From Stereum hirsutum FP-91666 SS1 (Eukaryota; Basidiomycota; Agaricomycetes; Russulales; Stereaceae), in contig NW_006763146.1 of assembly GCF_000264905.1 (NCBI RefSeq), positions 1,295,308-1,359,307 of the forward strand: a DNA stretch of 64,000 nucleotides, given 5' to 3'. The notes beneath the pieces are model-generated. The model saw nothing but the letters and a program-made list of their open reading frames with translations. It did not search any database and was not told the origin of the DNA. Shown piece by piece: positions 1 through 64,000 of the stretch (position 1 is the first letter of the stretch; each line of letters begins with the position of its first letter). Position numbers and translations under genes: made by a program.

Positions 1-1188
1 TAATAACCTGGTGGGTAAAAACAAATGGCGTAGTACAAAACCTACCCGTGTTGAAGAGACCATCGGATGAGTATCTGGGCTGGATCGCGGTTGCCATGCT
101 AGGGGAAGCTCGTGTTCAAAATGGTTTGTCGGTGAAGTGGATGACAGAGGACTTGCCTTTTGTGCTATGCTGACGATGACGGGATCGTCCATCTTACCAC
201 GTATGATCGGGCAATACGCTTGAACGACAATGTTATGGTCCTCGCACCACTTAACGATCGGCCGTTGTTGGCAGTAAGGGTGAATCTGTCGCCTTTATAT
301 GAGTATTACTAAATTTAGCGAACAAGTGTGCCTCGTCTGACCTCTATCTGGTTCACAGCTGGAAGCCCCAGCCCGGACGACTTGATCTCTTCTAGGTGTC
401 TGATGCCGCTGTACGATCCTGATCGTGAATAGGGTACAAGATTGGAGACCGTGAAGGTGCACTTACTAGTTTGATACTCCGATATCCCTGAGTTTACCTT
501 TGTCTCTGGACTCAAGGAGTGCTTTCCAAGTCGCCATCCGTTTCTCTGGTCCAGCAAGCTAAAGAGATATGAGAAAAGTATAGGGGACTTTGAGTCCGGA
601 AAACCCTACCGGGTCATGAATGAGAAAGAGATCGATATAGTCTGGATATTCGGGTGAGCATGAATTCCAATTCCATGGGGGTCTGAAAGAATCCTACCAA
701 ATCCAAACTTATTCAGAGACTCGTCGACACCACTCAATGTTTCCTCGTAACCTTGATGTTTGCAGATGACCTTGGTCGCTATTTCGTATTATTCAGGAGA
801 CTGAAGTGTGCGAACGGGAGTCTTCACGCACTGACAAAAACCTGCTCTCTGGGGATGCCAGCCTCGCGAATGGCTTCGCCAACATGGGCCTCGTTGCGGT
901 ACGCTTGGGCACTGTCGATATGGCTAAGAAGGTAAAGGTTCAAGTTGTCAGATGCTGACTCTGAGTAAAGCAAAAAAAAAAAATGCGAGGCTCACCGGTA
1001 GCCAGCAGCAAGTGCCTCAAGGCAAGAGTTCTTCGTATCGTAGTTTTGATACACGCCGAATCCCAAAAGCTTCATCATGTGGCCTGATCGGAGTTTTGAG
1101 CTTTCAAAAAACAAAGGCGCGAACATCCAAAACACAACTAACCTGACGGAAGCCTCACAGCAGAGGAAAGAGACAGAATAGTAGACAT
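1..1188 (-). CDS. aldo/keto reductase (3' end beyond window)
   Basis: NADPH-dependent reductase of the aldo/keto reductase superfamily, acting on aldehydes or ketones in the cytosol; the substrate cannot be told from sequence. The ATG at 1188 opens MSTILSLSSAVRLPSG, then an intron (donor at 1142) and HMMKLLGFGVYQNY. The catalytic tetrad is visible: Asp and Tyr in GYRHIDSAQAYRNE, Lys in VFVTTKV and His in DYIDLFLIHDP. Further family marks are IGVSNYG followed by LPAVNQIE, HPYCQQRPIVKWC, and near the left edge HGNRDPAQILIRWSLQHG. I count about eight short introns; one (99-156) is GC-AG. The C-terminal cofactor loop lies beyond base 1. The gene is divergent from the DJ-1-like gene at 1622. Family assignment is secure because every exon joins in frame into the expected fold. 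Confidence 0.93.
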
Positions 1189-1621
1189 CCGTGATTTGAC
1201 GGTGTGGGCCAGTGCTTAGTAGGAGTCGCGTCCTTGGAGGAATAGTAACAGCTTGAGAGGATGTCGATACAGATGATGGATCAAGATTGTCTTCTCCGGC
1301 CGTTCTTATAGTACGAGAAGCTGGTGTGGGTCACTTCCGCGAGCATACGTGTCCAAGCCGGGCTATTGATTGTTGGGGATGAAAGGATGTGGTTCCTATG
1401 TGGGATCGGAGCCGGCGCAAGTTGTTGACTCCTTGCCGGCACTTTGCGTGACGTCATGTGTAACTTCACCGTTCTTTGCTTCCACCGTCTTCAAAGCTTC
1501 ACCATCGTTGCTCTTCTCTCTTTCAACGATTTGCGTGTAAGTGCGTGAGGATGTGTATGCATCCACATACGTCTCCCGATGAGCTCACGTCTATATCGTG
1601 CGCTCAGATCAATAACGCGAC
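1189..1621. promoter_or_regulatory. shared upstream region of two divergent genes
   Basis: This 433-base stretch separates the start codons of the aldo/keto reductase (leftward) and the DJ-1-like gene (rightward). No open reading frame with family features was seen on either strand. It must hold both promoters; I could not point to a convincing TATA box. Confidence 0.5.
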
Positions 1622-2571
1622 ATGCCTTCTGCACTGATTCTCATCGCGGACGGGACGGAGGAAATGGAATTGTTCGCCCCTATCGATCCTTCAAAGTCAT
1701 CATGAGCTACTAACAGTAACTCTTGGGAACAGTACCATTGTGTATGATACTCTCGTTCGTGCCGACGTAAAGTGTGTCTCTGCATACGTCTCGCCGACAT
1801 CCGCCGCGACGATCCCCGAAGGAACGGAACAGAATCCTCCGTTCGTCAGATGCTCGCGCGGGGTGTGCATCCAGCCCGATATTTATTTCACGCATAAAGC
1901 TACGACATCTGTGAGCACTATCATATCATCTGCATAGTTTGTGGTCAATTGGCTAAGTTTGATCATACAGAACGATTATGATGTCCTCGTTATTCCGGGT
2001 GGCGCGAAAGGAGCAGAGACAATGGCTGGATTCTCCGCCGTTCAGACTGTCGTCAAAGAATTCTACAATAACAAAAAACTAGTTGCTATGATTTGTGCTG
2101 GTATATACTTACTGCTCTGCATGGTTTTGACCTTTGACCTACCGATACGTCCATTTCCTAGGAAGCCTCGCAGCTCTGAGCTCTGAGCTCCCGTCCCAGC
2201 CCCTGACGTCCCACCCCTCCGTCAAATCTGAACTTGATCAAAGTGCGCCTTTCTCACGTCATCTCTACGACCTCTTAATCGACACTAATACATAGTTATG
2301 CAGAATTCAAGTACAGCGAAGACTCTGTCGTCGTTTCTAACAACCTCATCACAAGCCGAGGTCCAGGTATGTCCAACGGCTTTCAGTTGCATGTATTCTA
2401 CACATGCTTTGAGCAAATCAAAGGTTTTGTTCGCATGTCGCTGACGTTAATGTTTTGTTTGTAGGAACTGCATTCCCCTTCGCACTGACTATCGTTGAAC
2501 TGCTCTGTGGCAAGGAGAAACGAGAACAAGTGCGGGGACCTATGATTTTCCCGGCGGGCACGCCCTTCTGA
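1622..2571 (+). CDS. DJ-1/PARK7-like protein (DJ-1/PfpI family)
   Basis: Member of the DJ-1/ThiJ/PfpI family, whose eukaryotic members act as glyoxalase/deglycase or oxidative-stress proteins in the cytosol. The ATG at 1622 gives MPSALILIADGTEEMEF with the conserved active-site Glu (GTEEME). After an intron with a CTACTAAC-like branch point comes TIVYDTLVRADVKCVSAYV, then NDYDVLVIPGGAKGAETM, then KLVAMICAGS, where the Cys is the nucleophile. SHPSV, EFKYSEDSVVVSNNLITSRGPG and ALTIVELLCGKEKREQV follow, in the same order as in human DJ-1. The stop is at 2569-2571. About five introns are needed, and all joins stay in frame. All three active-site elements (Glu, Cys, His) are present, so an active enzyme is expected. 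Reaction specificity is inferred only from the family. Confidence 0.93.
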
Positions 2572-2884
2572 GTGTCTGAAGTAGAGCTCGCAGGGCGCCC
2601 AGAAATATTCACGCCTGTACTTGAAACCTGGGAGAAAGAATTTTGTGTAATCCATTGTAGTCGCATAATGCAAATCCTGTAGCATCATCATGCGCTGTAT
2701 GCATCTTCACTCATGCATCAAGTCCAAAGAAAATGGTGCGCTACAATTACAATTGCTCATTCATACATACTAAAGGTTGCGACAAACAAAAAAGTACACT
2801 CGTACCCCGACACTGCGACCGATACATACTACATCCTAAGGCATACATATTTCTTGAAACAAAGCGTAATGCAGAACTTGAAGC
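2572..2884. other. convergent 3' intergenic region
   Basis: This 313-base space lies between the stop codons of the DJ-1-like gene and the leftward DUF4139 gene. It is AT-richer than the genes and presumably holds the two 3' untranslated regions. No gene is seen in it. Confidence 0.5.
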
Positions 2885-5143
2885 TCAAGCCTGAACTTCC
2901 ATCCACTTCACGTCCGCTGGTGCCCTTACGTCCCACTCGGTCTCGACACTGACTTCCTTTCCAGCCTCTATGTCCTCACAGATCCACTCAAACAAACCAT
3001 CTTTCCTTCCGCCCTTCCCGCCCTTCGCTTCTTGCCATTTGGCCACGCAGTTCTGCCGCCCCTCAACAGCTTTGCCCTTCGTCTCTGCGTCCTTACTCAC
3101 GTCATCGCTGTCCTCTGCACCCTCGAGCTCAGACATTGATAACAACGACGTCGGTCTCTTGAGCAACACCTTGACTTTCTTCTCGTCGTCCGAAACCGCC
3201 AATGCATCTCGCAAGATGATCTGATCAATCGCAAAGGCGTGTCGGTTGTGCACCTTGATGACAGAGACGAAGGTCGTGGTTGTGTATTGCTCGGTGAAGG
3301 CGCTCGCGGCTGCGGTAGTACGCTTGACATTACGGGTGTAGCTGATTATGGTGGAGGTATCAGGGCCGAAGGTACAGTCGAACGAGTCCCCTGGGGCGAT
3401 GTCCTGCATGAAAATCAATTGTTAGCATGCACAGCGGTAGGTAGGAAGTATACTGACTGACCTGGATGGAGGTCTTCGAAACGTAGCTGTCGTTCATGAG
3501 AATGGTGACTGGGCCCGGCAACAGCCTATAATCACTCGTATTTTTGACTTGCGCCTAAACAGTCAAGAATCAACTCAGCAGCCAGACTAATAAACACGAT
3601 GATCGCCGTACATACCTGCAAATAGGCTTGTGCGCGAACGCGAGGAACCGCAATATGCATGACTTTCGCTTCGAACTTCAACTCGGCCACAGAGACCTTG
3701 TGCGCCACTCCATCCGTCGGTATGCTCGACTGGCCCTCCACGGTATATGAGATCGACAGGGGACTCTCATTGATTAAAGTGCCGGGTGCCATCGCCTGGG
3801 TTGACTCACTGTCACTGTCGCTCAAGGGTTCCTCAGCCTCGTCCTCAGCCAAGGACCAGGACTCGGGCTTTGTCCACCCTTCTTCCTTTTGGGTGGCCGT
3901 TGTGGGCGCAGGCGGGGCCGCCTGTGGTGGAGGAGCACCTGGTACAGAAGGAGCGGATCCAAACAAAGCCCCTCCGCCGAATCCGCCCCTACCTCTGCCA
4001 AAGCCGCCCCTCCCTCCGCCAAATAGACCGCTCGCAGTGGGAGGTCCATTCGCGGTGCTTTCCCGGTCCCGTTCTCTGATAGCAAGGCCAAATTGAGGGG
4101 GCGCCCTCTGCTGTTGCATCTGTTGCAGCTGCATGGCCTGCTGCTGGTACACTGGCTGACCAGACCCAGAGGTCGGAGGCCGGATGCGTAAGGCTTGGAT
4201 ACTAGGGACTTGTTGGTCCGCCTGATCCATAGAGGCCGTAGAGAGCGTAAGGGCCACGCCGTTCCAGTCTTCACCGGTACCCTGTTTGATGGTGGCGCGG
4301 TAGTGGAGAGACACCGAGGAGGAAGGCTTGCCGGATTCCGTTGCGGCGTGAAGTTCGTAGCTTGGAGCCCAGGATGCACCGTGCACGACTGACAAACGTG
4401 AAGAGTAAGACATAAATCATAGAGGATAGAAAACGTGGAAAACCCACTATACGTCAATTTGAACTCTGCCTCCATCTCCCTCTTCGCCATGACCACGACG
4501 CTCACCATCCCGGCCGTACTGCCCTTCTTCTTGTCCCTTTCCTCTCGCTCTTTCGTAATCGCCTTCTCAATCTCCAAAATCTGCTCCTCGATCTCTGCGC
4601 CCTCCTTGACAAGTTTCCTGGCCCGCCTCACATAGGTGTCCAAAAAGTTGTCCGCCTGCTCTGGAGTGACGTCGTCGCTCTTGAGCGTCTTCGAGTAATT
4701 TTCGAGCACAAAATTCGCCGAGGTGATAGCTTTCTTCTCCGCGACGAGGGCCGCTTTCTTGGCTTCGAGGAGACGAATCGGTTCAGGGACAGAGACAGAG
4801 CCGGCGCCGAAGAGCGGTTTCGAGGCGGGGGATGAGTTCGTGCAGACGACGTCGAACAGCTGGAGGTCGCTTCGGAGGCCAATGATGCGAGCAGATTCAC
4901 TATCAATGGATCCTGAAAGGTTACGGATCTCGACCTTGTTCTGGCCTTTCTGTGAGTAGAAGCTAGTATTAGTAAGACGTAAAAGGATAGCGACGAGTAT
5001 GTAGGCTCTGGGCTGAGGGCATGAAAGCGGCATACCTGGAAAGACAACTTGAACGAGCGCACGATCTCAGCCTTACGAGACTTGAAGATGGTGACAGAAG
5101 TCAAGGGATGCTCGGAAGCATCGATGATAGTGGTAGACGACAT
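2885..5143 (-). CDS. DUF4139 / mucoidy inhibitor A-like protein
   Basis: Protein of the DUF4139 family (with the DUF4140 N-terminal domain; related to bacterial mucoidy inhibitor A and nematode F37C4.5). Its biochemical role is not established. The ATG at 5143 starts MSSTTIIDASEHPLTSVTIFKSRKAE, a beta-rich N-terminal domain. It continues after the first intron with KGQNKVEIRNLSGSID. A coiled coil of roughly 100 residues, rich in Glu and Lys, follows (LEAKKAALVAEKKAI to KEREERDKKKGS). The DUF4139 core begins at VVHGASWAPSYELHA and includes GEDWNGVALTLSTAS. A low-complexity Gly/Arg/Phe-rich and Gln-rich insertion (about 3950-4150) interrupts the core. The end is APADVKWMEVQA with stop at 2885-2887. 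About four introns. The 5' leader carries the repeat described at 5155. Confidence 0.9.
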
Positions 5144-6566
5144 AGCTGCCAGACGAGGGGTAGAATGTGGAGGTGGTAGAGGGGTAGAATGTAGGGGGGC
5201 TCGAGAGAGATGGGGAAGGAAGCTGTCGTTCGTCTGAAAGCGCTTCTGCCCAGATATTTATACCAGAGTGCATCAGACGATGATTCCGATGAGTCATAAA
5301 GTTGGAAGCACAGGATGGTGATGGTAGGACTCGACTCAGACTGCAGTGGCCGTATGAGTCGATATGGACGTGAGTGAGTGCCAAAGTCACTACAGTTTAA
5401 TTTATCGCGGTACCGAGCCACGCCACAGGGGGTGGCCTACGGGTGGCCAACCTTGGCCAACCTGCAGTTGGACTTGTGGTCTGTTGACCGCAAACTGCGG
5501 CCAGCCTGACCACTCCATATGTTAGCACCTTAGCAATATACCTCTAAGCAATCCGAATCGTTCCCATCCTCTCGACGAGATCAATATCCAAGCACACGCC
5601 GCACAGCAAATTCACAATTCTTCTACTTATGGTTTTATTACAACATGGCACAAACAAACACACAACACCAGTATTGCAAAGAAATGATCAAAGAGATCAC
5701 ATTGGATTTTTGGAACCACGATACGGATGATCACGGCGAGGACACAGGTTGGATACAGTAAAGGTACGCTACCACAACAAGAGAAGGCGAGAACAGATGG
5801 CAAAGGGCAGGTCGCGGTGATGGAAATCAACATCACTACCATCTCGAAAGGAATGCGAATGAGCCCGGTCTACGGATAAGACGTTTTATGGAGATGGATG
5901 CTGTATAGGTTACACGAACGGGCAAAAGGTATGCATAATTGATTGCGAAGAGGAGAGGGTCGATGATGCGTGGATGATGGCGAGTATGACGATAACGGCG
6001 ATGATGACGAGGTAGAGGCACACGATGGATAGATGAATGGCGACATGGACGGATATAAGCGGCAATGGAAGGGCGTACGGCGGCAGGAGGAAAGCAGCAA
6101 CGACGGTGGGATAGCAAGGTGGAGAGCATGAGCGAGTGAAAGTCTGAAAGGGTTGATCTGCGTACAATACTGAAAGGCTACGCCGCCGCCGACAACGAAG
6201 GGAAAATGGAAAATGTGATGCTCACTGACGACGACGTACAAAAACATGGAGGAGGGTAGGTGCGGGTGGAGGGAATGCTTTTGAAAATGGGACTCCGACC
6301 AAGAAAACACTGCGAGAACGGTGAGGACGACGATAAAATCAGACCGAGTGCAAACGGAACGAAACTATTCATGCGAAAAACACGAGGGGCATGCAACCGA
6401 AAAAGAAGACGAGGAAGACCGGAAAACAGAAAGTCATCTAAAGTCATAAAAGCGGCGCAAGCGCACGCGTCATCGTAAAGAGAAGATAGACAAAAGGCCT
6501 AGAGACCATGAATCACATAATGCCGCTGCCACCACCAGGCTGGAGCGTAACAATGTTACAAGATGC
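5144..6566. other. long gene-free stretch
   Basis: These 1.4 kb hold no reading frame that looks coding. The right part (about 5700-6500) is purine-rich on the plus strand, hence pyrimidine-rich in the sense of the leftward RING/RRM gene. It probably contains that gene's 3' untranslated region. The left part contains the promoter of the DUF4139 gene. Confidence 0.5.
5155..5193. repeat. two-copy short direct repeat in a 5' leader
   Basis: The unit GAGGGGTAGAATGT occurs at about 5155 and again at about 5179, just upstream of the DUF4139 start codon at 5143. Two copies only; function unknown. Confidence 0.5.
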
Positions 6567-9544
6567 TCAACACATGCCGGTCAATCTCTGCACCATGGCC
6601 TCGACGACATGACGGTCGACACCGAACTCACGGGCGACGGCGTCAAACGGGAGCGCATGCGTCAAACCCATGCCTTGCTGGAGATGAGCTTGCATAGCAG
6701 CTCGATGGTAGTCGGCGTCAAGGAGCTGTTGCTGTTGTTGGGCAAGCATCTGAATTTGTGATGCGAAATCCGGATTGAAGGCATCACTGAGGGCGCTGTT
6801 GGTAGATGTCGGGGAGTCGCGCATGTATGTCGAAGGTGTAGGAGAAGGGTTCACGAAGCTTCCCAGTTTCGCCATCTGATCGCCGGTAAAAGCTGGGCAA
6901 CATGTATCAGCTTATTGAAAAAGTGGGGGCGACTGATCAAGTCGGGCTAGGTACCTTGGCAGTTCGAAGCAGTTTGAAGAAGGCGCATAGGAAGATCAGG
7001 CTCGCAGAAGCCAGGGGTATCTTCGCAGCGTTTTAATAAGGTTTGTATCGCAACTGCGACCATCAAGTCAGTATGCACTCGAGCGGAGCACCGGAAGAAA
7101 GGACATACTAAACGTAAGATCTATAAACGGAAAAGACATGAGGACGGTTATGAGCGACACATGTACGGAGAGTAACAAGCGCTCTTACCATAAAGAACAT
7201 CGCGCACGGGTTTGGACCAGAATACTTGACTGTCAAGATCGACAGGGAACTTGGACAGTATACTGATCAAGCAGTGGAAAGGTAATGAGGGAACCTTGAG
7301 GAAATGGGACTATTAAACAACGAGCAAGCGAGACAACATCAGTGACGGTTGCTACTGGGAATAGTTTGAGATACAACGATGGCCTGTAACTCACGTCCGG
7401 CGCCCTGATGAGATGTGCCAGCGCCTTGAGTTCGCCCTCAGTGATTAGCCCGGCCTCAAGCGTCGACACCACCATCTCGTTACCCAGGCCAGCAAGCGAA
7501 GGCCTCGTGCCATCGAACCGACCCCTCCAGGACGGAAATAGAGCCTTCATCACTTCCTCCTGGCTACTTCTGGTGACTGTGACCCCGCGAGCACGTTTAC
7601 CCTTCCCGAGAACAGAGTTCTGGGCAGTGCGGAGTGCAGCTCGGGCCGCGTCTTCGTCCATCATCTCAACAAAAGCATGGCTCATGGTCTTGCCCTTGCG
7701 GTCTAGGAGTACGTGGACCAAGCGAACAGGGTGACGAAGCCAAGCGACGATAGCGGGCGGAGTGATGTCCTGTCAAAAGAATAGTCCCATGATACATCAG
7801 ATACGGAGACAGCAGTCGAACGAATGTAGTTTGACAACGTACCCAAGGAACATTGTCGACTCGAAGTACAGGGTATTCGCCGGGCCTGTTGGAGTGCTGC
7901 TTGTTTCCACCACTCTGCGCCGAGAGACAGGGACCCTCAATGTCGAAGACGCTAAACTGGTTCGTGAGACCATCGAGATCCTTGGCTATCGATCCTGAAG
8001 AGGCCCGTCTGTGCGACTTCTCCGTCAGGCCGCCACCCACGTTTTTGAGATGGAAATTGGCGACGCCGGTGTCGCAGACCGCACATGCCATGTCCTTTTC
8101 GCCCACGATATTGAGTGCGCTAGTCAGACAGCCGGAACAGAGGACATGGGAACATGGCTCCAAGATAGCAAGGGATGGGGAAGACAAGCCGCAAACGGAA
8201 CACGACGTTGACTTGGATCGAGGTGGGCTATCGTCTCGTCCGGAGGTGCGGATTGACCGGGCAGCCTGTTGAAGAGACTCTGCGATACTTGGAAGACGGG
8301 GTGCCTCGTATGGGTCGTGCAATGCGAAGGGTGATGTGGAAGGATGAGAAGGAGAAAACGCCATAGGATATGGGACATAGTCGTTCTCGTCGATGTCGAA
8401 GAGTCTTGTCGGGGTCTAAACTCGATGTCAATGATGACCTTGTGGTGATGATGAGAGCTACTAACCTGGCCGAAGGTAGGGCGACGGCGGGGATAAGCCG
8501 GGTCGCTAGCGCTACCCTTGGCTTTGAGGCGGCTAATATTAGATGCTTGAGGAGGTGGGGTATTGAGACTCGCCAGAGTCTTTCGAGCCGGAGTTTGTGG
8601 TTGCACATTCATTTCTGGAGACATCGGAGATTCGGGCTGGGGCTGAGCCAATGTATGGGCCCTCGGGCGGCGGGGAGCGGTATGAGCATGGAAGAAAGGA
8701 GGGGCGAGGAGGACTAGGTGAAACATATTAGTACTCGTGTCAAGGCGCCAAACTGTGAGTAGATGGATGCTGACCTAGGGTGATCGGAGTCGTGAGGTGG
8801 CATGGGAAGACGGAAACGATCAGAACACGATGTTGCATTCGTCAGCAAACACGTTGAACTCACCGTCTTGAATTGTAATAGCCAGGTCTAGAAGGAGAAG
8901 TCAGCCGGTGCGAGGACTGGGCGCATATAGGCAGGTGGTACGCACGGTGTATGCACGAGATGGGGCAGGCAAAACACAGTCAATTTAGTCAAAAGAACAG
9001 CATAGAGGAAATGTGTATGTCTGCACCTGAGTGAAAATAAACAAGTCAGCCGGTGGCGAGAGAGTAGAACCAGTGAGGTGCACATACCTTGGTCGAAACT
9101 ACCGTTCTCTGAAGCAAAATCATCCTTGATGCCGCTCTCGCTTGAACGGCAACGCCAGTCATTGGCGACGTCCGCCGGGCTTATGCTCTCATCCATTGAG
9201 AGGTTCTCGGGGGAAAGCGAGGCCCCGAGTCTTTTCCGGCTCGCAGCAGAGGCGGGCGTGGTATAGACTGAGTTTGAGCCAGAAGACCATGCAGATCGCA
9301 GACTGAGCGGTGTGTAGGGCGTCGAGACGGTCGTGCTGGGTGATCGCCCCACATAGTTCTGAAGTTGGTGCTGATGCCTTTGAGAGCGCGGAAGTCGTTG
9401 CGGGGTAACCGGAGGGGGGCCATTGTCCTTGGACCTGGCGGCGGAGGCCTTGGAGAGGGAGTACGCTGGGGTCGTTGGGGCCGATGCCGGCATCATGGGG
9501 ACGCTCGCTGGGAAGTTGTGCTTGGTGGGCTTCGTATCAGGCAT
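6567..9544 (-). CDS. RING-finger and RRM domain protein
   Basis: Putative RNA-binding protein with a RING-type zinc finger; no named orthologue recognised. I chose the ATG at 9544 (MPDTKPTKHNFPASVP, A at -3). The N-terminal third is disordered, rich in Ser, Pro and Thr. A RING-like finger follows: CSVCGLSSPSLAILEPCSHVL, then CSGCL and CAVCDTG. Next is an RRM of the quasi-RRM style, with LRVDNVPW as RNP2, KTMSHAFVEM as RNP1 and DEDAARAALRTA as its second helix. A helical C-terminal region then contains TLLKRCEDTPGFCEPDLP and a short Gln run, and ends VEAMVQRLTGMC. The stop is at 6567-6569. At least eight introns. RING plus RRM suggests an E3 ligase or RNA regulator, but that is inference. Confidence 0.8.
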
Positions 9545-10059
9545 CGTCGTCGTCGTCGTTGATGGTGGCGGGCGGGCGGGCGGGCGGAAGGGGAACTCAA
9601 GGGCGTCGAAGAGGTTGTGGAGGAGACGCACAAGGGAGAAGTTGGCGGGATCGCCGCCTTTTATCGGAGCGCGACACGAACGCGGTCACGTGGCACAATC
9701 TGCCTTTTATCGGACGCTCCTTTTCGGGCAGGCTCTCGTTCCGCCCTCAATTGCTCCTGGAAAAATATTTTCGATCCTGCTATTCTCAGGCTCAGGAGTC
9801 TGTCTTTTGCATCATGATGCCCGGCCGCTACGCTTTTTCGTAACACGCGTTCACTCCGTTCCATTCCATCGACAAACGGCTTCTGGGGCCCCATAGCATC
9901 TCCATAGTATACAATTGTTTCTAATCGAAGTCAGTCTGTACTCATACACTCAATACTCAACACACACATAACATAACACAGGATTGAGCATAGGGCAGAA
10001 GGCTCGATGATTGGATGCCAGAACAAGAATATTCACCATACACCCGGGAATCGCCTACT
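9545..10059. promoter_or_regulatory. intergenic region upstream of the RING/RRM gene
   Basis: This 515-base space lies between two leftward genes. It should contain the RING/RRM promoter and the 3' end of the small acidic gene. Just upstream of 9544 there is a run of CGT repeats (GACGACGAC on the sense strand) and a GGGC run. No gene is seen. Confidence 0.4.
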
Positions 10060-10644
10060 TCAAACTCTGAAATTCTCCTTTGTCTCTTCCAAACACAACC
10101 CTTCGCCTCCAGAGGCCGCGGTCGCACTGGCCTCCACAAACTTGCACTCCTCCCGCTCTTCGTCATTCTTCCGTCGTATCCCGTATTCGGCTTGACACTG
10201 CTCAATGAGCACCCGAATGTCATCCTCGTCGATCGCTTCATCCTCGTCTTCGTCTTCATCCTCATCTTCAAGCTCATCCTCCTCCTCTTCGACCTCTTTG
10301 TCATTGCCTCCAACCCTTTTCTCGCTGCCAACTTCTCTCCTCCACTGTTTCTTCTCCATCGTCATCCTGGCTAGAAGCTTGTCCAACTTGTTCCTGAGGC
10401 GTGGTGTAATATCCATGAGGGGTACCCTGGTTCCATGACCGGCATTACCAGTAACCTGGTGGTAAACATCCCCATCCTTCCCTCTCTCTTGGAACCAATT
10501 CGAGCTCGAGAGACGCGAACGACGATAGGGTTTTGATGCAATCGCACGGGAAAGGCTATCGACTTTGTTCTTGAACCGTCTGCTGGCGCGAGGAGACTGA
10601 CAGAAGATGTGAGGCGCGAGGAGCTTGACTGCTCGACTGACCAT
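10060..10644 (-). CDS. hypothetical protein with acidic tract
   Basis: Uninterrupted 194-codon frame from an ATG at 10644 to a stop at 10060-10062. I do not recognise a family. The N-terminal half is basic (MVSRAVKLLAPHIF, RRFKNKVDSLSRAIASKPYR). The middle has DITPRLRNKLDKLLARM and KKQWRREV, likely helical. Then comes an Asp/Glu tract of about 30 residues ending near DEDDIRVLIEQCQAEYGI. A basic part followed by an acidic tract is common in nuclear or ribosome-assembly proteins, but no function can be assigned. Sense-strand codon use and the lack of stops favour a real gene; further upstream exons cannot be excluded. Confidence 0.55.
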   Translation of the reverse strand: MVSRAVKLLAPHIFCQSPRASRRFKNKVDSLSRAIASKPYRRSRLSSSNWFQERGKDGDVYHQVTGNAGHGTRVPLMDITPRLRNKLDKLLARMTMEKKQWRREVGSEKRVGGNDKEVEEEEDELEDEDEDEDEDEAIDEDDIRVLIEQCQAEYGIRRKNDEEREECKFVEASATAASGGEGLCLEETKENFRV

Positions 10645-12285
10645 GTATGGGCGAAACGGTAGGAGAGTTGGAAGAGCGAGACGCGACGATGGTGGGGTCT
10701 GTGAGGAAAGGGCGATGGGGATGGAGGACTATAACGGTGACTTCGCGGGTTGCCTCCTTTATCCGTCTCCTTGTATTCTCCTTGTACGACGAATATGGCG
10801 ACATATGGAGCCGAAAACATGGCTGGCGCTCATTTTCCTGGCCACAAACTCTCTGTTCTAGTATCTTCTGGCTGTAGAATGCGAATATGCCACTCATCCA
10901 CCTCCAGAACGCGTCCCAATGCTCTCCGTCACGTCCGCCAGACAAACACATTGGAAATCACGTGAGCGCGTTTATTACATCTTCAAATATGCCGGCGGTG
11001 TGGCGTTCATCTGTGGCGCTCACACAAGGATCTTACGAGCCTTTCAACCTGCCCATTGAGTGCATGGTCGTGATTATGAAGAGACATCCACATGTTGCAA
11101 GAACGTCAACGGTCCCACTAAACCGTCAACCTTGTTTTCACCGCCGGAAACCGCTCTGTCTGGACCATCGCGGTGAGCACGCACATCTCCATCCTCTCTT
11201 TGAAATTCATGAACTCTTCCTTGATGAGTACGTGGCACATCCCGTAATTATAATCCCAATCCTATTGTTCTCTATTAACCTTCCTGAGAACCCGAGTACG
11301 ACTGTCCTTGGTCCTTCGTAGCCTCGAGGTGCATCATTAGCTCACTGTGATCATGATTCGCATTCTAAACAGTCTCCCGCAGAGTCCTGCTCAGGCTCAC
11401 GGGCTTCAGTCTATAATTGCTCTATGTCAATAATTCCACTTCTCCTTCTCTTATTTCATTCTCGGTAAGTATGTACTGTAGCTGGCACAAGTATAGCTTA
11501 CGATACAATACGATGGTAACGGCAGCCTGAGCACGGGGAGACGAGACGATGCGATATATAGTACGATACGTTATGTTTGTGTGTGAACTGCTGGGCGGAT
11601 GGGTGGGACGGCGAACACGGACGAATAGCAAAAAGACAACATGTATGTACAAGCGAATGGGAATGGGGGAAGACGGGATTATTAAATAATAAAAGGAATT
11701 GTAAGGCGATACTCTACATATTTGGGGGGGTAAGCCAGTAAAAAGGTCTAGGATGGATAGGTACTTAAACAGACCGGAGGAGACCGAACAACTGGATGCA
11801 TAGGGTGATGGACGGTGCGTGTATGAGTGAGTTATGGTAGAGTGTCAGACCGAGACGCGAGAAAGACAACAAGTGGCGGCGGCACAGTGAAGCGATAGGG
11901 TCACAATAGATATAGGATAGTTTGATGACCAACAAGAAGCAAGGTGAACGGAGAAGGACGCCAAACAGAACCTGCGCGGTCGCAGCCCGTCACGAAGAAA
12001 ATCCCTGAAGAAAGAAATCCATAGTCCCCATGGTCAAGCACTCTTGAAAGAACGACCAACACAGGCCGACGGAAATGCCACGAGAGCATCTTCGCGCCGC
12101 GGGGTCAAACAGAGCAGCTGCCCAACTAACCTAGAAAGAGAAGACCGACATCTACGACCAGTCACCCAGACATCCTCGGAGAAAGGATAGGGCAGGCCAC
12201 ACCCAGCGACATCCTACCGCGACCGATGAAAGGGCCCGTATGCTCCCTGAGCCACGTCGGCAAAGGCGGTCTACCGCGCATCGCT
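10645..12285. other. gene-free stretch
   Basis: These 1.6 kb between two leftward genes hold no recognisable gene. Short open frames exist on both strands but lack family features and start context. The part at about 11400-12280 probably includes the 3' untranslated region of the gene ending at 12286. Confidence 0.45.
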
Positions 12286-14591
12286 TCATTCCGACCACCC
12301 ATTCGGGAGAGCTCTCCTCGACCTCTTCGTCGAAGCCCCATCGTCTAGCACGGCGGAACTTCCCGCCAACATCGTCAAATCCCTCACACTCATATCGTCA
12401 TCCTCTCCATCCCCTCTACCCCTACCCCTACTATAGCTCCTGTTTCCCCGTCCGCGAAACTTCCCACCCAGCCCCGAGCCAATGATCATCCCATTGAGGA
12501 TTTCACCGTGCCCATCGATCTCCTCAGCGTCGTCCATGTCCTCGGGGAGCCAAGTTCCCATCATGTCCATGTTCCTCGGTTTACGTCCTCTCCGGAACGA
12601 AGACGCCGCCGAATGTGGATAACTTTGCGTGAGTGACGATGTCGATCGAGTGAGTGGGGTCGCCCCGGCGCGCTGATCCCTATCGAGATGTTTCCTCAGG
12701 CTCTGGATGGAATGCTGTCTTTTCGGGTCGACTAACAGCCTAGCGAGGTCGAGCTCCCCTTCCTCGCTCTCTTCGTCCGCGCTATAGTCGTCGTCGAGGT
12801 CGAAAGACGGGTGTTGCGGCCGTCCCCAAACGTCGAAGTCGTAATCCTCCACCCTGGTGCTCAAACTGGGCAACGTGTCCTTGCCTTTACGCGGACCCTT
12901 CCGCCCACCACCCGCCTTTCGACTCCCTAATAGCAACGACCTTCCTTTTGAACCACCTTTACCCCTCACAGTACCCGTTTCGTTTCCAAAACCTCTTCGT
13001 GCCAATACATCCCTGTCCACTCGAACTCTCGATGTCTCTCTCGACACAGGGGCCGAACGGCATACCACATTAGTCTTAACCACCATTCCCACGCTACTTG
13101 TCGCCTTTGCACCCATCGGATTCGCACAGTTGACCATCAACAGCGATGGTCTGGTCGTCAAGCCCGGCCTCAAGGCGGTCCCATCAACATTCGAATTCGT
13201 GATATCCTGTGGCGCCCGAGTCGTCCTCCGACCGCGAAGAGTATTCGAACGACTAGGCGCAGCCGACACATTCTGCGACTGTGGTAAAGACCTGGCTCCT
13301 CCTCTCGGCCCATGACGCGCAGGCGCAGACTTCGTCGACACCGAGGACCTTGACCTTTCCAATCCCGCCCCGCCGCCACCGCCCGAGGCACCCGAAGGGC
13401 CACCGATGTGTGATCCCGGCGCACCGAGGATCGCTCGCGCTACGACTTCGAGCCAGGAGGGGGGCATGGGTGGTCGGCCGTCGTCGCTCTCGAAGCCGGG
13501 GTCGCTGGTTCGCTGCGAGCGCTGCGCGTGCGTGAATGCGGCTGTGGAGTGCTGTGGCGTCAATTTTCGCCGGGGGATGTTCGGCGTTGAGGCCATGTGG
13601 CGGAGGTAGTTGCGCGCAGCGGAGGCTTGGGTGTAGGTCTGCATGTGCGAAGGCAGTGAGGGTTGGGGGCGGACGGGATTGTGATGGGGGACGTCATTTG
13701 ATAATTGGGAGAAGGAGAATTGGTGTTTCGGGATGGGGTGGTGGTGTGAATGATGATTGTGATGAAACGAATTGGAGTGGGCGGGTACGGTGCGGTGGCC
13801 TACACGGGACGAGGGTCTTGATGAAGCGGCGGACGAATAACCGGAAGGGGCGGGAGTGGGCGACGGGGACCGGGGAATTGTGGATACGGGTCGTCGAATG
13901 GTTTCCTGGCTATTTGATGAAGGAAAACTTTGGCGAAGAGGTGAGGAGAGTGTTAGCTTGCGCGTTATTGGGGAACCCGTCAAAGGAGGTAGCCGCTCTT
14001 TTGCCGAAGTCTGCGTTGGTGTGGGCATGACATCGTCGTCGTCTTCACTTCCCTCGCCATCCTTGCCCTCGTGCACTTGTCCCTGACCTGTGGTAACGAG
14101 TCCGGTAAGAAATCCTACAACAGCACCAACACCACCTCTTGTCTTTGAAGTATCCTCTCGGCCTTTCCCTTTCTTCCCTGAACCCTCATTATCAAAACGG
14201 TCTGTCTCTGGCGTGAACACTCTCGTCTCCTTGTAACCTGCTTCCTTCAAGAGATCCTCCAATCGTTCATAAGTCTTTGACGTGCCTCTGCGATGAAGGG
14301 GAACACGGTTGGGGTCGCGATTGAGATGATTTGGATAGCGAGTACGACCGCGGGGAGTGACAGGTGCTTGTACGTGCCGGACCGGAGAGTGTGAAGGTGA
14401 AGATTTTGTTTGAGAGCGAGATTGGGATGTCGAGGTGGATGGAGGAGATGCGGCTGATGAAGAGAGCACGCTGGGAGGCGATATTGACGCAGAACCCGAA
14501 GGCGAAGCGTTTTGTGGCTGCTAAAAGGACATGCAAGCCCGTACATGGTGAGGTTCAGTGGTAAATGGAGGGCATGGCTTGGACGTACCAT
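12286..14591 (-). CDS. large disordered hypothetical protein
   Basis: Frame of about 745 codons without recognised family. The body runs without a stop from 14520 to 12286 and ends ALPNGWSE. It is Ser/Pro/Arg-rich and largely disordered, with short better-conserved-looking islands: YERLEDLLKEAGYKETRVFTPE near the N-terminus, PPMPPSWLEVVARAILGAPG in the middle, DYDFDVWGRPQHPSFDLDD and MMGTWLPEDMDDAEEIDGHGE towards the end. The frame has no ATG near its 5' end. It is preceded by an intron (14521-14588, donor GTACGT, acceptor TTTTAG) that follows directly on an ATG at 14589-14591, so the first exon may carry only the start codon in its coding part. A nuclear or regulatory protein is possible; nothing firmer. 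Confidence 0.75.
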
Positions 14592-15548
14592 TGCTAATTA
14601 TAAGTCTACGAGTGAAGATGTATGTTGAACAAAGGCAAGGAAAGAGCAGAGAAAGAAGCTCTAGAGGGTGATCAATGTCGAGACTGAAGCGGTGTGTCAG
14701 GTCTGTGTCAATGAGTACGCGAAATTAATGCGAAGATTGTGTCGCGTGGACTGTTCAAGACGGCCGGTGGGGGTCGTGTGGCGAATGGGCTAGTGGTCGT
14801 CAACGAGAGGTGCAGCATAAGTATGAGCGACGGCGACAGGCAGCGTGCATGATGGCCCAATGTTGCCCGTTTTTCGAGCGCAGATCGCCCCAAACCCTGG
14901 GAATTCACTGCCATTTGAGGACGCCTGCTGACGTAGTGTGGCGGAACAGTTTTTGCCATTTGCTTCCGACCTCGTCCGACCATTCAGCTTCCTGCTTCAA
15001 CCTCCTAATCTCTCGCCGCGCGGCTTCCTTGCGGCTTGTTCTGCCATAAGTGCTTCCGTTTCCTCTGGTTCGAAACTATCGGCAATGCCTGCACTCGAGC
15101 TATCGGACATATCCTCTCTTCTCCAACAACAGATGTGGGTCGAGACTGCTGACCCATGGGATGCTTACCGCACTCACCCAAGTCGAAGCGCCAATGTTAT
15201 CTCCCCGGCGGACCCCTGCATTAAACTTTAGTTACATACTCTCGTTCTTGCTCACTGCTAGCGCCCATGCTGTCTTGGCAGAGGATCGTCGTCACTGGAA
15301 ATATGGGCTACTCTGTCCAACCCTGCTGATCAACGTGGGGACAAATCCTCAGTTCCCCGTTCATGAATCCGACGGAATAGGCCTGTATTTTGTCTGTCTG
15401 GGTGAACTTTGTTGCTAGGGGGAGAGCTTCTTTCAAACAGTCCTGAGCACGGCTATAAAGACAGGTCTTGTGCGACTGTGCAACCCATACTCGCAGCGTA
15501 CTGACACCTACTCCTCACCCTGCACTCTTCATCCTCAATTGACTAGAA
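14592..15548. promoter_or_regulatory. divergent intergenic region
   Basis: This 957-base region lies between the leftward disordered-protein gene and the rightward OYE pseudogene. Its right end keeps the pseudogene's promoter, including a TATA-like box. No coding sequence is supported in it. Confidence 0.45.
15454..15460 (+). promoter_or_regulatory. TATA-like box of the OYE pseudogene
   Basis: TATAAAG lies 95 bases before the ATG at 15549. The stretch after it (including ACTCGCAGCRTACT) resembles the leader of the intact copy downstream, so the duplication included the core promoter. Confidence 0.55.
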
Positions 15549-16509
15549 ATGTCGTCTCGTTATCAATCTACAGATGTTGACCCTTCTCCTCTGGGCAAAC
15601 CCCTCCACTTCGCATTTTCGAACCGCACCGTCCCCAACCGCTTCCTCAAAGGCGCCATGGCCGAGAACCTATCGTCCTGGTCTCCCACAGACATCCCATC
15701 TCGTGGCGTTCCATCCGCCAACCTCGTCAACGTCTACCGCCGCTGGGGCCAGGGCGGCGTCGGTCTCCTCATCACCGGCAATATCATGACGGACTACGTC
15801 CATTTCGAATCAAAAGGGAACCCTGTGATCGCTAGGGATGCAGTTTTTGAAGGGGAGAGGTTTGAGAGGTTAGACGGCGGGGAGGGAGGGAAGTCTTGTG
15901 CTCGGTCAGATTAGCCATGCAGGGAGGCAGGTCAGCGATGCGATCAATAAACATCCGACTTCTGCTAGCGACGTTCAACTCAAAGGTATGCTTACATAGC
16001 ACCTGTACTTACTCTCAGTGAATGGAACTAACGAATACGCCATATAGTTTCTTTTGGCACCACCAGTTTTGCTAAACCCCGCGCTGCGACTCTCGAGGAT
16101 ATTCGCGAAATCACAAAAGCATTCACCCATGCCGCAGTTTACCTCGAAAAGGCCGGTTTCGACGGTATCCAACTCCACGGCGCACACGGCTTTCTCCTTG
16201 CCCAGTTCCTCTCCAAGACGACCAACCTCCGTACAGATGCTTATGGCGGCTCTCTGACCAACCGTGCCCGCCTCATCGTCGAGATCGCACAATCCATACG
16301 TCGCGCGACGTCTCCTTCATTCATCCTCGGCATCAAGATCAACAGTCAAGAGTGGCAGGATGGGGAAGGGAGAGGAGCCGGTGGATTTTGGAGTGCAGGC
16401 GAATGTGGATGGGTTTTTGAGGGATGTTGGGGATTAAACGCAGCGATTGGCAGAGGACAAGGAGGGGAAAGAGTATGGGTATTTCGATCTGACGGCTGTT
16501 GGAGCGTGA
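15549..16509 (+). pseudogene. Old Yellow Enzyme-like flavin oxidoreductase, decayed tandem copy
   Basis: Broken duplicate of the intact gene at 17673. It opens identically (MSSRYQS.DVDPSPLG.PLHF) and stays alike through NIMTDY. After GERFERL, small deletions shift the frame and bring a stop at 15912-15914. The correct frame resumes with GQISHAGRQV. The intron before the second exon is still recognisable. The block with HGAHGFLLAQFLSKTTNLRTDAYGGS is nearly identical to the intact copy. Then about 0.4 kb is missing: the sequence jumps at 16359 from GINSQEW-coding DNA to what corresponds to position 18907. This removes the GLGRP phosphate-binding part of the FMN site and most of the C-terminal barrel. 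The tail also carries a premature stop, and the last homologous stop is at 16507-16509. No functional enzyme can result. Confidence 0.92.
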
Positions 16510-17672
16510 GATTCTGTATAGGAGTGTGCGACTGATAGTACCAGTGAGTGCAGACATTAAATTCGATAGCGTGTGGAATGTATGCAACTTGAAGTGGCGT
16601 TCCTCTCTATCCATACAGTTTTCGGGCATTGGATTTGACCAGCGACGGTGACTGCAAACATTTACCTTGACCAAAAGATCATTAACTGTTCTGACACAGT
16701 AGCATTGAACGCGATCAGCAAAAACATACAACGCAAAACGAAGAGTTAAGATTAAGTATTCAGACAAGTAGGGGGATTGTGGCGCGGCAAATGCCGTCGG
16801 GCATTGAATGCGTTCTCCGACTCGGAGGCGGTGACCAAGTTCGAGTTCGAAGGATCAATCATCACTCCTCCAACACTTTAATTCCCAGCGTACAGTTCTT
16901 TCTGCAGAAGGCTCTGCGTCGCTTGTTGCGTGGGATACTATCCGAGGATCACTTTTTGCCCACCACGTACCGCAAAATCTGGCTCGTATCGTGCACGAAT
17001 ATTTGGCCGCCCTCCTTAGCACGGTGAGGTTCAAGCCTCTTGGTCCGTATCATCCAGCTGGCTGGCCTCACTATCAGTGCACTGCTCGTTCAAGAATTAT
17101 GTTTTGATTACAACCGCAAGATAAAGGACATTCTCGAGTGACGGTAACTCTGCCAAGCTTGCTGGATGAAAAATTCTTACTAATCTCTCACCGCACCTAT
17201 TTTAGGCTGCAGATCAGTATGTATCCAAAAAAAAAAAAGTACATGGCGCGTTCCAGGAAGCGGCCTGACCTTGGTCGCTCAGTCTCGCTGATAGAGCCTT
17301 GGATGAGTAAGGTTCCTGCTTCATTTGGCCAAAGATTCACCGTCAGGTTCGAATATCTTGTTTAGTTTTGTTTGATACTGTGGCTGCTTTGCAAGCTGGA
17401 CTGGGAGAGGCCTTGTTTTGCTCAACGTACAAAGCAAAACGTTGATGAGTGATGTATGGGTTGCTCAGCAATGCTGAATGATCAATGCCTTCTCTTCTTT
17501 TGAGAGCGAGATTATTGCTTCTTTATACTAGCAGCATGAGGCGACGGTATAAAAGCGAGCCTCGTTCAGGTCTGCAAGGCATCAGTTGCAGCTCACACTC
17601 GCAGCATACTAACCTCTGTCTCTTACATCTACTCCCTATTACACGTTCACCACATACATCTCGCTCGAAAGA
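16510..17672. promoter_or_regulatory. region between tandem OYE copies
   Basis: These 1.16 kb carry no gene. A 12-base A run lies at about 17226-17237. The right end contains the promoter of the intact OYE gene. A tRNA-like GGTTCGAAT near 17346 has no matching cloverleaf. Confidence 0.45.
17550..17556 (+). promoter_or_regulatory. TATA box of intact OYE gene
   Basis: TATAAAA lies 117 bases upstream of the ATG at 17673, in the same relative place as the TATA-like box of the upstream pseudogene. Confidence 0.6.
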
Positions 17673-19054
17673 ATGTCTTCTCGTTATCAATCAGCCGACG
17701 TCGACCCCTCCCCTCTAGGCCAACCTCTCCACTTCGCCTTCTCAAATCGTACCGTGCCCAATCGCTTCCTCAAAGGCGCTATGGCAGAGAACTTGTCATC
17801 TTGGTCCCCAACAGACCGTCCCTCTCGTGGTGTGCCAACAGACGAGGTCGTCAATGTCTATCGTCGTTGGGGAGAAGGAGGAATCGGTTTGATCGTCACT
17901 GGCAACATTATGACGGACTACGAGCACTTTGAAGCCAAGGGAAACCCTGTTATCGCCAAGGATGCACCGTTCGAGGGTGAGAGGTTTGAGAGGTTCAAGG
18001 AGATCGCGAGAGAGGCGAAGAGGGAGGGAAGTGTGGTGGTTGCGCAACTTGGTCATCCTGGGAGACAAGTCAAAGATAATGTCACCAAAGATCCTATGTC
18101 CGCCAGTGACGTTCAACTCAAAAGTACGCGGATATCTTCTTGCTACTAGATATCCAGCAGGAAACTGATCCCCGTTATATAGTTGAGGGTCCTCCTGGCG
18201 CAATCGCTTTTGCGAAGCCTCGTGCCGCCACCCTCCAGGACATTCGCGGCATCACCGAAGCATTCACTCATGCCGCAGTATACCTTGAAAAGGCCGGTTT
18301 CGACGGTATCCAACTCCACGGCGCACACGGCTTTCTGCTCGCCCAATTCCTCTCCAAGACGACCAACCTCCGTACCGATGCTTACGGCGGCTCCCTAACC
18401 AACCGTGCCCGCCTCATCGTCGAAATCGCACAATCCATACGTCGCGCGACATCTCCTTCGTTCATACTCGGCATCAAGATCAACAGCCAAGAGTGGCAGG
18501 CGGATGGGTTCCAGGCGGAAGAGGCCGCAGAGCTCGTACGCATCCTGGAAGAGAGCACGTTCGATTTCGTAGAGCTATCCGGTGGCACGTTTGCAGCGTC
18601 TGGGTTCCACCACAGGCGGGAAAGCACGAAGGAGAGGGAGGCGTTCTTCTTAGAGTTTGCGGAGAAGATCGTGCCGGGGTTGACGAAGACGAGGGCGTAC
18701 GTTACGGGTGGGTTCAAGACCGTCGGTGCGATGGTTCACGCGCTGGATATTGTGGATGGGGTTGGTCTTGGTCGTCCGTTGACCCAGGAGCCGACGTTGT
18801 GTAAGGATATTTTGGAGCGGAAGGTTAGGGCAGTCATCGAACAAAAGCTCGATCCGAACGACTTCGGGACCACGCTTGCCGCCGCTGGAGTGCAGATCAG
18901 GCAGTTGGGGAAGGGCGAAGAGCCGGCGGACTTCTCCGTCCAGGCGAATGTGGATGGGTTCCTAAAGGGTCTCCCCGAGTGGACGCAGAGATTCGCTGAC
19001 GATAAGGAGGGGAAAGAGTACGGTTACTTTGATTTGACCGCTGTCGCAGCGTAG
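17673..19054 (+). CDS. Old Yellow Enzyme-type NADH:flavin oxidoreductase
   Basis: FMN-dependent ene-reductase of the Old Yellow Enzyme family, reducing activated C=C bonds with NAD(P)H. There are two exons: 17673-18123 and 18183-19054, with the intron at 18124-18182. The start MSSRYQSADVDPSPLGQPLH leads into FSNRTVPNRFLKGAMAE (first strand of the TIM barrel). The active site carries HGAHGFLLAQFLS with N-x-R-x-D-x-YGGS-x-x-NR following. The FMN phosphate site is DGVGLGRPL. The protein is about 440 residues and ends FDLTAVAA. The sequence resembles the longer fungal branch of the family, with a C-terminal extension. It lies in tandem with a decayed copy 2.1 kb upstream, so the pair arose by recent duplication. 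The physiological substrate is unknown. Confidence 0.95.
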
Positions 19055-19519
19055 ACTCCGTATTTTTTTATTGGAGCGTGTTAGTATAGATTTCTCGTTC
19101 TAGCCTGTAGACATTCACCTAGAGCTGCATCGTGAAGTGTGACCGATTGAGCCAAAGTAGCACGCGAATACCTCTGACGAAGCACGTCCATGAGCGCCAC
19201 TAGCTTCGAGCCTTTTACTTAGCAGGAGTCCGCTGCTTTCATCCGGAGATGAAATCAAAAGCAATGTCGTTGGGACAAGCACAGCAACGCTGACAATGCC
19301 AACAAGAGACTCGCCCAGTTTAGTCAAGCTTCAACTCGTTCTGCCTGCCAGTCACAGTCATCTGAGGAAAAACACACGGATACAATGATAATTGATGTAT
19401 CCGTGGCGGCTACCACCTCGTGCAATCAAGCAGTCATACATTTGTCATTCTGGACTTCTAGCTAACGACAACCCCGGCAAGAAACAACGGAAACAGAGCG
19501 GCGACGGGAGAACAAACCT
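19055..19519. other. convergent 3' intergenic region
   Basis: These 465 bases lie between the stop codons of the OYE gene and the leftward prolyl-tRNA synthetase gene. No gene is seen; the two 3' untranslated regions are expected here. Confidence 0.5.
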
Positions 19520-22247
19520 CTAGTACGAGCGACCGAAGAGGGTCCACCGTTTAGCATCTGAACCGCAAGCAGGGCACTTCGTCTTGCCAGGCTCGATAGG
19601 AGTCCAGCGGCTCTGGTCGAAGGGGATGGCGAGAGACTTGGCTCCGGCGGAAGGAGCGCGCTCGTCCTGGGGCTCGGCACTGATACCACGAGAAATGCAG
19701 AGGTCAGTACCCATGGATTGAAGGAGGAAAGAAACTGAAGGGACTTACGCCCGTCCGCTACGCTCTTTGATGTCGTCCTCGCAGGCCTCAACTTCACACC
19801 ACGGGATCGCGACGACACACTTGTCATCAAGCGTAGGAACGACGTCCTCCCACTTGGTCACCTCCTTCACCCTGCTCTGATAGATATCCCTCGCCTTCTC
19901 GAACATCTCCTTCTGGATCGTCTCCAAAAGCTCGGGGACGCTCTTCTCAAGGCCCTCCAACTGCAACGGCGCCTTAGCGCCCGTATCTCTCCGCACGCCC
20001 AATGTCTGCTTCTTCGACAGATCCTGCGGTCCGATCTCGAGACGAAGTGGCACGCCCTTCTGTTCCCACTCGTTGAACTTCCAGCCAGGAGTGTATCCGT
20101 CCCTCAGATCGGCCTTGGCGCGGACGCCGGCGGCTTTGAGCTGCTTGACGAGCTCGGCGCACTTGTCGTTGATCGTCTTACGTTGGTCGTCCGACGTCTT
20201 GCCGGTAATACCGCAAGGAACGACGACGACCTGGACGCTCGCCACCCGGGGAGGCAACACCAATCCCTGGTTATCACCATGCACCATGACCATCACGCCG
20301 ATCGTCCTCGTCGAAAGACCCCAACTGTTCTGCCACACATAGCTCTTCCCCGCGCCCGTCGGGTCATTCGGGTCCTCGACGAAGATGTTGAACATCTCCG
20401 GACGGGAGAAGTTTTGGCCGAGACAGTGCGAGGTGGCGGCTTGGATGCCACGGCCGGAGGTGGGGATGAAGCCTTCGATGGTCGTGGTGTAGAGACCGCC
20501 TGCGAATTTTTCTTTTTCGGATTTGACACCGGTGATGACGGGCACTGCGAGGAGCTCTTCGTAGACGCGACGGTAGAGGTCGAGGATTTCGAGGACTTCG
20601 GCGTCGGCTTCGGCTTTGGTGAAGTGCGCGGTGTGACCCTCTTGCCAGAGGAACTCGCGGGTACGGAGGAAGGGCTCTGTGATAGTGTGTCAATATGAGG
20701 TAGGACTAGATGAATAGAGACACAAAAAAGGGCGCACGGGGGTTCTTGAATTCCCAGCGGACAACGCTGTTCCATTGGTTCAATTTGAGGGGGAGATCAC
20801 GGTGGCTCTTAATCCACTTTGCGTAGTCTGCAATCGTATGAGTGATATGCATAAGGTTGAAAAATTGATCCTTAGTACTTACAAGGGTACATAGCAGTTT
20901 CTGACGTCGGACGGATGGCGATAGGTTCTTCCAGTTCTGATTGGCCACTGCAACCCGATGAGAGAGATTCGATGTTTATGAGCAGAAAAGGACGTACGCT
21001 CGTGTGACCCAAGCGACTTCCGGAGAGAAACCCTCGATATGGTCCTTCTCCCGCTCGAGGACGCGCTGTGACACGAACATGGGGAAGTAGGAGTTTTCGA
21101 CGCCCATTTCCTTGATCTTCACATTGAACCATTCTGCATTGACGCTTTAGAACGGACTCGTTGAGAAGGTGGCATTTGGCCCAGCAACGTACCTTGGATG
21201 CACTCCCAGATGCTGTAGGACCAGGGCTTGAGGATATAGCATCCGCTGACGCTATAGTAATCCAACATGTCTGCCTTCAACAGGACCTGATTTCGCGGCA
21301 TGGGTTTAGGGCATGTTCATCACACGGGAGGATTAACAAACATACGTTGGTATACCACGTAGCGAAATCAACTTCCTTCTTCACACCAATAGCCACCTGA
21401 ATGGCACCCTCGATCTTTGCATCCTCCTTCTCGACCTTCTTCTTTTCAGGCTTGGTGGTGGCGGGGAGGGCAGAGGATCCGTCGGCAGTAGCATCAGCTT
21501 TGAGGGCGACAAAATCGACTTCGTGGATCTTGGACGTGTCCGTTTCGAGTTTGCGGAGGTAGGAGAGAAGCTCTGAAGCGGAGAGGAAGGTGGTGATGTT
21601 TGAAGAGAGAGCGCGGACAGCGATTGGGGCAGTGGTGTCGATCAGAGATGTATCGAGCACTGTGGTCACTTTTGGAAAGTTTTCTGTAGTAAGAGCGAGG
21701 GGAGAGACTGTACGGGAGCAGTCAAAATCGGGATCGGGCCAAGAGCAAGATAGAGTGGCGCACGAGAGTTTTTATCGGCAGAAAAGAACTCTTGAAGGAG
21801 GTCCTCCGAGGCAAGACGGAGCTCTTTCAGATTGAGCTTCTTGCCCAGAGCACCCGAGCTCGTCTCTGTCTCATCTTTCGCGATGACGACCACTGGGACG
21901 GGGGTTGCGTTCTTCGCTGTCTTAGGCTTGAAGACGAGCACCTTGACGAGCTGGAAGCCTTTCGGAGCGTCGGAGGCCTGGATGACCTCCCTCCAGGCTG
22001 CCGGGGTGGTTGCCTCTGTGTGCGATATAGAGGTGATCGTAGTCACTTGGAGGGACTCGAGACGTTTTGTGAGCGCTGCGACTTCGGCCATGGTGGGCAA
22101 AGAGAGATGAAGGTAGCGGGCAAAGGAGGGATGAGGCAAGGATAGAGCTGACTCGACGCGTCTGGCTGTTATCAGATGTGGGAACGAGCGTCGACCAAGA
22201 ACGATGGTTCGGGACGCAATGCGGATAGCATGGCGGCCTGCCAGCAT
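19520..22247 (-). CDS. prolyl-tRNA synthetase (eukaryotic/archaeal type), possibly dual-targeted
   Basis: Class II synthetase that charges tRNA-Pro. The N-terminal appended domain ([16 protein letters not shown] to about KIHEVDF) resembles the YbaK-like region of fungal cytosolic ProRS. The core follows: [38 protein letters not shown], motif 2 region [10 protein letters not shown] and [27 protein letters not shown], then SHCLGQNFS and [16 protein letters not shown] (motif 3). The anticodon-binding domain includes VVVVPCGI and [11 protein letters not shown]. The zinc-like C-terminus carries [12 protein letters not shown] and ends GRSY, as in the eukaryotic type. Stop at 19520-19522. Two in-frame ATGs exist: 22091 gives the usual cytosolic start; 22247 adds 52 residues rich in Arg and Ala with almost no acids. 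About seven introns. Confidence 0.95.
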
Positions 22248-22627
22248 TCGGACGGCCCAAGTTTTGTGCGCCTTCGACGCTGCGGAACGACGTTGGCTCG
22301 AGTGGCCGTTCGTTTCTTAGAGCTCGTTTATTGTGTACGTATTTTATCTCTTCCGGCGCGCGACGTGTTTCTAGGCGCGTCGCTACCGAGAACGGGCCAG
22401 TGAGGTATACAAATATTCTGAACTCTGCATGTCGATGTACTGCCTATTACGATGGATATTTTCTGCAATTCGCAACTAATGTTGTCGGCAGTGAGTGAGA
22501 GGGAAGGTCATATGTCTTGGGCCACACCTCCGACGCCACACACTACAATTTAACACTCCATCACGTGGTAAACGCGACTGCAAGCCTTAGCCGCCGTCGC
22601 GTCTTCATCGACCGCGACGTTGAGCCC
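22248..22627. promoter_or_regulatory. bidirectional promoter of two aminoacyl-tRNA synthetase genes
   Basis: This 380-base interval (536 if the inner ProRS start is used) separates ProRS, leftward, from mitochondrial IleRS, rightward. No other gene fits. Shared control of the two synthetases is a reasonable inference from the arrangement only. Confidence 0.55.
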
Positions 22628-25600
22628 ATGCAACGCGTTGTGGGCCACAGGGCCGCCCTACCCCGTTGTCATATCAAGAAACGTTCTTTCACCACTTCCC
22701 GCACTCTTTTAGATCACTCAAAGGCGAAGCAGGATAATAAAGCTTTCTCGAAGACTTTACTTTTACCCAAGACCTCCTTCCCGCTATGGCCCAACGTAGC
22801 GCAGACGGAGCAATCTTTGAAGGACAAGACTTGTGGTAGCCTATATCTCTGGCAGGTTGGTGCTTGCTCCCGACTGTTTTGCGTAGATAGGAGCTAACGT
22901 ACGTCTGTCCGGAGCTAGCGCGAAAACGCACAGGGGCCTTCGTTCGTCCTGCACGATGGGCCGCCGTATGCAAACGGGCATCTGCACATGGGTACATGTC
23001 GCAAATGTTATTGACATGACATAGATCTGACGCTCTACCAGGTCATGCGCTCAATAAGGTTCTCAAGGATATTATCAATCGGTATCACCTCTCACTAGGC
23101 CACAAAGTCCAGTACGTGCACTCCCCGGGTCGGTGCGATGTGCAGGTGTTGACCTCCGTAGTTATGTCCCAGGATGGGATTGTCACGGGCTTCCCATAGA
23201 GAATAAGACGCTTCATGATCTCGGAGTGCGTACACTTTTCCTCATTTTTCCTGTTTGCTGTGCTCAACCATGCGTGCGCCAGAAAGATTCGCAGAGCCTG
23301 CCGCCGACTACCATCCGCGATGCTGCAAGGAAGACAGCCGAGGCAGAAATTGAGAGGCAGAAAGGAGAATTTCAGGCTCTAGGTATAATGGCTGATTGGA
23401 GCACCGAGAACACGTATCGTACTCTGGGTACGTCCTATCGGTCTTATTTCTACCTTGCAGTACTGACTGGTTGTTGAAGACCATGACTACGAAATTCGGC
23501 AATTACGAGTGTTTCAGAAGATGGTTGAAAAAGGTATGCTCAATTGTTATCACTTCTTCCGGCAATCCATAAAATATTTCATTCGTTGGACCAGGCTTGA
23601 TTTACCGGCACTATCGACCCGTGCACTACTCTCCGTCCTCTCGCTCTGCCCTCGCAGAGGCGGAGTTAGAATACCAAGACGACCACGTCTCTCACTCCGT
23701 ATATGTTGCCTTCAAGGTTGACATTCAGGCTCCGGGTCTGAACACCACTCTCCGAAACTTGCTCGCTAGCCAGGGTCTGGAAGATGTGCGGTTATTGGTG
23801 TGGACCACTACGCCTTGGACGTTGACCGCCAACATGGTGATTATCTTGCCGTGGGATTGACTCTAAACAATGGTGTGCTAATCTAAAGTTCAGGGAATAG
23901 CTGTTCATCCAGAGATGAAGTATCTCGTGGTTAGGCAAAACGATTCGAGCGGCCTACTTGTCCTTGCCGCTGAGCGCCTGTCTGCTCTGCACGATGTCAT
24001 TGGAGACGTCGACGTCCTAGCAGAAGTCAAAGGTACTCAGCTCTCATACTCTTTAGTGACATGTATATTGAATGCAAATGCGTCCGTCTCTCAGGTTCAG
24101 AGCTGGTCGACACCCGCTACCATCCTATCTTCGACTCTCTACGCTCAAAACCATCGTCCGTGTCGGAGGAAAACTCCAAGGGAACATTAAGAATCCTCCC
24201 CTCGGGCCATGTAACACCCGACTCTGGTACCGGGCTCGTTCATTGTGCGCCCGCTCACGGCGCAGAAGACTACTCCCTCTTCCACTCCCTCGGTCTCCTC
24301 TCCGCATCATCTCCCGCCTCGACCATGGTATGCCATGTCGGCCCGTTGGGTACCTATACGTCTGCTGTTAAGGACGTTGTGGGTGAGGTAGCGGGACAGA
24401 GGTTGGTGGGCAAGGCGGTATTGAGTGACGGTGGAAAGGAGATCGTGCAGGTATTGGAGGAGATGGGAGAGCGTGGGAATGGGAAGGTGTTGGTGAAGAG
24501 ACAGAGAATCAAACATCGATACCCGTATGATTGGAAGACTAAGGAACCTATCATCGTCACGTTGGTATTTGAAGTCTGGCACGATATTAGCCTTGCTGAC
24601 CTCCGCTCTTTTACACCTCCAGCGCCACCTCTCAATGGTTCGCCAATTTGGACACCATCAAAGAGGATGCACTCCAGGCACTGCGACAAGTCAACTTCTT
24701 CCCCTCCGTCTGTATGTCCCTTCCCTTCCTTACGCCTTGTAACCCGAAACTTAAATTATCCCATCTCAGCGCGCAACCGCCTCGATTCCTTCATCGACTC
24801 TCGTTCCGAATGGTGTATCTCTCGTCAACGCGTCTGGGGCGTCCCCATCCCCTCCCTCCATCACGTCCCAATACTCGACTCCCCACAATCTCTCCACTCC
24901 GCAAATCATGAAGGAACGGCTCACCTAACTCCCGCCACCCTCTCACACATCCTGAATATTTTGGATAAGAAGGGCGTAGCATACTGGTGGGAGGGCCCCG
25001 CGGAGGAGTTCGTGCCTCCGGAATTGAAGGCTGAGATGGAAGTGAAATCGAAATCAGAATCAGAAGAGGGAGTGAAGTGGGAATGGAAGAAGGGTATGGA
25101 CACGATGGATGTCTGGTTTGATAGTGGGAGCTCGTGGAGTATGTTGGAGGAGAGGGATATAGAAGGGAGGCCGAGGGCAGACGTATGCTTGGAGGGATCG
25201 GATCAGCACAGGGGATGGTTCCAGAGCTTGCTGTTGACGTCTCTGGGGGCGGACGAGCAGGCTGGGAGTGCATCGACGAAGGCTGGCGAGGGGAAGGCGG
25301 CGGTAAGGGATGTGAAGGCGCCGTATGGGACATTGATCACGCATGGGATGGTGTTGGATCAGAAAGGCAAGAAGATGAGCAAGTCTTTGGGGAATATTAT
25401 CAGCCCCATGACGGTCATCTATGGTGGAAAGGTATGCTTTGATGCTCTTTTCCCCTTTTTTTACCCTGCCTGGTTGCTGAATAGGCTCAATATGATGTTG
25501 CAGGATAAGAAGAGAGAACCGGCCTACGGCGCGGACGTCCTCCGATTGTGGTCGGCCACTGTCGAATATTGGCGTGATATGCCCCTCGGTCAAACCATTC

Positions 25601-26930
25601 TCAGCCAGAGTGCCGAGTCACTCAGGAAGATCCGTAATTCCGCAAGATTTGCGTTGGGGAATATCGGGAACAGAGAGGCCAGAGAGCGACATGTAGCGGT
25701 AGATGTAAAGGATATGGGTCTAGTGAGCTTTTATGAGCTAGTTGAATCATTGATCTAATTTGGCTGATTCGTGCGGTAGGCCGAGAAATATGTCATGCAT
25801 GAGCTGTATAAACTAGAGAGGACGGCGCTGGATGGCTACGCAACGTACAATTTTGCCAAAGGTGCGTGCATATTCCTTTTCTTTGGACATACGTGCTGAC
25901 ACTCCCCTGATAGTCGTCAATAGCTTGTCGAACTTCGCCAACATCACACTGTCTGCGCTCTACTTTGACATCACCAAGGACTGCCTGTATGCCGACAGTA
26001 CGGAGAGTCTCGAGCGGAGGAGGATCGTTACTGTTCTTCAGCATGTATGATACGTTCTCTTATAATCATCTGTGCTACTGACCGATCTGCCCTGGGCTTC
26101 ATATAGATCCTAAATACAACGACGCATGTCATGGCACCTATCATTCCTCATCTCGCAGAAGAGATCCATCACGCGTATGAGAATGAAGGGCAAGATCTTT
26201 CCGCCGGATCATCTGTATTCATGAAGAAATGGGAACCTCTGGTCCGTCTCCCGAGGTCATACGTTGCCAGCTTTGCTCATTCTTAACCGTACACCCTATT
26301 CCAGTCGCCGGAGTGGGAGAATCAGACTGTGGAGCAAGAAATGACCGAGCTATTACGGGTCCGCGGCGCTGTGTTGGCACTGCTTGAAAAAGCTCGCGGC
26401 GACAAGTACGTTGAACCGGCCAGCACACTGATCATTGTACTCATTGTTCTCTTCGTCAAACGTAGAATATTAAAGTCCTCGTTAGAGGCCGAGGTGGACC
26501 TTATCCTACCTGAGGACACAGCAAATTCTTCCCTGGTCGATTTGCTACAGCGCGAAGGTATACATCAGATGCTCTATTTGTTTTTTGGCCCGGCTGATCC
26601 TCTGTACCCCGCACAGAGTCCTTCTTGAAGACTCTTTTCATAACTTCCGACGCCTCTATCGTCGATGAAGGCTCACTAGGTGTATCTTCACCAAAATGGG
26701 TCTATATGGACTCCATATCACTACCGGGTGAGCCCCGACCTGTTTCGTTTTGAACTTATACGAAATCATCACTCTGACAATATGCACCGCGAACAGGCTC
26801 GTCCGAGGAGCTAGGTATTCGCGTGCGACCTGCGTCTGGGGAGAAGTGTCCTAGATGTTGGACATTCACCCGCCCGGAAAAGGAAGAGCTGTGCTCAAGA
26901 TGCGAGGGTGCTGTTCGGCATAGATCATAG
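22628..26930 (+). CDS. isoleucyl-tRNA synthetase, mitochondrial
   Basis: Class I synthetase charging mitochondrial tRNA-Ile. The ATG at 22628 starts [20 protein letters not shown] followed by FTTSRTLL, a typical mitochondrial presequence. Exon 1 ends at 22855 (SLYLWQ) and joins [20 protein letters not shown] with the HIGH-type motif HLHMGHALNK. Next are [15 protein letters not shown], the editing (CP1) domain with [15 protein letters not shown] and [16 protein letters not shown], then [27 protein letters not shown] and [11 protein letters not shown]. The KMSKS loop is [14 protein letters not shown]. The anticodon-binding part has [10 protein letters not shown] and AEEIHHAYE. The C-terminal zinc finger is CPRCWTF with CSRC. 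The stop is at 26928-26930. About fourteen introns. It corresponds in type to yeast ISM1. Confidence 0.95.
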
Positions 26931-27156
26931 TCCATGAGGGGACGTAGAAGACGTGGTAATTTATGATATATATACTGTTGACTAATAGGAATCGCACCCC
27001 TTCTCAGACTCTGCACGGTGAATTCCTGAGTGCAGCGTACAATGTCCCCGAAGCCCGTCCCGTCGTCCGACTCTCAGCACTTTGACCAGGGCGGGGATGA
27101 CTTATATTTTTATTGTGCTTCTACGTGAAATGAAGCTCCTCGGTGTCGCTTGTAGT

Positions 27157-28677
27157 TCAATCGAGCCACACGGAGCCTGAACAGCAGTTCGTGCCAGTGA
27201 TGCTGTGGTGGAGAAACTCGAATCATTCAGGGCACTCATGGACGACGATAAAGGTGAACAAGTCACGCACTTCACTCTATCCAGCAAAACCATATTCGTC
27301 TCCTGCAACTGATAGAGCGCCACGAATCCTGTGTCCTGGTCTGTTAAAATCAACATATCCTTGCTTTCGTCCGCCCAGGGCGAAGTCGACAAAATGTTGC
27401 TTGTGCCGCCCCCTTCGGGTGTTGGAATAACGAAGAGAGATGACTCGATATTTCCAATGGTGTCTAAGGACCATCCAGCGAGGTAGCCGACCTGGGAGGC
27501 GTCGCGGGCCCGCGTGCTGACATAAAGCGTCTTCGAATCGGAAGAGAGGGCGATCTCGTCACCCCAATAGTCAGATGCGTTGGCGGGGCTGAGTCCTAGA
27601 TATGCGAAATTAACAGTCAGATATTGAGTTTTGATGTTAAGAAATATTTACCGAAGGGTGTGACAGCCAAAGAGATGTTCGTATAACTCAATATGCCAGA
27701 TGCAGCATCCACAGCGAATTGGTCGACGCGTAGACCTTCCTCGTCAATGACATACATATATGTCTCGAGTGGATGAATCACAGCGTGGCGTGGCCCAGCG
27801 CCGCTTTCACTGGGAGAGGTGTCCGCTAAAGGCGACAAGGTGCCGTTCCCTAGGTCAATAGAGTAGGACTGAATGATATTGCCGCCTAGATTCTAATGGC
27901 ACGACCAGTCATATAGTATGAATACCGTGATGTCTTGACCAGGGGGCATGGTGACGGGACTGACCATAATGTAGAGATACTTCAAGTCAGATGTGTTCGC
28001 AAAGCCGTGCAGCGTAGACCCATTCATGAAGGGGAGGGATTGAATTTTCGTCTCAATCTCACCCCCTGGTCCGATTGACCATACCTCACCACATGGATTG
28101 ACGAAGTCCACTGTTACATTGAGTGATTAGAATTGGGCTGTAAGAAACCAAATCAACTCACCACCGTAAAAAGCGCCATAGGCTCCAGCTTGGGGAATGA
28201 AATGATTGGCGATAGGTTTTGTGCCACACGACGCGACGGTGTTCAGGAGCGACACCGAGAAGTCGTCTTCGATGTTGTACGAGCTAAAGGTGCGATGCCC
28301 GTCGACAGGATCCGACCAACCTGATGCGTATACCACGCCCGCATCACGCTAGAAATAGGAAGAGACGGTGAAGCTGTGCGTCAATACGATTAAAAAACGC
28401 GTGTTCGAATGCAACGTACGTTGATAGAGAGCCATGGATGAGCGGCTGCAGCGGCTGATGTATTCTTCAGTGTGAGCGAGCCTGCCTCCGCATCGACTTC
28501 CAGAGTGTACAGGTATCCGGCCCCGACATCTTGGGTTCCATCCAGCATAGCAGTGACATTATAGTCTGTTCCAAAGTTCCCTACTAGGACATGATGGATA
28601 CAGCACGATACCTTTATAGTAAAGGCAGTGATGGCAACGACAATGGGCAGGATGCAAGAGGAACGCATGGAGACCAT
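27157..28677 (-). CDS. secreted carboxy-cis,cis-muconate cyclase-like beta-propeller
   Basis: Seven-bladed propeller of the lactonase / 3-carboxy-cis,cis-muconate cyclase family; some members take part in the fungal 3-oxoadipate (protocatechuate) route. The ATG at 28677 gives MVSMRSSCILPIVVAITAFT, a likely signal peptide, followed by HHVLVGNFGTDYNV. Family features follow: HPWLSIN, VVYASGW, CGTKPIANHFIPQAGAYGAF, GAGPRHAVIHPLETYMYVIDE and LYVSTRARD. In the last exon I join LLDRV to NITGTNCCSGSVWLD (donor GTGCGT, acceptor CCACAG), giving the NCC..VW ending known from secreted relatives; stop at 27157-27159. Potential N-glycosylation sites (NVT, NTS, NGS, NIS) fit secretion. Intracellular members lack the signal, so the true substrate may differ. 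Confidence 0.85.
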
Positions 28678-29417
28678 TGTACACCCTGTGCTGGCTTACA
28701 AGAATTCAGAAGGGGCCCAATATATGGTAGCGCGCCGGCCCTCTTCCACATCTGTAACCAATCAATTGACCGTGCTGATGCGGTCATGAGGACGATAATA
28801 TCGAGAGAACGGGCTTCACGTCCGGCATCGTGACCAGAAAGCTTCGAAGTACGCATATAACACGGCCTCCCGCGGAGTCGAAATTTTGTGTAGAGGCTGG
28901 ATAACGAAACAGGTCCAGTGACGCAAAAATATCACGCTGACTGATATTTATATCCCTGGAGGAGGGGTCATGGTCTTCCTTCTTGTTTATCGAGATTCGT
29001 AAGGCAGGCTAAAATCGTTATGAAAAATGAAGGGCACGAGGTTGTGTCCAGTATTATATCCTCTGAAATTGGAAGTCATATGTCGTACCTGGTGCTGATA
29101 TTTTGGGGTACGACCCTGGCGAACTGCCCTGCATACCGTGGCCAACCCGTAGCGGTGGCCATTACGAACTATCGGGGTGTCTCCCGTGATAATGCCTGTT
29201 GAGTTCGTATAGACCCCATCGCGACTTGCGGAACCTCGTTTTAGGACCACTGAGATGGAATGGCCTGGCCAGGGTCTGTTCGTGCCAGAATAGAAGTCAA
29301 GATAATTGCGATCCACGAGGGCTGGACAAACTACACTGAAACAAGGCAACTACAAATCAAGAAATCAAGCAGGACGTATATCAACGCCTGAAGGCAAGCA
29401 TACATCCGCCGAGGCCT
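28678..29417. promoter_or_regulatory. intergenic region with TATA-like sites
   Basis: These 740 bases lie between two leftward genes. On the minus strand, CATATATTGG (about 28718-28728) and GATATAAATATC (about 28944-28955) are TATA-like. Either could serve the propeller gene. I see no supported coding sequence, though an extra 5' exon cannot be ruled out. Confidence 0.4.
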
Positions 29418-31942
29418 TCACGAGGGTACAGACAGTGTCGGGATCCAAGTCGAATGAACAGACCCCTTGGCGTAGGCCTCCACGTCCTCCAATTGTGTCT
29501 TGAAGGGGCCATAAGGTGAAAGACTTGATCCGTGCTGCATCAGTGTTGAGAACTCCCAGATGGGGAGCATTTTTTTTGCAGCATTTGTGACTCGAATAGC
29601 GAGAGGAATTGTCTCGTTCAATGGCGCTTCCAGTTCCAGAAGACAATCCAGTGCTAATTTGAGCATGACTAAAGGAAAGAAGTAATGTCAATCAAAATTA
29701 TAAGATATGAAAGGAAACGTGACGAACAAGTGTGGTATTCATCGTCTTCTGGATACAACGCTGCGGCATTCAAGTAGCAACGGTGTGCCTTTTTAAGATG
29801 CGCTTTTGAGTCTCCGATGTCCTTGTACATCCCTGATGTGGAGTATTGTTGGTAAAAGTAACCTTCCACTCTGAATGAAGAAGGTTTGGATCGGTCAATA
29901 TGCTCAAAAGGCTGGGGCTAAGACTCGGGAAGAATTGGCTTGGGGAGACTCACGCGTACGCGAAGGCTCGCGGGTAAGCGATGAGCTGGAGTTCGTGGCA
30001 CATATTCTGGGACCCGATTATATACCGCGCCTCTATAGACTTCACGGTCTCTTTCAGCTTTGTCACGGCATCCAGTAAATCAGGAAGAGTAAACTTTGGC
30101 ACATTCGACGAGACGCCCTGCGGAAGATAAGTCAGACATTAAGCGGAAGTCCTGGAGCTGTGTCCAAATTGAACTCACGCGCTGATAGATATCCAGAAGT
30201 GCACAGTGGACGCTGACATAGAAGAGGTCCTCGAAGACGACCCCCGCTTCCTCAACAAGTATGACCTCGTGCCAAAGGTCCCTCCGAACCCATTTTATGA
30301 TATCAAAGGCCTTGTATATCCATTGGAAAGCGGTTGTGTAATCATGGTCAATTCGCAGGGCCTTGTGGCTAAGCAAAATCCACGATCTACGTAGGCCATA
30401 CAAGCGCATTCATCAGTGTGAATTGTCAAATTTTCCGACTGCATGAAGACGTATACCGAATGATGATGGCGATCCTTGGACTGGTGAATTCAGAGCCTTT
30501 GGTGCACAGGACGTCGAGCAAGTCGTTCGAGAACTTGTGAAGGTCGTAGTCGATTTTATACTCGAATGCACCCAACGGCCCAACTTCGCGATAATAATCG
30601 ACTGCAGACAAGATAGTCACCGGAGGAAGCGAGGATCACTTATGAAAGCTAGAATGAGTGGCTGTACTAACCGATTTTTGGGAGCTCTTCGGGATAACGA
30701 GGATCGTACATAGAGAAAACTCGCTCGTTCAATAGTATCGCATCGCTTAGGTAAAGAAGGTCCTGCATTCATGAATGGACCACTAATCTCAATGTGTAAA
30801 GGGATGCAGTCGAAGGTGATAACTGACGTCAAAATGAAGGTTTCTGCCCTCGGTCTCGACTTGAAGACCCTGCGCAAATGGAAAGGGTAAAGTCGGTTTT
30901 CTGTAGGTTTGACGCCATTCAGCGGATCTTAGAGCCGTGACACCTGCAACGAATGTCTACATGGTCGTAGACGGAGTAAGGCCCAATCTCAGATAAAGCT
31001 AGCTTTTTCGAGGCGAGGGGTGTCGAAAATGTTGTTACCTTGCGAGCTTGCACTACGGACCAGATCTAAAAGCAAACTCAGAGAACGAATTGTGACAGCA
31101 GAAGAATACTCACACTACTTCGTTTATCGGCCTTCTTTCCTAGAGGCTGTATGAGGGCGCTTGCACGGTCCCAAGGTGCTTGGCCAGGGGGCGTTAGTAC
31201 CTGGAAGCCTTGCTTGGAGAGCACATGGACATTTTCTCCCTGCTTCTCGAGGTTTTCTTGTGAAATAGCCAGGTAGGCCTCATATTCGCGTTTCGCATTG
31301 ATCTCGAGGGTGGTAAGCGTCCTATTAGATGGCAGGGCGTCCAAGGCTCGTTGCCAGCTAACAACTGCGCGTGAGAAGCATTGTCCAGCCTGCCGTAAAT
31401 GTAAAATTGTTAACAGGAATCGAAACATGTTCCACCGAAAGGAATGCCTTACATCTTCGATTGCTGCAAGTCGAGTCCAGCCTTTGGCGTAGCTTGGATC
31501 AAGTTCGGTTGCCTAGTAGTACGAGTTATAAAGCTAGTGCACCTATATACCAGGGAACAATCAGGGAGTGTCGACTCTGACCTTGATAGCATCCACCTCA
31601 GCCTCCTCAAACCTAGGGTGGCAAGATCAAAATCCACCATGAAGCAGGTAAATCAATGCACAATCCATGAAACAGTCGGGCTACACAACGACTTGACAAC
31701 GGCGCGTGATATGGACCATGGTCAACATACCGCTTCATGTTTTTGTAACATAGGGCTCTATTGGCATACAGGACAGCCTTCATCTTCGAATCGAAACTCT
31801 CCTCGTTCGCAAAATTAATCGCGCCAGTATACTTCACGCTGGCCTCTGAGTACTTTTGGTCCCTGAAAAGACTGTCGCCGTCCGCTTTGACGCGAGGTGT
31901 GTGGGGTGGCAAGAACTTTGGCGTTGTGCCGTTTGTATTCAT
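29418..31942 (-). CDS. TPR-repeat protein of unknown function
   Basis: The N-terminus (ATG at 31942, MNTNGTTPKFLPPHTPRVKA) is followed by a classic three-repeat TPR block: GDSLFRDQKYSEASVKYTGA, MKAVLYANRALCYKNMKR, EAEVDAIKATELDPSYAKGW, as in Hsp70/Hsp90 co-chaperones and STI1-like proteins. The helical extension continues with GQCFSRAVVSWQRALDALPS. The large remainder is not recognised: GQAPWDRASALIQPLGKKAD, FEYKIDYDLHKFSNDLLDVL, DHDYTTAFQWIYKAFDIIKW and a final helical part LALDCLLELEAPLNETIPLA. It ends IPTLSVPS with stop at 29418-29420. About ten introns. It looks like a fungus-specific TPR protein; the TPR block suggests binding to a chaperone C-terminus, but the two-carboxylate-clamp residues were not checked. 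Confidence 0.75.
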
Positions 31943-33490
31943 TGTAGACTGTATACGAGTGTAGTGGGGATGAAGGGCAGAGAAGAGTGCCTATCAGAGT
32001 GTGATTGTTTCAGGTCGAGCGTATATTACAGGCAAGGAGAGTGTTCGTCGTTTTCAAGTGAAGGTTGAATTTGGTTCGAGTTCACCGCGTCGCGGAACCA
32101 AAACGGTCAACCCTAACCCACCGACACAACCATTGTGGCACCCCGCCACATGTCCCTCCGTCCTTCAAAACTTCAGCCATTTATCGCACACTCATCCAGA
32201 CAAGACAAAGCTCGTTTTATTGATTGTGTTCATACATTATTTAAAACTCGAATTCAAATCTCCACCTCTTCGTTTATGTATAGAGTACGAATATGTACGT
32301 CAAACAGGAAAACAGAAAAAGGTATTTTGGTTTGGGGGCCACAGACAAACCGTCATCAAGAGGGAATTGGGAAGAAAAAAGGGAAACGGAGGGGAACAAC
32401 TTTGGGGTGGGTGAAGGGTAGAAAGGAAGTGTTCAGGTGGTAGAAGGTAGAGAATGTAGATAGAAAGTGAGGTGGAGGGGAGATGAACAATGAAAGAGGA
32501 ATGTGGGGAGGAACAAATCGATGCATGCAAAGCAGAACGACGTGTGTATGGGGAGGGGTAGGAGGTAGAAAGAAGTAGAATGCATGAATGTGTCACAGGA
32601 ATCTTGAACACGTCGCAAAGAAAGTGGGAAGATAGATGGGAAGAGATGTTTATGCAAGGGAGGGGGGCAAGTATGGACACATCTGAAAAGGGTCTTGGTC
32701 GTGAAGAGAATATGGACAGAGAAGTTAATTAAGGAAAAGAGAAGAAAAAGGAGTCAACGGTGAAGATATATAGCGTATGGAGTGGACACGAACGACAAGC
32801 GCAAGCATGGTAGCAATACCCACCGGCCATAACCAAAGCGCAACCGATACCCGAAGTCAATGAGACGACGCAAACGAGCGTGAGCGAACAGTCGGAAAGC
32901 GAACGACGAAAGAGCGATGTTAACAGATGCGGCAAAGGTAGTGGTATGGCCAGGGGCACGAAAGCGAGCGCAGGTCCAACGGCTATGAACGACGGGATGG
33001 AAGGACACAGATAGCGTAATGTGAGAAGAAAGAAAGAAAAGTGAACGCATGGATGATCGATGGATGAGATATTGGAACAACTGAGAACAACAGAGAAGGA
33101 GTAGGCATAGGACGTGAGCATGTGTGACATCATACTTGTGTGAGTGGAGGATGGGCCGGATCCAGAGACGATGGCGAGAAGACGTGAAGATGCGTGGACA
33201 GAGGAATGAGTCGACGGAACACAGACAATGCAATTGCAAGGGTATACACAGTGCATGAGTGTTTATCCGAGAGCCAGCCCGCACGAGCACGACCGGGAAG
33301 CCAGACGCGATAGCGCAACGATAACGAGGACGGAGACAGGGCAGCAGACGACGACGGACGAACTTGGAGGAATATTGATCAAATAAAAATGTGCGTGGAC
33401 GTGGAGGCATAGGTTGCGTGGCGGTGTGCGAGTCCATGAGGTTGTACAAGGATGCAAGGTGAGGATCGATGCGCGCGCGACCGAGCTAGC
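31943..33490. other. long gene-free, strongly purine/pyrimidine-biased stretch
   Basis: In these 1.55 kb the plus strand is rich in GA from about 32300 to 33400, so the minus strand is C/T-rich. No frame shows family features. The bias and position suggest a long 3' untranslated region of the leftward cyclin gene plus a short promoter for the TPR gene at the left end. Confidence 0.5.
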
Positions 33491-35619
33491 TTAGTGCGTC
33501 CCATCCCGGCGTCCCGTGTCGTCAATATCGTGACCCTCCTCAATAGCACGCTCGCGGGTGGCACGAATAAGGGCCTTCAGCGTAGGAAGCTCCTCGGGAA
33601 GGTTGACTTGTTGGTTCTCATCCCAGCGTTGCAGAGCCCAATCACGAATGAACGTGCTGGCCTAGACACCCGACAGGGATGAGTGAATAAATGTAAATAT
33701 AAGATAGACCAGCAAAACAACAGACCTTCATGTACTTCTTCGACGCGTACTTCTTGAAGAACGAGCTATGGCGGATAGGTTTCAGGATGTAGTTCAGCAT
33801 GATGTTCGCGGTGGGGATGAGCGCGCTCTCTGGGTATGATGAGTAGTGGGCCAAGTTCGGAGTCTGAAAAGGACCATGGTCAATATTTGCTGACAGAGTG
33901 AGCGATAAGATGTTATACTTACCCACTCCTCCTTTCCCAAGATCAATCTCGCCAACCAGATACTCGCGGCAGCCAACATCGACGGCGGCGATCCAATCAA
34001 CCTCCACTCGACACACTCGATCTCCATCAGGTACTTGGCCACAGTCCGTACCTGGACGTTGTAGTCGTCCGCCTTGCTCACTCGCCTCAGGAAGTGGATT
34101 GGGCTGGGGTAGTTCATACTCCACTCGAGCGTCTTGAGGATGTACTTCTCGGCCTGCAAGATCTCGCCTTCGGTATACGATGAGTCAGCGCAGTAAAGGA
34201 AGTTCTGCGCAGAGGGTGCGACGATCTCCTCGACCTTGGCAGCGACGAACATGCACGTGATCCCGACGAGCTGGAGCTTAGCGAGGGAGACCACACGAGA
34301 GGAGAGGAAGCGGTCGATGATGTTGACCGCGAGGAAAAGGGTCTCGGGGAGAAGACGGAAGCGCATGTGGACCTGGATGAGCCAGTCAGTAAGGATGCCG
34401 CGCATCTTCCATGCGAGGTCCTTTTGGTTGTCCATGTAATTCGCGTTCGGCATCGTCGTTCGCTAGAAAGATCGCTGGTGAGAAAGTGAACATGTACAGC
34501 AAAGAAGAAAGGCTCACCTCTACTTCTTTAAGGTACTCGAAGATCTCGGCAACGTACTCGGAGACCATCAACGGGTCTTGCGCATCCTCGGCGTCGAGGT
34601 CTTGCCATTCATCGCCAAAAGGGTCGGCCTCCTCCTCGCGCTGGATCTGCTCGACGTGTAGGGAAAGCTCAGCAACAGCCTCCTGTTCTGCGCGGAGGAT
34701 GGCTTCCTGGTCCTCAACGGGTCGTGTGGTCGCCACCCGTGCCTCTACCTGATGATGGTCCTCTGGTGCCTCCGATGAAGTGCGGCGCTTCTTGAACACC
34801 CGATCCGCCTCTTCCTCATCCGCCTCCTCGATGCGTTCCGCCTTGACGGTCCTAGACGTGAGGGGGCGACGAGTAGGAGCAGTGTTAACGACGGTGGTTG
34901 TCGTGGTGACAGTGGAGCGAGGAATGGCGATGGAGCGGCGAGTAGGGACGGGAATGGCAGTAGGAGCATCGTACGTGTGGTGTTTGAGACGACGAGGGAC
35001 GACTTCGGATTCTTCCTTGACATCGGGCAGGCGCTGTTGATGCTGTTGTTCGGTAGCAGTAGCGGCGCGTGTGACACGCTTAGTGCCGGCGGGAGCGACA
35101 ACGGTGCGGAGAGGAACCCTCGGTGCGGCGGCAGCGGTGGTCGTCGTCGTCGTCTTGGTAGACTTGACGAGGACCTTGCTAGGGGCTATCGAGGATTGGG
35201 CGGGCTCTGCCTTGCCCTTTCCCTTGACACCGGCGACTGATGGGGGCTTCACCTTGGGCTGATTGGGACCGCCGACCTCGCCAAAGGCAGATCGCTTGCG
35301 CTTTCCTGCAGCGGGATCTTGTTCAGTGAGTGCAGCCTCCTTCGCTGCGAGAGCCCGTGCGCGGGATGTTGCGCCGCTGGCGACGCCGCGTGTCCCGACC
35401 GCAGGCTTGTCGGCAGTGGCGGTCGATGCTGATGGGGGTTTTGACCTGGTGGTGATCCTAGGTCGTGCGTTTGCGTTCTCATCTTTGAGTGTTGAGCGAG
35501 TTGTGCGCGTTATGCGCCTCTGTGGATGAGAGGGGTAAGTAGACGATCAGCGACACAACGACGACAGATCGGAGAAAGACGAAAAAAGAAAGGAAACTGA
35601 CAGGAATGTTTTGAGACAT
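33491..35619 (-). CDS. B-type (mitotic) cyclin
   Basis: Regulatory subunit of the mitotic cyclin-dependent kinase. Exon 1 codes only MSQNIP (35602-35619). It joins RRITRTTRSTLKDENANARP, where RSTL with following Asn is a candidate destruction box. A disordered Lys/Ala/Thr-rich arm follows, with KRKRSAFGEVGG. The cyclin box begins DPLMVSEYVAEIFEYLKEVE, then PNANYMDNQKDLAWKMRGIL with TDWLIQVHMRFRLLPETLFL, which holds the MRAIL-type docking surface. FVAAKVEEIVAPSAQNFLY, LEWSMNYPSPIHFLRR and MLAAASIWLARLILG follow, and the second cyclin fold ends FFKKYASKKYMK. The tail is DDTGRRDGTH, stop at 33491-33493. About five introns. It belongs with fungal Cdc13/NimE/Clb-type cyclins. Confidence 0.95.
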
Positions 35620-36157
35620 GAGTGTGAAGGGCTATGTGCGGATACAGAGATGATATTAGAGGATGGTGGGGAGGCGCGGAGAGGGGAGGGAGGAGGACGT
35701 CGTCTGTGGCAGGCGAGCAAGCGCTTAGCGCACGCCGGTTTTGGGCGACCTCGAAGTTCAACACCCAAACAAGGAACCAAATAAGCCGACACGTGACCAC
35801 CGTGTCGCGTCGCGCCGCGCGCCATCCCCGGCGTGACCGTTTTAGGCAGTCAACGACGTCTCCTCGCGCGACGCGCTCCTCTTTGTTTGCCCGTGTCGCT
35901 CACCCAAGTCCATAGAAACCGTTTCCCTTTTGTTCCTTTTTTTCTGGGTGGTTTGGTACACACGGAAATGCTGCACGTACATAATTTGTCAGGGGCAGTG
36001 TAATACAGCCCCTAACCTCAATTCAGGGCTATCCAGCCATTAAACCGAAATCAGCTGAAAGTGACCCCGCATCATTGCATGCTTAACGCCAGCCACTTAT
36101 GCACTCATCCTCTCTTCTTCTCCATCCGCCTTTTCACTGCGTAGCCATCCTTCAACC
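35620..36157. promoter_or_regulatory. divergent promoter region, cyclin and ABC transporter
   Basis: 538 bases between two start codons on opposite strands. The centre (about 35930-36100) is AT-richer. No gene or clear TATA box is seen. Confidence 0.45.
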
Positions 36158-39100
36158 ATGGCTGCCCAGTCTAAGCTGATGCCACAACGGCTGCTCCCAC
36201 CGAGTCTCCGAACTCGACCACCAATCCTCGTATTAATTGCATGTGTTCTCATTCTCCGCTCACGCCTCTTGACTGCTCCGAGAGATACCCTGGCAGCCCT
36301 CAGAGCTGTGCGGTCTCGCCATAAACTGTCTAAAGAAGAGCTTGCACAGGCTTTGCAACAGATCTATGTCGAAGGTCGTGATGGCACCAAGGAGCTCTTG
36401 GTTCCGTTTAGGGAGAACATCTCAAAGGTGACTTTCTTTTCTATCATTTAAACAACAGTGGAGACAGCTACTGTATCTGATTATACGAGGAGGTCATTTG
36501 TGCGCGAACCTACCGGGGAAAGTACTTTCTTAGCTTCGTGTGGCGCGAGATGGGTTCGCAGTACTGCATCTCGCAAACCAGTGTCTGGCTTCCGGACTCT
36601 ATTTCTATGCTAACCCAGTTGTCTTAACCCAGATCACCATCCGTCCAACTTCTGAGGAAGTCTTCGCCTCCCACAAACCATTGTTTCCTCCTCTTCCGCC
36701 CTCTGCACAACTCAAACCGAACGTAGACCGCTCCTTCCTTCGCCAACTCCGAGCCATTCTCCATGTGGCCTTCCCTTCATATACCTCCAAAGAGACTGGT
36801 ATCGTATTGCTGCATAGCGTCTTTCTCGTGATGAGGACGGTGTTGAGCGTCTATGTGGCAAAGCTGGACGGAAGGATCGTCAGGGATCTGGTGTGCATTC
36901 ATCCTTTGTAGCTTCAAGATTCATTCCTGAGTATTTTATTTTGACTTTATAGGTCAGTGCGAATGGAAAAGGATTCCTGCGAGGCCTGGGATTGTGGTTC
37001 GCACTTGCGGCACCTAGTATCTACACGAATTCCATGGCAGGTCTTTTCTCGACATTCCTTGCGTCACGTTCTCACTCTCCTCTGAACGGTGTACCACAGA
37101 TTCATCACCTTCAAGCGCAGTTATCTCTCCGTCTTCGGACAAGGCTATCGCGCTACACGCACGATCTCTACCTCTCTTCTGATCCTTACCTCCGCTACTA
37201 CCGCGTCGCAGGGGAAGGGGGTCTCGAGGGTGTAGACCAATATATCACCTCGGACATCGCTAGCTGGACGGACGCACTTTCTGGCCTGTAGTAAGTGTAC
37301 CATATTATCCCCTTCGTCCTCTTGAACAAAACCCTCCTGCTGACATTCACGCTCATCTAGTGGCAATGTCCTGAAACCGCTCCTCGACCTTATTCTCTTC
37401 ACGTCGCAGTTGTCGAGAACCCTGGGCGTGAGGGGCACGGCGGCGCTCTTCGTCAATTATTATGTCACAGCAAAGATATTGAGAGCAGTGACGCCGGCCT
37501 TCGGGCGGTTGGCGGCTGTGGAGGCGAGGCTGGAGGGTGAGTATCGTGCGGGTGTGGGGAGAGTGGGACGCGAGGCGGAGGAGGTCGCGTAAGTGTTCTT
37601 CACCTTTGGATTTTGCACCTTGCGCGGGCAGAATAGTGCTTACCCATGTGGGTAGGTTTTATGATGGAGGATCAAGGGAGAAGGAAATATTGTGGAGGGC
37701 TTATTTGAGGCTGATGAAGCATGTGAACTCCATCTTCAAGGTGGGCGACGTCGACTCTGTTTATTTGGTTCATCCTCTCAACGCATCTTGTTCGTCCGTA
37801 TAGATCCGGATAGCATACGAATGGACGGAGGACTACGTGATCAAGTACCTCTGGTCCGCAGCAGGCTATTGTCTGATCTCGATCCCTGTCCTCCTTACGC
37901 GGAAACGCCGTAATGTGGGCGTACAGACGGCAAAGCCTGGCACACCAGAAGAGACGGACGACGCGGTGGCCAATAGGACCGAAAGTACATACGATCACAA
38001 TCCCGACTCTTTTTTTCTTGAATGAGACTGACGAGGACTGATGCAATAGACTATATATCCTCCCGCCGGTTGTTGCTCTCCCTCGCGGACGCTGGAGGAC
38101 GACTTATGTACGCCTACAAGGACGTCCTCGAGCTCGCGGGTCTCACAACGCGATTATACACTCTTCTTTCAACTTTGCATCATCTCCCGCCATTGCCTAC
38201 GTCGCATCCTAGTGCCATGGCCGCTGAGCCTACTATCACGCTCTCTCACGTCGATGTCACCGTCCCCGCCCCTTCCTCGACAAATTTGGACCCAACGAAT
38301 CCCGACGCGGATATCCTGGACCGGGAGAACACACCAGAGATGCCGCCGCTCGTGAAGGATTTGAATTGGTCACTTGGGCCGGGTGATCATTTGATGATTA
38401 CGGGGTCGAATGGAGTAGGGAAGACGGCGGTGGCGAGGGTGTTGGCGGGGTTGTGGGCTCCTGGAGGTGGGAGTGGGAGGGGGGAGGTCAAGAGACCCGG
38501 AAGGGGCGAGGTGTTCGTGGTGCCGCAGAGGGCGTATATGGTTGCTGGAAGTTTATTGGATCAGTGAGTGTCCCTCTGCCGTCTGTTTTGTCTCCTGTTG
38601 TGCGAGCGTGACGTGCTGATCAGTGATGGTCTGATTTTGTTTGGTGGCGATGTAGGATTATATACCCGCATACATACCCACAGTATGTGCAGAGCGGACG
38701 GACGGAGGGGGAGTTGAAGGAGATTCTGGCTGCGGTGCATTTGGAATATTTGCCACAGCGGGAAGGAGGGTGGTTCACGAGGAAGGAGTGGAGGGATGTG
38801 TTGAGTGGGGGCGAGAAACAGAGAGTGGGTCTTTCTTTCCACCGTTTCCTCATATGAGAATGGAGAATTAGAGCTAATCGAGCCGCTCTGGACAGATGGC
38901 GCTGGCACGGGTGTTCTATCATAAACCGAAATTCGCAATCCTGGATGGTGAGTCTCCTATGGTTTTATGAACGACGGATGACTGTGATTTGCTGATACAT
39001 CGTTGTTGTAGAATGTACGAGTGCGGTGTCCAGCGATGTGGAGGGGAGGATGTACGAGCACGCAAAGTCCATCGGCATCACCCTCATCACCATTTCTCTT

Positions 39101-39383
39101 CGGTCGGTTCTTGCCCCCCTCTCTCCTCACTTTCAGTCCTTCTTCTGACAAATACTCGTGTTCCTACAGTCCATCGCTCGCGAAATACCACACCCAACTT
39201 CTCACCCTCTCGGGCGACGGCACTGGAAGCTGGACGCTCACCCGCGTCGGCACGGCGGAGGTGAAGATGGGTATTGATAGGGAGATTGGGTTGTTGAGGG
39301 AGAGGCTGAAGGAGGTGGAGCAGTGGGAGAAGAGGGTCAAGGAACTGGAGGTGATGTTGGGGCCGGAGGGTGCGGAGACGTAG
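36158..39383 (+). CDS. peroxisomal ABCD-family fatty acyl-CoA half-transporter
   Basis: Half-size ABC transporter of subfamily D (ALDP/PXA type), which imports long-chain acyl-CoA into peroxisomes as a dimer. The ATG at 36158 starts MAAQSKLMPQRLLPPSLRTR, then a hydrophobic segment. The membrane domain contains FPSYTSKETGIVLLHSVFLV, LDGRIVRDLVSANGKGFLRG, RYTHDLYLSSDPYLRYYRV and the EAA-like stretch KIRIAYEWTEDYVIKYLWSA. The nucleotide-binding domain has Walker A GSNGVGKT, signature LSGGEKQR, Walker B FAILDECTSAVS and the switch region ITISLRPSLAKYH. A C-terminal coiled coil (about 40 residues) ends LGPEGAET with stop at 39381-39383. The segment 36428-36630 must be intronic, possibly two introns. 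It is likely the PXA2-type partner; the gene for the other half is not in the window. Confidence 0.94.
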
Positions 39384-39727
39384 TAGTGGCTGAGAGTTGT
39401 TTTGCTCTGTGGTTTAAGTCCTGCTCGGCACTGTAATAGACCTTGTTGTATAAGTATCGACCATTGTAAACGTTAATAATTTCAGTTATGCGATGGACCC
39501 TCAAGGGTGTGCTCGACTCGGAAGAGGATCTGCGCGAAACTGGCTGTGATCGTCAAAGGGCATGAAGCCCTGGCTGAAGCATTTGTCAATTTTATAAACG
39601 TGTGAGGTTCGTGACAGCTCGTAACAATGCAAGAAAAAGATAGATATAAACAAGATATAGCAAGCATGACATAGCGTAAAATGTCCAAATATCTCATGAA
39701 GATCACTCAAATCGTCCAAATCGGCAC
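39384..39727. other. convergent 3' intergenic region
   Basis: 344 bases between stop codons of the ABCD transporter and the MATE transporter. AT-rich; no gene seen. Confidence 0.5.
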
Positions 39728-42265
39728 TCAATGCGCCACAGCCACGATGGTTGGATTGCGCTCCGCATCCTCTGGCCCACGATGTTTGTCCTCCGCCAGC
39801 CTATCCATGACTTTCTGAACCTCCCTCTCCCAGTCCGTGACGAGACACAGCCACACGCCGAAGAAGGCGCAGTAGACGAGTGAGACCGTGAGGCCTATCC
39901 AGAGGCCTTGAAGCTCCATGTCGCGTTTGAATGTGAGCCAGATTCCAAAGGGGATGCCGATGACGTAGTAGGCACTATGACACCAGCAAATTGGGGGTCA
40001 ACGAAAGGTGGCTGTGTGATCTTGGGAAAGTATACATACCTGAGATTCAATAAGGCGCCAGTGAACTGAACAGATACTTGTCAGACGGACGAACGGTCAT
40101 TAGCTTGAACAGACTGCATACCTGTTTCCCTCTGGCCCTCAAGATTCCGGCAGTCACCGCGCTGAGACCATCAAAGACTTGGAACAGAGCCACAAGAGGC
40201 AGGATAGACGCCACCAACGTGATGACCTCTACGAGTTACATTAAGTATGAGTTTTAGGTGTCATCTGAACGGGAAACGAACCAGGATCATCATTGAAAAG
40301 ATAGCCCCAGCTATGGCGGAAGACGAGGAATAGTGTGCTGTTTGACGGGACGATGAGTACTCGCAACGCTAGGAAGAGTCGACAGAACGGACCTGAATAT
40401 TCCCGCAAGAATAAGTGCCAACAGTAGAGAAACTCTAGTTGCTACAGCAGCTCGGCCGGCATTTCGCTCGCCGAGAAGGTTTCCAATGCTAGAATATAAT
40501 GGAAATCAACATCATATTGTGTAAACGCACGCAGAGAGGAGGCGAGAACATACCGAACAGAAGTCGCAACACTCAAAGAGAAAGGCGCTTGGAAGGACGT
40601 GGACGCAGAGACTAAAAGGACAGACTGCGTTGCAAGCGATACTGGACCAAGCCTGACGACAGAATGAGAGTTAAGTGTCCCGACGCAGAGCTTTAATGCA
40701 ATAAGACTTACAGACTAGCGGCCACTAGAAAATCCGTATGTCAGCACCGCTACTCCATGATGATGGCCAATTCGTAAGGACTTACATCCGATTAGCTCCC
40801 AGGACCACCACTCGGAAGCAGTTTGGCCTATGAATAGATGAATATTTGTTTGCGGTGCACGATTAATTGATGGGGAGGTATATACTTACCAACACCGGCG
40901 AGACCCAGTTGAACGAGCACCCCCAAGTTGGTGAAACACCTCCTATTCAAAGGATGCCATGCCGTCGTTGGGATATAGAAGACGCCGTAGATAATCGAGG
41001 CCAGAGAAACAAGGTTGAATGAGATAGCAGTAGCGATAGGAGCGCCGATGAAGCCCAAACGAATGGGTTTGGGTCCCCACACTGTCAAGGATAAGAGGGA
41101 TCAGCAAAAATATACATCGAGATAAGGACATAGCAGTACCAAGCAGCCAATTGAGGACAGCATTGATGGGCGCCACAGCAGATATCACCCGAGTCGGCGC
41201 GGCGAATAAACCTGCAGACACAACCTGTCAGGAATCGCGCAATCATAAAGAAAGTCATGAGTTCGTCGTACCTTGGGACTGGAAATAACGACTGGACAGA
41301 TAGGTCAGAAGAGTGAAGTCTTTGACGAAGCAGCTCGTACGCACCGGGATATGGAATTGAAAGTATACGCAGGCAAACCGATCGAGACCCACTTGAGATA
41401 CACAGATGCCAGGTGGGCCACCTCGGCCTCCTGTCCAAGCAACAGCAATATCGACTCCGAGTTGAACCATACGACATAGATAGGCACAAGAGTTACGGCC
41501 ATGACAACAGCCATTCGCTGAGACCATAGGCTGGTAGATATACAGTATAAGAGATTCAACTCCAATTTTAGAGAAAGACGATAGACGTACCCTACGAGTT
41601 CAGGATGCGAAGACGTCCAAGCACTAGGAAGCATAGTGTCCAAGGTGCTGGCGAAGCCCTGGATGATACTAAAGCCCGAGACACTGGCAGTCATACTCCC
41701 GAGGGTGGCTGCCGCCAGTGCAGTTGTAGACAGATGTCCTATGGACACAACGGAGGCTATGACGAGAGAGTACTCAAGTAAATGAGTCCTGCGTGGCATA
41801 GCGTATTGAGAAAATATATACCGAAAGAGAGACAATGTCGACATACCCGTAGACCGGAAACGAGTATTTTAACAAGATACGAAGCTCTTCCCAGAAGACA
41901 TGAAGCTTGCTTCCTGTATCTGAGCCGGTAACTTCTTCGTCTTCCTCTTCCTGGATGCGAGGGATGAGGAGAGGGGTATATTCTGTCGGTGCAGTCGACT
42001 TTGTGCCATCTTCGTCCGGTATGGCAGGTGCAGGAGGATTGGGTGGCTTGATATACATTGACGGAAAACTCGTCCTCCGCTGTGCGACGTGTGAGTTGAT
42101 AGGAACTCCAAGATGGTCATTGTCTTCTATGTCCTCCTCGCCGTTTACTGCTCCTGTGTTCTCCTCCTCCTCTGCGGGAGCCCGTGAAGCAGCATAGCGA
42201 GAGAGGATCGCATAGTCTGAGGGCAGCGATGAAGGCGTCGAGTAATGAACGTATGTCGACGACAT
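39728..42265 (-). CDS. MATE-family multidrug/toxin exporter
   Basis: Multi antimicrobial extrusion family transporter (cation/drug antiporter) with about twelve membrane segments. The ATG at 42265 starts MSSTYVHYSTPSSLPSDYAI. A hydrophilic N-terminal arm of about 120 residues precedes the first helix (LHVFWEELRILLKYSFPVYG). Family stretches include IGHLSTTALAAATLGSMTAS, GFASTLDTMLPSAW, LLLGQEAEVAHLASVYLKW, LNWLLVWGPK, GFIGAPIATAISFN, SVATSVRIGNLLGERNAGRA and LNLSAYYVIGIPFGIWLTF. The end is ERNPTIVAVAH, stop at 39728-39730. The gene is heavily split by at least ten introns, and exons of only about 20 residues are common. Fungal homologues of this layout are vacuolar or plasma-membrane proteins; location is not shown here. 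Confidence 0.92.
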
Positions 42266-42564
42266 GGAGGCGAGAAGGAAGAGTAAGAGAGGGTACGGAA
42301 TGGCGAAAAGAGGAGGACCATGTCAGACAAACGTCAAAGCTCCGGAGCGGCGGCGAACGCGGCCAACTTTGGCGCGCATTTCACAAATTTCCAGAATGCT
42401 CCCAGTCACGTGGCCGTTACGTTCATTTTCACTCGCGCACTTTCTCCGCAGAGACCCTCGGGCCTCGGCCAGCTTCCACTTATCGTCTGTCGACATTTCA
42501 GACAGGATAGAGCAAAAGCATCTAATTCGTCTACATACAAGCACACGCACATCGGACACACTCT
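42266..42564. promoter_or_regulatory. intergenic region upstream of MATE gene
   Basis: 299 bases between two leftward genes; contains the MATE promoter and the 3' end of the acyl-CoA synthetase gene. Nothing distinctive seen. Confidence 0.4.
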
Positions 42565-45364
42565 TCAAGGAACCATCCCCACACCGTTTTTCGCCATGGC
42601 CTTGCTCCAATCTCTTAGAATATGTTTCTGAACCTTCCCACTCGCGGTCTTCGGTAGTTCGCCCGGTGTACCGTCTTCGCCCACAAACCACACCCATGCC
42701 GGAGAATTCTGAGACGCAAAGAGTTAATACCGTGGCCAGTGATGGAGACTATAAAGCCTTTTGACGACAGCTAAGAATACTTAAGCTTGACGGCTCACCT
42801 GAGGGTTCATTCCGTCCCACACCACCCTCTTGGCCTCCCCTTTCGTCATCTTTGCACCGTCTCTTAGAACAATCCATGCTCCGACAGCTTCGCCCAATGT
42901 CGCGTGAGGAACTGAAACCACGGCAGCTTCTACGATGGATGGATGACTGGTGAGTACGTTCTCGATCTGCACAGGGAATAGATTCTCTCCCCCGCGTATA
43001 ATAATGTCCTAGGAGAGCAATCATGGATGAGGTTCACAAGGCACTCATAGGATTCAAACGAGATTAACCTTTATCCTTCCAACAACTATGGAGTCGAAAA
43101 TAACTTCAGCGGAGGAGACATAGTCACAGTTCGAATTCCTACGCACTGCTGAGATACCCCTCTTCGTCCATAATGGCTTCATCACCAGTATGCATGTAGA
43201 CCTGGTCGTCTTCCGGATCCCTCTTCATGACACTATTTGTCTGCGCTTCGTCACCCCAGTATCTACATGTAAAGGCTTTCAGGTATATCCGCACAGAGGC
43301 CAGTTAGTGAAGTAGCTCACCCTTTTTGCACGAGATAACCCGCTACAAGCAATTCGCCAGGCGTCCCGACAGGAACAACCTGGCCTTCCATGTCGACAAC
43401 CTTCGCCTTTACGTGTGGGCGCACTTGGCCTACTGTCTCTACGCGCTTTATGACAGGATCCTTCACCGTTGTTTGGAATGAGACCGGGCTGGGAGGCGCA
43501 AATATGAAGTTAATTATGTTCTCGTGAAACGACTAGTCATGGTGAGATTAACCTCGTCTCCGCTGGAAGAAGGTATAACCAAGATAAGTGTTAGTACAGA
43601 TAAAATTCTAATAAACACTCAACTCATGCCATATGCAATTGTCAGATCCCTCAGGTTCATCTTGCTCATGAGTTGATTCATGAGTTCGATAGGTATCGGA
43701 GAACCCGCAGCTATACCCGTTCTGCATTGCGTGTCAGCACTTGTTCATCGGAAACGGTATTCCAGGGAATCGAAAACACCTCAGGCCACTGAAATCCATA
43801 GTGCGTCCCTCCTGCCTGCGCTTCTCGATTTCCTTCAGCACGCCGATGAAATGTGTTGGTACTCCATGTAATGCCGTACATCGGAGATTGGACACTGCGT
43901 CAACTATCGACGGTGGATGAAATATTTCCGAAGGGTAGACTATGCAGGCACCGTGGGCCCAGGCAGCGAGATTCCCCAATATGAGGCGTGTGGGACGGGT
44001 AGAAGTGCAGTTTGGACAGGTTAATCATCGGTTGCACCAGATATATTTGCGCACAGATGAGACTTATCAAAGCAATGGAATAAAGGCGGAACGTTACCTA
44101 ACGAGAGTGAGTAAACAAATGGAGTCAGTTTGGTAGTTCCAGTTATAGTGTACCAAAAGGATCAGGGCTTACAGACAACATCTCTGTCGGTGAGATCCAT
44201 GGCGCTGCCGATGGATATGCCATTGTTTATCAAGTTATAGTGGGTAAGCTATGATCGGGCAACAATCGTAAACATCGACATAGAATACGAATCGTGAGGT
44301 GAAACTTGTACTCACTGAAACGGCCTTGGGCATCCCCGTCGTTCCGCTGTGATATTCGCCTGAGTCGAGAATCATCAAGAAGGACACGCAAGCTACCTTG
44401 TGTACTGCATATTCATGATGTCGTCCTTCTGTAATGTTGATTCCACTTCCTTTACTGTCTTCTCTTCCTTTCCCTTCTCCCGCCACACTAGAATTTCTCG
44501 GAAATCTGCCGCGCAGCGCACGTCGCTCATAATATCTTGAAATGCTTTGTAGTCTCCGGTATTATCGACTAGAACGATGTGCTTCAAATCCGGAAGCTGT
44601 TCTTCTTGGATATTTCCAGGTTCCCGAGTCCGAAGGGATGGCATGACTTCTGTCAGGAGCTTAAGATAGGAAGATGTACGTATCTGTGGGACAAGAAAAA
44701 GATGGCTCACGCCGACGAGGCGCAGAGTGTTGATCTATAAAGAACGAATTATATTTTCAACGGGAGAGACGCCGCAAACCTCGAAGAAGGCGTAAAAAAA
44801 GCGGGCAACTTACCAATTCGTGTACACGATACGCCGGGTTGATGGTGACCAATATTGCACCAATTTTGGCACAAGCCCACTGCAGCATAGCGTACGCACT
44901 GACCGTAGGGCGACCAATAAATCAGCCCCTCTGGCTCAGCCGCGTTTGATGAAGTCATGAGAGCTGACACACCTGTTGTTCCCCATTACTACGGCAACTC
45001 TATCCCCCTTCTTCACCCCTAGGCCGACAAGTCCTCTCGCCAAGGCAGCCACATTGTTGTCGAACTCCTCGAAATCCCAGGCCAGATACCCATGGCTGTC
45101 ATCAGCTAATCCCAGGTTTCGTGAAACAGGGCCACCGTGGGGCCTGGGGCGTTCACGAGGGCATTGGAGGGCAGGACGGTCCGCACGTTTCTCTAGAATT
45201 TCTTCGGCGAAGTATCGAGGAAGAGTACGGGTGTCGAGGGGAGGTTCTGAGGGACCTTGCACAGCGGACAGACCATTGGTGGGACGCGTAGAGAGCTGTC
45301 TGAGAATACGCTGTCCGGCTGAAAGGCGACGAGCAGGGCCAGTCCTCAACTTTGCTAGTTGCAT
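42565..45364 (-). CDS. mitochondrial acyl-CoA synthetase, ACSF2-like
   Basis: AMP-forming acyl-CoA ligase of the ANL superfamily, activating medium-chain fatty acids. I chose the ATG at 45364; it gives MQLAKLRTGPARRLSAGQRI and then LRQLSTRPTNG, a mitochondrial presequence. Motifs in order: YLAWDFEEFDNNVAALARGL, VKKGDRVAVVMGNN, NPAYRVHELINTL, the P-loop YTSGTTGMPKAVSLTHYN, LFHCFGLVLGNLAAWAHGA, LRTGIAAGSPIPIELM, AYGMTETSPV, MHTGDEAIMDEEGYLSIVGR, IKDIIIRGGENLFPVQIE and the catalytic Lys in LPKTASGKVQKHILR. The end is AKNGVGMVP with stop at 42565-42567. About fifteen introns. The order and spacing match human ACSF2. Together with the ABCD transporter nearby, two fatty-acid genes lie within 10 kb, though on opposite strands. 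Confidence 0.94.
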
Positions 45365-45914
45365 GGTAGTTGATGGTTGCAGTTTCAAAGGAGCTGACAG
45401 CGCTAGCGTCGTTCGCAACCCCAGACAGTGTAATTAGCCGTTCGCAAGATCACTTATAAGGAGCACGGGACGTCATGAGAGCAATAGAAGGGCGTGGACA
45501 TGTCAGGCGGTAGTGGGAATGGCGGTGTGGGCATTACGATTCAGAAACTTGAGCCTTGTCCAAATCCGACGCACGGAATCATCAGGTCGTAGTAAGAGAA
45601 AGCAAAAGGAGACAAGATTTCAACGTTCTTCACGTTCGGGCACGTAATACATGGTCCAATGGAAGGGTATGGAAGAAGGAGAGTCGCTCACGCGCGGCCG
45701 CCCGCCCTGGCAGGCGGCGCCACGTTGACCGGAGACAGCATACAATAGTCATTTGCTCACGGTTTCTCACAACGTACATTCATGTATACAACATCTAGCG
45801 AACAAGTTGGGTAACCACAGACCATTCGCCGTATCAGATTTGCCCAATCATGAATCCTATCATAACGTCATTCCCTCCACCGTACCCCCCCGCATCGCTC
45901 GTCGTTGAACTAAT
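45365..45914. promoter_or_regulatory. intergenic region upstream of acyl-CoA synthetase
   Basis: 550 bases between two leftward genes, with the synthetase promoter and the 3' end of the snurportin gene. A GC-rich short stretch with NotI-like GCGGCCGC occurs near 45700. No gene is seen. Confidence 0.4.
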
Positions 45915-47641
45915 CTAATTGTCCCGGACGCGTTGAGTTAGTTCTATTGGTGCAAGTGAAGAGCGCAATGAAACCGACTTCTCAAATAAATCCAGCGGTC
46001 GTTCTCGTAGACTTTCCGTGCCGAAATTCTCAACCTGCATCGCACCCTCGCCAGCACTGGCTTGACCATGGGTCTTTCCGCCGACCCAATGTCGCTGAGC
46101 GTTCCCGTTCTCGTCTTCGTAACCCTCGATCGGTACCCAGCAGCTGAGAGGACTCGTCCCGCTTTCGTATAAGCCTTGAGCAACATAGAGCAGCAAGCCG
46201 TCAGACACGATAGTGGTGTTGCGAGAGACCACCGTCCCTGTGGACATGTTGGTGTCGACGTCCATGCCGTCATTAAGCTCCTGTACTGGAGAAGGAATAG
46301 TTATGGGAATGGAAACGGCTTGACGGGCGGCTGGGATGATGTTCGTAGCAAGCGTTTGATAGGTCGTGCTGGAGTAGTAGGGTATCGGACGAAAGTTTAT
46401 AGGATAGGGAAATTGATATCCAGGGATTTGTGATTGTGATGTTGGTAATGGAGCGTTGGATGAGGCCAAGGGAGAGGCTGGGGGTGGAGCGATGGCAGTA
46501 GGCGGTTGTGGCGGTGGAAGTTCAGAAAGCCGAGTGTCTCGCCACCAGAAACTATCACAGCTAGTGAGACTCACAGTCGATCAGGATGAGGAACTGAAAA
46601 AGTTGGCCGACCGGAATGAGGTCTCGCAGTCCGCAACATCTTGTCCTTTCCATTGAAGAACGTCCAGTACATGAACTATCCCATTGTCTTTCCAGTTTGC
46701 GTCCAGGATGCAGTCGAGGATAGTGTCGGAAGGGAGCAGCGATGGGAACCGTGGCATGAGAGGACGTCCTAACACACGAGAACGCAGAGTTGTATTCGGT
46801 ACTGTGGCACCGATGTAATGGGATCCTTGAGATACACGTATGATGCAGAGGCAATAATACAGCACTCACCAAGTCCAACAGTCCCGCTTCCCTGATGCGC
46901 GACTGCAAGACAGCGTTTACCCTTCGGCACAGGCGCTACGGCCACCCAACCCTCCTCCAAATCCTCTGGCAAGCCATCGACACTTTCGTCCGCTGAAAGA
47001 ATCCCCGACACCATGCTACCACCCGTGTGACTTCCTACATCGCGCATCTCCAACAGTTCTGCATACATGCACTTGTCCGCCCACGGACTGATCTTCCGCG
47101 CCTTGCCCTTCCCAGCCTTTTGACGTGATCTGGTCTTGCCATGTCGCTTCTTGCCCTTCTCCTGCGCCGAGAATGAGGTCGGGAGAGCTTGATCCGTGGA
47201 TGTGGGTGCGGCAGCTTGGTCTTGAAGAAGTGGTGCGAGGTGGCCCACACCTTCTCTGAGTATCGTGTCCTCTGTGATCTGCGGGTGTTCGTCTTCTTCG
47301 TCGGAGTCACCGAGAGATAAACCAGCGAAGAGGTCTACATGTCGTTCGGATTCTACACGTTTCGCTCGTCTCTGTGATAAGACGGCAAGAAGGAGATATT
47401 GTGTCGGGGTGCGCCACGAGTTCAGTAGGTTGTAATTAAAGATCATGAAACAATAAACGCACGCGTTTCTGGTCTTCGAGGGCCTACCAAACGATGCCCA
47501 TGATGGAAGATGTCAGTACGGGAGAAAGATATGGAGGCTAGGCTGAACGCGACGCACCTTGTTCCGTCGCACTTGTTGGGACAGGCTTTTGTCCTTTGGA
47601 GGTTGTTTGAATGATGCCTTACGATCGGTAAGGGTAGACAT
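45915..47641 (-). CDS. SNUPN: snurportin-1 homologue
   Basis: Nuclear import adaptor that binds the trimethylguanosine cap of U snRNAs and hands snRNPs to importin-beta. The ATG at 47641 starts MSTLTDRKASFKQPPKDKSL; three exons join in frame to give VRRNKALEDQKRRRAKRVES then ERHVDLFAGLSLGD, an importin-beta-binding-like basic helix. A Lys/Arg-rich linker follows. The cap-binding domain reads EEGWVAVAPVPKGKRCLAVA, then the LGRPLMPRFPSLLPSDTILD and DCILDANWKDNGIVHVLDVL block, then QWKGQDVADCETSFRFWWRD. These match the order ISWPW... / DCI..N... / VLDV..W+G....DC.T.FRFYW of the human protein. A Pro/Ser-rich insertion of about 60 residues follows FWWRD. The end is ELTQRVRDN, stop at 45915-45917. 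About five introns. Confidence 0.88.
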
Positions 47642-47977
47642 GTATCGTAGAGATTTACTGTTGTCGAAAACTCAGTCAGATCCGAGCAGCACAAAAGTCG
47701 GATTGATGAGTGGGACAGAAGAGCAAGTCGAGGTCAGGTCCAGGTTCATCCGTGATAGCCTCGAGGCAAACTGTGGCGTGCAAGCCAGTTGGATGCGACC
47801 CCAAACAAGTAGACCGTTTGTTGTAATAAATATATACATGGTCACACATTCACCGCACAAGTTCTTTTGTGTGCATATGCGAATGAGCAGACACAAGAAA
47901 GAACATGCGTGGTAGATTGGGGTGACGAGCACGCTTGCTACTACACGCTGAGCAAATAATCAAGCAACTACAGTAGG
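47642..47977. promoter_or_regulatory. intergenic region upstream of snurportin
   Basis: 336 bases between two leftward genes; AT-rich in its middle (about 47820-47900). It should hold the snurportin promoter and the mL16 3' end. Confidence 0.4.
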
Positions 47978-48781
47978 TTATGATTGTGAACCCGGGTGGA
48001 CCTCAGGCTTGGATGAATCGGTCGAAGGAGTCTCAGGCGCAACAAGTATACTGCCTAACCGTGGAAGGCTTTTCCGGCTGATGAATTCCATGGTGGTAGG
48101 CAGTTTGGACGCCGCCTGCCGAAGGGCTACAGGACAGTGAGATGTCAGTCAAAAGAAAAGCACAAGATGAAAATGAAGCTATACCTTCACGCGCCAGCTC
48201 CTCACGAATGGGTACGCCTCCTACTTCGAAGATGACACGTCCGGTGGGGACACTGGAAACATTTATATATGGTCAGGACAAAGATCTGACTTAGGTGGCG
48301 GAAGAGGACTGACCGGGTGGCCCAGTACTCGAATGTCCCCTTTCCTTTACCCATACGCGTCTCGTTTCCCTAGATGATCGTATCCCATGAGCAAACTCGC
48401 TGTCTGACCCTGATGTGAGGGTATGCGCACCTTGATGGCCACGGGAACATCGGGGAACACCCTCAGATATACTTTGGAGCCTTTGATGACCTTCATCTTC
48501 CTCAGCAATACATCCTGCGCCGTCGAGAGCTGCTTCGCCGACAATCTAACACCAAGGCCCTTTATCCGGATGCCCCATTCACCAAACGCGAGCGTAGTGC
48601 CCTTGATGGATCCACCGATGTTGATAGGGATTACGCCTTTGTGCCGTCTGAGATAGCGAGGGTCGACATTTTTGGGGGCAAGGTCCGCACGGCCACGGAC
48701 GAGAGATGGCTGTCGCTGTTGAACAAGACGACGGGCGGCCTGGCCAAGTGTTGAGCGGGTGGAGGAGAGGAAGGAGAACAT
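47978..48781 (-). CDS. MRPL16: mitochondrial large-subunit ribosomal protein uL16m
   Basis: Mitochondrial homologue of bacterial ribosomal protein L16, part of the large subunit near the tRNA sites. The ATG at 48781 starts MFSFLSSTRSTLGQAARRLV, a presequence. The body is APKNVDPRYLRRHKGVIPIN, IGGSIKGTTLAFGEWGIRIK, LSAKQLSTAQDVLLRKMKVI and YLRVFPDVPVAIKVRI, then after an intron ETRMGKGKGTFEYWATRVPT and GRVIFEVGGVPIREELAREA. The MGKGKG stretch and the GRVIFE strand are hallmarks of L16. It ends KPEVHPGSQS, stop at 47978-47980. Three or so introns. It is divergent from PRP3, with only 131 bases between the start codons. Confidence 0.95.
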
Positions 48782-48912
48782 GAGAGGGATGAGAGCGATT
48801 ACGTAAGGAAACCGCGCCTCTTTCGCTCTCGCGTGAGCGCGTCGTCCGCAACAGTCAAGCTTGCACCTCGCCACCACTCTCGACGACGACCGCGACTCGA
48901 TAGTCGGTGACA
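48782..48912. promoter_or_regulatory. short bidirectional promoter, uL16m and PRP3
   Basis: Only 131 bases part the two start codons. The sequence is GC-rich with several CG steps (GACGACGACCGCGACTCG) and no TATA box, as is usual for housekeeping pairs. Confidence 0.5.
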
Positions 48913-49030
48913 ATGAGCGACAGAAAGCGGCCCTTTGAGGGCAATGGGGACTCATCTTCTGCGAAGAAGGCACGAAGGTCTGTTTCACTCTTCTTGTAGC
49001 CATCATCTCCGCTGACGTTGTACCTCACAG

Positions 49031-49040
49031 TGACATCGCC
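49031..49040 (+). other. 10-nt micro-exon of PRP3
   Basis: The ten bases TGACATCGCC lie between an acceptor (CTCACAG) and a donor (GTGAGTAC). They restore frame between KKAR plus two bases and TPPNGLG, giving S-D-I-A. Without it the first two exons do not join in frame. Confidence 0.7.
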
Positions 49041-49231
49041 GTGAGTACCCTTCCCTTCATCCGCTCTCAAGGTGAATATCCTTGCTACCACTCTTTCTGA
49101 CGTCGCCTCTATAACCTCTTTCCTTCCTTCCAGACTCCCCCTAATGGTCTTGGTGGTCCGTCAGGTGTAAGTGGACTTATTGACTTTGTGGTCGATCCTA
49201 TGCTCTAACAGGTCGTAATGTATAGGTTTCC

Positions 49232-50324
49232 AAGGAGGCGTCAGCCCCAGCCACGGAAAAACTTTAAGAATGGAATGCAGCACGGAAGGCATGGAGACGT
49301 ACCTTTTTCGTCAACATTAGAGGCTTGGCCTCGATGCTGTTCTTATCGCTAGGGGCAACAATTGGAATTGGATGCTGGATATATATGGTGATAGGCGAGC
49401 TCTCCGTTCGAATATTTAACTGCCCGATATCCAAGTTGGAAACGTCATCGTAGTGCTTGTTGGGTAACAAAGCGACGTCCCACCATTCTGCATCAGGTGG
49501 CGCCTCGCGCTGAAGTGAGATGTTCCTCTATTAGGACAAGCCAGCGAAAGAAACAAGAACTGAACAAACGTACTCGTATATTCTTCTCCAAAGTATCGAA
49601 CTCCGTGTCCAAGCCAGCCTTCCTCGCGCTTTCCGCGATCCTCTGCTTCAACGCCTCTAGCTGCGCGTCCTGTCTCATCTGGTTCGCGACAGCCACATAC
49701 TTACCCTTCGGATTGAATTTCATACTCCTCCCCACCCTCTCCCTCGGTGCACCCTCAAAGCCCGTATCTGTGGCCGCAGCTGCAGCAGCGTAGGGATTCT
49801 CTTTGGGAGTAGACGGGAGTGTGGGTGTCGGTGCGGGAGACGGCGAGGGTGCGTTTCGTGTGTTCGCACGGATGGAGGCGAATTTCGGCTGCATGGGCTT
49901 ATAACGGTCCTTTTTGGACTGTGGCGCAGGGACGCTAGTGTCGAGCAAAAGAGGATGTGCAGTCATCTTGAGCCCAGCACCTTGCTGCGACGGTTCCACG
50001 GGCTTGTTTTTCTTCCCGGTTTGCGGCATGGACTAGAGCGCAAGTGAGTAAGACCAAGTGAGTAGGGTAGATGGTATTACGCACCATGTACGGGTTGTCC
50101 TTGATCGCGAGCTTGCGCTGAGCCTCAGTGACCTTATTCCTCGCTTCGGCGATCTTCCTGGCAAGGTCATCGGAGAGGCCTGCAGCTGGCGCCGGGGCGC
50201 GCGATGGTGGAGCGGCGACAGAAGTGGCAGTGGGTTGTTGAGCAAAGATGGCCGGTCCTCCAGGTTTCTTCATGGCCGCAATCTTAGCAGCGACCTCTGC
50301 GCGCTTCTGGGCGATGAGTTGTCT
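49232..50324 (-). other. inverted block carrying the middle of PRP3
   Basis: This segment of about 1,093 bases holds three exons, read on the minus strand: 50324-50085, 50032-49574 and 49527-49303. They code for the PRP3 middle region, including KIAEARNKVTEAQRKLAIKD, MKFNPKGKYVAVANQMRQDA, EWWDVALLPNKHYDDVSNLD and IRTESSPITIYIQHPIPIVA. Both internal introns keep correct splice sites on that strand. At its 49232 end lies the first part of an intron (donor at 49302) whose acceptor (GCTCTAG) sits outside the block at 50325-50331 on the plus strand. The block is thus flipped relative to both neighbours. Confidence 0.92.
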
Positions 50325-51178
50325 GCTCTAGGAACGGAAGAAGATGCGCAAGAGGCGTCGTCAGGCTGAACTGCAAGACAAACGCGATCGCATCCGGATG
50401 GGTCTCATACCTCCGGACCCCCCGAAAGTTCGCCTGGCAAACTTAATGAAAGTGCTCACCTCGGATGCTGTGCAGGATCCTACGCGGGTAGAGGCTCGTG
50501 TTCGACGCGAGGTTGCAATGCGCAAACACGGTCACGAGAAAATGAATGCGGAGAGGAAGTTGACGGACGATCAGAGGAGGGAGAAGGTGGAAACGAAGAA
50601 AGTAGAGGAAGAGAAGAAGGGTATCTATGGTGCTGTTTTCAAGTATGTTGCTGAACCTTCCATTAGGAAAGCGCGACAGCGACTGATTTTTACGAACTCT
50701 TAGGGTGAAGACGCTCTCCGACCCCGCCCACCGTTTCAAGGTTCGCAAGAATGCCGAGCAGATGAACCTCACAGGCGTGGTAATCTTCCACCCAACTTTC
50801 TCTATGGTGTACGTTGAGGGAGCTGCCAAGTTCGTGCGCAACTACACGCGACTCCTGACGCATCGTATCGCATGGACGGAGGCCGCTCGAGCTCGAGGTA
50901 CTGAGGACGTTGTTCTGGACGGCGACAATGTAGAAGCGTCCGCCGCAGGCCCCTCCGCTGTGGAAGACACGAAGAAGACGGATGACCCGGAGGTGTCGTT
51001 GGTAGATAACCGGTGTGACATGGTATGGGAGGGGCAGTTGAGGGACAGGGCGTTCACGAACTTTAGGCCGAAGACGTGTCCTACGGATGCATCGGCCAGG
51101 GAGGTTCTCGGGACGAAGCTGGCGGGATATTGGGACATGGCGAAGAACTTTAAGCCAGAGGACGAGTTCTCGATCTGA

Positions 51179-51477
51179 GTCTGTGGGCTGTATCATGTTA
51201 GAGTATTAGTCATGCAGCTATACACCTACATGTTCTTGGCCATGTTTTGAGCCTTGATGCCTGGTATCAAGGTCTGATGTGAGCACTGAAAAAGCGAGGC
51301 TATGACAGAATGTGGCCCTGCAGGTGATGTGGCGGTTGGAAGACCAGATGGGAACGGAGTTCGCACGGAAGCATACGAGTGGCTGCCACGTACTTCAGCT
51401 CCGTCAACACCACCACCGTCCCTCGCTCGGCCTCTGGCACCTCTCCTTCCTTTGCTTTTCTATCTGTTGCACTCGCC
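51179..51477. promoter_or_regulatory. intergenic region, PRP3 end to SURF4 start
   Basis: 299 bases between two rightward genes. It holds the PRP3 3' end and the SURF4 promoter and leader. No gene seen. Confidence 0.4.
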
Positions 51478-52757
51478 ATGACTTCACGCATCAGCATTGC
51501 ACGCCCAAACACTGGCGGTTACAGCCCAGAAATGCGCTCTGACCCGCACGGCATGGGCAACACACGCTCCCCCGCTGGATACAGGGCAGCCGACCCAGAC
51601 GACCCGCTCGAGAAGGTTCGCGTCTACGCGAGCATGGTCGAGGAAAACGTCGAGATTTACTCGCAACCACTCAAACCACACCTCCCCGCCATTGGCAGGT
51701 TCATGATCATTGTCACCTTCCTCGAGGACGCTCTGAGGATCATCACTCAGTGGAGTGACCAGATCTGGTACCTCCAGAGGTATGTCGCAGAAACAGGCTC
51801 AAAGGTTTGTTGTTACTGACCATTTACTTCACTTCGCTCTTCCAGACACAGACATTTCCCCTGGGGCCTCTCCCATACTTTCCTCCTTTTGAACGTCATA
51901 GTAAGTCGGGGCCGATTTATTCCCGCCTACTTGTTTGACGCGCCTGTCGCTCACATCCCACGTCTTCAGGTCATGCTCGTTGCTTCGGGAGCGGTCGTCA
52001 CAAAACGGCACACTGAATATGCGTGCGCTGGGCTTCTCGGCGTGGTCATCACACAAGGCTTCGGCTACGGTCTCATCTTTGACCTCAACTTCTTCCTTCG
52101 TAACCTCTCCGTCATTGGCGGCCTCTTCATGGTCTTCTCCGACTCGATGATCACCCGCAAGAAACTATTCGCTGGTCTTCCTTCCATGAGCGAGAACGAC
52201 CGCAAGAAATAGTCAGTTTCTCATTCGCTCCTTTCTGTTTCCCATCACTTCTTTCACAGACCTTCAGCCTTTCCCCGTCCTATTCTTGCACCCGAATCCG
52301 CTGTTTCGGCCTCAGGCACTGACGCTCATTTGTGACAGCTTCCTCCTTGCCGGACGTGTTCTCCTCATTTTCCTCTTCATCGGTTTCATCATCCAAGGCA
52401 AATGGTCCATCGGCCGCGCCTTCGTATCCCTCATCGGTCTCGTCGCCTGCGTCATGGTTGCCATTGGCTTCAAGGCCAAGTGGTCCGCTTCATTCCTCGT
52501 CATACTGCTCAGCATCTTCAATGTCGCCGTCAACAACTGGTGGAGCGTCAATTCCGCTCACCCCGCCAGGGACTTCTTGAAGTACGACTTCTTCCAGACA
52601 CTATGTACGTCTTTCGCCTCGGTTGCACACATCGACATCTTGTTTTACTCATTTCGACTTTGCCTTTGGTCGCGCAGCGATCGTTGGCGGTCTGATTCTT
52701 CTCGTGAACATGGGCCCCGGAGGCTTGTCAGTGGACGAAAAGAAGAAGAACTTCTAA
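51478..52757 (+). CDS. SURF4/Erv29 ER cargo receptor
   Basis: Multi-pass membrane protein that packs soluble secretory cargo into COPII vesicles between ER and Golgi. The ATG at 51478 starts MTSRISIARPNTGGYSPEMR. Conserved SURF4 stretches: VEIYSQPLKPHLPAIGRFMI, VTFLEDALRIITQWSDQ, QIWYLQR, then after an intron HRHFPWGLSHTFLLLNVIVM, GVVITQGFGYGLIFDLNFFL, RNLSVIGGLFMVFSDSM, LAGRVLLIFLFIGFIIQGKW, AVNNWWSVNSAHPARDFLKY, then DFFQTLSIVGGLILLVNMGP and GGLSVDEKKKNF. It ends in the di-lysine COPI retrieval signal KKNF, as expected for a cycling receptor. The stop is at 52755-52757. About four introns. Family assignment is very secure. Confidence 0.96.
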
Positions 52758-53584
52758 AAGGGTTCGTTCACATATCCAGAGAGAAAATATTATTCACAAG
52801 CTTTTGGCGCTTGAGTAATTCGCATAGGGTGAAGGCGATGTTTTGAGGAGCCGTCTGCCGGACGTTTGACATATTCGTTTTGTTTGTTTTTATCTCGTTT
52901 CGTGGATCTCTCTGATGCAATGTATACTGTCCTTCGGCGGTGAACAATCACGCTCGAAAGAGTCGATGGAGGCAAACACCCTACGTCGCAGGGAAAATGT
53001 TAAGTATGCCTGTGGCGATGTGGCAATGTGGAGGTGGGAATTTGAAGATGACAAGTGTCTAATTTGATTTTCTACGAAAAAGCAACAGCAAACCGCGTAG
53101 AGACCAGCTCTACGAGTGCCTGGTTTGGATGGATACTAATAGTACAGACAGATACGCGCATCTACTTCCGCCTTTATAATCGTACAACTCCTGGAAGACG
53201 CATTAGAGCTTGATGGCAGTACACGATCGATTATAGAAAACAACGGGATCCGTGGGTAGACTGGGGTGGTTAGGGTGGGGTATGTAAAGCTACAGCATTC
53301 CTGGATCTAAGTCGGCATTCGACAGTCCCTATATGTACGAATAATCTTTATCCGTCGGAGCGCGAAACAGAGAGGGTCCGTTCGTCACCAATAGTCCTAG
53401 TAGTACTGTAGTGAAAGGGCTGATGATCGAGAAGTTGGATGTCTGTAGGTGGGGAAGGATGCGGGCGCAGAAACAGGAAGGTCGGGAATTCGGGGTACAC
53501 TCGTTCTACAACAGGTCTGGACAGACTTCTTTGTGCTTGACGCTCGCAATACTACGAACGAAATCGAGGAGAGGGCCTCGGAGC
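52758..53584. other. convergent gene-free stretch
   Basis: 827 bases between the stops of the SURF4 gene and the leftward small secreted protein gene. The sequence has a short GGGTGGTTAGGGTGGGG run near 53265. No gene is seen. Confidence 0.5.
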
Positions 53585-54161
53585 TTAGAAGAAGGATAGA
53601 AGGACAGACAAGCTAGCACCAGTGAGCCCAAAAACGAAGAGATTGATGATGGAGGGTGTGGACGCAGACACGCTCGATGCACTGGTGGACTCGGACAGCA
53701 CCTGGCATTCCGGAGTGGAGCATGAGGTATCGTTATCGGATGTGGAAGTCGAGACAGGAGCGACTGAGGATGATGTGACGCTCGGGTCGTCGATGATAGT
53801 AGAGGCAGAGCCGGTGTCAGAGATGGTGGACGTGGCAGCCACAGGTTGAATGTCGTGGTTTGCCTTTTCGGGAACAAACAAAACAGGGTGATTAGTCTTC
53901 GAAAATCTCTCGACAGTGTAGTGAATGCTTACCGGGTCCTCGACGATCCTGCAGGTGGTGAAACACATTCTCCTTCCGATCGCTATTGACATTCGCTGCC
54001 AAGTCATACCCGCATGGGGTGGCAAGGCAGCGGTTGATGCAAAGCCAGCGACTAAAGAACCAAAGGCTCATCAGCAACAAAAAGAATGCAACGTCAAAGG
54101 CCGACTTACACTGTAGAAACAAGATTACGAGAAAGAGTGCGGAGGTGAAACGCGGACGCAT
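53585..54161 (-). CDS. small secreted protein, probably GPI-anchored
   Basis: Unknown family. The ATG at 54161 gives MRPRFTSALFLVILFLQ, a signal peptide, which joins across an intron (donor GTAAGTCGG, acceptor CTTTAG) to FAGFASTAALPPHAGMTWQR and MCFTTCRIVEDP. A second possible intron (GTAAGC to GAAAAG) of 69 bases is in frame and without stops, so it could be spliced or retained. The C-terminal half is Ser/Thr-rich with a Cys pair (SCSTPEC). It ends in a hydrophobic tail INLFVFGLTGASLSVLLSFF before the stop at 53585-53587, typical of GPI-anchor signals. Length is about 150-170 residues. A cell-surface or effector-like role is inference. Confidence 0.72.
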
Positions 54162-54264
54162 CACGAAAAAGGGTTACAAAAGGGGGGGTGGAGAGAAAGC
54201 GAAAGAGTGGTTGAGTGTGCTTGGGCCGCTGAGGAAAAAGGAAGAGGGACGAGGCAAGGCCCTC

Positions 54265-54271
54265 CTTTATA
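54265..54271 (-). promoter_or_regulatory. TATA box of small secreted protein gene
   Basis: TATAAAG on the minus strand, about 105 bases upstream of the ATG at 54161. A strong TATA box fits a regulated, cell-surface gene rather than a housekeeping one. Confidence 0.55.
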
Positions 54272-55133
54272 CCGTATGCGGGTGAGAACTTTGCCCAGGA
54301 CACGCCAATTAGAGGTCGATCGGGCAATGGAGAAAAGAACCGAGACCGACAAATGAACATTGTAGACTTTCGAGGAGATACTCGAAACGAAACCGCCCGT
54401 TCTCACCGACGACCATCCAGGCCTGCCTGCGGAGGGAATTCCGGAGCCCTAGTAAGGCAAGATGCCAGCCATATTGGTAGATACTTGGGCCACAAATGGG
54501 TGACGCGACAAACGCCTGTCCCAAAACGGAAGGTTGAAAAGCAACGCTTTGCCGACCACGCCCTGTGTTCTTTGTGACGCATCGGGTAACTCGTCGTTTC
54601 TAAGGGGGATTTTACCGGGCCCAGAGCCGCGACTCTCAAAAAAGCCAAACAGGCACCCACAAGCGTGTGCAATGTCATAATACAGGCGCTACATACACTC
54701 ATGACAGCCGAAGTGCCTGAGGAGTAAGGACAAAGTCAGTCAGGAACACCACACATTGCATCGATGTAAATTAAGCTGTCGAGAGTTCCACCAAGAAGGT
54801 TGGCGTGTGAATGTGTGACGATCCGCCGGGAGACATCCAAACACGCCAGGAAATAAAGAGTGAATATTGCAGCACCACACGGCAGAGAACGAGCTCTTCC
54901 ATCGAGCCGCGTAGGGACAAGGTTTTTGACTATTTTCCAGGGAGGTGGGCATTGTGATGCAGATGAGGAAGCGAAGAACGATAGCCAGATAAAACGCCGA
55001 ACACGATTCGAAGCTCGTATGGAATCGTCGAGGCACGCTGCCATTCCCCGTGTATGAAAAGCCCTGGCTGCCCTGGTGGACGACGTCGTATACTCAGGCT
55101 GGAGCTTTGAACGTGTGGCTGTTTCAAATACCC
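54272..55133. other. gene-free stretch
   Basis: About 860 bases between two leftward genes. Open frames exist on both strands but none has family features. The right end should hold the MutY 3' untranslated region. Confidence 0.45.
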
Positions 55134-57220
55134 CTAGTTGCCCACGTCGCTCCATAGAGACCTAACGAGCTTCCAGATCTTCAAGACTCCTGTGCCGATG
55201 CTAAAGTCGATGTGAGGTGACGGTCAGCCGACAGTACAGAAAGTGGACATACTTTGACCCTTCAACGTCTTCCAACGGCACCCACATCGCCATCACGGAC
55301 TTCTCACCATCACCACCCTTCTGTTCCTGCGCACCATCTAGCCTCGGGGCCACATACTCTTTCGAACTACTCGACTTGGTGGTCGCTTTCGGTTTACGCA
55401 AGTTTTTCTTCGATAGCCCTTCTACAGGCACCGGCAAACGTTCTTCAAGCTCGGGGGGAGTCGATTCTCCACCTTCAAGAACGACCCACTGAACACGATA
55501 TGTCTTGCGAATATGTGAGAAGACGTGAACAACATCCCCGGCGGGCGTGATTTGCACAACCATAGATGTGACTGGATCAGATGGAGCGACTACGGCTTCG
55601 GCAAGAGAATGGGGCGGAGCCTTCAAGAGTGTAGCCAACAACCTCGCAGGGACGTTCTTGATCTCCGATGGAGACATTGTTGCATCAATGTTAGACAGAG
55701 TTGGAAACTCGTGAAGTCCACCGAGAAGCCCTATAAGCAAGTCGTAATATGAATATAAGCGCCTTATATTCGACTAAGGGCACAAGGGAAAAGGAGGTAG
55801 TTTACCTCCTTCGGGACGTCGTATGAGGAGGAAGAAACGACTGTGTTTGTTCCTCCATTCCACGACGTTGACTATATCTTGTTCTTCACGTTGCTTCTTG
55901 CGTTCTATCTTCATCGGGTATGAGGTCACATCAGGCCCCAATTGGTCTTGTCCCCAAGATGATACAGGCTCGCAGAGAGTACAAAGGTCCTCAATATCCA
56001 GAGTGCTCGCATCTGGCACCTAGCCATCACAGTCTTGAGCGAAACTCCCGGTTACAACAGCGATGAACTGACCTTGTTAGCCGCCTGATAGGCCGTACAC
56101 CAAGGTTGCACTGGACAGTCACCGCAGGTTGGGTTTCTCGGTTTACACACAGTACTACCCAACTCAATAAGAGCCTGGTTGACGTCACCAGGACAAAGAG
56201 CGCCACGGACCATAGCCTCAGCTCCTGCCCATAGAAGGTCGAGCGTTGCTTTACTCTTCGGAGGGGCATGGAGAGCAAGCACACGGCTTAAAAGACGATT
56301 CACATTCCCGTCTAGCTAAGAATTAGGGGTTGGAGCATAGAAGGTATCAGTCCGAGAGTGCGTGTACGAGCGAAATATCTTACCACGGGTACTTGTTCAT
56401 TGTACGCTATGGAACAGATCGCACCGGCACTGTAGCGACCAATGCCGGGTATTTTGGATTCCATATCTTTGGCTTTGTCCGGGAGTCGTCCATCCAGCTC
56501 TAAGACAGCCTTTTTAGCACCTGCGAGTAAACGAGCAGCTCTAGAGTAGTATCCCAACCCGGTCCATAGACTATTGACGGTGTCTATATCGGAGGCAGCC
56601 TGTATTAAACGACCATGCTCATTAGACAAGACCCGGTGATTCCGTAGAGGAGCGCATACTAGGTCCTTGATTGTGGGAAATCTGTCCTTATTTAAATCGA
56701 ATCAACATCTTTGGAAGATACGGATTCAAGCACCATGTTCTCACCGCTGCATCCAACGGTTGTAATATGGGATAACCGTAACGACTTGTGTCTGCTGTAG
56801 CATAATCTCAGATATCCAGACCTGCAATCGTTAGCATAAATGCGAAAAAGTCCGGTTTGACATCATAAATACCTCGTAAGCCCTTTGTGCTCGCTCTTCG
56901 AGGCCCAAACTCGCATCATATGGCTTGCGCCAAGGCATACCACGAGTATCCCGAACGCCATCGTACCAGGCCGTCAACGCACGTCGAATATCGTTGGAGG
57001 ATGAGATGGTGTGAAGTGTCCGAGAGTGAGGCCTTGCTTTCGATAATGACGGGGTGTCTTCTGGTCCAAGTGGCTCAGTGTCGCCCGCGTTGGCAGCCAA
57101 GCGTTTACTTGACTTTCGAGCAATGTTCGGCTTGCTACGTTTTCCAGTACTATTCTGAGGTATATACTCTCCCTCAGAGTCGGATGAGGTATCTGAGTGC
57201 TGTCGTTTCCGACGAGGCAT
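55134..57220 (-). CDS. MUTYH: A/G-specific adenine DNA glycosylase (MutY homologue)
   Basis: Base-excision repair enzyme removing adenine opposite 8-oxoguanine in nuclear and mitochondrial DNA. The ATG at 57220 starts MPRRKRQHSDTSSDSEGEYI, a basic, likely nuclear, arm. Catalytic domain: GMPWRKPYDASLGLEERAQR, VWISEIMLQQTQVVTVIPYY (catalytic Glu), ASDIDTVNSLWTGLGYYSRA, helix-hairpin-helix SKIPGIGRYSAGAICSIAYN, LDGNVNRLLSRVLAL (catalytic Asp), and the iron-sulphur cluster CKPRNPTCGDCPVQPWC (C-x6-C-x2-C-x5-C). The C-terminal NUDIX-like domain has FFLLIRRPEGGLLGGLHEFP, VVHVFSHIRKTYRVQWVVLE and, in the last exon, SNIGTGVLKIWKLVRSLW. The stop is at 55134-55136. About seven introns. All catalytic and cluster residues are present. 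Confidence 0.95.
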
Positions 57221-58831
57221 GGTTACTCTGACTTGGACTAAAGGGGTCGCAGCTAACGACCGAGATGGAATGAAAGGGTGTAGCAACTAAACAAGATATA
57301 GTGATAGCTTTTGCTATAGTTAGCAGAGGTCCATGGAGTAGCCGGCGATACACTCACTTGGCAACGATGTATTCGCACTTTGAGTCGCTAGTACTGTTTC
57401 AGGCAACGTTTGTTCGCGAGACAAAGTCCACGTCTCAATTATTCAACCGTGGGACTTATTTTCAGACTCCGAACCGACATTATGCGCTGCGTCCAAATTG
57501 TGTCGTTCTGCAAAGCCTGCTCCCACTACGATCTCACGTACTTTTCGATTCAACGTGCCTTACAGATTCCACTTGTGCTCCTCTTGTGCTGGTCGCGGTT
57601 TGAAGGTCTGCCAATGGCACGGCCGTGGGCCCTACTTAAACGAAGCTCGCTCACCAGGCTGCAGCCCAATATAATGTAGCGGCGCTTAGCGTACACCACT
57701 GTCTTGGGCTACTACTTTGTGTTGAGTACTATGGCGGAATGCGTTTCCGCGGCACGACAGAAAGACTGGCGTAGTACTTATCTCTGGCCCTACTGCTCTG
57801 CTCAAAAAGGATCTCGATACCTCCAATAGAACAGTCGATACCGGTGATCAAGGTGAGCTATGCTTGCGCTTCCAGGCAGTTCTGACATAGCGTTCCTCTC
57901 TGCTTTGCTGTCGATGACATATCCTCGTGCGCGTCTGTCACGGTCAGTCGTGATCGGTGGTCTTCTGTATCAGCACGTCAAAAGCTCACAATGGGTAATG
58001 CTCGCCGTTTTGATCCGTTTGATGTAGTCGGTGTTCCGACAGTGCTGGTGCTATAGTATCGCTCGACGAGCTACTACATATGTCTAGCAGGTAAGGCTAT
58101 CTGTTTTTGATAAAGTGAGTGATTTGAATCCCGTGTAACACGATCTAGCTCTCCAGTTGATACCGTGGTGACGAGTACCTCTCGATCACGCTTTCAAGCT
58201 CAGCCGTGTCTTGGTCTGCCGTATGTCCACGACACTGATACCCACAAAAGCCTCGTCAGGGTTTATGTCAGCGCCGGATCCACCTCGTCTCTCGCCTCCG
58301 TACTTCCATCTGAGGTGGCCTCCAGCTCAATCCCCGTACCGGTCTTGACAGGAGCGCCAGGTGCAGCGAACACGCCCGGCGAAGCTCTTGATACTATAGC
58401 ACTGAAGACGAGCACGATCAATATTATCGATCGATCGAACGTGCACTGGACGGACGAAGCGTACAGCTTGAGTGTGCTGAGAATAGGTGTGAGGATAAGG
58501 CGTTTTGAAAGCAAGTACAGGGTGAAAAAGGTATAGGAAACGAGGACTGGTTGGATGTTTAGCCACGGAGTTTGAACACGCGTAATACGAACCCGATTTG
58601 AAGTTGCCTCCAATTAATGCCTGTTCTGCACTGATGTGGAGGGAATCCACCGCAATAAGCTGTACATTTGTCTAGCCGCCGTGTAATCTCGAACAAAGAA
58701 GCGCGACGTAAACTCCACGGTCCGAACCTCAGATATTTTCATGGCTCAGGAGAGCAGGCGAGCAATCCACAGTGATGTCGTACAACTTTCCCCAGACTTT
58801 TTCAATCTATATACAGCAACATCCCTTGACT
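57221..58831. other. gene-free stretch of 1.6 kb
   Basis: Between the starts of MutY and the stop of transaldolase, both leftward. I find no supported gene. A 123-codon plus-strand frame (58165-58536) is Ser/Pro-rich, and the minus strand there has a hydrophobic run (SIILIVLVFSAIVSRAS) without an ATG. Either could be part of a small gene with unseen exons. The region around 57730-58100 also shows short stop-free segments that I could not link. Confidence 0.4.
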
Positions 58832-60340
58832 TCACGCCTTCGTCAGCTCCGCCTTGATGATTTCCCTCAGCTTACTTTCCATTTCGCCGAAAATTTTCAG
58901 CGCATCGGCCAGCTTCCGGGTACTTTCAGCGTCGACCGCGAGCGCTTCGCGGAGGGGAGCGGCAGATGAAGCCAGGTAGTCCGGGAAAGAGGAAGTGCTC
59001 GATACTCGGTCCTTGGCTACATAAAAATATATCTTTGAGTACGTGATACCCGGTGATTGACCATTGAATTATTCGTACTCGAACCGTCTGCTGTCTCAGC
59101 GGACGCGGGTGGGGCGGATAACTCGACCGAGGGGCGCTGGGTTTCAGGTTCTTGAGCTTCCGGGGTCAAGGTAACTTGTGCGGCTGATTCAGACGGAGAT
59201 GGAGCGGGTAGGGCGGCGAGTTGGTCGAGGACTGAGCCGGAGAGGGTGAGGTGGTCGGGATGAAGTGAAGCAAGCGCGGAGACCTGAGAAGACGATAAGC
59301 CAGTTTACTGTTACAGTGTGAACGGTTGAAGATGGCCTGCATACCTCAGCAGCGGTGACGATACTGTGTGATAAAGGATATCATTTTAGAATTTAGACAC
59401 AGCATAGAGAGTATGGTCGGTTTATGGCTTCTGAAAGTTTCTGGAACGGGACTGACCTGGCAGGCATCACTAGAGTCTTCGACCCGATGCGTTTGTACGT
59501 CTCGACGATGTCATAAATGACGATAGCCATTGGATGTTCGGACGCAGTGTCTTTGTATTCACGCCACAAAGAAGGCTCAAAATGTACGCGGAGCTCTATG
59601 GGCGGAGTTAGATTCCTTCGTTGAATGCCAAACGAATGAAAGGACACCGACCGTTGAAGTATGGTGCAACATAAAGACAGCCAGCCTGTGAGGCGGCCAC
59701 AGCTTGTGGGACAGAGAAGAGACAAGTGGCGAGAGTCCTTATACCGATCTTCTCAAGGTACTGACACGCGACAATCGACTCAGGAGTCGACGGAATTTTG
59801 ATACATACTCTAGATCTTTATTCAGGGTTGTTAGTACACCGACGGTAATTGTGACGATGAAGGTCGAAGCACTTGGGAATCCCATTCGCCTCATAGATAG
59901 AAACCAAGCGCTTAGCATGCGCGACAGTCTTCTCAGTATCATAGGCAAAGGCAGGCGACGTTTGGGCATGCACGCTCCCGGTGAGGTAAGGATATACGGT
60001 CGTGGCCAACAGTACTGTCTATTTGAAAAACGGCTTATTATCGTACACGAATATATCTGAGGACAAGGCAGAGAGGGCATACAAAGTGATCGATGATGTT
60101 GTCGACAAGGTGGTCATCGATAGCTTGCGCATTTTCCGTACGACCGCTGTCGATGGCCTTGAGAAGAAGGGCTTTCTGCTCAGGCCTAGTCGCCTCGCCG
60201 TGTACGATGGCTTGATTAGAGGTCATGTCGCAGAATTTGACTGTACCGTCTGTGTGGCGAGCGGCGACGGCAGAGTCATTTGAATCCACGTCTACGACGA
60301 CGCGGCTGCGAATATCGGCGAGGAGAGTGGTGGCAGACAT
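58832..60340 (-). CDS. transaldolase
   Basis: Pentose-phosphate-pathway enzyme moving a dihydroxyacetone unit between sugar phosphates. The ATG at 60340 starts MSATTLLADIRSRVVVDVDS. The barrel includes FCDMTSNQAIVHGEATRP, after an intron TVLLATTVYPYLTGSVHAQT, RVCIKIPSTPESIVACQYLE (the Lys here is the candidate Schiff-base residue), IRTLATCLFSVPQAVAASQA, CLYVAPYFNELRVHFEP and KRIGSKTLVMPASIVTAAEV. The C-terminal helix ends REIIKAELTKA with stop at 58832-58834. About six introns. The lysine context KIPST and the Ser/Pro/Glu-rich insert before the C-terminus place it in the divergent fungal type rather than the TAL1 type, so activity is likely but not certain. Confidence 0.88.
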
Positions 60341-60583
60341 GGGAGGGTGGAATGCGGGGAAGGAGTGGGTGTGGGGTTAAAAGCAAAAGCTGGGGTATAT
60401 AAGAGCCCCTGAGGCTGCAGGGCCCTCGAGGGCCACTGGGAGTGAAGGCCTCTCAAAAGACCGACGCTGGACGCGTTGCGATCGATATTGATTAGCGCGG
60501 ACCGGGAGACCGTGGTCACGTGAGCGCGTTTGAGCTCGTTCGTCGGAATCGTGTTCGCCGCGCCTTCTTCGTTCACTTCACAG
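60341..60583. promoter_or_regulatory. divergent promoter region
   Basis: 243 bases between transaldolase (leftward) and the last gene (rightward). A TATATAAG-like site lies near 60396 on the plus strand; in the leftward sense it reads CTTATATA about 60 bases from the start codon. Confidence 0.45.
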
Positions 60584-63500
60584 ATGCCTCCACATCCTAT
60601 GCAAGATGATACAGGCTCCAATACACGCCACCGCAGTCGAAACTCCAAGTCCGTCAGACCACAGCAGACACCCGAAGACGTCTTCTCGTCCGGCCTCTTT
60701 ACCCCAGAGAATTCTCAGACCCTGCTCGAGATGGACGCCGCGAAGACCCTGATTAGCCCGCCACCAGAAGATAGTATCAGACCCAGTGGGAGCAGGCAAT
60801 CAGTCCGTCATGCGCAGTTACTTTCGTCCTGGCATACGCTTAACCTCACCTTCCTCAGGTCATTAGATACAGCCCTGAGCCGGGCTTGGACTCGAATGAG
60901 CACTCTACCTCGGTGACCTCATCTCCACATGGCAGCTCTACATCTGGGTCTGGGAAGCGGAAACGACTCAACGTCCCCACTCTTGATTCCGCCATCTCCA
61001 CCGGTAGATCTCCCAGCGATACCTATATATCAGATATAACTGTCGAGAACACACCTAATCCGAAACCTCGCAAGCAAACAAGAACAATCGTTGACAGAGG
61101 TGTACTCTCTTCACCTACTCGCGCACGCGCCCCTTCTCCCCATCCGCGATACCAGATGCCACGCCACGAAAACTCACCGACACGTTCACGGATAGGCTCG
61201 AAGTCGCCCACCAAACGTTTTCCTCAGACATCAAATGAACTAAACTCTGGACCAGACTACCCGCATCCAAGCCATGATCTTATGCGACAGCACTCACCCA
61301 GCCGTGCTCGCTCATCTACTCCGGCTCCCACATACGAGTACCCTAAAGAACGTTTCACCCCACCACGGGAGATCATCATGACCCCGGTTTCTGCCCGCAC
61401 GTTTTGTCCGAAAGTGCCCAAGTCAAGCAAACGAAAAACGGTGACGCGCAAATCCGCCGCAGGGACGAAAGTCCTAAAATTACAGATCAAACAAGAACCT
61501 CCAGACATCGACCTCACCAAACCTGCGCCCCCACCCTCGCCCACGGACGATCCGATCTTGTTGCATGGAAGGCCAATTATGAGGAGATCTAAGGAGAAAG
61601 AGCCTCTGAAGGAGAACATCAGCTCAAGGGATACGCCGGTGTTGGAGTCCTCTCCCGTTGGGCCAACGAACGCCAGGTCGCCCTCACCTACGTTCGAAAT
61701 GAATCAGAGCCTGGACTTTTCTCTCCACCAAGAGTCGGACGATGACGAGCTGCCCAGTCCAGGACCGATTTTCGATTTCTCCACGGGTGTTGATGGCGAT
61801 GATGGGTCCAGCTCTGACGAGGGGGAGGGACGGATTGACGAGGTGGAGGGAGAGGGAGAGTTCACAGGGAGATATACCATCATGTCTGTCCCGACGAAGA
61901 TGGATCCACCTACGAGCACTACCAAGTGGAGGATGGAGACATGGGGTCGGCCTATCAGTCCCTTTCCAGGGAAGAAGGGGAGGGGGCGCAGAGTTTCATT
62001 CGCTGATGAGGTCGAGGAGGAGCAGGAAGAGGGTGAGAACCAAGACGACGAACAATCAGAACAGGTGCACGGGCATGACGAAGCAGATGCGGACATTATG
62101 GACGATTCAGAAGTTGAAGTCAGCCTGACGAGCGAAGTAGACCTGGATCCCGATGATGAGCGGATTATGGAAGAAAAGCATGAAGACAATGCTCCGCCTG
62201 TGAGGAATCAGGACCTGGAGAAGTCCGATACAGACGAACAGATGGACGATTCTATGTCGATTGGGCAGGACTCGTTAAACAAAGAAGATGGTCCCCAAAG
62301 TCACTCATCATTGCTCGGTCCTTCTTCCGACGACTACAAGGACGAGGTTGAAGCCGCGCCACACCTATCCGAAAGCGAGCCCAACCATTATGCTGACGAG
62401 GGCCCATCTTTGGAGGCAAACGATCTCTCGAGCGACTTCGAGCCCCTCACTTCGCGGCAGAACGAAGGTGATGACCATTTCGAACAGGAAGACTCCATTG
62501 AACACGATCATCGCGAACTTCACGGTATACATATACCTCAAGATGGCGTTCAATCGCAGGTGGACGGCAACGAGGTCGTTTTATCCCGGAGCGCCTCCTT
62601 CGATTCAGGCCACGAAGATGTGAACCTCAGCTTTTCTGAGCCTACGGACAACCGCGGGCCTGGAGACACTTCCTTCGGCGACAAATCTTATGTCTCGCAA
62701 CCTGCTGAAGAGTCCCAAAGCTTCGAAACACATGACATTTTATCCCGGCAAGAAAGACAGTCGTCACCGGGCCATGAAGACGATTTATATCAGACCAAGC
62801 ATGACGTTTCTTCGCCAGGCTGGTCTGCGCGTGAGGGGTCAGTGGATGAGGAGGAGGATGAGGAAGAGGCGTCTGTGGACAGAGAGCTATCGGTGGACCC
62901 CCTGTATGATCACCCCGCTCACGAAGAACATCGGTCAACACAGGTATTTCGTTTCTCTTCCCTTTGCTCGTATATGATGGATTTTGACATTCAAACTCCC
63001 GTGCCGATGATCAGTCGCCAGGGATTCAGGGTTCGCAAGATGAAATCTATGACATGGACGATTTCACTTCTGATGAAAGTGGCGACGAGGGCGACGCAAG
63101 TATTGTGAAGATCGTCAGCGACGATCCCCGGGCAGCCGCTCGAGCCGCTGCTATCCTTAAATTGGTGTGTCGTTATTATATGACTTTCATGGTCTTGCGC
63201 TAATTCCAACGCCCTCAATGGTCATAGCACGATTATGACATGATCCAGAAGGCGAAGAGAAGCGGACAGCGCCACTCATCTGTCGATAGTCTTCTCAAGA
63301 GTGCACGTCGGGCGGACGTTGCAGGCTCCGGTATCGTCAAGGCACTCTCTCCTCAGCAGGCGAAGAAAGTACGTTGGAGCACGATGGGTGGTGTCATCAA
63401 TGGACGGGTCGTGATGCCAGACAGCCCGTCCATGACGCTTCCTGAACTACTTCACGAGGCAGAGGTCAGTTTGACTACTGCCCGCGCGGAGGACAGCCCG

Positions 63501-64000
63501 TCCAGCAAAGCTGGCTACAGTACGCCCAGGGCGCTGAAGACTTCTTGGCGAAGAGACCCGTTCCTTACACCGGCCCCTTCTGGTCTTCGTGCGCGACCAA
63601 CATGGGCTGAGACATCGCTCTATATCGACACAGCTGGGCCAAGAGATTGGATGAAGAACGACTGGAAGCTACTGGACGCCTGCTTCACGGATGAGAGGCT
63701 TGCGTCGGGGAGAAACGGTGCTATGGCGGATGCTGGTACCGTGGATTTGGAGGAGGTTATCAAGCGATTCGTGACTTTGATGGGCGGAGAGGACGCTATT
63801 AGGCGTATGGGCGCATCGTGGACAAAGTTCGTTCGTTCTGTTTCTTTTTCAATCGAGCAGAGAGACTTATTCCCATCATATAGGGATGGTCTGTTCGCAC
63901 GCGCAAAGGCTTTACAGAAGAAGCAGAATACTGGACAGGTAGCGCCCCCGACACCAGTTGGATTACGATCAAACAGTAGGGTTTCGACCCCCATCGTCCC
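60584..64000 (+). CDS. large acidic disordered protein (3' end beyond window)
   Basis: Unrecognised protein of over 1,000 residues, cut by the window edge. The ATG at 60584 starts MPPHPMQDDTGSNTRHRSRN. An intron (60799-60854, acceptor CCTCAG) joins SGSRQS to VIRYSPEPGLDSNEHST. A long Ser/Pro/Arg-rich part with many SP dipeptides (SPTRARAPSPHPRYQMP, PTRSRIGSKSPTKRFP) suggests proline-directed kinase sites. A strongly acidic middle follows (62000-62950). The C-terminal part looks folded: DDPRAAARAAAILKLHDYDM, KRSGQRHSSVDSLLKSARRA, then DWMKNDWKLLDACFTDERLA, TVDLEEVIKRFVTLMGGEDA and, after an intron, RDGLFARAKALQKKQNTGQV. The charge pattern and KRKR runs suggest a nuclear protein. No function assigned. 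Confidence 0.78.

Follow-up and report, generated by a model that had tools for sequence, protein, structure and literature searches.

Organization of the PRP3 locus

Analysis of a window of 64,000 nucleotides from Stereum hirsutum FP-91666 SS1 (the whole stretch of DNA analysed, to which all positions refer unless a contig is named) revealed a PRP3 gene whose exons are divided between the two strands. Read directly, the assembled DNA has exons 4-6 on the minus strand, between exons 1-3 and exons 7-8 on the plus strand (Table 1), so that in the assembled record the exons do not stand in one order and on one strand, as those of a functional gene should. The assembly searched comprises 46.0 Mb in 38 contigs, and the contig carrying PRP3 (C16) is 1,454,402 bp long. 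Profile searches of the 38 contigs split the Pfam PRP3 domain (PF08572) into three pieces, all located here: profile positions 11-71 and 69-142 on the minus strand and 142-220 on the plus strand, with E values from 1.2e-9 to 4.9e-34, far beyond chance. The Prp3_C domain (PF06544) lies downstream of these pieces on the plus strand, and both domains exceed their curated cut-offs. The original prediction that PRP3 is broken by an internal inversion, with its ends on the plus strand and its middle on the minus strand, was thus borne out by the PF08572 pieces together with the exon reading.

Table 1. Features of the S. hirsutum PRP3 locus in the order and orientation of the assembled record.
Feature	Positions	Strand	Remarks
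PRP3 exon 1	48913..48977	+	ATG at 48913
PRP3 exon 2	49031..49040	+	10 nt
PRP3 exon 3	49134..49166	+	ends GGT, then donor gtaagt
Intron 3	49167..49225	+	complete (gtaagt ... ctaac ... tatag); acceptor now opens into the inverted block
Inverted block	49226..50327	-	1,102 bp; exons 4-6, introns 4-5 and most of intron 6
Intron 6 minus its last four bases	49226..49302	-	inverted; branch-point-like ctgac
PRP3 exon 6	49303..49509	-	within inverted block; ends AAAAAG, then donor gtacgt
PRP3 exon 5	49574..50032	-	within inverted block; PRP3 Pfam match
PRP3 exon 4	50085..50327	-	within inverted block
Palindrome CTAG, right junction	50328..50331		AG acceptor for exon 7 (plus) and exon 4 (minus)
PRP3 exon 7	50332..50642	+	
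Public 257-residue Pre-mRNA-splicing factor 3 (P0121)	50344..51178	+	starts at internal ATG 50344
PRP3 exon 8	50704..51178	+	Prp3_C domain, stop codon

Boundaries of the inverted block

The edges of the block were placed by means of splice signals rather than by comparison with uninverted DNA of the species. When the block is turned back, the length of the gene stays at 2,266 bp, introns 3 (gtaagt...ctaac...tatag) and 6 (gtacgt...ctgac...cctag) become canonical and the frame is open; the opposite-strand segment restores the gene and the pieces do not overlap, as in a balanced inversion. The edges share an inverted microhomology of 3 nt (TAG at 49223-49225, CTA at 50328-50330), which blurs the exact break positions, and flips of 49225-50328, 49224-50329 and 49223-50330 are equivalent. 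About 5% of joins made at random would show a microhomology of at least 3 nt. There is little room for the right edge to move, since only four bases lie between the facing exons 4 (minus strand) and 7 (plus strand). The junctions are reciprocal and no loss or gain was seen, a result that is based on splice signals and would allow small losses within introns. The junctions 49225/49226 and 50327/50328 correspond to C16 1344532/1344533 and 1345634/1345635. Junctions had been predicted at 49231/49232 and 50324/50325; these are 6 and 3 nt off, and a flip made there yields a different sequence.

No N occurs in the window. Inverted repeats were not found at the edges in the 261-base stretches around both, the longest common inverted word being 7 nt and lying away from them, and none of the 25 longest of 130 repeat pairs joins both edges. 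A repeat-mediated or programmed inversion was rejected since inverted repeats are absent at the edges. PRP3 allows 23,657 inversions with an inverted microhomology of 3 nt or longer and a length of 300 bp or more; all exons are spared in 891 of these (3.8%), and both edges fall at 3' splice sites in 13. This coincidence of edges and splice sites is notable but partly circular, since splice signals had helped to position the edges.

Content and conservation of the restored gene

Once flipped, PRP3 consists of eight exons and seven GT-AG introns of 52-93 nt and encodes a Prp3 of 600 residues with no internal stop; the expectation that the remaining reading frames and splice sites are intact holds for this model. 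A branch-point-like site (YTRAY) is present in six of the seven introns, intron 4 being the one that lacks it. The 600-residue model replaced a 608-residue model in which exon 4 started in the left flank, and is preferred because branch-point-like sites precede the acceptors of introns 3 and 5; in addition, a 6-residue insertion before EWW disappears.

Alignment with 120 relatives revealed 204 columns with at least 97% conservation and 278 with at least 90%. The flipped Prp3 deviates in one of the former, which is also the median for all 121 sequences, and in seven of the latter. Judged by this alignment, the inverted exons show no sign of decay. The absence of internal stops, the intact splice sites and the single deviating column of the 204 are consistent with the very recent event that had been proposed. 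Decay of the allele had been considered from Q-to-R replacements at residues 341 and 347 by the right junction and was rejected, since R is found there in 4 and 2 of the 120 relatives, respectively.

Each of the ten best protein matches covers 100% of the flipped 608-residue reading, which indicates, at the protein level, that relatives carry the uninverted order. The closest among the best 120 of 710 matches to this reading was from Bondarzewia mesenterica (76% over 100%). The B. mesenterica model (P0001, 839 aa) is extended at its C terminus by more than 200 residues, and perhaps represents two neighbouring genes fused by annotation. When the middle part alone was used as query, the frames P0245 (90% over 55%) and P0248 (95% over 50%) were found to continue beyond the exon 5 donor; because they read through this donor, both are probably genomic sequence, introns included, of close relatives, apparently within Stereum.

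Copy number and the public protein

PRP3 and Prp3_C each gave one locus over the cut-off in the 38 contigs (46 Mb), and the DNA of the locus matched once. Neither profile nor DNA match revealed a second PRP3 in these contigs, and the protein matches listed held no full-length S. hirsutum Prp3; the other copy that the original prediction had allowed for was seen in neither. A second Prp3_C gene was likewise rejected, as only one locus passes the cut-off; at C1:3428406-3428579 on the minus strand Prp3_C matched weakly, with 26.5 bits, short of the 27.6 required.

The C-terminal part of the gene product is 100% identical to P0121, a protein of 257 residues deposited as Pre-mRNA-splicing factor 3 of Stereum hirsutum FP-91666 SS1, which is the only S. 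hirsutum Prp3 among the protein matches listed. Searches with the different parts yielded no full-length or middle-part S. hirsutum Prp3 among the best 120 of 710, 293 and 191 protein matches within the length ranges searched. Since this C-terminal part is the only S. hirsutum entry listed, the annotation evidently followed the record. At C16:50056-62987 the contig reads N for 12,932 bases, which is either a gap in the assembly or sequence that was withheld. No match to 5.8S rRNA was obtained in the 38 contigs with 39 of 1603 first-look candidates scored.

Strand orientation at control loci

Matches to three control families (P450, Sugar_tr and Cpn60) numbered 162 and fell into 106 clusters. 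In all 36 clusters with at least two matches the matches lay on one strand; the 70 single-match clusters are uninformative on strand flips. The control has low power for rare errors, 92 of 412 P450, 9 of 183 Sugar_tr and 32 of 32 Cpn60 candidates having been scored.

Predicted products of the inverted allele

Intron 3 still has a donor, a branch-point-like site and an acceptor of its own, so that exon 3 should be spliced into antisense in the plus-strand message, with a stop predicted after 49 residues. If intron 3 is retained, the reading frame likewise closes early. If the whole block is skipped as an intron of 1,165 nt, exon 3 joins exon 7 in frame and the join is open, giving 297 residues. 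The donors of introns 3 and 6 are kept, as is the AG before exons 4 and 7, through the palindrome CTAG, and on the minus strand a CTGAC starts 37 nt before exon 4. No YTRAY was found within 100 nt upstream of the exon 7 acceptor, which is a weak test as intron 4 also lacks this motif.

Origin of the inverted order

In the record, the single PRP3 gene carries a balanced microinversion that covers exons 4-6, and PRP3 as written would be unable to make Prp3. The U4/U6-U5 tri-snRNP needs Prp3, and PRP3 itself contains seven introns; the living strain is therefore expected to have the uninverted PRP3 order as well, and the inverted order is hence, most probably, not how the haploid genome is really arranged. 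We infer an assembly or clone artefact, an explanation to which we give about an even chance and which we consider slightly more likely than a rare balanced inversion carried by part of the culture. In that case a misplaced piece, or else a clone or molecule that was itself rearranged, would have entered the consensus when the genome was assembled or finished.

Several observations argue for an artefact. The assembly holds a single PRP3/Prp3_C locus and a single DNA match, and the flipped gene is intact and conserved, as expected if the organism truly has the uninverted order. Matches to Nop, PRP4-motif and PRP1_N, families that include tri-snRNP partners, are present in the assembly. Yeast Prp3 is called essential in the available part of PMC4520091, where a haploid without chromosomal PRP3 was sustained by a plasmid.

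The nature of the culture also bears on the question. In the available part of PMC3686207, FP-91666 is tabled among single-spore isolates (identity with SS1 is not stated in that part), all of its 3,051 ITS reads fall into one 97% cluster, and clamp connections are absent from all Basidiomycota of the single-spore set; the sequenced strain is named SS1 in the accessible text of PMC10344970. The single-spore, clampless origin makes an ordinary dikaryon less likely and thereby favours an artefact or a mosaic culture. The original prediction had offered a second haplotype, another copy or a wrong assembly, and of these the last now leads slightly; the second haplotype is disfavoured in the form of an ordinary dikaryon by the origin described in that portion of PMC3686207, and the 38 contigs hold no other copy.

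An artefact has to be reconciled, however, with features that resemble a real reciprocal two-break event, namely the absence of N and of edge repeats, the conserved length and the 3 nt of inverted microhomology; by our reasoning a misplaced contig would rarely mimic such an event to the base. Moreover, strand flips are not frequent in this record (none at the 36 control loci, a small sample). If the inverted order is an artefact, a white-rot reference record misstates an essential spliceosome gene, gene-content studies score Prp3 as partial, and the PRP3 microinversion is no biological feature at all.

The same features suit a real inversion of very recent date, carried by some nuclei: two breaks at the short TAG/CTA matches would have been rejoined with the middle reversed, and intact nuclei would supply Prp3 through the common cytoplasm. 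The junctions are reciprocal with 3-nt inverted microhomology, the edges have no repeats or gaps that would make an assembler flip the piece, and the inverted exons are undecayed. In the portion of PMC5031618 available, nuclei of one S. hirsutum strain are described as replaced by those of another, and strongly skewed nuclear ratios are described for multinucleate heterokaryotic fungi in general. The authors of PMC3686207, in the part available, do not entirely rule out differing nuclei for their strains. Against this reading stand the single-spore, clampless origin and the one ITS cluster of FP-91666 given in the same part of that paper. Furthermore, for the consensus to be inverted, nuclei with this recessive lethal would need to be more numerous than intact ones, and the intact copy is absent from the assembly. 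We regard such a sheltered inversion as possible but rather unlikely; if real, it would be a clear example of a supposedly haploid mycelium that harbours a recessive lethal rearrangement.

An intact second PRP3 in sequence outside the 38 contigs, such as small scaffolds or unassembled reads, is improbable. The 38 contigs may be less than the whole deposited assembly, which presumably comprises about 159 scaffolds, and 12.9 kb of C16 is N; on the other side, the protein matches described above, within their ranks and length ranges, held no full-length or middle-part S. hirsutum Prp3.

Still less probable is a fixed inversion in which the block is skipped and the short Prp3 of 297 residues suffices. 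Exons 3 and 7 are in phase and their join is open, and in the available part of PMC4520091 a human C-terminal fragment (484-683) bound U4/U6 RNA comparably to the full-length protein. The short form, however, loses 303 residues, among them a conserved stretch of the PRP3 domain, its 1,165-nt intron is very long against the 52-93 nt usual here and has no branch-point-like site near the acceptor, and the public model begins at 50344 instead.

Two-strand trans-splicing of PRP3 is unlikely, and we hold it to be the least probable reading: the inversion would be real and fixed, both strands would be transcribed and exons 1-3, 4-6 and 7-8 joined in trans with CTAG, a palindrome, providing the acceptor on either strand, and while the whole exons, spared in so few comparable inversions, the surviving splice signals and the CTGAC before exon 4 favour it, the branch-point-like site before exon 7 is missing within 100 nt and the edge coincidence is partly circular. 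If functional, PRP3 would be a two-strand essential gene.

Comparison with known systems

Trans-splicing brings together the exons of Drosophila mod(mdg4), which are spread over both strands. As in mod(mdg4), the PRP3 exons of one protein lie on opposite strands and their splice sites are kept; unlike mod(mdg4), PRP3 is known here from DNA alone and has no branch-point-like site within 100 nt before exon 7. The conserved parts of the S. hirsutum protein align in order, after the flip, with Prp3/PRPF3 of the U4/U6-U5 tri-snRNP (PDB 3jcr chain K, 3jcm chain K), whereas the record does not encode the protein in one readable order.

Many of the microinversions between Drosophila melanogaster and D. 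pseudoobscura are smaller than 1 kb and lie in or near genes, and all 143 left the exons of their host genes untouched, according to the accessible part of PMC1779558. The PRP3 block resembles these as a small inversion at a gene and differs from those described in that part in turning three exons of an essential gene. No earlier report of an inversion in S. hirsutum PRP3 was found in the titles and abstract openings of the literature searched.

Neighbouring reading frames

A minus-strand frame at 48347-49006 matches Ribosomal_L16 (PF00252, E 2.8e-12) and stands in head-to-head orientation to PRP3; in its longest version the frame overlaps PRP3 exon 1 on the opposite strand. Shortly downstream of PRP3, a plus-strand frame at 51379-51819 matches SURF4 (PF02077, E 2e-12).
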